From contig NW_004457435.1 in the NCBI RefSeq assembly GCF_000313135.1, forward strand, positions 14,213 to 78,212: 64,000 nucleotides of DNA, in the 5' to 3' direction. Shown here in pieces: positions 1 through 64,000 of the stretch. Each line of letters starts with the position of its first letter. Position 1 is the first letter of the stretch. The translations under genes and the position numbers were made by a program. A model generated the notes under the pieces. It was not told where the DNA came from. It saw nothing but the letters and a program-made list of their open reading frames with translations, and searched no databases. The stretch is from Acanthamoeba castellanii str. Neff (Eukaryota; Discosea; Longamoebia; Acanthamoebidae).

Positions 1-2289
1 GGTCGACTGGCTGGTGGAGAACTGGCCCAAGAAGCTGTCGCGCGCGCAGGCCGTGTGGCTGGGCAATCTGCTCATGCGCACCAACTCGTTCTCGCACGTC
101 ACCCATTCCTTCCCCTTCATGGACAAGGAGTACTTCTACCGCTTCCACGTACGGCCCCCACTCGAGCGTTTCGCGAACACCTTTGCAAACGCAAACGCTC
201 TCGTTTTGGTTTGTGGTGCTAAGCGAGAGTTGTGCCTCCTCACAATCGCCTTCTTCCCGGCTTCTGCCTCTCTTCAGGCTGATGAGAGGGAGTCCTCCTT
301 CAACGTCATGAAGGCCCTCCAGCCCTTCGTCGGACAGCTGGCTCTGTCGCGTACGGGCACCCTTCCACCTTGTGGCGCGAAGTTGAGCTTACAACCAACC
401 GAAACCGAACAGTGAAGGACGTGCGCGGCCTCAAGAAGACCAGGACTGCTCTGCACATCACGTGCGACAATCAGTGGTACAGGATCAACATCAAGGACTG
501 GCTCGAGAAGCCCGGCATCAAGCTGTACTTGTACGTACCGCTCTCTTTTTCGCCCCACCGCTCTCGCACTACAGGCCAGTCTCGCACTTGGCCTCACTGC
601 TTCACTTCTACTCCGCACAATGCCGCACGCGCGCACACGACGCAGCTTCATCACGAGGTCAAACGCCGAGCTGGTGGTTCGCAAGGGGAAGACCCGCGCG
701 GGCTCTATCGCCATACCCATCCACACGCTCAGCGTCGGTTCGTCTCTCTCTCTCTCTCTCCGCTCGATCACCAGCCGTGCGCCTGACACGACACACACAA
801 CACACGCGTTTGTTGCAGACGAGGACCACAAGGAGTGGTACCAGCTCAACACGCCCAAGGGCACCGGCGCTTTCCTGCAGCTCGGCCTGCGCTACACCTT
901 CCTCAAGGGCAAGGACGAGGGCCTCATCGTGCCGCCGCTGCCGTTCGCCCCCGAGCGCTTCGTCAAGAAGGACCCCACGCGCTCGCCCAGCCTGTCGCGC
1001 ATGACCCAGGCCAAGGCCAAGGGCCACCGCGCCATCCACCGCTGCTGCGACCGCGAGAACGTGTTCCTGGTCACCAAGGACCACGACGAGTGGACCGCGC
1101 TGCAGGAGCACTCGGAGGAAAAGACCGGCCGGGCCTTCATCCGCGGCGTGTTCGGCTACGGCAACATCACCGCGTTCGATCTGTCGAACGAGGCCGTCGA
1201 GCTGTTCGTCCAGCCGTGCCCGCCCTACGGCGCCTGGACCCACCTGGGCGCCACCACCACCGACAAGGGCGGGCGCATGAAGCACGAGATCAACTACGCC
1301 GCGGTTCCCATCCAGAAGACCCCCGGCCAGTACCCCATTCGCTGCGTCGTCGGCGGTGACTTCTCCGTCGCCGCCGGGCAGGTCTGGGTGCTCGAGCACG
1401 GTGTTGGAGGTCGGTCTCTTTCTCTCCATGTGTCGTGTGTCGTGTGTGTCGTGTGTTGCGTGTTACGATCGAGAGACTGACACACGACCGATGCGTGCGC
1501 GTGGTTGATGCAGGTGTGGTGTACGACATTGACGGCACGCTCACGCCGGGTGACGACCAGATCGTGCTGGAGATGACCCTGGCCAGCGTGAAGGCTCCCT
1601 TCGACCCCGCCCAGCGCCCCGGCGCCGCCTCCCTGTGTAAGGCCTGGGCCGCCAAGGGCTATCTTCCCATCTATCTCAGGTGACCACTCCCTCTCCGTAC
1701 TCTGTGTGTGTCGTGTCGAGTCGTGCTGTGTGTGTCGTGTTGCGTGTGTCGTGCGTGTCGTGCGAGTCGACAGTAGTGGCTCACGCGGTTTGTGCAGTGG
1801 TCGCTCGGGCTCGACGTACTACCTGACACGCGAGTGGCTGGCCAACCACGGCTTCCCGCCGGGCCTCATTCTGCACACGGACAAGCACGCGCCCACGCTG
1901 CCCATCTACTCCTCGGTCGGCCTGTTCAAGCGCGACCTGATCATGATGCTCAAGAAGCAGGTGGGCATGAAGTTCGGCGGCCTCTACGGCAACACCATGA
2001 CCGACGTCCGCTCCTACGAGGAGACCGGCCAGCCCAAGGACCGCACCTTCATCGTCGGCAAGTTCGGCGGCAAGAGCGGCACCTGTACTTAATCCCCCGC
2101 CCATCGTCTTCCCTTTCGCTTTCGCTTTCGCTTCCGTTTTCGCTTTCGCTTTCGTTCTTGCGTTCACCGTCAGCATTTTTTCTCGCAGACGACGTCGGCG
2201 ACGACTTCGTGGAGCACGTGCAGTACGTCGTGGAGAACATTCCCGACGCCGACGTGCCCGCGCCTCGCGACTTCTTCGAGTGGAACTGA
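1..2289 (+). CDS. DEP-C2-LNS2 domain protein (5' end outside window)
   Basis: The gene enters the window already in frame, and its last exon stops at 2287-2289. Seen in order: a DEP-like domain (about 4-150, DWLVEN then a FMDKEYFYRF end), a C2-like stretch in exons near 415-535, 655-735 and 820-900 (it ends EWYQL...FLQLGLRY), and an LNS2 module (about 960-2080) of the lipin / PITPNM (Nir2/RdgB) type. The LNS2 core carries DIDGTLT near 1530, which fits the DxDxT phosphatase signature of lipins; PITPNM proteins usually lack the full motif. Known role of the families: phosphatidic acid binding or hydrolysis at membranes. Inference: a membrane-lipid sensor or a phosphatidate phosphatase-like enzyme. 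Introns are short and rich in GTGTCGTGTG. It is convergent with the next gene, with 104 bp between the stops. Confidence 0.7.
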
Positions 2290-2393
2290 GGAGCTGCTGC
2301 TGTACTCTGTTCCCGTACCGATCATATCAACACGCCACACACACGTGTGTATGCATTTTGCCTCTTTGCTACTTTCCTCCTCGCCCATCGGGC

Positions 2394-5283
2394 CTAGTAC
2401 GGATGTATGGCGGCCGAGGCCGTTCGCGGGATGCACGGGCAGAGGCGCTGGCCACCCTTGTGCTTGGCCGCGCACGACGCAAAGTCCTGCCACCGCCAGT
2501 GAGCCATCGTGTTGCGCGCGTCGTGTGCGTGCGTGTCGTGTCGTGTGTGTGTGTGTGTCGTGTTGCGTACCTCGCTGACAAGACATCGGCCGGTGGCGTT
2601 CTGGTGCGGCCCGTGAGGCAGGAAGATGGGCATTTCCGGACCCACCGCGAGCTGGCACCGGCCTCGGTGGCACGGGAATCGACTCGCCAGCGCGTCGCAG
2701 TGCCTCAGGAAGTCGAAGTCGCCTTGGTGACACTTCAAACCCTGCGACCGCACACGATATCGCACACAGCCGCGCACGCCTATCAGCACACACGCACACG
2801 ACACGACACGCACGAGAAGCGATGGTGAGTCGGTGGGTGGGTACCTCGCGAGCACAAGGAGCGTGGCAGTCCTCCCCGACGGCGGAGGTGACCAACCGGA
2901 GCTGCTCGTGCGGCAGGATCCTCAGGCTCTCGGGCAGGTACGCGCAGTGCCGCTTGTCCGCCAAGAGCAACCTGCACCAAACACAAGTTCATTATTGTAA
3001 GTTGCGTGCGTGTCGTGTCGTGTGTGTCGTGCGGCTGATTGCGGTGCGTTTGTGTGCGTGCGGTGTTTACGTGTTCTTCTTGTAGCGTAGGACGAGGGAG
3101 TGGTTGTGTGTTCCTCGAGAGGGAGTGTCCCACAGTGCCAGCGACACTGCGCAGTAGCACGGGGTGAGCACGAACAAGGAGAAGGCGGAGAAGAACACGA
3201 TGGTAGGTAAGTAAGCAAGTACGGGAGATGGAGCCGTAGTTCTCGCGGACATAGGGCAGCAGCAGGACCCGCCCCTCCTGGCCCTCCTCCACCCGCGTGC
3301 TCTTGACCACCTCGGCCCTGCTGTACAGGGACCGTATCCACCGCTGGTAGTTCTGGTACTCCCCGCCACCATCAGCACTCCACTCTGCCCAAATCAAACT
3401 CTCATAGCAGTTGGGAAACCTTGAGCAGCAGGTGGTCGGTGGAGGTGAAGAAGACGACTTTGTCGTTGAGCTTCATCCGCTTGAAGTACCGCGCGAACTG
3501 GTCGGCGCCCATATCTGACCAAACAACCAAACAAAGCTCAGTTCCGAACACACAAAAGGAGGGAAGAGAAGAAGCAGGTCCGTACTGCTGCCGTGCTCCC
3601 CGACGTTGTAGTTGCGCGACACCTCCGGCGCCACGCACTCGCGTCCGCGGCTCACCCCCGAGTGCCGCATCCAGTGGTCCCAGTGGTCGTCCGGCCACTC
3701 GTCCCGCAACTGAGCCGATCCGATCAGTCAATTTGAAGGGTGGACCCCCTTACTGCCGCTGGGCCGTGAGGCGTACCTCTTCCCAGAGGCGGTGGTTGAG
3801 CATCCAGCCCAGGCCGGGGAAGTAGCTGGTGCGGAACAGGCGCTCGGGGTCCTCGACCAGGTGCTGGAAGCCGTTGTCGTTCCACGACGAGATGCACCAG
3901 AGCGTGGGGTCCCTTGTTTGTCGGGTCGCACCAAGTCAGTAAGAGCTTGAAGTGTTGGGTGGGCAGGAGGGCACACATGTCCAGAAGGTGGGCCAGCTGT
4001 TCGAAGTAAATGGCAAAGTCTGGGGCGAAGGTCATGTCGTCCTCCACCACCACCACGTGCGAATGCGACAGGTCCACGAACAGTGTCTCCAGGGCGAACC
4101 TGCAGTTGGAAAGCCGAGTGCGCCATCAGGGACCAGCTCAAGAAGAGGCGTGGTGAAGTGTTGAGTACTTACTGGTAGTGCTGGGCGATGTGCTGGGTGG
4201 CGGATAGGCGCGAGTCGTTGCTTCGACCGAGGTGGAGTCGGTTGAAGCCCGGCTGCTGGTCGATCACCCGCTCCACCTCCTGATCGTATCCGTGCTGGCT
4301 CACGTACAGCTTGAATCGCGAGATGCCCTTGACCGCGTTCAACGACGCCAGGGTCCTCTCCAGCAGGCCCGGTCGGTTGTAGGCCAGCACCACCAACGCC
4401 GGATCCTTCATATACTGTTGAAAGGGTGGAAAAAGATGCTTAGCATAGCGATCATCATGTCAGCATGATTGGATCATTCCTGGAGTCAGGTCTGTACCCA
4501 GTGGTCAAACGCATTGCCTTTGATGTGGCTGGCGCCGTTCTTGCGGAACCGGTGCAACTCCTCCCCCCACTCCCGCTCGGCCCGGGCCAGGTCGGCAGCG
4601 CGATCGGACTGCCTGAGCTGCTGCAGGTGCGCCTCCCGTCGTCCCTCCACTCCTGCCCTCTTCCGTCCGACAGTCGCCACCTCTGCAGCTGTGGCCCGAG
4701 GCACGCCCTTCTTGTAGGTGAAGTCGAACTGGGGCAGGGGCGCCCCGCCCGCCGCCAGCGAGCTCCAGGGCGCCTTCTGGGCTGCAGGCGGCCGGCCCAC
4801 CACCTCGTCCCGCTCCTTGAGCTGCGCCCTGTAGAGCTCGTTCGCCTTCTCCCACTGCGCCTTCTCCTTCAGCCGCTGCATCTCCTCGGCCTCTTCGTCG
4901 TAGGCGGGCTGCACGCTGGGCCGCTGTTCTTGTGGTGGTGGTGGCTCTGCGCTCGGAGGTCCGCTACTCGATTCTGGAGTGGCTCTGGTTTCTTCTTGAG
5001 CTTGTGGCGATGGCTCTACTCGTTGTTGGGACTGGAGGTGCTGAGCAGTGCCGCCTTGACTGCTGACGGGTTGGTCGAGGCCCTGGTTGCCACTGTCGGT
5101 TGGTTGTTGTTGTTCAAGGCTTGTTGAGGCGAAGAGCCACCATAGGCCCAGCATCCAAATGGCGATAATGGACAACAGCAGGCAGCCCAGCTGCGGTCGC
5201 CTTTGGCAGGTCCTCCACGGCGCTCCCGCGTTGCCGCGCGGCATTGCTGCTCTGGGCTTCTTCCAACGCCACTTCACCTTCAT
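2394..5283 (-). CDS. GT13-family N-acetylglucosaminyltransferase (MGAT1/POMGNT1-like) with MGAT5-like cysteine-rich C-terminus
   Basis: About 11 exons; exon 1 is 4498-5283, then 4174-4414, 3977-4099, 3777-3912, 3597-3717, and shorter exons down to the stop at 2394-2396. The start is the ATG at 5283. Residues ~33-52 form a signal anchor, followed by a Q/E/P-rich coiled stem, so this should be a type II Golgi membrane protein. The catalytic region begins PALVVLAYNRP and holds VVVVEDDM (the metal-binding ExD-type motif), LWCISSWNDNG and YFPGLGWML, all typical of GT13 enzymes that transfer GlcNAc in beta-1,2 linkage to mannose. After the GT13 fold, the last exons (about 2394-3000) encode a cysteine-rich domain ending CxxxxxxGQRLCPC, which resembles the C-terminal domain of GT18 (MGAT5) enzymes. 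The exact acceptor (MGAT1 or POMGNT1-like) cannot be decided here. Confidence 0.8.
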
Positions 5284-5506
5284 CCCTCCTTCTTCTCCAA
5301 GCGGTGCACCTCAATATTGCAATTTCTTTCCATTTTCCATTTCAGTTGGGAAAACATAAAGATAATCGTATTTCTTTTTGGAATATGTCGCCGAGTCTTC
5401 CACCACCCAGATAACCCCAGCCAATGAGCGCAGAGACCCAATCAAGCCGGGCGCAATCAACCCCGCTTGCCCAGCAAGCTCGACGCTATCAGCAAAAGCA
5501 CAGAAC
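5284..5506. promoter_or_regulatory. Divergent intergenic region, GT13 / DNase II copy 1
   Basis: 223 bp between the start codons of two diverging genes. AT-rich near 5325-5390. No clear TATA box seen; it presumably holds both promoters. Confidence 0.4.
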
Positions 5507-7390
5507 ATGAAGAGCAGCTTCGCCCTCCTTGCGTGCCTCGTGGTACTGGCTGCGGTTGGGTCCGCGCACGCCTCCACGACTTGCCTGGACGAGAACGGCA
5601 ACCCCGTCGACTGGTGGTACGGCCCCCTCCCCTCCGGGTCAAGTTCCGCTCTTTGTTCGCCATTTTAATTCCGAACGCGCCCATAGGATCATACTGAAGG
5701 CGCCGTACCTGCACGGCAGCTCAGCCACCACCAGCGGTACCGAGACTTGCCCTTGTCCGGGGCCGACGTCGGCCCGCTTGTGGCCCCCTGCCATTCTTCT
5801 TTCTTTTTTTCTTCGTCTCATTTTCTCATAATTAATTTTTGGTGTGTGACGCCAGGGTACGGTTATTCGTACGCCGATGCCAACAGCCCGGCCTTCACCC
5901 TGTCCAGCAACGTACCACTGCCTCTCTCGCTCTGTGAGTGAGTGTTGAGGAGCTTGTCGCCGATCAGGGTACGGCACTGATACTTAGCTTCTCTCTTTCT
6001 CTGTCTGGCGCAGCGGTTGGACACCAACCTGAATGGTGCCCTGGGCTCCACCCTCAACCAAATCTACAATGCCGACTCGTCTCGCGTTGGCTGGGTGATC
6101 TACAATGGTTCGATTCATCGCACACCGCACCACCGCACCACCGCACCACCGCACACCGCACATCGGGCTTACACAATGGGTACATGGTTGTCTCATAACA
6201 GACCAGACGCCCGATGACAAGGAGCACACCTCGAACGGCCACACGAAGGGCGACATGGCGTTCGACGCCAACGGCGGCTTCTGGCTCGTCCACAGCGTGC
6301 CGCGCTTCCCGGCCGCCACCGGCTCCGGCAGCTACGCCGGCTACCCGGCCTACGCCAAGGAGTACGGCCAGTCCTTCATCTGCATGTCCTACGGTGCGCT
6401 CTCATTCCGTCCCATTCCTCAACGTACTCATTGCGCATTCCACACACAATCTGATGTTATCTACCATTTCTATGCTCGTTTGTGTATATAAATCAAGACC
6501 TGAACAACATCAACCTGGCCGCCGGCGGATTCCTGCTGAACGAGCCGCACCTCTACGACTCCAACGTGCCGCCTCAGCTCGTCTCCTCTCTGCCTAACGT
6601 GCAGGCCGCCATCAACGGCCAATTCAACACCCGGGTACGCATCGCGACTCTCAGGCACAACACTGCGGCGCGCGACTGAGCTGACCTGGCGCTGGCCCCA
6701 AAAGGAGGTGGCCACCAACGTGACGTCGCTCAGGACTCAGGGCGGCACCAACTTCCTGGCCTTCGCCAAGAACAAGAAGTGGGACCAGGTACGCGTCGTG
6801 CTGTAACTTGTGTGTCGCGTGTCGTGTGCGTCGTGTGTGGTGCACGCGCTTACGTCCAGCCGACGAACAAATACAGGACCTGTGGTCGGCCCTTGTGTCG
6901 CCAACGCTCAACTCTGGTCTGCTGATCGAGAGCTGGATGGACGGCGCCAACACCAACAAGATGCCCACCTTCTGCAAGCCCCAGTACTCCTACAACAACA
7001 TCAACGTTCGGCAGGTCGCCCTCGATTCCACCGTCACCTGGCCTGAGACCAAGGACCACTCCAAGGTTCGCTTGGCCGCCCATTTTCTTCTTAAGCCACA
7101 AGAGTCGTACACATACGCACCGCACGCGCTGATTGTCGTTTTTGTTCGTAGTGGGCCATCGCTACCGATGCTGCCATCTTCTGCATCGGCGACATCAACA
7201 GGCAGTTCTCGCAAGCCAAGCGTGGCGGCGGAACCGTACGCTCTCCCCGATCAAACTCACCACATTCATAATTCTCACTCACCTCCTCCGTCTGGCGGCG
7301 GTGTTGGTTGGTGGTGCGCAGGTCTGCGCCCAGAATCCCAACATCTGGGCCGCCTTCAAGAAGATCATCGCCCACGCGGACTCGTGCTAA
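5507..7390 (+). CDS. Deoxyribonuclease II family protein, tandem copy 1
   Basis: Acid endonuclease of the DNase II family (phospholipase D-like fold, metal independent, 3'-phosphate products), normally lysosomal or secreted. The ATG at 5507 opens a signal peptide (hydrophobic to about residue 20), followed by CLDENGNPVDWWI, the conserved mature N-terminus. Both catalytic HxK motifs are present: [11 protein letters not shown] (near 6240) and DHSKW (joined across an intron near 7065/7152). Also seen are [20 protein letters not shown] and [16 protein letters not shown]. About ten exons with short introns; the stop is at 7388-7390. Compared with the two downstream copies, it lacks the intron before MPTFCKP. 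First of three direct tandem copies, which suggests local duplication. In an amoeba the likely job is digestion of DNA from engulfed prey. Confidence 0.9.
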
Positions 7391-7498
7391 TGGTGAAGCT
7401 TTGCTGTCGACTAATAACAGAAAAATGAACCAAAAAATCAATCTTGCGCGGAGAACAGTCAGCAGACGAGTTCTTGTTCGTGCCACGACCGAAAGAAG

Positions 7499-9500
7499 AT
7501 GGCGAGGCAGCTGCTCGTGGTGGCGATGATAGTTGTGGCGGTTGTCGCGCTCTTGTCTGCAGTGCCGATGGTCGCATCTAGCCCGTCCTGTCTGGACGAA
7601 AACGGACGGCCCGTCGACTGGTGGTACGCACCTACTGTACTACATCATATTACCCCCCCCCCGGAGGTCTGGTGCAGTTCAAAGCTGATGGAAAAATTGC
7701 TGTGGTTGTCAGGATCATGGTGAAGGTGCCCACCCTGTCCATGAGCTCCGATCCCAACGCCGCAAGCGGTACCCGCCCCACACACACGCCACCTTTCTCC
7801 ACTGGGCGTCGTGCCATGGTCGGGGAAGGAAGCACTCACCTCCCGTTTCTTTTTCTTGTCGACTTGGGGCCTGGGTGTGGTGTGGTGCTGCAGGGTACGG
7901 ATACATCTACGCGGACAAGCAGAGCCCCACGCTGAAGCTCACCGACAAGGTACGTCACGACAGACGATGCTTTGGTGATGGTTTCCTTGCTGATGGTACC
8001 CTACCATTGTCGTACGCCCACCCAGCGGCTGGATACGAACAAGCGCGGGGCGCTGGGTGGCACCCTGGCGCAGGTGTACGCTGCGTCCCAGTCCAAGCAC
8101 GGCTGGCTCCTCTACAATGGTTCGGCCTCATGCCCTGGCGGGGGGTACAGCTTTGACATTTTCTAAATTGCTGCTTGAACGCTCGCAGACCAAACGCCTG
8201 ACGACAAGGGCCACAGCTCGTATGGTCACCTCAAGGTCCATTCCCAGCTCTGTTGACAGATGTAGTGCCGGGGTGATGAATGCTGATGTGGCGATGGGCA
8301 TGTGGTTCAGGGCGACATGGTATTCGATGCGGGCGGCGGCTTCTGGCTGGTGCACAGCGTGCCTCGTTTCCCGTTCGCCCGGAACAGCAGCGAGCCCTAC
8401 ACCTACCCGGCCTATGCCAAGAGCTACGGCCAGTCGTTCATCTGCTTGAGCCTCAGTATGCCATTCACATTCCAACAATTCCAATCTCCTTAACCAAACA
8501 CCGACGCGTGCGTTGTGTCGTGTGTGTCGCAGGCGCGGGCAACATCGAGACGGTGGCCGAGGGTCTGCTGCTGAGCAAGCCGTACGTCTACGACTCGAAC
8601 CTGCCCGCCGCTCTCACCCGCACGTTCCCTCGAGTCAACTCTGTGCTCCAGAGGGATTTCATCACCCGGGTGCGTTTTCTTCCTGTTTTCTTCCTGCACT
8701 GCGCTCACCTCATACTCACCATGGCGGTGCTCATCATTGAACCGGATCGTTCGACAGGAAGAGGGAAAGAACATCTCCATCATTCACACGGCCGGCGGTC
8801 AGCAGTTCACCTTCTTTGCCAAGAACGAGAAGTGGGGCAAGGTACCTGCATGGTGGCCGCCCGGCGCATATACTTTTTGCGTTGGTCAGCTGACCACGTT
8901 CATCGAACACAGGACCTGTGGTCGGAGCTGGTGGCGCCCAAGCTGAAGACCAGCCTGCTCATTGAGACCTGGATGAATGGCGCCACCTCGAACAAGGTCT
9001 GACTCTCACCGATTGGATTGCGTCCAATCGTCTCGCAATCCATTTTTAACTTCTTCTCCAATCGTTGCGTCAACAGATGCCATCGTTCTGCAAGCCGGCA
9101 CACCCCTACGACAACATCAACGTCCGCTTCATCACCGTCAACGGCGACGTCTCCTGGTCCGAGACCAAGGACCACTCCAAGGTGCCCCCAGCCCCTCGTC
9201 ACGCACAGCCACGAATGAGCTCATTGGGAGAGGGAGACAGTGGGCGATCGCGGACTCGAGCGGCTCGGGCTACTTCTGCGTGGGGGACATCAACCGGCAG
9301 TTCTCGCAGGCCAACCGCGGTGGCGGCGCTGTACATCACCCCCCCCCCTCTCCCTCTCCCTCTTTTCCTCTTCTTCAGTACTCTCCTTCTTGAATTCTTG
9401 ACGCTCTCTCTTGTCGGGTCTCAACAAGGTCTGCGCGGCCATTCCACAGGTGTGGTCCTCTCTCAGGTCGATCATCACCGGGCGCGACGTTTGCTCGTGA
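7499..9500 (+). CDS. Deoxyribonuclease II family protein, tandem copy 2
   Basis: Same family and layout as its neighbours, only 108 bp after copy 1. The ATG at 7499 starts a signal peptide (VVALLSAVPMVA), then CLDENGRPVDWW. The catalytic site reads GHLK|GDMVFDAGGG: a 75-bp intron (8236-8310) falls exactly between the Lys and the Gly, a position uninterrupted in copies 1 and 3. The second HxK, DHSKW, is spliced from 9180 to about 9240. It ends ...VCAAIPQVWSSLRSI...RDVCS with the stop at 9498-9500. FCVGDINRQFSQANRGGG is retained, so the enzyme should be active. The mature protein should be acid-active in the phagolysosome or secreted. Confidence 0.9.
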
Positions 9501-9912
9501 TCGCCCCGCCCCGACATGTATCATCACTAAATCCTTTTTGCTTCTTTCTTTTTGGTTCTCTTCCTCTTCTTCTTCGCTTCTCTCTTCCGCTCTGCCGACA
9601 GTTGAACAACTGACCCGCCTCCGGTGGTTGGCTCCGGCAGATCCTCAGCGTCCCACCCTGGGACCGTTTGAAGTGTGACAGCTTGGGATCACCCTTTCTT
9701 TGGCCCCACATTTTCCGCATATTTAGGATGCGCGACCCAAATACGAGCAAGGCCTGCGCCCGTTCGAAGCTGTCCGTTACGCCGGCTCGGTGCGAGGTCG
9801 TCTGCTCCGCGGCCTCTTCTCCTCTTCTTCTTTGTCCTTCGTCTCCGCCGCACCGCACCCCACTGCCGCCGCTATAGAAGGTCCCGCTTCGCCTCGACCC
9901 TTTTGATCCGTC

Positions 9913-11913
9913 ATGTCGGCCTTCAACTACTGCTCCGGGCTTCTTTCAGCCCTGCTCTTGGCCTCGCTCCTGGTGGTCACCACGGCGGCCGCGCCCGGCA
10001 TCTCGTGCCGCGACGAGAGCGGTAAGCCCGTCGACTGGTGGTACGTTGTGCTCCTTCTTCTCTCTATATCACAAGTTTTGGTGTTCTTCAACTCAACCAA
10101 CCACCAGGGTCATCTTCAAGGTGCCGCATCTCACTGGCAGCTCCGACCCCAACGCCGCCTCTGGTACGTCCCACTTGACCACAGTGTGGGCAGCGCGCTT
10201 TGGGCCAAACTAAACTCACTCGGCCTGGATTCGTTGATGGCGAACAGGCTTCGGCTACGCGTATGCGGACAGCGACGACCCGACCCTGTCGATGACCGCC
10301 AACGTAAGGCCCATCCCTGTGCCACCCTCACCCTTCCTCGCGCCCGCACCACTCGCATTTCATAGCGTGGTAGTGTTGTTGGTCGCCCTGGTTGTGTGAT
10401 CGTGCTACTTGGTGGGTCGCTGCTGGTGATGGTGGTGATCGTGGCGGCGGCGGTGGTGGCGTTGACGCGTCGCCCCCTCTTCCCCCTCCCCCAATCCCAT
10501 AGCGACTCGACAAGAACATCGACGCGTCGCTGGGCGCCACGCTCGAGCAGATCTACTCGGCCGGGTCCGACGCCGGCTACATCATGTACAACGGTACGAC
10601 TTACTACCACGGCAACCTCTCTCTGCCTCGCTTACTCAACGCTTGTCTGTTTATGTGTGCACACGACACACGACACACGACACTACACGACACTACACGA
10701 CACAACACGACACGACACACACAGACGAGACACCTGACAACAAGGAGCACGGCTCGTTCGGACACACGAAGGGCGACATGGCTTTCGACGCGGACGGCGG
10801 CTTCTGGCTGGTCCACAGCGTGCCGCGCTTCCCGGCCAACACCGGCTCGGGCGTGAGCTACGAAGGCTACCCGGCATACGCCGCCACCTACGGCCAGTCC
10901 TTCCTGTGCATGTCCATGAGTACCTTCTCGTGTCCATGTGACTAGTCGGCAGCTGGGGGCGTTTTCAACTGATGATTCTATGATTTGTGATTGGCGCGGT
11001 GCGCACGCAGACTTGGACAACCTGGACAACGCTGCGTCGGCGTTCCTCTTGAACAAGCCCTACGTCTACGACTCCAACATGCCCGACGCGCTCAAGCCCA
11101 ACATGCCCAACCTCGCGGCCGTCCTTGATGGTGACTTTATCAAGGTGCGCCCATACGCAGCGCACGACACAACACACCGCACACGCACTCACTCACCACC
11201 GCACACGCACACTGCACGTTAATAGGAGGAGGCAACGAACGTGACGGCCATCAAGACCGTTGGCGGCACTGTCTTCACAGTGTTCTCCAAGAATGGAAAG
11301 TGGAATCAGGACCTCTACTCCGGGCTGGTGGCACCCACCATCAACTCCGACCTCACCATCGAGACCTGGATGAACGGCGATAAGTCCAACAAGGTCCGCG
11401 CCTTTTGTATGTTGGTGAATCGATGACGATTGCTCTAATTGAGAGTTATTGTTTGATATGTTGGTGTAGATGCCGTCGTTCTGTCGTCCCGAGGTGAACC
11501 TGGACAACGTCAACGTGAAGAACTTGAACTTCTCGGACGACGTGGCATGGAAGGAAACGCAGGACCACTCCAAGGTTTGCCCCCTCCCCGCTCTCTCTGT
11601 TAGTGCTACCTATCTCAAAGCTTACTATGACTTCGTCTTCTTCTTCGTTCTTTTTCGTGTTTCCTGCAGTGGGTGCTCGCGGCCAAGGGCACCAACATCG
11701 TGTGCATCGGTGACATCAACAGGCAGTACTCGCAGGCCAAGCGTGGCGGCGGAACTGTACGCTCATTCCTTCTCCTCCCCCCTCCCAATCCACGATGATC
11801 CACGAGGCTGACACCACTCGCCGTCTTCGTCGCCCGCACAGGTGTGCATCAAGTCCTCCAAGCTGTGGACTTCGATCAACGGAATTATCGCCGATACGGA
11901 GGCCTGCCAATGA
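9913..11913 (+). CDS. Deoxyribonuclease II family protein, tandem copy 3
   Basis: Third copy of the DNase II cluster, set 412 bp after copy 2. The ATG at 9913 opens a signal peptide ([14 protein letters not shown]), then [13 protein letters not shown]. Catalytic [14 protein letters not shown] sits near 10760 and DHSKW is joined across an intron near 11575/11671, then [17 protein letters not shown]. It shares with copy 2 the intron before MPSFC (about 11394-11469) but lacks the intron that splits the catalytic GHxKG of copy 2. The stop is at 11911-11913. The family is normally found in lysosomes; I expect roughly 360 residues. Introns near 10650-10720 and 11160-11215 hold CACGACA-type simple repeats. 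Confidence 0.9.
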
Positions 11914-12446
11914 GCATGGCTCGCCCCGATGTTCGGCCGAAGGGATAATATTTATTCATCAACCTTCTACTGCGAAGACCACCTTCGGGACGGTGGGAGA
12001 TCGATCAGTGGTGATGGTGGTTGGTACCCGATCGATGGATGTTTTGGCTGTCTGAGGCCCCGGTGCGGGCCGCTGTCGAGGTGGTAGGCTTGGCGAAGAG
12101 CCAGTGGTTGATATCAATTCCTTGTCGCCGTCACGCAGTGGGAAATGGTGGTGTAGATGGCACGCCAACGGCAACGGAAGGAGCAGCTGCAAACACCAAC
12201 CGTACTTCTCGTTGAGCAACGCTGTGCAAACAAAGAAAAAGAAAAAGAATGAGAAAGATGATGGGGAGCGCGAGGCGCGTTGGCACACTGGAGCGTCACC
12301 TGCGGCCGAGCACAACTCTTGCACCCTCTGCCCATCTCCTCAGCCGGGTACGATTCTCCTGCCCCCCCCCCAGACGGGCAGCAGATTTTTGAGGAATGGA
12401 TGGATTATAGGGCTATGCAGCTGCGACGGGAGGGGCCTCGCAGCCC
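11914..12446. other. Intergenic, no gene recognised
   Basis: 533 bp between DNase II copy 3 and the OsmC gene. It holds a likely 3' UTR (AATATTTATT near 11947), an A-rich run near 12230-12255 and a C9 run near 12363. No convincing coding frame; an upstream non-coding exon of the OsmC gene is possible. Confidence 0.4.
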
Positions 12447-13170
12447 ATGTGGAAGAAAGTGCGCATCACTGCTGCTGGTACCGGCATGCGCACTGTCGCC
12501 AAGGAAGAAGGTCAGCACATCACTCGCTACAACATACATGAACTTTTGATTGCCAACGCTCACATAATCCTACACGCAGGTGAAGGCCACGAGGTGGTGA
12601 TGGACGAGCCCCAGAAGATGGGCGGAACCGACACCGGTGCCACTCCCCTCCACACCCTCTTGGCTTCGCTTGCCGGCTGCGAGCACGGTAAGTTCCACCA
12701 TTCTCCTCATCAACTTGCGTCATCCTTGATCGTACTCGCAGCTGATCGTTGCTTGCCTCAGCGACTGCGATGCTCCTGGCCCGCCAAATGAAGATCAAGC
12801 TTGATAGCATCACCTTTGATATCGAGGGCGACTACGGTACGTTTGGTAGGATTGCTGAATCATCATGGACTCACCATGTGGGGTTCATCGGTAGACGTTC
12901 GCGGATTCCGCGGCGTTGAGGGTGTGCCTGCGCGGTACCAGACCGTGCGGGTCAAGGCGCTGGTCAAGACCGACGCCCCGCAGGAGAAGGTGGACGAGCT
13001 GGCCCACTTGGTACGTGCTCCACCTCCTCTCGAGGTCGGGAAAACCGCTCACGTACGCCTTGCTCCCTAACGGGCTCGTCGTCGCGACACAGGTCCACAA
13101 GAAGTGTCCCGTGGCAGCTCTGTTCCACGATGCTGGTGTGCAGATGGATGTCTCCTGGACCAAAGTGTGA
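12447..13170 (+). CDS. OsmC/Ohr-family protein
   Basis: Five exons fit one open frame of 146 codons: 12447-12510, 12580-12687, 12762-12836, 12895-13010 and 13093-13170. OsmC-family proteins are small dimeric peroxidases that reduce hydroperoxides using two redox cysteines. Both are here: LAGC in helix alpha2 (near 12680) and KKCPV (near 13108). Other family marks are VVMDEP, GGTDTGATPLHTLL and PQEKVDELAHLV. The length matches the family. No targeting peptide is obvious from this start. A polyadenylation-type AATAAA lies at 13225-13230. A degenerate, intronless piece of the same gene follows directly downstream. Confidence 0.85.
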
Positions 13171-13224
13171 CGTCAACATATGATGAATGTGATGTGATGG
13201 TCCTACACTGTTGCGCCACAACTC

Positions 13225-13230
13225 AATAAA
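13225..13230 (+). terminator. Polyadenylation signal AATAAA of the OsmC gene
   Basis: Exact AATAAA hexamer 55 bp after the OsmC stop codon, the usual distance for a 3' end signal. Confidence 0.5.
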
Positions 13231-13273
13231 GACAACAAGGTGCTGGCGTGCTCGCCAAAGCGAACCAGCTAAG

Positions 13274-13362
13274 GAGAACGCCAGGGCGCTGGGCAAGATC
13301 GATGCCCTGCAGGAGAAGGTGGACGAGCTGGCCTACTAACGCCTTGCAAAGAAGTGTCCCAT
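13274..13362 (+). pseudogene. Intronless OsmC relic
   Basis: This stretch can be read ARALGKIDALQEKVDELAY*RLAKKCP, which mirrors the parent VKALVKTDAPQEKVDELAHLVHKKCP from exons 4 and 5. In the parent an 82-bp intron (13011-13092) separates LAHL from VHKKCP. In the relic the two parts are joined with no intron, one extra codon and a TAA stop in between. It lies about 100 bp after the parent stop. It is not functional; it looks like a retro-copied or cDNA-repaired fragment. Confidence 0.6.
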
Positions 13363-13571
13363 GGTCGTGCGCTCCTGAAACCTCTCACATTCGTGCCTCA
13401 TCCAGTTTGTGGCGTGTGGGAGATAGGGATAAGGAGGTGGCCTGCTGCTTGCGGTGATTGTGCTGGGGCGCGTGTGCAGCATGGCCTATCCACATCCACT
13501 CTGGACGCTGATTCACTCCATTCCACTGCCCACTCCACTTTCCCACACTTGTCGTCTATATCATTGCTATC

Positions 13572-15023
13572 ATGGCCTCTGCCGAAGATCTCAGGTGAGT
13601 AGGTGGCCCACATCGTTATCTGTCCGGTATCCTTCTCCATGATGTCGTTCCAGTGCTTCCCGATGTTTGTTGGTGGAAGGCATGAGGGTTAACGTCTCTT
13701 TGTTTTTGTTTCTTTTTGATTTCTTTTAAAGAATCGAAAAGAAATGGCGACGTCGACAAAGACGTGGAGGGGACAAGAACACCCAACGGTTACCCGCCTC
13801 GATCTAGGATTTGATTGTAGAAGCAAGCGAGCAACTAGAGCCGTGAAGTTGGCTTGAAGCCCCAAGGGTAAGGGGCCTTCTGAACACAAATTGCAAACGA
13901 TAATCTTGATAATCTTGATAAGCTATCACTGCTTACTTAGGACTGCTTACTTGGTGCCAGGCGCACAAGTGATGAGCTATGGGCTGGACAAGAAGGCAGC
14001 AGCGAGCAGCAACCTATGGGCGTTGCCGCACCACCTCCAGCAGAAGCGCGAAGTGGAGGAGCGGCTGAGCCTTCTCATAAGTGGCGGCGCCCACGCCCGA
14101 CCCGGACATGCGACTTCGGCCCTCAACGACGCCTGCTGCACCCAAAGCTTCTTCCTGCTCCTCTTCCTCTGTCTCACCCTCGGCGTCGCCCTCGCCATCG
14201 CCGGCTACAAGTATGCTCTACTTTTTCTTCTTCGCCTTCTTTTTCATCTTTTTCATCTTCTTCTTTTGCTGACACGAGGCTTCGTTCATGCTACACAGAC
14301 ACTTCTCGGCCGAGGTGAGCGCGCACCACTCCTTCGTGCCGGCACAGTGCCTCGTCCTGGCCAAGGCGAGCCACCCGGTCGAGGATTGCTTCCGTGGCGT
14401 CTGTACGTGCGTGCGGTGTGTGTGTGTGTGTGTGAGTGTGTGCGTGTGTGCGTGTGTGTTTCTCACACGGCGTGTGCGCACACACAGGTGAGGAGGGCTA
14501 TGTGGTTCAGTTCCAGGTGGAGTACGTGCACCGCCACCAGGGCCGGATGCAGGCCTCGGCCTACGAGAAGGTCACCCGGCCCCGCCACACCGCCGACGAC
14601 GCCCGGCGCCTCCTCGACGCCGTCGCGCTCAACGCCACGCGGCCCTGCTTTCACCACCGCAAGGAAGCCCACGAGGTGGTGCTCGGCGTGGACTACGACG
14701 CCTCGTTCGTCGTCTCGCTCGTGCTGTGGATCCTGGTCGTGCTCTACGTGCTGGGCGTCAGCGCCGGCGCCTTCATCTACGTCGTCACCAAGAAGGCCAA
14801 GGCGCGCAGCCGCAGCCGTCGCAAGCGGGTAGTCGGCAGCGGCGGCGACGGCGATGACGATCATCATCATCATCATCATCAACAGCACGACATAGAAGAC
14901 GACGATCACGATGAGAACGTGTGCGAAGAGGACCCGATCTTCCTGATCTACGACTACGGCACCTTCGACCCGCGCAGCGCCAGAAAGAGCCCGCGCCCGG
15001 CACCGCTCCACGACTGGACCTGA
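13572..15023 (+). CDS. Two-pass membrane protein with His-run and acidic tail, unknown function
   Basis: I do not recognise the family. A short first exon (13572-13594, MASAEDL then AG before a strong GTGAGT donor) joins in frame to 13941; a start inside the long exon at 13972 is the alternative. Seen in the protein: TM1 (FFLLLFLCLTLGVALAIAG, near 14148-14203), an outer loop of about 110 residues with several cysteines (CLVLAK, DCFRGVC, RPCFHH), TM2 (LVLWILVVLYVLGVSAGAFIY, near 14720-14780), then a basic RSRSRRKR stretch, six histidines near 14862-14880 and an acidic end. The stop is at 15021-15023. The 2-TM, Cys-loop topology recalls the auxiliary beta subunits of BK channels, but that is only a shape comparison. 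Confidence 0.6.
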
Positions 15024-15648
15024 CCACACGCGATAGCCTTGCAGGCCTGGCCACGACAACATCACACAGCGCCACCACCTACCACCTGGCGGCGGCCGCA
15101 GGACCGGCCCACGGGCAGCCAACAGGCGGGTCGCGGCTCTCTGAAGCCACACTTGGCCGGCCCTGCAGCAGGGCCATGTGCCGTGGGCCCTTGTGCGCTC
15201 TGGCAGGTCCGTGCTCACGCCGCGCGGCAGGAAGACGCCACGATGGCGGGACGAAACCGACCCACGACCGGACATGCGCATCACATACAGAAATATCTCC
15301 CGAACAACACTTTATTTATTTGATAATAATAGATATTATATTGTTATCTCACCCTTATTCGTCGTTGGCGTTAACGCCGGCTATCTCGCGTTTACGTGCC
15401 CTTCGGTGCGCACGCTTTCTCCGCTCTTCTTTGATTGGACCCACGGGGTACGAAGTTAAAAGAATGGCATTTGAGCCACAGCGGGGTTGATGCTGTAATC
15501 CTGCATCCCCTGCCCGCAGCGGGCACAACATTGTGATGTCGCCCCGCAGGTACCACGTATAAAAACACACCAGGTCGCTGATCAAAGAACATCATTCTCA
15601 CTACAACCAACAGCCCAAGTCATTCCTTCACTCTCCACCACACCAGTC
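15024..15648. other. Intergenic, 3' UTR and promoter sequence
   Basis: 625 bp. An AT-rich part at 15305-15350 (TTATTTATTTGATAATAATAG) suits a 3' end; a GC-rich part follows. The TATA box of the next gene is at 15558-15564. No coding frame seen. Confidence 0.4.
15558..15564 (+). promoter_or_regulatory. TATA box (TATAAAA) of hisactophilin-like gene
   Basis: A clean TATAAAA in a GC-rich context, 91 bp upstream of the ATG at 15649. One of the few consensus TATA boxes in this window; it suggests strong expression of the gene behind it. Confidence 0.6.
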
Positions 15649-16273
15649 ATGTTTGGCCACCACCACCATCACCAGCAGCAGCCGTACTACCAGGAGAATG
15701 TGGTGGTCACCACCGAGTACATCTCATATGAACCACCGCAGGGCTATGCCTCTACTCGAGCGGACACAAGGCCTGCCTGAGGTCAGCTTCTGGCCACTAT
15801 CTGGTTGGCGAGGACGGTGTTATACGCCCAGAGAGTCACCACCACGGTACCTGTGACGCCTTTCTCACACGAGCGCCAACCATTGTCAAGCTGCGCTAAT
15901 CTGCTCTTCGCTCTACGTCCGCCAGGCGATCATGGCATCTTCATCATCAAACATCTCTACGACGACGTGGTGGAGATCAAGAACGCCCACTCTGGAAAGT
16001 ACGTGGCCATCGATGACACTTATGGTACGCCCTGCTCACCTCTCCTCTCAATTGCCTTCTACTCACGGTGTTGACAATTCTTCTTCAGTGTACCTGACAC
16101 ACGAGCACCACGAGCACAACACCAAGTTCCACATGGAGCATCATCAGGGGCGTGTCGCGTTCAGGGTCAAGTACCACAACAAGTACCTTGGCGTCCATTA
16201 CTACGAGCACAAGGTCCACGCGCACCACGAGCGCACCGAAGCCGAACTCTTCACCGAGGAAATCTTGTGGTGA
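15649..16273 (+). CDS. Hisactophilin-like histidine-rich beta-trefoil protein
   Basis: Exons 15649-15716, 15761-15846, 15926-16024 and 16089-16273 give a single 145-residue frame. The core shows the beta-trefoil pattern of Dictyostelium hisactophilins: repeats of GHYLVGEDG, SGKYVAIDD and NKYLGVHY, His-loaded turns (THEHHEHNTKFHMEHH, HAHHERTEAELF) and the FTEEILW end. Hisactophilins bind actin at acidic pH and the plasma membrane through a myristoylated N-terminal Gly. Here the N-terminus is MFGHHHHHQQQ, a His/Gln extension without Gly2, so myristoylation is not expected. The first intron would be only 44 bp, so the exon 1 link is the least certain part. Likely a cytosolic pH-dependent actin regulator. 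Confidence 0.75.
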
Positions 16274-16398
16274 ACGCGACTTGTCACCCCCCCCCCCCAT
16301 TCTGCACATAACACGTGACCCACAGCCCAAAAAACGAAGAAAGCGAGGGGGCTTCATTTTTTGATGAACGATGGGGGGGGTAGCCTGATGAGGGCAAC

Positions 16399-18336
16399 TC
16401 AGTTGTGGGCGATGACGTAGCGTCTGGTAAGGATGCGCATGGTCTCGCCCACCTCGTCGAGGTCGTTTTCGGCTTCAAAGTACTCCAGGCAGGCCTCGAG
16501 CTTCGTCAGCCACTGCACCGCCTTCCCCTCGCCGCCCTGGCGACCGCCACCGGCCACCACGATCTCCTTGAGCCGGTCCTTTTCCGCCGCCTCGATCTTG
16601 CCCTCCTTGAACAGAATCGACACGAGCAGCAGCAGCTTTGTCGTCGTCGAATACACTCCGCCGCTGCCCGCAGTCAGTGCCGCCTTGCTGGGTAGAGGTG
16701 CAGTCTTGGTGGTGGCGGGCATCAAGATTGACGCCATCGGGGTTGGCGCGAACGAGAAACCCTGGGCGAGGCCGCCGCTGTTGTTGAAGCTGCTGCCGCC
16801 CTGGGCCTGGCCGATGAGCTGCTGCGCGTAGTCGAGGTCCTTGGGCGAGGGCTGTCGCGAGGCCTGGTCCGGGAAGTACCAAATGGTACGGCCGCCCTTG
16901 TCCTTTTCGCTGGTGGCCTTGCCATAGCACCTGTGCGTGTCGTGTGTCGTGTGTCGTGTGTCGTGTGTCGTGTGTCGTGTGTCGTGTGTCGTGTGTCGTG
17001 TGTCGTGTGTCGTGTGTCGTGTGTCGTGTGTCGTGCGTTATTTCGGTGCCAAGCCAAGCAAGCACTAGTCGGTGATGAGTGCCGTACGTGAGCCAGGCCT
17101 GGAACTTCTGCTTCTCGGCCGGGCTGCCGTACTTGTTGAGGCCCCGGTCATCCAGGACCTCCTGCGGGATCGCGTGGCACAGCGCAAGAACCACTTCGCT
17201 CTTTTGCCTTTCGAACGCACCACATTAAAAAAAGGGGGGGGGTAAGCGACGAGTGATGACAGCGATTCGCGGCGTTCGTGATGACGGGCCCTCGTACTGG
17301 TACTCGGGGCTGGTGAATAGTTGGGTGGCCGGCAGATGCGGCGATATACCGGCCCTGGCCAGCACCTCGGCCCGCAGGTAATTGCCGATACCTGCGCACA
17401 ACACGCACCACCGCACACGCACACACGCACGCACACCATCGCACACGCACGCACACCGCACACGCAAATGCACGAAGCAAGGAGGATAAGAAGAAGAGAT
17501 GAGAAGAGAGGACGGAGAGTGGTGGTACCGTTGAAGTACTTCTGGTTGAGAAGCACCTCGCCGATGGGCTTGTTGAAGTCCTTGTTCTGGGCGTTGTTGC
17601 GCACCAGGGCCACGAAAGCCGGCAGCTCCTGCACAATGGCCCACATCGACGTGTGACCACCGCACAACGACCGAGTAAGTGGTCAGGCGCTGCGGCGTTG
17701 CGTTGGTTGGTAGCAAAGAATAGTCGTACGGTGAGGGGGTCGGGGCCGCGGGTGACCGGGTCGAAGCGGCCTCGGTGCCAGCTGGCCATCCGCATGTTGT
17801 CCACCAAGCTGTGCACACAGAAGCGAGGAAGAAGAAGGAAGAGCTCAACAGGCCAGACAGACGACCACACTGGTTCGTGGCGTGCACGCAAGAAAGCAGT
17901 GTAGATGCAAAAAATGAATACCGTAAGCAGCCGCCGTCGGTGGCGTGAAACTCGAGCATGGCCGACCCACTGGCTGAGCTCGCATCGGCGTGCCACACCC
18001 AACGCCCCTCCTGTTTTTCACGATTTGAAGAAACTTCATGAGGCGTTGTTGGATGGATTATTATTACTATCTTTTGGGGGAAATAGGTACGAGGCCGTGG
18101 TTGAAGACAAAGTCGATGGAGAGGCCGTTCGGGAGGACCATGGTCAGCTGCAGCTCCTTGCCGCGAGCGACGGCAGACAGGGTGAAGGGGGCCTGCGCTT
18201 CGAAGGACCCCCGCGAGTCGATTTGCGGCCATTTGGGCTCGGCTATACGCGGCTGTACGATGCGATTGAACGTGCGGTGGGCCGCCTGCTCCTGTATCGT
18301 TCGCACAAAGTTGTGGATCTCTGGCAACTCGGGCAT
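16399..18336 (-). CDS. NEIL1: Fpg/Nei-family DNA glycosylase, NEIL1-type
   Basis: Base-excision repair glycosylase/AP lyase. The protein begins MPELPEIHNFV: Pro2 is the family's catalytic amine and Glu3 the acid. RGKEL near 18150 holds the conserved catalytic lysine. The H2TH helix region is clear (VLLNQKYFN|GIGNYLRAEVLARAGI, 17350-17560). The zinc finger is replaced by CYGKA...GGRTIWYFPD, as in the 'zincless finger' of NEIL1, including the Arg that contacts DNA. A C-terminal extension of about 110 residues (16399-16737, ILFKEGKIEAAEKDRLKEIV, predicted helical) has no match I know. Introns include an unusually regular heptamer array at 16935-17035. It is head to head with LSM2, with 171 bp between the start codons. 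Confidence 0.85.
16935..17035 (+). repeat. (GTGTCGT)n heptamer tandem array in an intron
   Basis: About 14 nearly perfect copies of GTGTCGT. It lies inside an intron of the NEIL1-type gene (CACGACA on the coding strand), just before the exon that encodes the zincless finger. Confidence 0.9.
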
Positions 18337-18507
18337 TCTCCTCTCTTCTCTTCTCCGTTTGGCGAGGCGATCGATCGAGGCAGATGTGGGTAGGCGCCAA
18401 TTTGTTCCACGAACGCCCCAACTAAAAATTGTACACTTTTCATTTCAGTGTGCACTATTATGTTAGACTTTTCTTTATCTTTTCTTTTACAAAACACACC
18501 CATCAAG
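18337..18507. promoter_or_regulatory. Bidirectional promoter region, NEIL1-type / LSM2
   Basis: 171 bp between two diverging start codons. AT-rich at 18422-18490 in an otherwise GC-rich region. Confidence 0.45.
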
Positions 18508-19146
18508 ATGGTACGTTCCCGCTCATCTCCTTCAATTTCTTCATTTCCTGGCTTTCGCGGATCGAATTGGCAAGAATGAATAGCTGCTATCGAGATTCAT
18601 GATCCAATCGCTCCCCCCGGCACAAATTAATTCAATTGAATTGTTTCTACTTGTAGCTGTTCTATTCGTTCTTCAAGAGTCTTGTGGGTAAGGAGGTTGT
18701 GGTGGAGCTCAAGAACGATCTGGCCATTCGAGGCGTGCTGCACTCAGTCGACCAGTATCTCAACATCAAGTTGCACGACATTCACGTCCTCGATGAGGAG
18801 AAGTACCCCCATCTGGTATCGCTCTCCACCTGATCGTGGTGGTGATCTTGCGCAGGCTCTCACGATCAACGACTCATCTGTTCTTCTTCGCGCAGCTGTC
18901 CGTGCGCAACTGCTTCATCCGTGGTTCAGTAATCCGCTACGTGCAGATTCCCGCCAAGGCACCCTCTCCCTCTGCTCGCTGCACTGCTACTCTCTTCTGC
19001 GTGTCCAACCCATGTGTGTGTGTACGTGTGCGTGTGCGGTCGTGCGTGTGTGCGTGTGCGGCGTCAACTTGTAGGAGGTTGTGACCGAGCTGCTGCAGGA
19101 CTCTGCCCGAATTGAGGCCCGAGAATACAAGGCCAGCCAGCAGTAA
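18508..19146 (+). CDS. LSM2: U6 snRNA-associated Sm-like protein LSm2
   Basis: 98-residue Sm-fold protein of the LSm1-7 (mRNA decay) and LSm2-8 (U6 snRNA) rings. Exons: 18508-18510, 18657-18815, 18896-18958 and 19075-19146. Exon 1 is the ATG alone, directly followed by GTACGT. The protein MLFYSFFKSLVGKEVVVEL and the Sm2 part CFIRGSVIRYVQIP match LSM2 closely, as does the length. The third intron starts with GC rather than GT (CCAAG then GCACCC at 18959), because the frame and family conservation both require AAG to be kept. Divergent from the NEIL1-type gene. Confidence 0.92.
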
Positions 19147-19355
19147 TTATGCTGCTTCTGTCCCCACAGGTTCATTCATTCAACGCTTTTCTCTTCCTCC
19201 ATCAGTGACTTCTCCTTAGGTGGTAGTGTGTCGTGGGCCGAGGTCGTGTGCCGTGTGCCGTGTGTCGTGTGTCGTGTGTGTGCTCACCTACCATGGGCCG
19301 TGGTGAGCCGAAGGTGGCAGGATTGCTGTTGTGGTACATGGGTTTGTTTTCTGGA

Positions 19356-21981
19356 TTACACCGATCGGACGGAGCGCCACTTGGCGGCGAACTTGGCCAT
19401 CCACTGGTGGGTCAGCGAGAGGTAGTGGTCGGGCTCGTGCGGTGCGTAGTCCATGTACGCGTACTCCGGCCACTGCCCGTCCACCGCCTTCACCACCTTC
19501 GCCACCGCCGGCTCGATTTGCGTGCCCTACGCAAACAGACGCCATCAACATCAAAAATCGCCTCATCAACATCATCACCTTCTTCATCATCATCATCAGC
19601 GCAGGGAGGCTAAGAAGAGAAACGTTACCTCGTGCCATTCGTTCCATGAGGTAATGGAGATGACTTCGGGCACCTTGTCGAGGTTGAACGCAGCACTCAT
19701 CATCCGCTCGTAGTACTTGCCCTCCTCCCTCGACCGCGAGTTCTTGGCGTTCCCTGTTTGTGTTCGCAGCTCCCCCCCCCACGAGCGTCAGCCGGGCCTT
19801 GCGAGATGCGTGGGGTGCGGTGGTGCGTGTGCGGTGGTGCGTGTGCGGTGTGTGCGGCATACATGGTCGGATGCGTGTGTCCTCGTAGCCGGGGCCGATC
19901 GAAGGGATGAAGATCATGCCGTGCTGCTCGGCCCACTAAGATGAGCGCACACAAGAGTGGGTCAGCCAGCGCAGGTTGGCACAACCTCGAACCTGGGAGG
20001 GCGCACCGAGGCGAGACGAGCCCAGTTGGCGGTGGTGGACCCGTGGGTGAAGCCGTTGGTCGCGAAGTACGTGTAGACACCATCAAAGCGGCCTAACGAT
20101 ATAATCACAATGAAATGAGTGCTAAGGCGAGCGCACCCGTGTTGTGTGTGTCTGTGTCTGTACCCTGAGGAATTCGCTGATAGTCCTCGGCACCGACGAA
20201 GAGGGCGATCACCATCGCGTCGTATTTGGTGCCCCGTATGGAATCGGGATGCTCGGACGGGCTGCCCAACACCTGATGTGCGGTCGTATGCGCGTGTGCA
20301 GTTGTGTGTGTGCGCTCAGATGGGGGAGCGCAAGATGCGCGCATTACTAGACCCACGCATGTACCTTGGCCCACTTCCTGTATTCCGTGAGGTAGCTATC
20401 GTACACGTAAAACCTGGAAGAGAGCCAGCGGTGAGCGCGCATGCGTGCCGTGGAAAGTGGTAACTCGCCGGCGGCGTACATGGGAAGCTTGGTCCTGTGG
20501 TGCGGTAGAAGGCCGGATGCTCGCCGTACTTGTCTGAAGATCACGACGTTGAAGCCGGCGACATTCATACCTTCATATTGACATGGGGAAACGGCATAAT
20601 CGGTACAGACATACCTATGACGTAGCGAATGTCGCCTGCCACGCTCTTCTCCGACCGGTCCTTGTAGGGTTCGATGTGCAGATTCACTTTACGCGCACAC
20701 GCACACGCACACCGCACACGTACACGCAGCACCGCACACCGCACACGCACACGCACACGCAGCACCGCACACCCAGGGTGCGACAGTCAGCACAACATTT
20801 GAGGCTGCTGTGGTTGAAGTTGTGGAAAAGAGGCACCTTTGACTCCGTGCTCGTGGGCGATGTCCAGGAGGGAGGTGAGTGTGGAATCGGAGAAGCCCGG
20901 ATTCGATTGGATCTGGCCGTCCGAATAGGCCGGCGGGTACCAGCTCACCGTGATTACGCCCTATTTTATAAATACATAAATCATATAAGATTATTATTAT
21001 ATTACAAATATGAACATTATATGTAATAATCAGCCAACATTGTGAAGCGTACCAGTCCGGCTTTGCGGATCATCGCCATGTGTTGTCGAATCACGGCCCG
21101 GTCGATGGACGAGTAGCAGCCCAGCTGTGGATAGAAATTGGCTCCGATCTACGCGCGAGCGAGTCCAGTGAGCCAATGTATGTGAAAGAACGGAGTGGGG
21201 CACTCAGACCTGCTCTGGAGGCACGTAGGGGTCGCCGTTGACCGAGCCCTGCTGGTAGGGGTTGGCCAGCACATCGTGGTTCCAGTGCAGGTACGCCTGC
21301 ACAACGTGTGTGTGTCAGTTTGAGCTGACGACGTCGAGGCTGATGGGTGATGTGGCGGGTTACCTTGTCCTTGTTGTGCTCAGGGTTGTCGTACCACGGG
21401 TAGTAGAACACCTGGCCCCTCTCCCTGAACAAGTCATCGCCCTGCCCCTCACTACAATAGAATATTATAAAAAATGGGGAAAAAAATAACAATACAATAA
21501 GAATTGAATGGGGGTACCTGTGCTGTTGTTCTTCTTGGGTGGTGCTGGTGGCAACGCTGGCACTTCCTGCTGGACCCACCGCCTCCATCTGCTGAAGTTC
21601 GCTTTGCCGCGACTTTTCTTGGTCTTTTTCTCGCGTTTCTTCCTTGGGTGGCGCCACGTCGGCGTTGTGGGTTTGTGCTGGTGCTGGCGAAGGTCGGCCG
21701 AAGAGGGAGGACCGCCGGAGGCCCCGCCGGAGCCCGGCCAGGGCCATGCTGCCCGCGTCCTCCTCCCCCTCCAGGCTGGGCCAGTCCGACCACTAATAGA
21801 TCATTTAAATCAAATCAACTATTAGTGATTAAAGAAATAAATGCAGGAATGCAGATTGTAGGCGAACCTGAGGAACAAGGCTGAAGATGAGCCACAAGAG
21901 GGAACCCACCATCACCGCGGCAACCACAACCCCGCGCGTGCAGAGCACCCGCGCCCGTCGTCGCCGCGCCACCTGCTGCAT
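19356..21981 (-). CDS. MANEA: GH99 endo-alpha-1,2-mannosidase-like protein
   Basis: About ten exons, start at 21981, stop at 19356-19358. Basic N-terminus then one membrane segment (VVVAAVMVGSLLWLIFSLV), a Glu/Gln-rich stem, then the GH99 domain from VFYYPWYDNPEHNKDK. Family motifs: YLHWNH, GVITVSWYPPAYSD, FIPSIGPGYEDTRIRP, SRSREEGKYYERM and ITSWNEWHEGTQIEP, where the two Glu of NEWHEG are the catalytic pair in studied GH99 enzymes. In animals MANEA is a type II Golgi enzyme that removes glucosylated mannose from N-glycans, bypassing ER glucosidases. The layout here is the same, so the same role is likely. Confidence 0.88.
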
Positions 21982-22098
21982 TGTGCTTTAGAGAGAAGAG
22001 TTCAAACGAACGAACGAAAAGAAACTGTGCCAATCGGAAGTCTGAGTTTAATGTGTTGTGTACATGTGGTGTGTGTGTGTATGTGTGTGGCTGACGCA

Positions 22099-25000
22099 TC
22101 AGCCCGCGGAGAGGTTGTGGAGGAAGATCTGCTGCTCGCTTAGCGACGCCAGGAAGAGACCGCCGCCTTCACCGTAGTGCCGCACGTCCTTCAACATCAG
22201 CGATAGGGATCAGAGTGAGCCAAGGACACATCACACCACACAATGCCCCCAGATCTGCTGGAGTACCATGACTGGCGAGGAGTGGGGCGCCAGCTGGTGG
22301 GCGATCTGCTGCCCAGATGCCACGTCCCACAGCGCCACCTATTGCAAAACGCCACCGCCACCGCCACCGACGACGATTAGATGGAGACATGCGTGACCCG
22401 GCTTGGCTTGGTGTGCCTGGGTGTGATTGATTAAATAACTGTTGCTTAAGGAGGTACCGCGTTGGAGGCCTCGGAGCCAGCGGCCAGCAGGAGCCGTCGG
22501 CTGAGGGCCAAGTCATCGCCTGACAGTGTGGACACCGGCCGTCACAGTGAAAGAGAGTGAGTGGTTGTGAGTAGAAGAGAAGGGAATGGAGGCGATAGGG
22601 CCGCGGCATGGTGTACGCACCATCGACAAACGAAAAGAGGGTGCTTCGAGAGAGCAGTGTCTGTGTAGAGGTCGAGTACAAGGTCCGCAGCTCCTTCGGC
22701 TTGGCGCCCTCCTCGAACGTAAATATCTGTGCACCGACCCCAACCCACACGTAAGCAAGTGCATGTGTGTCACATGCGTCGCGTGTGTGCGTGTGTGTAG
22801 TGTGTGTCGTGCGCGTGTGCTGGGTTGGCCGTACGTTGTGAGACTGCTTAGCATAGTGCGGGGAGGAGCGGAACGACGCCGCGCAGTGCCTGCTCTCGTG
22901 GTCATACGACACCGACGAACACACTCCTGCGAACGTTCAAGGCGTTAGATTGAGGACGAGTCGATCATCTTTTGGCGCACATACCTGACAATGGGAGCTT
23001 GGTGGCCTCCCACTCGTTCAGCAGATCAAAGCAGAACACGCCCCCGCACGATGCGGCCAGGAGACCTTTTCGACCTGTTGGCGGCGACCCCCAAGCGTTA
23101 GAAGGCCTGTGCGGGCAGCCGGACGGGTGGGCGCCATGAGAGGCCCAAAGAGTCTACCTTGGTGGTCGGGCAGGAAGCCTAGGGAATGAATCGGTTGTGT
23201 GACCGCCGACGTGGGCCTGTGTGAACAAGCAAAGGAAAAATCAGAAGTGGGAGACCGACACTCACTCACGCACGCACAAAGGTAGAGCCGGTGTGGCGGC
23301 CTGACCTGGGAAGCGCGATCGTAGAATTTCGCATGTCGTAGACCCACACGGCATTGCGCACGCCGCAGTAAATGTAGTTGGGCTGCAAGCGCAGATGATG
23401 AGGCATCAGTATAGAGGCCACGCTTGCGGCACATGCACAGAGGAACCAGCGACAAAGCGTACATCGTTTCTGTCCCACTCGCATGCCCACGTTCCGGCTT
23501 CAAGCGTGAACCTGAATGACAAAAGATGCCGTGAGCCTCCAATTTAACAAAAGAAGACGAGACACAAAGATGTAGATAGTTCAAATGAACTCGAGAAGGG
23601 AGGAGTATTACGTTTGCACCGAACTGTTGGTGCGGAGAGATACGACATGTAGCGTCTTGTCTTCCGACGCAGTCAGCACCAGATTCTCCGACGCGCTGAT
23701 AATGGAGAGAGAAAGAGAAAGAGGAACTGTGAGATTGCAAAGTAGCGGAGCGCTGCGGCCTGCCGCTGCATTCCATGAAAGCGAGGCTAGCAAGCCATTT
23801 GAGGTATGCGTACGAGCCGAGAACGCCGCACTTGATGTCGCGTATCTGCTTGTCGTGCAGGCCAGCAATTGTTTCCTACGCAGGCACCGCGAGTGTTTGT
23901 ACACAATTGTGTGCGTGTGTGTGCGTGTGTGTGTGTGCGTGTGTGCGTGTGTGCGTGTGTGCGTGTGTGCGTGTGGTGTGTGTGTGTGTGTGGTTCATGG
24001 CGGTACCTGGTGGGTTGGGTCCAGCAAGCTGACCTTGACCAGGCCCCATTTCGAGGACGACCCGCTCCCGCCTGCGCGTGCGAGTGTCAGGTCACGATCA
24101 GAGAGGAGGGCGACACAAAGCAAAGCATGCGAGAGAGGGGCAGGCACCGGTCACAGCAGAGGCCAAGAGGTGTCCCTCGCAGCTGATATCCAAAACTCGC
24201 GAACGCTAAGACGGTTCGCAGGCACACACAGACGAGACATGGGAGGTAAGTGGCGGCCTTTGGGTGGGGCATAGTGCTGCGGTACAGTACCCTCACGGAC
24301 AGTTTATGTACAGTGTCCATTTTTCGCTTGATCTGGCTCGTGGCCAGAGGAAGTGGCGCTCTGCTGTCTAGTTCTAGACACAAGAAAGTGAGACACACAG
24401 CACACGCGCGCACGCACACACAGCACACACAAATGTGGCATACCCTTGGGTCTGTCTGCTCGTATTGAGATGGGCGGCTCGTCAATCAAAATCTCGGACG
24501 CGGAGGTCGAGCGGAGCGAGAGGAGAGAGGGCTTGGGGGCGAAGGAGATCGACAGCGAAGGCGACGAGGGAGCCAACAACGATGAAGAGGGAGTGGCAGT
24601 AGGAACAGGAATGGAGGCGGAAGTGGAAGTGGTGGAAGTAGGGGTAGGAGGGGGCGTGGAAGGTAAGGTCGGCGGAAAGGGCAGCGCCAGAGCGGGAGGC
24701 GGGGGTTTGGTAGCAGGCTGCCTTGATGGGCTGTGCGAGCGAGAAGAGGGCGCAGACGCCGGCGTCAGTGCGGATAGAAAGGCCGCCGAGGAGGTCGTGT
24801 CCATCGAGACCCCGTTCTGTATCGTCTGCATCGCCATACGCTGCAGGTGAAGGCGCCTGCGTCACATTCCAATGAGACCAGTTAAACCTGTTCTACGCAG
24901 TGAACGATGACTGAGGTGTGGATGAGGGGGGGGGGCAATGCGCACTTGGTTCGTTCGTCGTCGAGTTCTCGCTTCAGCTTGTCCACCTGCTGCTTGTAGG

Positions 25001-26090
25001 CTATACACTCGAGGTGGATTCGTTCCATGTCGGCCTTGTAGCTACGCACCAGCTTCTCCCGCTTGCCCGCTTCCTCGGCGAGCAGCTTCGTGAGCCGGCA
25101 CTCCTCGGTATTGTCAACTACGATGAGGTGCTGCACAAAGAGCGGGCGGATGTGCGACCGCTGAGCCCTGTATTGGCCAACACGCACGCCCGAGTGAGCC
25201 AAGGCCTCCATCAAAACAAAACAAAGTGACTTAAGCCGTACTTGGCCTTGCACATCGGACACAGCTTGTTGTTGCGCAACCATTTCTGGATTGAGTTGAT
25301 GTGTGATGTGCGTCGTTGAGAGTGTTTCGCGATGTCACGTCAGGGAAGTTCGTGTGGCAGTGATTAGAGGAGGTACCTCAATGCAGCTTCGGCCAAAGAG
25401 ATGTCCGCACTTGAGGGAGCATATCCTACAATACAACGCAGCATGTGAGTTGTAGTGAGGCAGCCGCCAGACCTGCCAACAGCCGGGTGTTGTGTGGTGT
25501 GCGTACTTGTGTGGGCCAGACGACTGCCAGCTGTCGAGGCAGATGGTGCACTGCGATGCCGACTCTGGCAACTGCTGCACCACATGGTGGAACGCAGTGC
25601 ACAACCGAGATGAGCGTGGTGGCCATACGACGATGTTTTGGTGGTAGTGGTGGTGGTGGTCGTGGTGGTGGGGATGGGCTACCTGGTGCTCGACCTTGGC
25701 CTTCTTGTGTGACTTCTTGTGGTCCTGTTGGAAGACATCGTCATCCTTGGCGTCGAACCGCAGATCCATCAACCTGGCAGTGAGCTGCCGGCGCTTTTGG
25801 CCTGCCAAGCAGCCTCCGGCACGCCCTTCATCGATTGAGAACCGGTTGAGCGGATCGAGATGGTCGCCCCTCGAATCGGGCGATGCTGGCACCAGAATCG
25901 TTGGCGTGCCTGCTATGGACAGCGAATCGCGAGGGGGCGGTGTGCTCGCCACCAAGCCTCCTGCTGTGGTGGTTGTTGTAGTTGATGTGGTTTGCGAGGA
26001 GCAGGGCGAGGAGGATTGGGAAAGGGGCAGGCCATCAAATTCTCGCAGATCTAAGCGTGCCGAAGCGCCCCCGGCCACCTCAGTCTCCAT
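22099..26090 (-). CDS. RFWD3-like E3 ubiquitin ligase (RING - coiled coil - WD40)
   Basis: Start chosen at METEVAGGASA (26090), since an upstream ATG at 26255 would leave only 11 bp to the divergent gene. N-terminal half: Ser/Thr-rich and His-rich low complexity, then a C3HC4-type RING (CTICLDSW...ICSLKCGHLFGRSCIE, 25380-25545, then KWLRNNKLCPMCKAK near 25240). A coiled coil follows (LLAEEAGKREKLVRSYKADMER, 24950-25130), then a Ser/Pro/Thr-rich stretch (24440-24840) and WD-repeat-like exons down to the stop at 22099-22101. This order, and the CGHLFG spacing, match RFWD3, which ubiquitinates RPA and supports inter-strand crosslink repair. Exons of the WD part are short and not all joined with confidence. 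Confidence 0.75.
23908..23993 (+). repeat. GT/GTGTGC simple repeat
   Basis: Alternating GTGTGCGTGT units in an intron of the RFWD3-like gene. Confidence 0.8.
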
Positions 26091-26334
26091 ACTGCAGCCG
26101 TGCTCTGCGTCCTGCTCACTCAGCGTGGTCAATTTGAAATTGAAGAGGAAGGCGACGCAACGATTCTCTAATTTCTTGTTCTCTTTTCCCGCCAATTTAT
26201 CAGCACAATTAATCGATTGATCAAAATTGTAGCGAGGAAGCACGTCCAGGATCATCAACCATTCAGATGGTGCGTAGCTACGTATTGTTTAGGGCGGGGG
26301 GTCCAGATCAACTTGTGCACTTCATCTCACCGCG
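26091..26334. promoter_or_regulatory. Bidirectional promoter region, RFWD3-like / Rad60-like
   Basis: About 240 bp between the chosen start codons, AT-rich at 26160-26235. An ATG at 26267 immediately followed by GTGCGTAG could be a one-codon first exon of the rightward gene. Confidence 0.4.
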
Positions 26335-29228
26335 ATGCCGCTACAGAGTTCAGAGAGCGATTCAGACGAAGATATTTTCGATAGAAGGAACAAAGCATCC
26401 CGACGCGATCCACCGCGGGGTACAGCTTCTCCATTCGCCCAATCTATTTGTTTTTTAATTTATATTTATTTTTAAATGGCTCAAAAGAGCTGGAGGACGC
26501 GAGCGACGTGGATGAGGACGACGAAGACCTCGACGCCATTCTCCAGCCCGGCAGGTACAAAGTCAAAGCCACCACTCAGCCGACCAGCGCGGCCACCGCG
26601 GCGAAGCAGATGTCGCGCGAGGAGCTGATGGGCGAGATCTACGGCAAGAAGGCGCCGCGTGGGCGTAAGCGCAAGGCCGACTCGGTGCCGGCACCCAAGA
26701 CCACGGTCAACTCCAAGCGGACCGGCGACGAGCCCTCGGCGATCGAACCTGACAGTCTTGACGACGAGCCCTCGGCGACCGTCGGGTCCGTGCTCAAGAG
26801 AAGCCGGCCCACCGCCACGAGCGCCAAGGGCAAAGATGTGCTCCCCGTGGATAGTACGTTGCACACATATCGCACACGCCACCGCACACACCGCACACAC
26901 AACTCACCGATGTGTGCTTGATTTGGCTGATGTCGCGTGCCTCTGTGTGGTGTGTGGCGTGGGTGATGTGCTCCAGCCTCGATTGTGCTGAGCGATTCGG
27001 ATGAAGATGACCTCGAACTGGAGCACCTCCATTACGACGACGCGCCAATGATGAACCTGAACTCGTTCAGCGAGATGAGCGCGTACTTGCCGCCCGCAGT
27101 CGTCGAAAGCCTCCGCTTGGCCAGGTGCGCAGCTTCGCTTGTTGTCTGCTGTTGCTGCTGCTTCTGGCTCGCGCTTTTTTGCCCACCGCGCACGTGAACC
27201 GTGTAGGGAGAGCCAGGCGATTGCAAGCAGGCTGCGACAGAGCGATCCGCTGTATGACAGTCCCATACGCTCCACCTCCACCACCAGCTCGAGTGCGAGG
27301 TACGGTGAGAGCCACCGATAATCATCGGTGTGCCTGTCTCCGCCGCGTCTCACGCGACTGATTGGTGCGGCGCCCTCTTCAGGCCGTCGAGCTCGCCTGC
27401 CGCCGCGGTCCTGCTGAGTCTGCTGTGCCCTCTCACCAGCGAGGTACCTCCCCCCATCGCTCCACCAAGACCACACTCGTAGCAACCACACCCTCATTGC
27501 CTCCTCTTCGTGTGGTTGCTGTGTGTGTCGTTGCTGCGATGACAGGTGATGAAGTTTAGAATTCTGAAGAGTCAGCCCTTCTCGCTACTGCTGAACGAGT
27601 ACATCAAAAAGAAGAAAGAGCCGCTCAACACCTACCTGAGGCGGCACAGCATGACCGAGTACCTCTCAGACCATGTACGTGGGACTTGACGCCCCACAAT
27701 AGGCGCTTTTTGGGGCGTCGTCTCATCGTGCAACTCTCATCTTTACAGAAAAAGCTGCTGGAGGATGACGGCGGTTTCGTCGTCAAGTTCGACGGCATGC
27801 CGGTGCAGCCCAGCCAGACGCCTCAGGATTTCGGAATGCTGGTAATTTGCTCCCCTCTCTACTCCCCCCCCCGCATTGGCCTTGTCTACCAGGCTTCCTA
27901 TGAATGTGCGCTCACCTCGACACCAGGAAAATGAGACGCTGCAGCTGGCTCTGCCGCCACCCCCTTCGTCGTGGATGGGAGATCTGGAGAAGGAGGTGGG
28001 CCTTCGACTCTCCTCAAGGACACTGCCAACACGTACGCTACACACACACACACACACACACAACTCTCTCTCTCTCTCTTTCGCGTTCGATGATGATTTG
28101 CTGATCTTTTCGCGATCGCGTACAATCACTTGCCAACAGCGCAACCTGCATCGGTGCAGTTGGACGACGAAGAGGCCGAAGAAGAAGAGGAAGAAGCCGA
28201 CGCCGACTATGTCATACTTCGCCTCCGGAGGGAGGGCCAGGAGGAGAAGTTCAGGATCGACCAGGTCGGGTCCCCGCCATGGCTTCTTCTTCTCTTTTTC
28301 CCCTGCTTGCTTGCGCCTACACGTTAACGCGCAATGACCAACTCACACTGCTCTCCTTTCCTACGTACAGGACAAGCAATTCCAGAAGCTGCACGACTCC
28401 TACTGTCAGAAGAAACGGCTCATCCCAGAAAAGTACGACCGTGTTGTGTGTTGTGTGTTGTGTGTTGTGTGTTGTGTGTTGTGTGTTGTGTGTTGTGTGT
28501 TGTGTGTGTGCGGTTCACTGTGTGTTGACGGCGAAACCACACCGCGGTGCATCCAGGGTGAAGTTCATATTCGACGGACTGCCGCTTAACATGCGAAGCA
28601 CGCCCGCGAACGAAGACATGGAAGACGACGATATCGTCGACGTGAAGGTCGAGCCCGGCGCGCAATTGCCCGCCGTTGCAGCCTCCACTGCCGCCGCCGC
28701 TACCACCACCATCGCCACCGCCACCGCCACCGCCAGCAAGCCTCAACCGCCGAGGCCGGCCCCAGTCGCGACGTACGTCGAAGATGACGACGATGACAGC
28801 GCCTACGTCCTCCTCCGAGTACGCCGCGGCACGGAAGAGGACAAGTTCCGGATCAAGCGGGTACCCGCACCACCACCATGAACCAACCAACCAACTACGC
28901 TCGCGCCACTTCGCGCTCAAGACTGATCTCTGTATTCGTCTCTGCTCCCCCGTAGAGCGATCCGTTCAAGAAGTTGCAGGAGGCCTACTGCAAGAAGAAG
29001 GGCTTGAAAATGGCTGAGTGCGTACAATTTATTATTATTATTATAACAACAATAATATTAATAATATTAATAATATTATTAAATAATAAAAAAGTGTTGG
29101 GTGACTCACTGCCGGCGTACGACAGGGCGAGATTCGTGTTCGATGGACTGCCGCTAAAGGGGAATCAGACGGCCGAAGGGCAAGACATGGAGGACGAGGA
29201 CATCATCGACGTCGAGGACAACAAATAA
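26335..29228 (+). CDS. Rad60/NIP45/Esc2-like protein with SUMO-like domains
   Basis: About ten exons, stop at 29226-29228. The start is either the ATG at 26335 (MPLQSSESDSDEDIFD) or an ATG-only exon at 26267 spliced to the same frame. The N-terminal part is acidic and basic with SDSDED-type, SUMO-interacting-motif-like clusters (SIVLSDSDEDD near 26980). Three ubiquitin-fold stretches follow: MKFRILKSQPFSLLLNEY...FVVKFDGMPV (27550-27840); YVILRLRREGQEEKFRID...VKFIFDGLPL...MEDDDIVDV (28205-28650); and YVLLRVRRGTEEDKFRI...RFVFDGLPL...MEDEDIIDV (28800-29220). The last two end like SUMO without a diglycine, the hallmark of SUMO-like domains in Rad60/Esc2/NIP45, which guide SUMO pathway enzymes in DNA repair. 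Known family members have two such domains; a third seems present here. Confidence 0.75.
28440..28508 (+). repeat. (GTGTTGT)n heptamer tandem array in an intron
   Basis: Nine to ten copies of TGTGTTG/GTGTTGT between the exon ending at about 28432 and the exon beginning near 28556 of the Rad60-like gene. Same length and register as the GTGTCGT array at 16935. Confidence 0.85.
29029..29095 (+). repeat. AT-rich (TTA/ATA)n intron tract
   Basis: Almost pure A/T run (ATTATTATTATTATAACAAC and on) in an intron of a GC-rich gene. Confidence 0.8.
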
Positions 29229-29499
29229 CCGAGGCTGGGCCCACACAAGAAGCTACGAAGATGCTTGTTATTTTTTTACAAATACACAACATCGATGAGA
29301 CCTCAACTTACAGCAACGCCCTCGTTACGGCCGAGAGCAAAGGCTTCGGCAGCCGAACTGCGATCATCGCTGCCGCTGATTGCTGAGGTGGAAGGTGCTG
29401 CACATGCCCGTCCGCCGCCTGGGCCTGCCGCCCGGCCCGCAGGGTGGTCCTCCACATGGCACGTCGCTCACTCCCACACACACACAACCAAATATATAT

Positions 29500-31666
29500 T
29501 TACGCGTGCGGTGTGTCTGGCGGTGGGTGGTGGGGCGATGGTGGGTTGGTGGGCGTGGCGGAGGTGAACCAGGCGGGCAGGAAGGCGAGGCTTCCGTCCT
29601 TGAAGCGTGTGGCCTGAACGTGGCTGAAGGGCGCACCGTAGTCGAGCGCCCACACCACCTTGGCGTCGTCATCGCCGCCACTCGCAGTCTTCTCCTGGTC
29701 CTCCTGCTCGAATAGCCTGTCGGACATCAGACGCGGCAAGCGAGAGGGTGAGACCAACGCCACACGCCACACGCCACACGCCACACGCCACACGCCACAC
29801 ACGCCACACACGCCACACACGCCACACACGCCACACATCACACGAAGATTACCACGCGACCCAGGTGAGGAACTGGTCGCAGAAGTTCATGCACACGGCC
29901 GAGTCCTGCAGTGCGCAACGCACGCCGGCGTGTAATTAAAAAGTGAATAGACAATAAATATAAATATAAAAAAAATAAGGGAGTGGCCCGTACCCACATG
30001 TTGCGCTTCCCCTCCACAAAGCGGGGCAGCTCGAGCGTCTTGAAGTGCTGCACGGTTCGCACTGGACGACGCACGCACGCGGCATGGTGAGCGCGGTGAA
30101 GGAGGAGCTCAACCGGAGGAGTGGAAAGTGGTGGGGGAGGGTACCGATGCCCTCGTCATCGCGGAAGCCGACCACCACCCGCGGGACGCCGGCGAGAAAG
30201 GACTGCGACCAGAACTTGAGCAGTTTGTAGCGCTCAAATGACGTTCGGTCCCTCTCCGTCATTAGCACCTTGTTCGTCTTCAGCTCCTGCGCACGCGCGA
30301 GTTTGACGGTGAGCGTTGTGCAGGCACCGCGCTCGAGCGTAGGTTAAGGTGGCGTATGACGTACGACGTAGTTGTCTGGTGGTTTGGCTTGACCCTCTGG
30401 CAGCAATGCGAACCGAACGTGGAGGGTGTGCTGACGTCAGCAGCAGTACTGCAGAGAGAGTGGTCCGAGAGGGAAAAGAGAAGAGAATTGAGGTACCCAT
30501 GCAGCAGTCGGTTTCGCCCGACATGAGCAGGAGGTGCGAGCCCAGCCGCGCCCTCACCACCGTGCAGTAGCACGGAATGTTGCTCACCGGCCCTTCATTT
30601 GGTTCTTGCAGCCCTGATAGCGGTCGTGCGTGTGCGGTCACGCGCGTGCGGTCGTGTGTGCGGTCGTGTGTGCGGTTGTGCGTGTGCGGTGGTGCGTGCG
30701 TGCTGCGCAATTGGTACCGGTGCGAGGCCGCGTGGAGTAGTCTTCGAATTTGTAGCCCCAGTAGCCCATCAGCTCCTCTCGCTGCGTTTGATTGCGTCGG
30801 CGCGCTTGAGTCTCCGGTGTGTCCTTGTCCGCGATGTAGATGGTGCCCTTGAATCGACATACGAGTAATCGCCAGCTTTCGCTGCGATTGTAGGGAGCAC
30901 CTATAATGACAGAAAGGTCATTCCAACACCACACACATACACACACACACCACAGTGTAACGAACGCGTACATAGGAGGCGCGCAAAGGAGCCGCGCCAG
31001 GCCACGAACTGTGGGTGCGCGATGACGTCCATTTCCCTGCGTTTGTATGATCTGTGCGTCAGCGAAGTGAATGCGACGACCACCAAACGCAGCGCAGTGC
31101 ACAGCCAGAAGGGGGCGTGAAACGCACGAGGCGCGAGAGCCGCCGGCGCGCTGGTGGTGCAGCCACGACAGAATGGGCGTGATGTGCTCCTGCTTCTCTT
31201 TCTCTTCGTCTTTCTTCACGAAGGTGTCAAACCCGGCGGACAGATCGCAGCCAGGTGCGGGCTCCTTGAAGTAGCGCTGTGCATTCAACCACGGCACACA
31301 CCGCACACACCGCACACAAGCCAGGCATATGAGTACTCTCATGTAGCACACAACGCAAGTGCGGAGAGAGGAAGACGCACGAGCTCTTGGTCGCTGTCGT
31401 TGTGCCATTGATGGTCCGCGTCCCGTGACATGCACCCCACCTCCCTTGAAATACATTTTACGTAAATATAACAATAAATAAAGAATAAAAAAGAAAATGT
31501 ACCGCGGTTGGGAGTAGTGCGGAAACTTCCAGCGGTGGTAGGCTTGTGCGGATACGGCAAATATGGGCGACTCTTGGTTCGGGGTGGCAGCAGGCTCAGC
31601 ATAGGCCTCTCGTGGTCCCTCTTCTTGTCTTGCCCGCTTGTTTCTTGGCGCAGCTTCCGCCTCCAT
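29500..31666 (-). CDS. DXO/Rai1-family decapping exonuclease
   Basis: Start at [14 protein letters not shown] (31666; the KRAR cluster is a possible nuclear signal), stop at 29500-29502. Family: Rai1/DXO, which removes faulty or NAD caps from mRNA and degrades from the 5' end. Seen in order: [55 protein letters not shown], then the active-site motifs GETDCC (near 30510) and ELKTNK (near 30280), [16 protein letters not shown] and [18 protein letters not shown]. These are the metal-binding ExD and ExK elements of the fold. One splice (the GETDCCM to ELK join) does not resolve cleanly with a GT donor. The C-terminus is Pro-rich. It shares a promoter region with the histone doublet. Confidence 0.85.
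29755..29838 (+). repeat. ACGCCACAC / ACGCCACACAC tandem repeat
   Basis: Short CGCCACAC units, changing to CGCCACACA units midway, in an intron of the DXO/Rai1 gene. Confidence 0.85.
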
Positions 31667-31845
31667 CTTCTTAGTGGAAGAAAATAAAGGAAAATACCAT
31701 TGTATTCCCGGAGAAACACAAAGAAAAGAACCAGGAAACAACGTTGAACCATTGGCTAACAATTCCCGAGAAATTAATAGAAATGAAGTTAAGCCACACT
31801 TTATAATATATTCTCCGAAATCTGTATTGTTTGCAAGCAAAGGAG
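31667..31845. promoter_or_regulatory. Bidirectional promoter region, DXO/Rai1 and histone doublet
   Basis: 179 bp between diverging start codons, strongly A/T rich at 31735-31830 (TTTATAATATATTC near 31800). AGGAG immediately precedes the doublet ATG. Confidence 0.45.
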
Positions 31846-33290
31846 ATGAGTGACTACAGCGTCTGCGCGTACCGAGTGCTCAAGAAGGTGGACCCGGGAA
31901 TGGGCATCTCGTCGAAGGGGATGGCCATCATCAACTCCCTCGTCCACGACGTGCTCACCCGTCTCGCCGCCGTACCCTCCGCTAACTATCGCCAACGTTG
32001 ACATCAACCAACCAACCACACTTGAACTCACTTCGTGCCGTGTGGGTGGGGTCTTGAAAAATGGGATTATAGGAAGCGGGCAAGCTGGCGCGCTACAACG
32101 CCCGGAAGACCGTGACGGCGCGCCACATTCAGACCGCCGTGCGACTGCTCCTGCCGCTCGGGTTGGATAAGGTACGGCCGGCCCGCCAAAGTCACTTCCC
32201 CGGGCACTGACACGCCAGGCGTCCACAGGGTGCGGTGGCGGCTGGAACGGAGGCGGTCGAAGCGCACAGGAGCAAGAAGGTGGGTAAGGTGGCAGCTGCT
32301 GCCGCTGATGCTGACGAAGACGAAGAAGAAGAAGAAGGAAGCGGAAGAGGAGGTAGGCGGAGCTGAGGCCGGGGTTGAAGGCGACGAGGAACCGGCGGCG
32401 GCGGCGCAGGCAAGCCTGGCTTTCCCCCTCGCGCGCATGAAACGCGCCATCAAGGAGGAGAACACGAACATGCTTGTAGGGGCAGGTGCGACGACCTCTT
32501 TTTCGTGTTCTTACATCAACGACCATGATGTGGTTGCTAACATGTTGGTCGTGAATGTATCACAACAGAGGCCACAGTGTACCTCGCTGCCGCGATGGGT
32601 GCGTGTCTTCCGTTTCACCTTTCTTGTGCGGGGTGGCTCGCTAACCATCGCTTTCTTTCTTCGTCTTCGTTCTTTAGAGTACTGCGTCGGACTCGTACTG
32701 CGTACTTGAGCCCCACCTAGCAATTGGGCCACAGCCTGGCTCATCAACAAACCTCATCTTCCTCTTCTTCTTCTCTTTCCGTCAGGTCCGGCCTGTGAGT
32801 GCGCGCGTGCGCAGTCCATGCTGCGCATCGCGCCACACCACGTGCAGCTGGCCATCCGTAACGACAAGCCTCTTGGCCGCTTCCTTGCCGACGCCATCCG
32901 TATGTTTCCCACAACAACCCTTTCCTTGGCGTCTGTGTGTGGGTGTGGGTGTGTCATGCTGACGTGGCACGAGTCGCACCGACAGTTATGGGCGCTGCCG
33001 GTGCATTGCCCGTCTTGCCATCGCTGCCCAGCCGCCATGTCCCGCTCGCGGCGGCAGTGCCCACCGAAGTCCAGGCGCCCGTGGAGGCGGTGCCGGGCCT
33101 GCGCAGGGCGCTGGCAGCTGCTGGTATGGAGCGGTGCGATGAGGGCGGCGCGTTCTTTGCCAATCCGCCGCAGGCTGCGCTGCCTGCGCTGGCGGCCGCT
33201 GTGGCTGCGTTCGAGATCAGCCAAGACGTCGCCGAGCTCCAAGACACCCTCGCCCACACCCTCCGCTACTTCTCGACTTCGCACTTTTGA
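31846..33290 (+). CDS. Histone H2B-H2A fusion (histone doublet)
   Basis: Eight exons close into one frame of 274 residues: 31846-31971, 32073-32171, 32229-32279, 32410-32485, 32569-32598, 32678-32701, 32786-32899 and 32986-33290. Residues 1-92 are an H2B fold with almost no N-terminal tail (MSDYSVCAYRVLKKV, GISSKGMAIINSLV, TARHIQTAVRLLLP). Residues 93 to about 175 are an H2A fold (ASLAFPLARMKRAIKEEN, VYLAAAMEY, APHHVQLAIRND). The chosen intron 32280-32409 leaves essentially no linker. A Pro/Ala-rich, then helical, tail of about 100 residues with no known match follows. Of the eight canonical acidic-patch residues only H2A Glu56 and Asp90 remain. Known: H2B-H2A doublets package DNA in Marseilleviridae. 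Inference: an old exchange with such viruses, or a divergent host variant. It is intron-rich, so it is a nuclear gene and not a fresh insertion. Confidence 0.85.
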
Positions 33291-33500
33291 ACATATTGGC
33301 CTTGATGTGTTGTAAAAGAGAGGTGAAAAGTGAACACGGTGGCTTATTTATGATACAGACGTGCTCCTCCTTGTTCTTTTATGATTGATGATGTTGGTGA
33401 TGTTGATGATGTTGACGCTGGGTGATATTGGTACTCTCTTGTTGTGTGGTGATGTCATCACCCGTTTCCCTCCGCGTAGTAGTAGTGGCCGGCGCGTGCA

Positions 33501-35628
33501 TTAGTCCTTGTAGGAGTCGCACCAGTCCAGGATCGGCACGCAATCGATCCACGAACAGAACGAGCACCAACCGTACACGTTCGTTCCTGTTATGCGGCAC
33601 AGGTCGCTGTGGTCAGCGAATGCGCACGTGCGTTGTGTGTCGCGTTGCGTGTCGTGTCGTGCGTGTCGTGTGTGTTGCGTTGGCCCAATGTGGCGTACCA
33701 ACGTAGAAGGCGACGAAGCCGCCCACCAGGAGGAGAATATCGATGGGGATGCAGACCAGGGCGAGCCCCCATCGGGGCTTGCTGGACGGTTGGCCTTACC
33801 CACAATCGGCAAGAAGATCTGTGGCCCAAAACCCAAGATGTCAGCTGCGCATTCCACGCGTGCCAAAGTGGTCGAGGGGTGGCGGCGTACGCAAGCGCCG
33901 ATGATGCCCTGGACGAAGCCGCCGATGTGGGCAAAGTTGTCGATGCCCGGCAGCAGGCCGAAGGCGAGCGAGATTACCACGGAGATGACCCACACGACCA
34001 TCTGCACGATCGGGCACTTGATTCGCTTCCAGTTCTGGATGAGGTCGACGCCTACCACGCCCACGAGTCCGAAAATCGCTCCCGAAGCGCCCACCTGACC
34101 TCACACATTAATGACGTGGAATGTATGTAATGTATAAGCGTGCACGGGCGTACCATGATCTGGTTGGGCACGAAGATGGCGCTGGCGAGGGTGCCGGCGA
34201 CGCCGGAGAGGAAGTAGATGGGAATGATGCGGTGGCAGCCATAGTTCTTCTCGAGGGTCACCATCTGCAGCTGCGAGCAGAGGTTGAACAGCAAATGGAT
34301 GATGCCCACGTGGCTGCACAGTCAAGAATCACGTCAGCTCCCGGGTTTTTTGCTGTTGATGATGTGTTGCGTGGTGTGCGTGTGCGGTGCGTGAGGTGCG
34401 TACAAGAACATTGGGGTGATGAATCTCCAGGCGCCGTCGGCATCTGTCATGTAGGGCGAATATTTGGCGCCCATGTCCAACAGGGTCTGGGCCGAAGGTC
34501 CCACCATCGGATTCGTCGAAAGATCTTCGACGCCTGATGAGAGGGATGATGACCATCACCACCACCATCGAGTTAGTCACCAACAGTCGAGGTTTGTGCT
34601 GTGTTGATGATGATGATGGTGTGTACCCTTGTTGACTCCGATCTCGGCGGCAAGCAGGATGACGTTGATGATGGAGATGAGAATAATGAAGTACGGTCGG
34701 TAGACCGTGGGCGCACGCACTGACTTGGACTTCTTCTGATTCCATCTGTGTGTGTCACCGCGCATAGAAACATCGAACCGAGTTTAGCGCGTGTGCGGCG
34801 GTGTGTGCGGTGTGCGTGTGCGGCGGTGCGGCGTGTGCGAGAGGGTGAGTACCGCCACAACGTGCACAGATAGCGCCGCCAGCCCTGGAGCTCCTTGGCG
34901 TCCTCCCTGTGCCTAGCCGCGTGTCGCTTCTTTCGCTGCTCCTCCGTTCGGCGGACCTTGCCCCGGGGCTTGGGCCTGCCCATCGGGGGCTTGAGGCCGT
35001 CGGCCTTGGCGTCCAGCCCGTCGTCATCGTCGCCGAGCTTTTGCTTCTTCTTCAGGAACTGACGCGTCTCGTTGTCGATGTCGAGCTGGTCGGACGACGA
35101 CCCGCTGCTCGATGACGACGACTGGAACTCCACCATCTCCGCGCCCTCGATCGAGTCCGAAGACGACGAGCTCGCCAAATCCTGCGCTCCTCGACCACCA
35201 CCATGGCAACGTGGTCAGATAAAAGAACGAAAACGAAAACGAAAAGAAGAACGAAACAAAGAACGGAAAAGAACGAAAACGACAGATAGAAAATCCGAAG
35301 AAACCATCCACAACCACGAGTTGTGCAGTTCTGCCTCGTGGTTTCCCTCCTTCGCACAATCTTCTCTTTCATCTTCTTATTTATCTCGCTTATTTTAGAA
35401 AGCGCCGCGTTGGTTTTGGTTTTGTGGGTGCTTGGATGGCTGTACCTGTTGGTGGCGCCAGCCTAAGTCGCCGGCGAGGTCGTACACGTTGTCGTCTTCA
35501 TCGTCGAGCGGTGGGGCCGAGGGTCGAACGAAGTAGTCAGCCTGGACGTGGGCCGCGGCCACCTCGTTGAAGAACGGCTGCGCGCCCGCACCACCCTCTA
35601 AGTGGTCTCGACGATTCACTCTGCTCAT
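33501..35628 (-). CDS. Rhomboid-family intramembrane serine protease
   Basis: Start at 35628, stop at 33501-33503. A long cytosolic N-terminus (Ser-rich, then KKRHAARHRED basic) is followed by TM1 (YFIILISIINVILLAAEIG), WRFITPMFLHVGIIHLLFNL, GVAGTLASAIFVPN, the catalytic GASGAIFGLVG (Ser of GxSG), VVWVISVVISLAFGLLPG and NFAHIGGFVQGIIG (catalytic His). An extra last TM (GLALVCIPIDILLLVGGFVAFY) fits the 6+1 layout of eukaryotic rhomboids. The tail ends in a Cys-rich segment (YGWCSFCSWIDCVP). Both catalytic residues are present, so it is an active-type protease and not an iRhom. The splice between the HIGGF exon and the last TM exon does not resolve in phase with canonical sites. Convergent with the histone doublet. 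Confidence 0.85.
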
Positions 35629-36627
35629 CCTTCTGTGTGATTATGGAGATGGCGACGGCTACAACCGATATTGGGTCTTCTGCTTCCTTTCGATCAGTTG
35701 GCGGTCTCCTCCTCAGGTTGTTCTGGTGTGGTTGAAGAATGAAAGCGAAAGAGAGAGATGAAGAGGAAAACCGAAGATTAATAAAACGAACATGATGGCG
35801 TACTACAGCGCCGTGTGTAACCCCGAGAGAAAACAAAGGCGACACACACGAGCCGAGCCGAGCTGCAGGTCGGAGCTCCCCTTGCGAGAGCGACGTCGTA
35901 CCGTTGTCGGTCTCCTGCACTGCGGAGTACTCTAATACCTCGGGGGTCTCACGTTCGTCGGTTTTCCTTGCCGCTCGACCACGACCAGAAAGAACGAAGC
36001 GCGAAAGAAAGTACGAAGACGAGAGAACGAGGCCTTGCTCCTGCACGCGCGCTAAGCTGCTGGGTGGTGTGATAAAATGCCTCTGTTGTGCTTGTTCGGC
36101 CTTTCGAATGCCTTTGTCCTGTGTTTGGGTTAGATTCTGCCAACCAACCACCGGACCAGTCCCCACGACGATACGGTTACCGTGTTCAATTTCTGGATGT
36201 GGGCGGCCATTGGTAAAAACTGGTCTATAGCAACCTCCCAAGTCCCGGGGGGTATCCAAGTGCAAACAAACACGGCCCCATTGGTCTTTGCTCCTCATGT
36301 GCGTTTCGCATGTTCCCCGTCGTCAAGCCTACCACAGTGGCGCCTATCGGGGTCAGGTCAGAAGCGCAAGGCCACAAGAAGAAAGGTCTGCTCGTCCAGG
36401 ACCTCTGGGGAAAACTGTCTTGGCGTAGGCACTAAGCTGGTGGTGCATTACCTTTGACCAGTATGGTGCTGATCGAGGTTGTAGGGCTGCAACCTGTGCT
36501 GGCCTGCTCCGTTGATGGTTCCGATCGCTTTGGCACCACCAAAAAAATAGTGAAAATTAATTTCTTCGGGTTTCCTTTGCAACATAAAATCATATCCGGA
36601 TTGATTGTGCATCGATCGCCCGCAAAA
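35629..36627. other. Long intergenic region, no gene recognised
   Basis: 999 bp between diverging start codons. A minus-strand frame stays open for about 250 codons over 35537-36298 but shows no family motif and overlaps the rhomboid start. The part at 36130-36500 is less GC-rich and has a different texture from its surroundings. I see no terminal repeats or transposase motif. Confidence 0.35.
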
Positions 36628-39600
36628 ATGGAGGACTCGTCCTGGCTCACCGGTACGCTGTCGCGCTCCTCTCCTATAGGAGGGGAGGTACTGTCTAATC
36701 CTGTACTTCTTCACCCATCAGACTCAGCCGATGAAGAGCCAAAGGTGGTGGAATCGCTAGTACGTCTTTCTATTTCTTTGTGTAATTGTCGTGCATTTGA
36801 AGGCATAGTTGATGTTAATTCTTTATGGCAATCACCCATGGCAGGCCAAAGGCACGAAGGAGGGGAGTGGCGAGCAGGCGGTGGGGGTGAGCGTGGGCGG
36901 CAGCGCTATTGAACGAAGGGAGGCGTCGGTCACCTGGGAGATCAAGTCGTCAGAGATCAAACTGGGCGCCAAGCTCGGGCAAGGCGCGTTCGGCGCGGTC
37001 TACAAGGCATGCGGCTCGCTTCCTCTTCCTCCTCTTTCTTCTCTCTCTCCCTCTCTCACGCACGTGTGGCTGATGAAACGCACAACAGGGCAAGCTGCGA
37101 GGGCAGGAGGTGGCGGTGAAGGTGCTGCAGAAGCAGAAGCTTGACTCTGACACGCTCGAGGCCTTTCGGAAGGAGGTGGCCATCATGAGCAAGCTGCGCC
37201 AGCCACACTTGCTCCTCTTCATGTAACGCTCGTCCCCTCTGTCTTTCTTGACTCCCACGCACACACATGACTCATTTCTTTTGCTCTTCAAGGGGAGCCT
37301 GCACAGAGCCAGGAAACCTGATGATCGTATGTTCGACCCTACCCGTTGTGTGTGTGTGTGTGTGTGGTGTGGTTTTGATTAACTGATTGATTGCGTGCGC
37401 ACAGGTCACGGAGTACATGTCCAAAGGCTCGGTGCACGATCTGCTCTACGGCAGCGGCAAAACGCCGCTGTCGTTCAAACGCAAGATGCTCATCGCCAAG
37501 CAAGCCGCGCTGGGCATGAATTGGTATATACGTGCACTCACGTGGCTCGTTCCTTTCCTCCTGCTTGGCGCTCACCGCACACGCGCACACAGGTTGCATT
37601 GCTCCGAGCCTCCGTTCATCCACAGAGACCTCAAGTCAGGTAACACACACACCACACACACACCACACACACACACCAGCCTCACGTGTTATCGTTTGGC
37701 TGACTCTCGCCCTCCCCCTTCAAGCCAACTTGCTGGTGGATGACAATTGGACGGTCAAGGTGTCGGGTGTGTGTCCCCCCCCCTCTCTCGGTCATAGTTC
37801 CTGCGTTGCCTCTCTCACACGTCTGTGGCCGCACAATCAGATTTCGGCCTGTCACAGGTCAAGCCGGAGGACGACCTCAGCATGCAGCAGGATCCCACAG
37901 CCTATGCAGGCACTCCGTTGTGGTTCGTCGTCTTCCGTTATTATTATTTATCTGCAATCCATGGTGTACGCTTTTGAGGTTGACGCGATCCACGACACCT
38001 ATTGCGTTGTGCAGGATGGCGCCCGAGGTGCTGATGCGCCAGCCGTTCGACGAGAAAGCTGTACGACCGACCACTCCCACTAATCTGCGCGTGGTGGGCA
38101 AAGAGTAGACTGACAAACACCAATTAATTGTTATTCATTTTGATTGGCCTGTCTAGGACGTGTACAGTTTTGGCCTGTTGCTCTGGTACTTCCAACCCGT
38201 CTCTATTCCGGCACCGTGGTACGGTGTATATACTGAGGAGGCTGATGTGTTCCCGTTCTCTTCGCAGGGAACTGCTCATGGAGCAAACACCGTTTCAGAG
38301 CATCAAATCCCTCAAACAGCTGGTGCAGGTAATCGGACCTTTTGTTGTGTGTGTGTGGTGTTTTTCAGATCTTCTCATCACGTGGTGTGCTGGCCTGCGT
38401 CTAGACCGTGTGCGTGGAACACAAGAGGCCCGAGATTCCACCAGACTGCACGCCGACGCTTCGCAGTCTTATCCACTCGTGCTGGCAGCCCAGCCCAAGT
38501 ACACCATCAGCCCTCCTCCCTCACACAGCCACACGGTTGTTATTGTTCTTGTTTTGCTGGGGCTCGTGGCTCACGCGCGGCCGCCTTGAAGAGGATCGAC
38601 CAACGTTCGCGGAGATACTGAGCGTGCTTGATGACGTTATCGTGGAGGCTCTGATCGCCGACAACACGGCGCGGCGATTCTGGCGAGAGAAGTGCGGCGA
38701 CAAGGTCAAGCTGCTCTGGAAGGACTTCATGACCGCCTTCGCCAGTACGTGTCACCCCGCCCCGCCCTGCACCCTCCCACCTACGAATGTATTCTCACGC
38801 CTACACGCTCCCACATAGCCTATGTGCACGAGAAGCAGCGCCCCTTCCTCCCGCTGACACCCGAGGCGGAGCTCAAGCTGGCCTGCCTCAAGCAGCTCGT
38901 CGGTACCGCGTTCTCGCTCACCCGCTCATCAACCTACCGTGCCGGTTGCTGACACAACATCAACAAACATGTGCGCGCAACCGCAACAGCCAACAACCCG
39001 GACCAGGAGGTCTCGATTGAGGACTTTGCCTGGTGCGTCACCTGCTTCGGCCCATGGTACGCGATGCCCCCCCCCCTTGCCCCACTATTCTTGTCCAGTC
39101 GTGTTCGGGTCTAATCAGTGGTGTACTGCCTTTTCAATAGGGAGGACGCGTCCATACTCTCCCGGATGGAGAACCTGCTTCGTAAGCGGTACTTCCCCCT
39201 CTTCGTCGACTCCAACATCCTCCTTGTTCTTCTTCTTGCTCTTGTTCTTCTCGAACGCCTCCCGCTCACCACCCTCTTCTCGCTCGCCAGATGGTTCTTT
39301 GGATTTTTGTCCGCCGACGAGGCCGAGAAGAAGCTCTCGTTGGCCCACAAGCGAGGTACCACTGCACATTTATCTTATATCATTAATGATTATTCGTATT
39401 TTACTCTTTTTCGTGTGATGGTGCCACCATGTGCTCATCTATTCTGGACATGCCAACCACAGGGACTTTCCTGGTGCGGTTTAGCATGCAGGACCCGGGC
39501 AGCTACTCCATCAGGTCAGCTCTCCATGTCATGTGTCGTGCTGTCGGTCGTGTGACGTGCCGTGGTGCCGCCATACATGCTGACGACTAGTACTACTTGG

Positions 39601-39954
39601 CTGCAACCCCCCCCCGTCCAGTGTACGAGACAGCGTGAAGGGCAAGGCGCTGGTCAAGCACTACCGCGTGCTGCACAAGCCCGGCGGTCCCTACGTCATC
39701 GGGGGCAGCCAATGCAACGAACTCGTACGCGCGTTGCTGCTCGCCGTACACTGGCACTTGCCCAATCGCTCACAGTGCGCACTGTTGGGCTTGATCAGGA
39801 AGAGGTGATCGCCAAGTACAACAAGGAGATGCGACTGAAGCGGCCGTGCGACGGTTGGCCCTACGAGGCGCTGTTCCCCGACCAGGCCAGCGAGTCGGCC
39901 ACCCTTAGGGTCAAGCAGGAGGCCGTCAACAACTACGTCTCCATCGCCTTCTGA
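36628..39954 (+). CDS. SHK-type protein kinase with C-terminal SH2 domain
   Basis: Start MEDSSWLT at 36628, stop at 39952-39954, about 15 short exons. Kinase domain: LGAKLGQGAFGAVYKG (P-loop), VAVKVLQ (Lys), FIHRDLKSANLLVDDN (catalytic loop), SDFGLSQ (spliced 37755/37842), GTPLWMAPEV, DVYSFGLLLWELL and DRPTFAEIL. The sequence is of the tyrosine-kinase-like, mixed-specificity group. After a helical linker comes an SH2 domain: WFFGFLSADEAEKKL, GTFLVRFS (the FLVRxS Arg that binds phosphotyrosine) and GSYSISVRD. Kinase first and SH2 last is the layout of Dictyostelium shkA-E, found in Amoebozoa. Phosphotyrosine signalling at membranes is the expected role. A STAT gene lies 2.7 kb downstream. Confidence 0.9.
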
Positions 39955-40042
39955 CATGAGGAGGGTACATAATTAATTTAAATAAATAAATAAATCAGTA
40001 ATTACAAGTTAGTTGTTTGCTACACATCCCATACATTCTAAA

Positions 40043-40363
40043 TCACTCGCATCGGCGTTGGGCGAGGAAGTGCTCGTTCTCGCCCACATAACCGAAGACG
40101 GCCTTCTCGCCCATGTAGCACTTCACGCACAGAGACAGCTCCTCGCCCGCTTTGTGCGCCTGCGCCTGGATGAGCTCTTGGCGCAGACTGGCCGAGGGTA
40201 TCTGCACACCGGTCACGTGCGTCAGGTTCAAGACGATGAGGTTACACCCGGCACCGTACTGACTTGGCCACGATCCTGCAGGGGTGAGCTTCTGATCCCC
40301 AGCCGCCAGGTCCTGTAACCGCCCTGTGTGGTTAGACCCGGATCTCGTGTGTGTTGTGGTCAT
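40043..40363 (-). CDS. Small hypothetical protein
   Basis: A 106-codon frame from the ATG at 40363 to the TGA at 40043-40045. The distal two thirds look coding (NLIVLNLTHVTGVQIP, SLRQELIQAQAHKAGEELSLCVKC, GEKAVFGYVGENEHFLAQRRCE) and contain one CxxC pair. The proximal third is rich in Thr/His and may be intron or UTR; a TTACAG acceptor-like site lies at the junction. I recognise no family. Convergent with the SHK kinase gene, 88 bp apart. Confidence 0.35.
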   Translation of the reverse strand: MTTTHTRSGSNHTGRLQDLAAGDQKLTPAGSWPSQYGAGCNLIVLNLTHVTGVQIPSASLRQELIQAQAHKAGEELSLCVKCYMGEKAVFGYVGENEHFLAQRRCE

Positions 40364-40626
40364 TTGAGTGTTGTTTGTGTGCGCAGGTCCTAGCGGGCTT
40401 CCGGAGTGGTCGGTGCAGACTGTTTGCAACTGTAACAAAAGACATTCTTTTTATAAGAACGGAGAATGTTTGAGAGAGCACCGGGCACAGTAAATATGAT
40501 TTCGTTAAGAAATTATGATCATTTTTTTGAATTGTTGTAAATACCAAAAGGGATTAGGTGAAAACATTCTGGGAAACAATTGCGGCGTGATTTGGCTTTG
40601 TGCTAGAACAAAGACAAACTTTGAGG

Positions 40627-41746
40627 ATGGAGAGGAAAGGAAACAAGAGGCTGTCGACGCCGCGTGCAAGGAGTGCGAGGCCCAGTACTACGACGGCAAC
40701 GTACACCACCACAACTGATGCTGCTGCCTCGAGCAGTAGCAGTAGTGGCAGCGGACCAGCAGCAGCCAGGGGGCGAGGGCGGGGCAAGCGCGGTCGCGAT
40801 TCGTACGAGGCGGCGGGGCCGGTGGAGCGCGGGCGGGTGACCCCCGAGGCCGCGTGGACGGGCAAGGTGGTGCGGATCATCTCCGGCGGCCAGACAGGGG
40901 CCGACCGGGCGGGACTCGAGGCCGGCCGTCTTCTCGGCGTGGCCACCGGCGGCACCGCGCCCAACAACTTTCTCACCGAACAAGGTGCCTTCCAGCTGTT
41001 CTTTTGTGTCGTGGTGCCGTGGGTGTAGTGCTCTACTCTAANNNNNNNNNNNNNNNNNNNNNNNNNNNNNNNNNNNNNNNNNNNNNNNNNNNNNNNNNNN
41101 NNNATGGCAACCTTAGCTACGCCGCACGCACGCGCAAGGCACTTCAACATCGCACACGCACACGCACCACCGCACGTAGCAGTGCTTCGTTCTGCGCACA
41201 CACTCTGACTCTCCCTTCCCTAGAACGTTGACGATGCCGACGGTACTATCGCCTTCCGCCTGCACCCGGGCAATGGCACCGATAAGACCATCGGCTGGGC
41301 GCAACTGCGGTTCGTTGATCATCAGAAAACTACTCGACGCATCGTCATCATCAATGTTAACCGCGGGGTGGACAGACAATGGACGTACGGACCGGAGCGA
41401 GCGCGGAGCAAGGATGACGGCTGGCGTCCGGTGCTCGTCATCGAAGACGTGAGCGACGAGCGGCTGGAGGAGACTGCCCAACAGATTAGGGGCTGGATCA
41501 CCGGCAACAAGATCGCCATCGTCAACATCGCCGGTACCGATCCACCCAACCACCATTTATCGACTGAAGACGAATCGCTCAAGCCGTGCGTGCCCTCCGC
41601 GTACCCTCAATACCTTCGTGTCCGCAGGCCATCGAGAGACGACGAGCGGGATGGGCAAGGCCTACGGCGAGCAGGTCACGAAGATCCTCCAGCACGCGCT
41701 CGCGGGCCTGTGCGAGCCGCACCAGGCCAAGTGGCCCACCAGTTGA
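40627..41746 (+). CDS. YpsA / putative molybdenum carrier-family protein (assembly gap inside)
   Basis: Start MERKGNKRLSTPRA at 40627 with a low-complexity Ser/Thr- and Gly/Arg-rich N-terminus, then VVRIISGGQTGADRAGLEAGRLLG and ATGGTAPNNFLTE, the nucleotide-binding front of the SLOG/TIR-like fold shared by YpsA and the 'putative molybdenum carrier' family. A run of 62 Ns (41042-41103) removes part of the next exon or intron. It continues NVDDADGTIAFRL, DKTIGWAQL, IVIINVNRG and IAIVNIAG, joined to GHRETTSGMGKAYGEQV, stop at 41744-41746. The family is mostly bacterial, so a transferred gene is possible; its substrate is not established. Confidence 0.7.
41042..41103. other. Assembly gap (62 Ns)
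   Basis: Unsequenced run within the YpsA-like gene, flanked by intron-like GT-rich and CGCACACGCA repeats. The true length is unknown. Confidence 0.99.
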
Positions 41747-41869
41747 CCAAATAGGCCCGCAGCACGCTTCCCTTTCTGTAAATTGACGCGCCGTTTCGAT
41801 CAAAAATGACGCCCACAGCAGCGCTGTCTGGTGATTGACACAAGATGGCACGCACCACAACGAAGAACC

Positions 41870-42278
41870 ATGAACATCCTGGAGAGGTGGTTCCAGACCG
41901 GCTGGGGCAGCAAGGACATGTACAATTGTGGTGACAGTGATGACGATGATGACGAGTTGTGGACGTGCGCCGAGTGCTGGGCCAAGGTGAGCGAGGAGGA
42001 GCTGGTTATGCTGCCCTGCTTCCTCCCCATGTGCAGCCTCTGCCTGGCGCACAGGAAGAAGGTACAGCCACAGCAAGGCACCTTGTAGACACCACACACA
42101 ACTCTCACACTTCTTCACTTGGACATCATGAGCAGAGGATGCGAGTTGCCCGGCGTGTGACAAGCCTGTTGGATGGTCACAGCGCACCCAACTGGCGGAG
42201 CCGCACTACTCGCTGTCGCCGTCCTCGTCAAGCACCTCTCGTTCTGGGCTTCATGGTCTGGTACACACGGGTGCATAG
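41870..42278 (+). CDS. Small RING-like zinc-finger protein
   Basis: Two exons, 41870-42061 and 42138-42278, make a 110-residue protein. It has an acidic stretch (SDDDDDE), then CAECWAKVSEEELVMLPC, CSLCLAH, and after the intron CPACDKPVG. Eight metal-binding candidates are spaced like a RING or related treble-clef finger (CxxC, C, H/C, CxxC, CxxC), though the order is not a textbook C3HC4. The last 30 residues are Ser-rich. A ubiquitin ligase role is possible but unproven. The ATG at 41870 is the first in frame within a good context (ACCATGA). Confidence 0.55.
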
Positions 42279-42674
42279 AAGTTTAAAATTTGAATAATTA
42301 GCTCTATAAAAGTTTGTGAATAATTGGCATTCCTCGTCGCCGAGTTTGGGCAAAAACCACAAAATACGGTTTCCGTTTCGTGACCTCCAACTTCGGCGAA
42401 GCCAGTTGACTGAACCAGAAGAACCGTGACCCGGCGACCTTCGTTTCTCTCTCCATCTTCTTTCTCTCGCACGAGCCACAGATTTGAAGAGATCCCTGAA
42501 CGGCGTGCGCTGAAGTGATTACCTCCCATCTGTTATTTTATTATTATTTGTTATTTTTGCAGCACAAGGAGTCAGCTGCAACCTTGACACCCCTTCCCTG
42601 AAGCCGCAGCAACAACACAAGATAAAGCCTAACGGCTAGCAGCCCCCCCATCTACATAATCAGACGCAATCGAC
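42279..42674. other. Intergenic / 5' UTR, nothing recognised
   Basis: 396 bp upstream of the STAT gene. T/A-rich at 42525-42560; no coding frame with support. Confidence 0.35.
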
Positions 42675-45648
42675 ATGTCTTCCACGCGCAAGCACAAGGC
42701 GGCCGACGGCGATGAAGGCGAAGGCTCCTCCCCATCCTCCTCCCCTCGCTCGTCTCCGCATCGAGCCAAGTCACCATCATCATCGTCGGGAAACAAGAAG
42801 CGCAGATTGGACACGAATGGAAGCGACGAATCGACAGCTACCACTTCCTCCTCTTCTTCCTCCACCTCAACGTCTTCTTCCGTCTTCCCACATCCCGCAC
42901 TCCATCAGCTGCCGCCCCATCTCCTCAACCACTCTCACCCGGGTGGCGATCTGGGCGAATCCCTCCGATTTTCGCAAGTGGCGCGTCTCCTCGACGCCTC
43001 GGCTGAGGATGGCGGGCTCGGGCTGGGCCACTCCTCGTCTGGTCTCGGGACCTCCACCGATTCCTCCTTCTGGAAGATGCTGTACGCTCTCCCATCCCTC
43101 TCTACTCGCCATCTATCAATCTATCTTCCATCTCAAGATTCTACTTGCTGCCCCCCCCCAATGCTTTTCTTCCATTTCGTAGTGTGTTCTTTAGCGATGG
43201 TGTTGTTGATGATGGCGTGTTCGTGGCAATCTATCATGCAGGGAGACCGAGGACCCGTCTGAGGTCACAAAACAGATGAACCAGACGGCCGAGCTGCAGC
43301 AGCAGCTCCTCAAGACGGCCCACCTCCTGCGCTCCTCGCAGGACGGCACCGAGGCGGCCGGCGGCAACCACCACCACCAGGACGCGTCGCTCTACGCGTC
43401 GCAGGGCGGCGGCGGCCACCAGCCCCAGCCCTCGCTGTCGCAGTCGCAGCTCATGAGCGCGCTGATGGGCTCGGCCTCGGCCAACGAACTGCTGGGCGAG
43501 GGCGTCGTCGACTACCCGCCGCTGTCGGCCTCCACCCACGCCCTGCTCACCTCGTTCATCAAGCAGGAGGGCGCCAGCTCGAGCGGCGGCGCCACGATCG
43601 CGTCTGTCGCTGGGTCGGGCGTCGCCGCGCTGCCGCTGCCACCCCCGCCGCACGGCACTATCGCGCCCTCGCCCGCCTCGGCCTTCTCGTCGCCCACGGC
43701 CGCCGCGTCCAGCGGCAAGAAGTCCGGCGGCGGCCACAAGGCCACGCGCTCCGGCTCCACGTCGCCCGCGCCGCAGTCCTCGTCGTCCACGTCGAGCGGC
43801 GGCGGCGGCCAGGCGGCGGCCCAGCACTCGGCAGCGGCTGCAGCTGCGGCGGCGGCGGTTGCAGGCATGAACGACGGGAGCGCGGCGGCGGCGCTGCTGT
43901 CGCAGCTGGCGTCGATGGAGGAGAGCGTCGACAACCAGCTGAAGGCGATGAAGTTCCAGCAGTGCGACGTGATCGACACGCAGCTGCACAACCGCGCGGA
44001 GATGGACAAGCTGCTCAAGGCGCAGGGCGACCTGCGGAAGCAGATCGAGCAGTCGGTGCAGCGCCTGGAGCAGCTCAACGACACCCACATCCTCACCGCC
44101 ACCGACGCCTACCGCCTCGTGTGCCTCTCCGACTCGTTCGCGCTCCACGCGCGGCGGCTGCGGCTCTACCAGGAGGAGCTGTTCCAGGCCCAGTCGGGCC
44201 AGCCCGTCAAGCCCGTCGCGTCGCTGGTCATCACCAAGCAGCCGTTCCCGTGCACCGTCAAGCAGTCCAAGTCGGTCGACGACCCGGTCGACGTGGTGCT
44301 GATCACGGGCGCCAAGTCCGAGATCCAGGCCATGGGCCAGGTCAAGGCCGAGCTCATCAACGAGGACTACAACCCGATCTCCAAGAAGAAGAACTCGGCG
44401 CCCGCCATTCAGAACGCGGCCGAGACGATGGACGAGTCGCTCATGGTCACCTTCAAGCGCCTCATCTTCCCGCACGGCTCGCGGGTCAAGTCGGTCAACA
44501 TGCGCTTCGCCCAGGAGGTCACCATGAACGGCTCCTCCATGCGCCTCCTCAGCGAGCCCACCAAGCCCTTCATCGTCATGACCAACCACGGACAGAGGTC
44601 CACCACAGGTAACGACCTTGTCTGTGTGCGTGCGCATGCGTGTGTGTGTGTGTGGTGGAGGCTAACTCCTCACACAACGCAGAGGGCAAGCTGTTGAAGA
44701 AGCACACGTTTGCCAACCGTTCGGAGATACCGTGGCCGGCGTTCGCCAACGCGATGCAGATCCACTACATTCGGGCCACCAAGCAGGACCCCAAGAAGCC
44801 CGTCCGCCCGCTCTCCAACAAGGACATCGAATACCTCCACCTCACCAAGTTCAACGGCAAGATGAGGTATGTGCCTATCTTGTCCCTACATCGCCACCTT
44901 CACCTTCACCTGGTGTTGTACTCAACGCGAAAGTGGACCAGCATCAACCAGGAGGACTACGACCAGTTCTGGGCGTGGTTCGGCACCATCCTCTACAAGA
45001 TCCGCAACCACCAGAAGCACATCCTCCCCATGTGGATCAAGGGTGCGCCCCACACCCTTCGTGGCATATTAACGTGTATATAGCACATATTAACATATTT
45101 ATAACATTTGTATATCACTATACAGGGCTGATCTACGGCTTCTTGTCGAGGGAGGACTCGGACCGGCTGCTGCTGACGCAGGGCGCGCTGCCGGGCTCGT
45201 TCCTGATTCGCTTCAGCGACCGGTGCGCGGGCCAGTTCGTGGTGGTCTACGTGACGTCGTCGCCCAACAAGAAGGCCGACGGCGGTGCCGGCGGCGGGGA
45301 CGACCGAGAGGTCAAGCACTACCTCATCAACCCGGAGGACATCGAGAAGAAGAGCACCCTCCCCGACTTCCTGCGAGACTGCGAAAACCTCTGGTTCCTC
45401 CTCCAGGTCGTGCGCGACCACGACACCGGAGTGGTACGTCGCCACACACGCACACGCACACACCTCCGTGCGTGTCGTGCGGTCGTGAGTGTGGCCTGGA
45501 GCTGACGGCGAGTGTTTTTGCTTGGGGGGGGGCGTGTGTTCCTTCAGGTGAGCCTGAGGCCCAAGAACAAGGACGAACTGCTGGCCTCCTTCTACTCGCG
45601 GGAAAAGTCGCAGACGCTGCTGCTCGGCTACGACAACCGCCAGCCGTG
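42675..45648 (+). CDS. STAT-family transcription factor
   Basis: Start MSSTRKHKAADG at 42675, stop at 45646-45648. Long Ser-, Gln- and Ala-rich N-terminus, then a coiled coil (EESVDNQLKAMKFQQCDVIDTQLHNRAEMDKLL...IEQSVQRLEQLND, 43910-44085). The DNA-binding core runs LVITKQPFPCTVKQSKSV, VDVVLITGA, MVTFKRLIFPHGSRVKSVNMRF, ...PFIVMTNHGQ. The linker part FWAWFGTILYKIRNHQKHILPMW leads to an SH2 domain: GLIYGFLSREDSDRLL, GSFLIRFSDR (the Arg of FLIRFS) and FVVVYVTSS. A single tyrosine in LLLGYDN six residues from the end is the obvious phosphorylation site for SH2-mediated dimerisation. The layout matches Dictyostelium STATs. GTAACG and GTATGTG donors mark the introns at about 44608 and 44866. Confidence 0.9.
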
Positions 45649-45876
45649 AAGCACCACCGCGCCTCCGACGCACGTAAAGCGAAAGCGAAACGGAGAACGG
45701 AGAACGAAGACGTGGAAGGGAAGGAGAAAGTAACACGCAAGGAGAGATAGGAAGACAGAGAACAAAGGAACGAACCGCGCCAAACCTGTATAGAGCAGAG
45801 GCCACCAACCATCAACACATAAACGACAAGGTCGAGGATAACTTTGCCGGACAACAACGTAACGTGCCGCCTACCG

Positions 45877-47841
45877 TCACCAGTGCGGTGCGAGGAGGTC
45901 CTCATCCTCCTTGCTCAGTTCGTCGTCATTCTTGGCCGGAGAGTAGAGCGCCAGCTCCTCGTCCAGGAAGATCCTGCTTGGTGCGGTCAAAACAGGAGAG
46001 TTCGCAGGCAAGCGAGAAGTAGGGCATACCTCGAGAACGTACGCCTCTGGAAGGGAGCAGGACGCTTCAGCTGCTGCGCCGCCGAAGGTACACGTGGGGC
46101 GGATGAAGGCGACGCCGAAGGTGGTGCTGGCACGGCCTTGGGAGGAGTTGCTGGGGTTGATGCGGCCGGGCGAGACTTCGGCGGAGGCATGGCTGCCAGA
46201 GTGGCTTGGGAAATGCGAGCAGACCAGGGAATCGCCGCTCGTGCAGGCACGGGGGAGGAAAGCGCCTTGGGACTCTGAACAGATGTCGGGCGAGATATCG
46301 AGTTGAGAGTGGTGGTCTTGGGACTGGCCACGGCGGCCACGGGCTGCGCCAGTTGGTTCATGAGCTGCATAACGGAGACTGGCTCGTCTCTCACGCTGGC
46401 TGGAGCACTGGAAGACAGCACGTGTTGGTTAGAGTCGGAAAAGTAGAGATCCGAGAGAGGGGTAGAGAGGCGTACGGCTGCCATCTGTCCATGGCGTCGA
46501 GCCTCGTCTCCGTCTGTGCAATGCGCTGCTTGAGGTTGCGCTCTTGGGCCTCGAGGTGATCCTTCTGTATGGCCCAGGAACCGGCGAGATCTCTGTTCGA
46601 GATGGTGAGATAGCTTCTTCTTTAGCTTAGAGCCAGCAGGCTTTGTGACGCACCGCAAGTAGTACAGCTCCTCCAAGGCCACGCTGATATCTTTTTCATA
46701 GCTTTGGGGTTCAGCAACCGTCAGCAACGAAATGGTAAGTAATAACGTGTCGGAAAGCGACAGTAGCTGAAGGTGAGGCGTGCGCATACCCGCTGATCTT
46801 CTCTGATGCCACAAGCTTGCGCAGCTGAGCCTCAGTTTGGGATTCAAGTTCGGAGATCTGGGCTTCCTCTCCGCCTTGTGCGGCACGTAGGCCTGTACAA
46901 AGTGGTGGGTGAGGCAGACCAAATCACAAACGTTGACGCCGGCATTAAGGTGCACCTTCACTCTCGAGTAGCAAGTGATCCAACTGCGCTCCAAGGTTCT
47001 CGCGCAATTGCTCCGCTTCTTTTCTCGCGCGGAGGGTGCGATCGATCCGCGCGCACTATCAGCCGAGTCGTAATAGTGTCAGAGCCGAGAAGGGTCGTGT
47101 TCTCTGAGTAGTGTTCTGTACCCTATCCTTGATCGTGCTGATCTCCTGAGCTATGTGCTCGAGCTCCTTCTGGGTGGCTGCAGCGTTGCCCATTGCGCTC
47201 ACTATGACCTTTCCTTCGGCATACACCGCATGCATCCTGAGGACCCGATTACACTTGAGCCGACTGAGGTAGAGCTTGAGGGAGAGAGAATAGGCGTACG
47301 TCCGCTTGAACGCCGCACGGCTCGCATTTATCGTTTGCTGCAGTTGGCGCTTCTCTACTTCAAGCTTGCTCCTCGTGGTCGATAGCTCTTCGCGTTCTTA
47401 GGGCAATTAACAGACCGTCGTGTGAGTAAGGAATGGATAAGCACGAAAGCACGAACGTACTGGCGCGAAGGAACGCGTTGTGAGCTTTACATTCAGCGAG
47501 CTCCTGGTCAAGCTGAGCGTTCTCTCTGTGCGATGCGTCCGCGTAAATGCACTGCAAAGTGGACATGGACTCTTTGTCGAGGGCGTACGTGAGGGCGGCT
47601 TGTGTGGCTCTTTGAGCGTCTTTGATGTGCTCCTGGAGCTTTTGCGCGTCTCTTATGGTTCCCGCTCGCGCTTGGCTAAGCTCTGCCGCACTACACGCCG
47701 AGAAAAGGAGTCTATTACAACGCAACGGGAGGCCACAGTTACGTGGGGAGGGTACGAGCGTTGCGTTTTTAAGTGTTCCTCCTTCATCTCCTGAATCTCG
47801 GAGAAGAGGCTCTCGAGCGAGTGATCGGCTCGTGGCAACAT
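45877..47841 (-). CDS. Coiled-coil protein of unknown function
   Basis: Stop at 45877-45879 (it ends SKEDEDLLAPHW). Exons up to 47841 encode heptad-rich segments: LESLFSEIQEMKEEHLKTQ, QKLQEHIKDAQRATQAAL, ISELESQTEAQLRKLVASEK, ISVALEELYYLR and LEAQERNLKQRIAQTETRLDAMDRW. A Ser/Pro/Ala-rich region and a conserved-looking acidic tail (FLDEELALYSP) follow. I chose the ATG at 47841 because the frame upstream breaks; a further 5' exon is possible. No enzymatic domain is visible. A structural role (centrosome, kinetochore or cytoskeleton) is only a guess from the coiled coils. Confidence 0.55.
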
Positions 47842-48085
47842 GTTATCCAGACGCTCTTCCGAAGCTCGAGGTGTGCACGACGTCGCTACGTTGAACTTCA
47901 AGTCCCATTTGCTTCATCTGCCCCAGATCAGGCTTTGCCTGCGTTTCCTTGTATGCAAGAAAAAGAATTTCACAATATTTTCCTGCTACGGAGCTCCGTA
48001 GAGCTTTCCTAAAAAAGCGACTTGGTTTAAAGTGGCAGAGACGTGAACAACCTCCTTTTCTCGGCTTTGTTTGTTATGGTACAAA

Positions 48086-49624
48086 ATGAGAGGGCTTAGG
48101 TGCATGAACATGGTGCTCTGGGCTTCTCTGGTAATACTTGCTCTGTGGCTAGTTATGCAACAGAAGCCGTTGAGCTTTTCCGTCAGCTCTCCCCCTCCAT
48201 TTCATCAGACATCTCTGCGCGGATCAACCTCGAACGCTCCTGCTCGGACCACTCCCAACCCCTTCGCCATACCATGGGAGGACTACGTGTCCCCCTCGGG
48301 AGATGTGCGCATCATATCCGCAGCCCAGGACCATCGCATCTTCCCCACGCAGCTGCCTTCCTCCATCATTGCCGCCACCTTCCCGTCCCTCGCCTCTGAC
48401 CCCCTCTACCGAGTGATTCAGTTACACATGGCACTCCACCACAAGTTCGTCGACGTGGCCCATCAGAAGACCGACGCCTTCGACACGGTGGAGCTCAACT
48501 GGCACGAAGAGGCAGGCCCGAGGCTGCTGCCCGCGCATCAGTGCCTCCACAACCTGCCCCGCGGCACCAAGTGGCGAATGGAGCACGGCGCGCCCAAGTT
48601 CCTCGAGATCATCATCCGCTGCGCGTTCTTCATCGAACCCGAGCTCATGGAGGTTCTGCTGGACCACAGCACCAGTCGGGCTTCGCTTGCGGTCTACATG
48701 GCGAAAGAGCGCGTCGACTTCCCCCTCTCCCAGGTGTTCCACCTGGCCAGCCCGGCCCCCCTACTCCCCCGGCACGCGCAACCACCGAAGTTCCCAACTG
48801 CGCCATGGGTCAAGCACCAAGAGCGGCTCAGTCACAGCATCGTGCGGCCAGCGCCTGGCAGCGAAGCCGCGGCCTTGCGCGTGGGCGTCGCCTGCACCAA
48901 GAAATACACGTGGAACAACGACGACGAGCTGTGGCTCATGTGGATGCTGGACGTGGTGGGCGTGGCGCACGTGGTGATCGACATCTCCACACGCGATCTC
49001 GAGCTATCCAAGGTGGAGAATGGCCTCGCCAACCACCCCGGCCTCGCCGAACGCGTGACGCTAGTCGACCTGGACATCCCCTTCGGATCGCCCCCGATCA
49101 CCTACTGCTACCTGATCGAGAGCGTAGCGCGGGACGTCTTCATGCGCTGGCAGGCGGACTTCGACTACATCTTCATGATCGACGCCGACGAGTTCGTGCA
49201 GCTGTTCGACAGGGAACCACCGTTCGCGCGGCTCGACGTCAGGACCTTCATCGAGCGCAACCAGGAGCGCATCAGTCGTGAGGGCTTAGCCTACCTTCGT
49301 CGACCCACCATCCTGCGGTCAGAGGCCAACAACGCCTCCGACCCGATGCTGGGTGAGTTCCTGGCGACGCTGCCGCTGCTCAACGGCGAGGAGCTGTTCT
49401 CCATCATCGAGCCCGCAGCGCGCGCGCCCACAGCCGATAAGATGTCCGTCGGGAAGTCGCTGTTCTGGCCGCCTCGGGCGGTGTACTCGTTCCTGCACTA
49501 CAACCAGGACACGCCGCCCGTCTTCTACAACGTGAGCGAGGCCCACATGCTCCATGTCCGCCAGGAGGTGAAAGCCGACAGCATCAGGCAGTATGTGGAC
49601 AGGATGGAGCGGTGGCGTAGCTAG
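48086..49624 (+). CDS. GT92/DUF23-like type II membrane glycosyltransferase, single exon
   Basis: One uninterrupted frame of 512 residues, rare among the intron-rich neighbours. The start is the ATG at 48086; a signal anchor follows at once (VLWASLVILALWLVM). The lumenal half shows GVACTKKYTWNNDDELWLMWMLDVVGVAHVVI, FDYIFMIDADEFVQLFD (a DxD motif), PTILRSEANNA and KSLFWPPRAVYSFLHYN, ending EAHMLHVRQEV. The DxDEF motif and the closing KxI..P..V...H.H pattern fit the GT92 (DUF23) group, which adds galactose or related sugars in the Golgi. The donor and acceptor cannot be read from sequence. Divergent from the coiled-coil gene, with 244 bp between the starts. Confidence 0.7.
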   Translation: MRGLRCMNMVLWASLVILALWLVMQQKPLSFSVSSPPPFHQTSLRGSTSNAPARTTPNPFAIPWEDYVSPSGDVRIISAAQDHRIFPTQLPSSIIAATFPSLASDPLYRVIQLHMALHHKFVDVAHQKTDAFDTVELNWHEEAGPRLLPAHQCLHNLPRGTKWRMEHGAPKFLEIIIRCAFFIEPELMEVLLDHSTSRASLAVYMAKERVDFPLSQVFHLASPAPLLPRHAQPPKFPTAPWVKHQERLSHSIVRPAPGSEAAALRVGVACTKKYTWNNDDELWLMWMLDVVGVAHVVIDISTRDLELSKVENGLANHPGLAERVTLVDLDIPFGSPPITYCYLIESVARDVFMRWQADFDYIFMIDADEFVQLFDREPPFARLDVRTFIERNQERISREGLAYLRRPTILRSEANNASDPMLGEFLATLPLLNGEELFSIIEPAARAPTADKMSVGKSLFWPPRAVYSFLHYNQDTPPVFYNVSEAHMLHVRQEVKADSIRQYVDRMERWRS

Positions 49625-49760
49625 CCGTGGTTTTCAATCAATCTGTCCTTTTTATTTCTTTTTCTCAACTTTACCTGCCAGCCCCTAGGAGGCCTTTTGA
49701 TGCAATTAAAAAATTGAAAATTAATGATACAATGTACATGCAATTTATTCGAGATGGTGA

Positions 49761-52700
49761 TCAGTCGTAGAGGACGAGATCGAGGAAATGGAAGGACCGG
49801 TCACGGTGTGGGCCGTATACTGAAGAACAGCGTACGCGGGCGTTGACGGTGGTGGCGGGCACGATGGCCACGATCGGCCGCAGGGCCTCCTCCACCTCCT
49901 TCCGCCGCGCCGCCAGCTGTCCGTTGAGTCGCGCCATCTCCGCCCGTATCCGCTCGCGCTCCTCATCGCTCACGCCCACCGGCAGCGTTACCGCTGCCTC
50001 GCCGCGACATGTCATGAGCTGCTGGAGCGCTGTTGCCGTCGTCGTCGTTGTCTCGATTATCGCGGGCGTGGCCGTCGCCCTGGGCGTGCCAGAGATCGCG
50101 GCCTCGACTATGGCCAGCTCCTCGTCCAAGTCGGCGCCGGATGTCGGTGGTGCGAAGGGAGTGGGCTGTGGTGATGGCGTAGCGGAGGAGGTGGTCGTGG
50201 TGGCGGCGGCGACGAATTCGTTCTCCTCACGCGAGGACTGTCGCTTCGTCGCGCCAAAGTCGAACGGGATGTGCTTCACCCACGTCTGCACCGCGGCGAC
50301 GGACTTGCCCTCCATGCTGCCCAGCGAGACGCCGCTACTGCTGCTGATGCTGCCCATGCGCGACCGCGTACCGCTGCTGCTGGTGCTGACGCTCACACCG
50401 ACGTCGGTGCTGGCTCCGGCGGCGTTGTTCAGCGATTCGACCACCTTGCCCGCATTGCCGTTCGCGCTCGTTCGCTTCTGACGGCCCGTCCGCCACTCGT
50501 CGAGGATGCACCAGCCATCGTCTTCTTCGCCGTCGCCCTCAGCGACACCGTCCTGGTCGTCGCTGTCTTCGTCGCCATCGGCGCTGCTGCTGCTGCCGAC
50601 GATCGTCGAGTCGGCCGGCAGCAGCATCGCGGTGTCGTCCGACTTGGCGGCGGCGGTGAGAAAGACGCCGAAGAAGAGCAGCAGGTCGTCGCGCTCGCAC
50701 GACAGGGCGCGCTTGCGGCGCTCCTTGAGTACGGCGGGCTGGATGGCCTGCAGCTCCTGCTCGCGCTTCGCCAGAAAGTCGGCGACGCACGCCTCCACCT
50801 CCTCCTGCAGCCCTGCCTTCAATTCCTGAACGCCAAACGCACACACGACACATGGCACCACCAGTAAGCACACCTGCGTTGTATGATCACCGCACACGCA
50901 ACACACGACACGCAACACGCACCTCTTCATCGTAGACAAACTTCTGCACGACCTTCTTCTCGAGCTCCTCGGCGAAGATGAATAGTCGGCCGTCGCTCGC
51001 CCGCTTCGTTGTGCCACCACTTCCGAGTTCAGCGCTGACATCAGTCTCCGCGCCCTCGGCCTCGGCGGCCTTGGCACCTCCCTCTCCAGCGTTGTCGCTG
51101 CCGCGGCCTCGCTGGCCCTCGGCCACCACCCAGACCCGCTTGTCCTTGTCCTCGGCACCCGACGACGACGATGCCAACGCCGGCATGGACGCCGAACGAG
51201 GCGTCAGCGCTGCGCGCGGCGTGGGGACCAACAGGGCCTCGCCGCTGGCCAGTGGCGCCGGCGCGGAGGCAGGTGTTGGCGCTGCAGGCGCGGACGCGGG
51301 CGTAGTGGCTGATGTGATCGTGTTGTCGATGCGCGGGGGAGCGACGGCGGTGGTGCCGAGGCCGAGGTCGTCATCGTCGCCCAGTAGGATATCATCGATC
51401 GCGGCGAGCTCGTCCCGCACGCTGCGCTCGATCGCCTCCTGCTGCTGGAGCTCGGCGAACAGCGCCGGCGGCGATGATGGCACTGTGAGCTGTTCATGGT
51501 AGTACTGCGGACGCGGCGAGAACGTTTGCTGCGACTGCTGGTACTGTGGTCGAGGCGAGAAGGTCTGCTGCTGATGTTGCAACGGCTGATGGTGGTGGTA
51601 GGTCTGCGGCGTCGATGGGGCGGGCAGCGGCGAAGCGTGAACGGCGCCCGCGGGTGGGTGCGGGTGACTAGTGGAGTAGAAGGGGGTGGACGGGAGTGAA
51701 TAGGAGAGCGGCAGCTTGTGTGAGGGCAAGGGCGTGGACGGCGGCGAGGCCGGCGTTGTCGTCGACGACAGCAATTGGGCGTCGATGATGCGGAGCTTGA
51801 GCTCCTCGATGGTCTGCTGGGCCTGGGCCAGCAGCTTCCGCTCCCGCTTGCGCTCCTTCTCGAGCCGGCGCTCGTGGTCGCGCATGGCGGTGACCGACTC
51901 GCGCAGGCGCGAGTGGTCCTCGGCCAGCGCGCTGAGCTCCCGCCGCAGGCTCTCGTTCTCCTGCTTGGCGCGCTGCGTCTTCTCCTTGAGCTCGACCACC
52001 GCACCATCGCTGCCATCGTGTGTCGACACCGCTAGCAGCTGCTGCCGACCGCGCCCACTTTGTCGTCGCGATCCAGGGGCGCTGCTGACGTCGGCATCAC
52101 TGTCGTAGCTGTAGCTGCCGTGGCTCTCGCAGTCGCTGCCGTCGCCGTCGTCTTCGTTCTCCCCAATCGCTTCACCGTTTTCGTTCTTTGAGACAAAGAA
52201 CGAAGTGAGACGACGCGAGAAGGAGTTCGACCGAGACTTGCGTTCGCGTTCGCGCGTGAGATCGCCCCGGAACGTGCTCAGCTTGTCGAGCAGGTTGGTG
52301 ACCTGCTTGCGCAGTCGCTCGCTCTCACTCTTGGCCTCCTTGAGCTCCTCCTTGTAGTTCTCCACTTCGTCCGACAGGCGACGCATCTTTTCCCGCTGTT
52401 CCATCTCCTTCTTCATCTTTTTGTTCTCCTCGTTGTCTCTGCTCTCCTTCTCCTTTTCGATCTTTTGGATGTAGTCCCACAGTTTGGCCTAATAGACGCG
52501 AAGTTGAACATAATGCGCAGAAGGAGCGACCTTGAGTAAACTGATGCATTCGTAGAATGCCTGAGTAGCGTGTGTGCGGCGTGTGCGGTGGTACCTCGAG
52601 TTGCTCGGCCAGACGGGATTTAGAATTCAACATCCTTTTCTTCACCTTCAGTTCCACTGTTTGGGGAAGAGATTGGGGGGGGGGCATGATCAATCAGATT

Positions 52701-53597
52701 GGCACACAGCAACACTCGCGCACAATATGTACGCAACGTATGCACCGCGTGCACGCATGAGACATGAACACACGTGCGAGCGTACCCTTGAGTTCTTCTA
52801 GTTCGGTGCGTACGTTTTCCTCCTGGGCTTGCAACTCCCATATCTTTTCCTGCTGCATGCGGATCTGTGTGTACGTGTGTGTCGTGTGTCGTGTGTGTGG
52901 TGTGTGTCGTGTGTGTCGTGTGTGTGTGGTGTGTGTGTGTGTCGTGCACATTATTAGCGGTCAGCGACAGATGAGCATGCGTGAACCTGGGTGTGAGCGA
53001 GCATGCCTTGTCCTGGTATTCGTTGAGAATCGAAGAATTCTGGTACACCTCCAGCTGTTCTTCCAACTGCTTGTTCTTCTCCAACTGCATTCGCCACGCA
53101 CACAAAAGGTGCGGGGGTGCGTGTTGTGTGCGGCGCGCGCGTGTCGTGCCATTGAGCCAAGAATGAAGCAGCAAAAGGCTGAGGTTCGGGCGTACCAGCA
53201 TTTTGCCAAAGGCGGCAGCTTGCTGCAGGTGAGCGTCCTGCTGTTCGAAGTGTGCATAGGCCGCCTCCAGCGGCTGCACCAACCGTCGCCGTTTCACCTT
53301 CTGCGCCCCATCTTCTTCCTCTTCCTCTGCTCCTTCATCATCTTTTTCCTCGTCTCCTGTGGACAGGAATTGAAAAGTGCGATTTGTGAGATCAGAGATT
53401 TGTAGAGGGGATTTGTTGCGAGGCGTACGGAGCGCGGAGATGGCGGCAGCAAAGAGCTGCAGGTAGTCCAGCCCCTCCTCATCACTTCCCACCTCCTCCT
53501 GCTGCTCATCTTCTGATTCATCTTCGGTATCTGTCAGCCCACGATCTTCCGATGCGTTGCGCGGTCTTCTTCTTCGTCCTATGCTTGTCGCCTCCAT
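49761..53597 (-). CDS. Large coiled-coil protein, unknown function
   Basis: Start MEATSIGRRRRPRN at 53597, stop at 49761-49763, roughly 1000 residues. The N-terminus is acidic (TEDESEDEQQEE) and is followed by repeated coiled coils: LEAAYAHFEQQDAHLQQAAA, LEKNKQLEEQLEVYQN, QQEKIWELQAQEENVRTELEEL, and a long one at 51780-52490 (EKIEKEKESRDNEENKK... to TIEELKLRIIDAQ). A Pro/Gln/Ser-rich linker, then a helical block (ELKAGLQEEVEACVADFLAKREQELQ, 50690-50830) and a final segment (DEERERIRAEMARLNGQLAARRKEVEEAL) before a short globular-looking end. The basic cluster RRRRP may be a nuclear signal. I recognise no family. Confidence 0.6.
52869..52944 (+). repeat. GTGTGTCGT simple repeat
   Basis: GTGTGTCGTGTGTCGTGTG-type run in an intron of the large coiled-coil gene. 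Confidence 0.8.
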
Positions 53598-53880
53598 CTA
53601 TGTGCTCCTAAAAATAACGAAAAATGTACTGCAGCCCAAGATCAATTCTGTAATTGGGTTCGTGTTGGTCTCCAGCCTTTTTGGAGGAAATTGAGAGAAA
53701 ATGAATTTCTTTTAATCAGTGGTTGTCGACACGCCAGAAATGAAGGGCGGACCAGTGGAGTGCGTTAGAGCAACCGCGAGAGAGATTATTGTTTGTGGAA
53801 GCCCATCAGTTGCCCATCCAGCGAATCAGAGCGAGCGAGATCAGAGAGGAAGTGTGTGCCATTATTTTCCATAATTCAAA
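53598..53880. promoter_or_regulatory. Divergent promoter region, coiled-coil protein / myosin light chain
   Basis: 283 bp between diverging start codons. A-rich near 53605-53625 and at 53865-53880; no TATA consensus. Confidence 0.4.
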
Positions 53881-54348
53881 ATGAGTAAGATGAACCACGT
53901 CAACACCAAGGAGGAGGTCATTGAGGCCTTCCGCATCTTCGACAAGCAGGGTACGCGCACCCCCTCCGCACCCATCTCACCGCACTTATGCCGCGCAATG
54001 CACTGCATTCGAATGACGTTTTTTATTTAAATTGTGTGCCACATCATTTCATTTCATGCATTAATTTAATTCATCACCTCTGCACAGGCACTGGCTACAT
54101 CTCTTCTCACGAGTTCCGTGAGCTCTTGACCGAGCTGGGCGAGCCCATGACCCCTGCCGAGGTACATCCCCGTTCTGCCTGCTCCATCCTGCCATCCATT
54201 CATCTCTGCTGCTGTGAGAGTTTACCAAGAGATGCGTGTCGTGTCCACGACACACTAGATCGACGAGCTGATCTACGAGGCCGACAGAGGTTCGGGCCAG
54301 GTGGCCTACCAGCAGTTCGTGGACATGCTCTTCATGTACGATAACTAA
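53881..54348 (+). CDS. Small two-EF-hand myosin-I light chain-like protein
   Basis: Exons 53881-53950, 54088-54161 and 54259-54348 give exactly 77 residues. It corresponds to one lobe of calmodulin. The first EF loop, DKQGTGYISSHE, has ligands at positions 1, 3, 5 and 12 and could bind calcium. The second, around ADRGSGQVAYQQF, is degenerate. Full-length calmodulin or essential light chains are about 150 residues; one-lobe chains of 73-77 residues are known as myosin-I light chains in Amoebozoa (MlcB, MlcC of Dictyostelium). The size and sequence suggest the light chain of a class I myosin, acting at the membrane cortex. Confidence 0.8.
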
Positions 54349-54432
54349 GCGTTGCTGCTGCTGCACGTGTACCCAACGAGCAACCAGGAAATACACCCTT
54401 GTACAATCCTACCCACATCGCACACAAACATG

Positions 54433-54478
54433 GCACGACACGACACGACACGACACGACACGACACGACACGACACAC
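54433..54478 (+). repeat. (CACGA)n tandem repeat
   Basis: Nine or so copies of CACGA/ACGAC between the myosin light chain and phosphoglucomutase 3' ends. Confidence 0.85.
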
Positions 54479-54564
54479 GCACAAGAGAGCAGTTGCGGTG
54501 GACTTGTTGTTGTCTATTGGTGTTGTGTGAGGTTGGTGGTGAAAGGGAGAGGGAGGGGAGGACT

Positions 54565-57086
<2,522 letters not shown>

Positions 57087-57512
57087 GGTTCTGTTTTTTG
57101 TTAATGCTGCGTAGATCTGTGCGATTGATCGGATGTGTGGTTGATGCCGAGGCTAGATGTGTGGCGTTTGCAGTGTGCAGTCACGAGTGTCCTCGTATTG
57201 CAGTGGAAATATAACAAGAAGGGCCGCGACGACAGCGATGACCTGGAGTTCGAACAAAGCTGGCTCGTTGGGCCAAAGGCTGGAACCGGCCATTTTCCAT
57301 CGCTTTTCTCTGCACTTCCGACGGTGTCAACCGCAGAGACGAAGTTGGCAGTTGCGCACCTCTTCGCGCAAGAAGACAAGTGCACCGCCGTACGTGTCTA
57401 GTTGACACAAGAGGAAGTGACGCCGCTTCATGTCGGTGTCTTGACCTTGACCTCACATGAATAAAAGCAGCTCTTGCCATACATCACACGTACACCCTTA
57501 CACCTACCCAAG
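57087..57512. promoter_or_regulatory. Divergent intergenic region, phosphoglucomutase / RING-GTPase
   Basis: 426 bp. GAATAAAAG near 57459, about 50 bp before the next ATG, may serve as a weak TATA element. No gene seen. Confidence 0.35.
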
Positions 57513-58834
57513 ATGCAGAAGGACACACCGCTAATGGGCTTTATTGAAGTTCCCAACGGAGGCGAGTGTTCGGTGTGCCTGTGCGGCGACAAGGAGATGA
57601 TGCAGCTGCCCTGCGCGCACGTCGTGTGTGTGACCTGCTTTCTGCGTAGAGTCGCCAGCGGAACCCCTCACTCAGGTGCGTGCCTCTGTCTATCCATCAA
57701 TGCCAATAGCATGGCATACAGAGCTTAACTTCATTCCCTGGTCACTCTGCTTTAGGGGAAGGCAACCACATCAGGTGTTGCGTGTGCACTCGCATTGAGC
57801 CGGTGGAACTTGTTGTTGGCTCGAGCCGAAGATTGACAACGAGCCCGACGTTGGTGCAAGCAAGGAATCAGCCGAGATAAAAGAATGTGAGGAGGAAGAC
57901 GACGAAGGCGAAGAGGAGCCGGACCTAGTAATTCACAACGAACCGTTCGTCGTGGAGCTGGAGAGCCGTGTGCAGGGTCCTGGGGCCAACATCGTGATCG
58001 TGGGCCAGATAGGGTCGGGCAAATCGAGGCTGGTGCGCGAACTGACCGGTTGTAGCTGCGTCTCCTGGACACGCGCAACCGCGACCGTAGACGCCGACTG
58101 GTGGACCCCCTACAAGACCAATCCCAAGTCGAAGATCACCGTGTGGGATTCCAGGGGCATCAAGTCGTGGAGCACCAGCGGCGTGGAGCAGCTCACTGAG
58201 TCCATCGCCCAACTCGAGTCTGCGTCGGTAGGCGTTGACTTCGTCATCATCACCGTACGCAACGACCAGCTGGTAACTTGCCCACTCCCCTTATAGGCTC
58301 CGGACTCGTCAATTCAGTTAGTAATACCAATCACAGCAGATGAAGGGTGCTAGGGCGCGGCTGGGCCGGTTCCTGGGCTTTTTGAACGCTCTCGGCAAGA
58401 ATGCTGCCGTGGCGGTGATGCCCAGCTGTGGGCAAGGCGCCGGAGTTGGTCCCAGCCTGATGCGCCAGTTGGCCAAGATGGGTGCCGTGCAGCAGCTCAG
58501 CCCGACTGTGAGCCAGCTGACCATGGCCAACGGCGGCACCATCTGCCTGCTCACCTCCTCATCTGCGTCCGGGACCAGCGATGGCAGTGTCTCCTCCTTC
58601 GGGATGCCTGATCTGTTGATGTGCATCCTCAACACGCTTCCCCGTCATGAGGAGAAACGTACGTGCCCTCACCTCTCTCGTAGTTATCACCACTAAGCTT
58701 TTACCACAGGCCAGAACGTACATCAGGGAGCGGGGCTGCGTTCTCAGTCCTCCACTCAAATTTCGGCGATCACGCTGCTGGTAGGATGGGCTGGGGCCAC
58801 TGTAGCTGTGATGAAGCTCCTCAACGCCTTCTGA
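57513..58834 (+). CDS. RING finger - P-loop NTPase - membrane-tail protein, copy A (possible frame break)
   Basis: Start MQKDTPLMGF at 57513, stop at 58832-58834. The N-terminal RING is CSVCLCGDKEMMQLPCAHVVCVTCF, then (after an intron) RCCVCTRIEP. An acidic linker (ECEEEDDEGEEEPD) leads to a P-loop domain: NIVIVGQIGSGKSRLVREL (Walker A, near 58000), WWTPYK, KITVWDSRG (DxxG, near 58140) and VDFVIITVRN. No NKxD base-specificity motif is seen. The C-terminus has one hydrophobic segment (ISAITLLVGWAGATVAVM). The frame of RCCVC and that of the acidic linker differ; bridging them needs an improbably short (23-bp) intron or a one-base error near 57800-57835. Its paralogue is convergent, 33 bp away. 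Inference: a membrane-tethered, GTPase-controlled ubiquitin ligase. Confidence 0.6.
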
Positions 58835-58867
58835 TGCTTCGATCTTCCTCCATTCTGCCTCTCAGTT

Positions 58868-60270
58868 TTATACACTGTTCATTGAGCTGGGCTCCTCCAG
58901 TAAAGAGTCTTGTTCACTCACTGTTGTAGGCCACACTGAAGAAGGACGACTCGGCAGCAACGCCAGCGGGTCGAGCAGCTGCGCGTGGGCTCCATTCCTC
59001 GAGGCCAGCGCGCACACCAGTAGCAACACCCCACCGCTGATCACCACCTCCGACGTGACCATGGAGTTGAGCAGTGTCAGCGCCCGGCTCCCGTCAGCCC
59101 CGCTCAGCCAGTCTGTCGACAGGCAGGGTAAATGTTTAGATTTTACTAAGGAGGAATGCGACTAATGTACCTTTGCCTCGGGAGGGGAGGGTGGCGATGA
59201 GCGCGCAGATCACCAGGTCGCCGATTCCCTCCTGTTCAACTGCGGGGCCGTAGCGGCTCGCCTTGTGGGCGGTCGAGTTGAGGGTGATGGCGAACAAGTC
59301 TGGGGCATCGGTGGCGATGAACATGTCAACGTGCGCGTTGCGTTCCCGACAGGCCCCAAACGGGCGCAGGAGCGATCGGACGTCGTCTCGCCTCTGCTTC
59401 AGCTCGGTCTGGTCGAGTGAAGCAATGTCCGAGGTAACCACCATGAACGCCTTGCCCTGACCCTGCAGCTGCTTGAGGAACTTTTGCAGGTCCTCCGTAC
59501 TCACCTGCATCAAAAAGCGCGTAATGGGTGAGTGGGTCCTGTGAGTCTTGTGTGTCGTGTTGCGTTGTGTAGGTGAATGTACCTTATGCCACGCGCGAAT
59601 AAGAACGATGACAAGATTGAACTGAATCCCGTGCTTGCGCTCTACCTGGCCGAGCTGAGTCATCAGTCGAGCGACCTCCTTCCTGTTGCTCCACGTCGAC
59701 ACTCCCTCGCTGTCCCACCAGCTGACCTTGGACTGGGCGTCGGCGCGATACGGGCTCCACTCCGTGGTGCCTAGCGCCGCAAGACCACCCGAACTGCCAG
59801 GCGCGCCGGTGACGGCCGATACCAGCGCCGTCTTGCCCGCGCCCTCCGCCCCCACCACAGCGATGTTGACTTGGGGCACGCCAGCGAGGAGCTGACGTTC
59901 GATGGCCCGCCCGAGATCGGGCGCCGATGGCTGGGCCGCGTGCGGGGTGAGGAGATTTATGAGCGCCGAACACTCGTTCTTGAAGCGGAGGGCGTCGATG
60001 CGGAAAAGAGGCAGTGCCTTGGCGGATGGCGACACAGTCGCTTGGCACTGTGGACACTTCTTGCCTACGCGAGCAAGTGATGACGTCAGCGTGAATGGTG
60101 TGAATTGTTGGGGGGGGGGGCGCACTCCACTGGACGAAGCAGGTGGTGCACAGGGAGTGGCGGCAGGGCAGCAGGACGAACTCGCTGGGGTCGCCCAGGC
60201 ACGTGCAACACTCGGCCTCTTCGCGCAAATGCTCCAGAGCCTCGATGAGCTGCCTCGTAGTGTTGGCCAT
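58868..60270 (-). CDS. RING finger - P-loop NTPase - membrane-tail protein, copy B
   Basis: Start MANTTRQLIEALEHL at 60270, stop at 58868-58870. RING: CCTCLGDPSEFVLLPCRHSLCTTCF, then KKCPQCQATV after an intron at about 60065-60120. NTPase part: NIAVVGAEGAGKTALVSAVTG (Walker A, near 59850), TTEWSPY, KVSWWDSEGVSTW (DxxG), FNLVIVLIRAWHK and AFMVVTSDIASLD, the last possibly standing in for the usual NKxD loop. The C-terminal hydrophobic stretch (VISGGVLLLVCALA) precedes a short tail. The order RING, then GTPase, then tail anchor equals that of copy A, and both share the W(S/T)PY and WDS(E/R)G..(S/T)W motifs. The GTPase resembles the AIG1/GIMAP and septin-like class only loosely. Confidence 0.75.
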
Positions 60271-60606
60271 CTTCTGCTGCTTCCGCCCTTGTGCCTCGTT
60301 CTCTTCTCCTCAGAGTGCTACTCCCTCTTGTTGTGTCGCTGTACTTAATCGCATTGCATGTTACACGCTGGCGCCACCGTCGAGTCTTGTCGTGCATCGT
60401 TCGTTCCAGGAAGTTTGAGGTTGGGGCGAAGTGTCGGAACTTGTCAATGAATGGTCACAGGCAACAGGCAGGGTCAGGAGCAGCTGCCTGTTGGGCTGTG
60501 ACCTCACGCTCACCAGCATTTGCGTGTTGTTGTGTCTTTGACGGTTCAACAGCTTTATATCAAAATAAAGTAATAAATAAAAAAATAATAAATAACGGAA
60601 AAAGGC

Positions 60607-62627
60607 TCATGCCTTGCCATACTTCTCGATGTACCACTCGGCCATCCTCTTGATTCCCTCTTCGATCGGCACCTGAACACGCCCGGCCCATCAGCAACGG
60701 GCCACAATGAAGAGATAAAAACAAAAAGAATAAAAACTACAATAGCCCAGGGAAGAGGCAACGTACTTGAGGGTCGTAGCCCAGCAGCTGCTTGGACTTT
60801 CGCAGGTCGGCAAACGTGATCGGTACATCGCCAGGCTGCGCAAGTTTGACGCACCACCGAACGCACGCGTGTGGTGAGCCGCCGCGCGCCGTCGAGAGCG
60901 CACTGGATGGGTGAGTGGGTCATACCTGAGGTGGCATGTGATTGATCACCGCCTTCTTCCCCACAGCTGCTTCCACGACCTCGATAAACCTAATAGAAAC
61001 AGCACCATCGTCGCACGAGATAAGAAGCACGAGTGGTGAGCGTAATGGTGGTGTTGGGTCTCGACAGCGGGGCGCCATTACCGGTTAAGGTTGATGGTTC
61101 GCGAGTTGCCCAGGTTGAAGAGCTGCAGCTCAGCGAAGGGCATGTCGATCGTGGCCACAATGCCCTGCGAGGAAACGAAGGTTGTCAGCCAAGGTACTAC
61201 TTTTCTGCAGGGACAGAGAAGTCTCCTACCTGTACAACGTCGGAGACGAACGTGTAGTCTCGAGATGTGGTACCGTCGCCAAACTTGTTGATGGGCTTGC
61301 CACTGTACAACGCCGATCCGATCACACATGTGAGCAACGACCTCGCATATCGTGCGTGTCGCGTGTGTGTGGTGTGCGTTGTGCTGCTATCGTATGTGTA
61401 TGGATCGGTGTCGTGAGGAGTAACTAACTTGTAGATGGCGTCGATGAACTTATAGGGAGCCATGTCAGGCCGACCGCGAGGCCCGTAGACGGTGAAGAAC
61501 CGAAGGCCGGACATCGGAATGCCGTACAAGTGGTTGTAGGTCTTGGCCAGCAGCTCGCACGCCTGCAGGGATCGCCACACCTGTCAGTCATGCACGTAGC
61601 ACACACACACACACACACGCTCGAGCGGTTGACCGCGTACCCGCTTCGTCGCTGCGTAAGGGCTTACCTGGACACGGAAGCCGAGTTCAGTGTTTCAATC
61701 GGTCGTGACACAACCAAAAGAAGGAGGGATGTCGTACGGGGTTGTCCACTCGGTCGGTCTCGGCGAAGGGCACCTTCTTGTTCTCGCCGTAGACCGACGA
61801 CGACGAGGCGAACACGAAATTGGTGACCGTGTAATCGCGCGCCATGTCCAGCATGACCAACGTGCCTGCGATTGTCGCGTCGCGTGTCGTGTTGTGTAGT
61901 TGTGTGCGTTGTGTTATCGAGTGTCAAACGATCGATTACGTTTGGTAAAAGGTTACCCTGGAGGTTGGAGTGGATGTAGACGTCGGGGTTCTCGATGGAG
62001 TAGCGCACGCCGGCGCGAGCGGCCAGGTGGCAGATGTGCGTGATTGGGGCGCCATCGGTCTGGGCCTGGTCGAAGATGGCGCGCATGCCCGCGCGGTCGG
62101 CAATGTCCAGCCGCTTCACCGTCAACCGACCACTGCCCGCCTCCCTGTGTCGTTGTTGTTGTTGGCACACAGATAAGAAGTCACTCGCAATACGAAAAAC
62201 GAATAAGTGATAAATGATAAATGTCAAAAAATAAGAAAATGAAGAAGGGTGGGTGGACGTGCTTGGCGAAGGAGGAGAGGAAGGCGAGGTTGTCCTCCTT
62301 GATGGTGATGTCGTAGTAGTCGTTGACCTCGTCCACAATGATCACGTCGTCGCCTCGGCCGAGCAGGAAGCGCGCTGTGTGCGAACCAATGAAGCCCGCA
62401 CCGCCGGTGAGCAGGACCACCTTCTTGCGGCCCTCGGGCCACTTGCCCACCACCTCTACGGTCGAGTAGTCCACATCATCATCTCCATCTCCAGATGCTC
62501 GCATTTGCGATTTTCTCGTGCCGAACACGGTAATGACGAGCCAGAGGCCGAGGCAAAGCAGGATCACAGCGATGATCCAGTTCTTGCGCGACGGTCGCAG
62601 ACCCGGTCGATAGCCCGTATTGTGCAT
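60607..62627 (-). CDS. UDP-glucuronate 4-epimerase
   Basis: Extended short-chain dehydrogenase that converts UDP-glucuronate to UDP-galacturonate. Start [10 protein letters not shown] at 62627, stop at 60607-60609. A cytosolic basic start and one membrane segment ([20 protein letters not shown]) make it a type II Golgi protein, as plant GAEs are. Catalytic domain: [12 protein letters not shown] (NAD binding, near 62400), [43 protein letters not shown], then YxxxK region exons near 61560-61680 ([15 protein letters not shown]), [28 protein letters not shown] and QLFNLGNS. The C-terminus is [14 protein letters not shown]. Eukaryotic versions are known from plants and some protists. It may provide uronic acids for the cyst wall or surface glycans; that is inference. 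Confidence 0.88.
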
Positions 62628-62787
62628 CTCAGCGATTGGATTCGACAACAGTTTCTTTTTTGTATTCCTGCATTATAAAATACATATTATATTGAGCTTT
62701 GATTGCAATCTGGCACTTAGCTTGAAAAGAGCAGCTGGTACAGGTGCATTCCACGTCCCACAGCTTGCCGCACCGTCGTGGCCGGGA
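62628..62787. promoter_or_regulatory. Bidirectional promoter region, UDP-glucuronate epimerase / membrane protein
   Basis: 160 bp between diverging start codons, A/T-rich at 62665-62710 (TTATAAAATACATATTATAT). Confidence 0.45.
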
Positions 62788-64000
62788 ATGACGGCCAAGC
62801 AGGTGTGCTTTACACGACAATGCTGGGCATTTGTGCTCTCAATTCTTATGATGTGCGTCCTGATTATAGCGTTGGCCACGCCCTGGTAAGTGTTCTCCCT
62901 CTCGTGCACGAGACGACAATCACTGCCTTGCGCAGCCAAACATCTTCTTTCATCTTTACAAATTTCTCAATTTCCAACTTCATCATTTTATCGGGGCTCG
63001 CCCACCAGGTACACACTGGAGGAGTCGAACTACTTCATCTTCCCTCCCGATGAAGGAGCCGGCACCGCTCTGATCAACTTCTACTGGAACGGCGTAGTCA
63101 TCGTCTTCGAGCCTAGTACGCCACTCCCACGCGCACTACCACCGCACACACGCATCGCACGACACTCACCCCCGCTGGCGCAGTCAAGGACAAGTCGTCG
63201 ACCAAGACCTACTCGTGGGACTACTTCGACGACCTGGGGTCCAACGCCCGCACCGCGAAGCAGGCCTATCTGCTGACGATGGCCTTCACGATCCTCACGC
63301 TGATCCTCACCGCCCTCTTGTCGCTCCTCATCCTGTTCTGTCTGATCATCAAGAGGTACACAAAGCAGCACTTTACCCTCTTCTTCTCCTCCTCCTCGTC
63401 CTCCTTCAATCGGCCGCTCGTTTGCTAACACATCAGATTCAGCTTCCGCAAGAAGCTGGACCAGATCTTGGACTACAAGACCAAGTGGATCGTCTTCTTC
63501 ACCGGGTAAGTCTCTTTTTATTCTCACGCCCAATGCCACCACCGCACGCACGACACACACCGCGCATGCACGCTTTACCGGTAAGTCTTATGGAGGAGGC
63601 GCGATGTTAACGCTGTGTGGCCACAGATTCCTCGTGTTCGTTCTGGCCCTGGTCTCGTGGAGCATCTTCTTCGATTTTCAAGAGGGCCTCTCGGTAATTC
63701 CTTTTCTTCTCCGCCGCGCCCTGTTGTGGTTGCCTCAGCGCTGATGAGCGTTGTTGGTTCCACGGTGCTGCGCGCGCAGGACATGAACTTTGGTGGCTGC
63801 GAGGGGCAGTGGTGGTGCGGCTCGTTCGTAGGTACGAACAGAACCCCGAGCCACTCGAGTGTGTGCGGTGTGTTGCGCACGTGTTCTGTTAACGCGCCAT
63901 TTCTATTTTTCTATGTTCTTGTTCGTGCGCGAAGGTGTGTCCAACATGACGTTCCAAAACACGGCCGGGCAGCCGGTGACGATGGGCCTCTCGTGGGCGC
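62788..64000 (+). CDS. Multi-pass membrane protein, 3' end outside window
   Basis: Start MTAKQVCFTRQCW at 62788. TM1 is FVLSILMMCVLIIALATPW; an outer loop of about 60 residues follows (YTLEESNYFIFPPDEGAG, then a second exon with YSWDYFDDLGSNA). TM2 is AYLLTMAFTILTLILTALLSLLILFCLII, then a basic cytosolic turn (KRFSFRKKLDQI), TM3 (WIVFFTGFLVFVLALVSWSIFFDF) and a loop with CEGQWWC. The coding frame is still open at 64000, and a fourth TM is expected beyond. The pattern (short N-terminus, Cys pair in the second outer loop) resembles four-pass families such as claudin/PMP22-like proteins in outline only. I do not recognise the gene. Confidence 0.6.

Follow-up and report, generated by a model that had tools for sequence, protein, structure and literature searches.

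The chromosome of Acanthamoeba castellanii str. Neff itself appears to carry a histone layout described to date chiefly in giant viruses, in which an H2B fold is followed by an H2A fold within one gene. The gene lies in the window, that is, the whole stretch of 64,000 nucleotides that was analysed (Table 1). In its predicted product, Pfam PF00125 (1e-24) and PF00808 (3.2e-12) each match in two stretches, and 7wlp_A, a PDB entry for a designed H2B-H2A chain, aligns to residues 3-182 at 7e-44. Thus, both folds are present and in the order that the first-pass annotation of this DNA had given. Its proposal of an H2B-H2A doublet in the host nucleus is likewise supported at the sequence level, and it is strengthened by a second doublet on another contig (C234) of the same genome and by annotated proteins of Balamuthia mandrillaris.

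The eight-exon model of the first-pass annotation was reproduced: its exons sum to 275 codons including the stop, and all of its introns are GT-AG. The last acceptor, which it had placed at 32986, is more likely at 32974. With that acceptor, the model has 279 codons, stop included, and reads ADAILAPTVMGAAGALP, compared with ADAVAPPTLPTGLAGAAGALP in P0001, a Logan protein of 312 residues in which the H2A fold is joined to the C-terminal domain without the last intron.

Table 1. Positions of the features discussed. Coordinates are those of the window unless a contig is named.
Feature	Position	Strand	Remarks
Window	C130:14213-78212		Host genome 38.4 Mb, 250 contigs
Intergenic	31667..31845	.	Between divergent starts of RAI1-like gene (minus, ATG near 31666) and doublet (ATG 31846)
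Doublet locus	31846-33290	+	
Exon 1	31846..31971	+	H2B alpha1 to mid alpha2; begins MSDYSV, without N-terminal tail
Intron 1	31972..32072	+	GT-AG, 101 nt
Exon 2	32073..32171	+	Remainder of H2B fold, EAGKLARYNARKTVTARHIQTAVRLLLPLGLDK
Intron 2	32172..32228	+	GT-AG, 57 nt
H2B alphaC helix	32229..32279	+	Probably the opening part of a single longer exon ending at 32485
Intron 3 of the first-pass model, most likely coding acidic linker	32280..32409	+	130 nt, out of frame as assembled
H2A fold start	32410..32485	+	ASLAFPLARMKRAIKEENTNMLVGA
Intron 4 (first-pass model)	32486..32568	+	
H2A exon EATVYLAAAM	32569..32598	+	P0001 similar here
Intron 5	32599..32677	+	3' end rich in pyrimidines
Micro-exon EYCVGLVL	32678..32701	+	24 nt
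Intron 6	32702..32785	+	3' end rich in pyrimidines
H2A alpha2-alpha3 exon	32786..32899	+	PACECARAQSMLRIAPHHVQLAIRNDKPLGRFLADAI
Intron 7	32900..32973	+	Acceptor probably 32973/32974
Last exon	32974..33290	+	H2A docking-like segment and C-terminal helical domain; TGA stop 33288-33290
Conserved core of C-terminal helical domain	~33080-33280	+	Within last exon
Second doublet, H2B-H2A(.Z-like)	C234:61737-60468	-	L042, seven exons
FG-rich exon and Ran GTPase	C234:60467-about 59100	-	L043

The stretch between the two folds was read as an intron (junction 32279/32410) in the first-pass annotation, but it is probably not one. In P0036, a protein of 155 residues from a JGI metagenome, VAAGTEAVEAHRSKK, an acidic linker of 41 codons (17 D/E and one K/R) and then ASLAFPLARMKR all lie in one open frame. 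P0001 likewise has an acidic run at the linker position, and a Pro codon (CCN) stands immediately before its ASLAFPL, so that an AG acceptor cannot exist there. Openness alone is no proof of coding, since gene callers prefer open frames and P0001 is also open through introns 4-6. It is the absent acceptor in P0001 and the frame of P0036 together that tip the balance towards a coding linker, and 32280-32409 most likely encodes an acidic linker, as judged from these related sequences. P0036 covers the H2B part by its final 15 residues only, and exons 1-2 have no orthologue among the relatives found. The exact sum of the exons carries no weight at this place, because 28 different GT-AG removals of at least 20 nt restore the frame, and after single-base shuffling of the stretch 1652 of 2000 versions contained, by chance, a frame-restoring GT-AG pair of at least 50 nt.

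In the window assembly, the two folds are mutually out of frame. TGA 32364-32366 lies in the H2B frame and ATG 32308 in the H2A frame; without splicing in the linker, the chain as assembled would end at the TGA. The earlier statement that neither a stop nor a start lies between the folds thus holds if 32280-32409 is removed, and fails for the unspliced sequence. A stop and a start are what is expected between neighbouring histone genes; the window has this pair, and P0036 has none. The frame shift may reflect an error of assembly, an allele of this strain or a genuine intron. PMC9145170 warns in section 16 that the eukaryotic fusions examined by its authors seem to be mis-spliced neighbours. 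A coding linker would place the fusion within a single exon and would answer this warning.

The H2B part aligns without gaps to a host single gene over 87 codons, with differences of 0.37/0.25/0.48 at codon positions 1/2/3, and the H2A part does so over 79 codons (0.43/0.33/0.57). In both parts position 2 differs least and position 3 most, which is the pattern expected under protein constraint. The identity to host histones is 59% of 87 residues for the H2B part and 43% of 89 for the H2A part. With assumed residue numbers for the acidic patch and K120, the alignment has E56 and D90 kept in the window H2A and E61, E64, E91 and E92 lost, while E105, E113 and K120 of H2B are all lost. Six of the eight acidic-patch residues are gone (two of six kept in H2A, none of two in H2B). 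In the host histones, the second doublet and Balamuthia P0040, all nine residues (acidic patch and K120) are kept. An acidic patch and H2B K120, as looked for in nucleosomal H2A and H2B, are not found in the window copy. The composite chain with a P0036-like linker has a pI of 5.5 and a mass of about 33 kDa. The eight-exon model gives 29.0 kDa, and the histone of roughly 29 kDa that had been predicted is not confirmed.

A segment of about 90-100 residues follows the H2A fold. Its final ~65 residues are 88% identical to P0001 and 57% identical to the product of a host gene near position 113,000 of contig C146 (minus strand, L018). Among the candidates scored in the host genome, C146 and the window are the only loci with this domain at E<1e-3, and the two differ by 0.22/0.27/0.46 at the three codon positions over 59 codons. 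A search of the protein database gave P0001 as the only relative among 7997 candidates, and no credible family was found in Pfam or NCBIfam. The structure predicted for the window's last exon has four helices (mean pLDDT 71.2, a model from two sequences), and it matched no fold in PDB or BFVD at E<=0.001. The C146 gene opens with MARTKQTARKSTGGKAPRK, the same as the host's own H3. Its protein, the exons of which were joined by eye, consists of an exact H3 tail (ARTKQTARKSTGGKAPRK), a PARP-type zinc finger (zf-PARP, 2.2e-15), an acidic stretch, a glutamine run and the shared C-terminal domain, in this order. Elsewhere in the host genome, divergent and apparently intron-bearing H3-like genes were seen on C9 near 1,204,700 (L007) and on C79 near 267,400 (L038); they are perhaps centromeric or other H3 variants.

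Six of the 20 window ORFs scanned have a Pfam match at E<=0.001, to RAI1 (1.1e-25), rhomboid (two frames), STATa, PGM1 and a SUMO-like family. As far as these flanking genes show, the locus is part of the host chromosome rather than a viral insertion. The gene does not look like one encoded in a viral genome, as introns are present and RAI1, rhomboid, STATa and PGM1 genes flank it. The starts of the RAI1-like gene and of the doublet lie head to head 180 bases apart, which leaves scant room for an upstream exon encoding an H2B tail. The same head-to-head arrangement suggests a shared promoter. tRNA and Rfam scans of the whole window found nothing. Elsewhere in the genome, one actophorin exon agrees with PDB 1ahq, the Acanthamoeba castellanii protein, at 76 of 76 residues.

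Is the fusion a single case in this genome? A genome search with P0017, a metagenomic doublet, revealed H2B and H2A exons in order on the minus strand of C234. The spliced product of 210 residues matches PF00125 in two stretches (2.5e-25) and PF16211 (1.1e-8). One exon (61178-61103) reads in a single frame from the H2B end through the linker into SRSQRAG of H2A; neither a stop nor an ATG separates the folds. Among the rows compared, the H2A half is nearest to the host H2A.Z (69/101), as against 64/100 for P0040 and 62/102 for the host H2A.X, and the acidic patch is intact. Downstream of the doublet, a 123-nt GT-AG stretch that has no ATG leads, in frame, to an FG-rich exon, which continues into a GTPase; when its pieces are put together by eye, the GTPase matches Ran at 2.2e-41. 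Thus read, H2B-H2A.Z-FG-Ran seems to be one gene; alternatively, the doublet may stop 11 codons past HKSLVSK, inside the 123-nt stretch. More Ran-like frames were noted by eye on C234, to ~56,300, one of them with a Pfam Ras match (6.7e-13). No intron position coincides between the two host doublets, which may thus have arisen by separate fusions, or be old fusions whose introns have turned over. Among the best candidates scored, the host has two single H2B genes, one H2A.X-like gene, one H2A.Z-like gene and the two doublets. The second doublet in the same genome makes the fusions look like a real amoeba invention and not a one-off.

Like the window gene, P0040 (218 residues) and P0043 (248 residues) of Balamuthia mandrillaris are amoebozoan and have H2B and H2A in one predicted chain, although they are labelled as single histones. 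Unlike the window product, P0040 keeps the acidic patch and has a short glycine-rich linker. Both Balamuthia proteins are without the C-terminal domain, and they group with the C234 doublet at weak support (70/99) and not with the window doublet; other groupings are not rejected. FPVGL...WLKA is common to C234 and P0040. In tree tests, neither a grouping of the window with C234 (0.451) nor one of the window, C234 and Balamuthia (0.199) is rejected.

The metagenomic proteins P0016, P0017, P0021 and P0022 are also continuous H2B-H2A proteins, although the metagenomic doublets may be chimaeric assemblies. Over the matched spans, their identities are 64/81, 80/96, 66/82 and 62/85 to the host H2B, and 68/102, 75/101, 77/103 and 81/101 to the host H2A (for P0022, to H2A.Z). 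These values (67-83%) exceed the 22-48% identity to eukaryotic histones stated for viral doublets in PMC9145170. P0042 (H2B 59/87, H2A 53/100) and P0083 (H2B 47/95, H2A 53/102), to which the same caution applies, are lower. P0022, an H2B-H2A.Z doublet in one protein, is encoded on a Logan contig of 21.7 kb. Animal 'fusions' were dropped as support in view of the mis-annotation warning in PMC9145170, and the merc rows P0015 and P0018 were dropped as possible assembly chimaeras.

The first-pass annotation had suggested either an old exchange with Marseilleviridae, in either direction, or a host variant fused independently. The viral link is unsupported, since the two halves score with eukaryotic or host histones, the scans of viral contigs are empty and the flanks are ordinary, in a comparison whose rows hold no known Marseilleviridae. 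The best scorer of the H2A half is the host H2A.X (43% of 89) among 16 rows without known Marseilleviridae. For the H2B half (31 rows), the best scorers are P0044, P0045 and P0050, followed by the host H2B in fourth place (59% of 87); the best H2B row overall has 62% (84). Scans of viral contigs with the window chain, the doublet alignment, P0042 and P0022 gave no confirmed relative, and the right viruses are perhaps absent from those contigs. In the protein searches (36 and 77 rows), no virus was found among the source-named rows; many rows are nameless, and a word-based search may overlook diverged viral doublets. Trees were made of 31 H2B rows, 16 H2A rows and a joined set of 14 rows, which include no Marseilleviridae sequence, and the window chain is placed with support in none of the three; its end branches are 0.92 (H2B) and 2.92 (H2A). 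Ten one-clade groupings were checked, nine of them by AU tests; among the nine, the window H2A with P0042 was the only one below 0.05 (0.038), and the other eight gave 0.15-0.39. A grouping of the window H2A with P0083 is already a branch of the best tree, with nil support (34/0).

What might such a protein do? I lean somewhat towards reading the single-chain H2A-H2B pseudodimer as an adaptor or variant dimer with a specialised role in chromatin, targeted by its C-terminal domain. The nuclear gene would produce one chain with a tail-less H2B fold, an acidic linker of ~41-43 residues, a diverged H2A fold and the C-terminal helical domain. Within this chain, the two folds would bind one another and form an H2A-H2B-like pseudodimer, which may occupy the normal dimer site or contact chaperones or H3-H4. 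The acidic linker would weaken the DNA contact at the H2A N-terminus, and the C-terminal domain may bring the chain to a partner or site in common with the H3-tail/PARP-finger protein of C146. Factors that read the acidic patch, H2B K120 or the tails would be blind to the pseudodimer, which lacks all three. These losses, the acidic linker and the shared C-terminal domain are proposed to point to a specialised adaptor or variant dimer, not to bulk packaging. Ordinary packaging is covered in the host by single canonical-type H2B (two), H2A.X-like and H2A.Z-like genes. It is also possible, though I hold this tentatively and at less than an even chance, that the fused pseudodimers of the window and C234 both serve chimeric regulatory proteins as modules for docking to chromatin. 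The window product would contribute the acidic linker, a patch-less H2A and the domain shared with the H3-tail/zf-PARP protein, and the C234 product an H2B-H2A.Z-like doublet with FG-rich and Ran parts. RCC1, the exchange factor of Ran, is known to read the H2A-H2B acidic patch, and this patch is kept in C234.

Several other explanations have to be weighed against the specialised adaptor or variant dimer. As the chief functional alternative, the doublet may substitute the H2A-H2B dimer in looser nucleosomes, like H2A.B or the melbournevirus variant doublet. The histone-fold sequence is retained, and PMC12297534 describes destabilised nucleosome-like particles of a viral H2B-H2A variant in which only ~90 bp of DNA are seen; however, the acidic linker in an acidic composite chain, the extra C-terminal domain and the absence of the H2B tail and K120 make this rather doubtful. 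The chief structural alternative, a decaying or strain-broken copy with the linker out of frame, the H2A half evolving nearly freely and no full protein in the strain, would explain the in-frame stop of the linker, the very long H2A end branch (2.92) and the change of four of the six H2A acidic-patch residues. It is unlikely, because the gapless H2B (87 codons) and H2A (79 codons) alignments keep the constraint pattern by codon position, the C-terminal domain is 88% identical in P0001, the P0036 frame is open and the shifted frame may stem from misassembly of a repeat.

The locus may otherwise encode two proteins, an H2B with an acidic tail ending at 32364 and an H2A starting from ATG 32308. 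Both of these codons exist in the window, and the called frame of P0001 begins with Met at the head of the linker. In P0036, however, Val stands there within one open frame from the end of H2B alphaC to the start of H2A, the promoter space between the two parts is scant, and the joining exon of C234 has no stop or ATG between the folds; two separate products are thus improbable. I consider it very improbable that the doublet was acquired from a giant virus (or donated to one) and gained its introns later. Acanthamoeba is a host of Marseilleviridae with H2B-H2A doublets according to PMC9145170, the H2B tail is absent and the folds are divergent. Furthermore, human H2B-H2A fusions and the window doublet share 47-49% identity, which is compatible with the 22-48% between viral doublets and eukaryotic histones in PMC9145170; as this is the top end of that range, identity alone cannot separate the window doublet from viral ones. 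Against a viral origin, the halves are best matched by eukaryotic and host histones among the rows compared, ordinary host genes flank an intron-bearing gene, the C-terminal domain is seen only in P0001 and the host-type C146 protein, and the viral-contig scans are empty, though the right viruses may be missing from them.

Compared with known systems, the doublets of Marseilleviridae (Hbeta-Halpha; the main and variant forms of melbournevirus) share with the predicted window product the order of H2B then H2A in one chain. By its description, the window gene is set apart from them as a host nuclear gene with introns, an acidic linker and a C-terminal domain in common with a PARP-finger protein. 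In melbournevirus, as PMC12297534 describes, the variant doublet is short-tailed and the main form has a C-terminal extension. The HSIH-DHF proteins (Miyake 2026, cited in the 2026 review PMC13088155) are likewise eukaryotic, with H2B-like then H2A-like folds and clear histone sequence. In PMC13088155 they are single-domain proteins with at least 60% identity to histones, and its Table 1 has animals only. The window product lies at 59% (87) for H2B and 43% (89) for H2A to the host, with 62% (84) in the best H2B row, and has the extra C-terminal helical domain. The Sos1 H domain, ABTB2 and Cca3S resemble it as histone pseudodimers used as a module or a small protein. The identity to histones is ~22-23% for Sos1 and 25-30% for Cca3S in PMC13088155, while the window sequence is unmistakably H2B/H2A. 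H2A.B and other short H2A variants have also lost the acidic patch; they are not fused to H2B, in contrast to the window product.

In the viral-histone literature, PMC9145170 (2022) regarded fused histones in eukaryotes as unconfirmed, though not rigorously excluded. PMC11222145 (2024) stated that fused histones are not observed in eukaryotes and built an 'evolutionary ratchet' on that. In the open-licence literature searched, no description of an amoebozoan or other protist H2B-H2A doublet was found, and a term search of PMC12344493 gave no mention of H2A, H2B or a histone doublet. If the present reading is true, the intron-bearing doublets of the amoeba, one of them fused inside one exon, would mean that fusion of H2B to H2A is both possible and realised in eukaryotes. 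The amoeba would then be a tractable host for asking how such a fusion affects chromatin, and Acanthamoeba hosts the very viruses whose doublets are debated.
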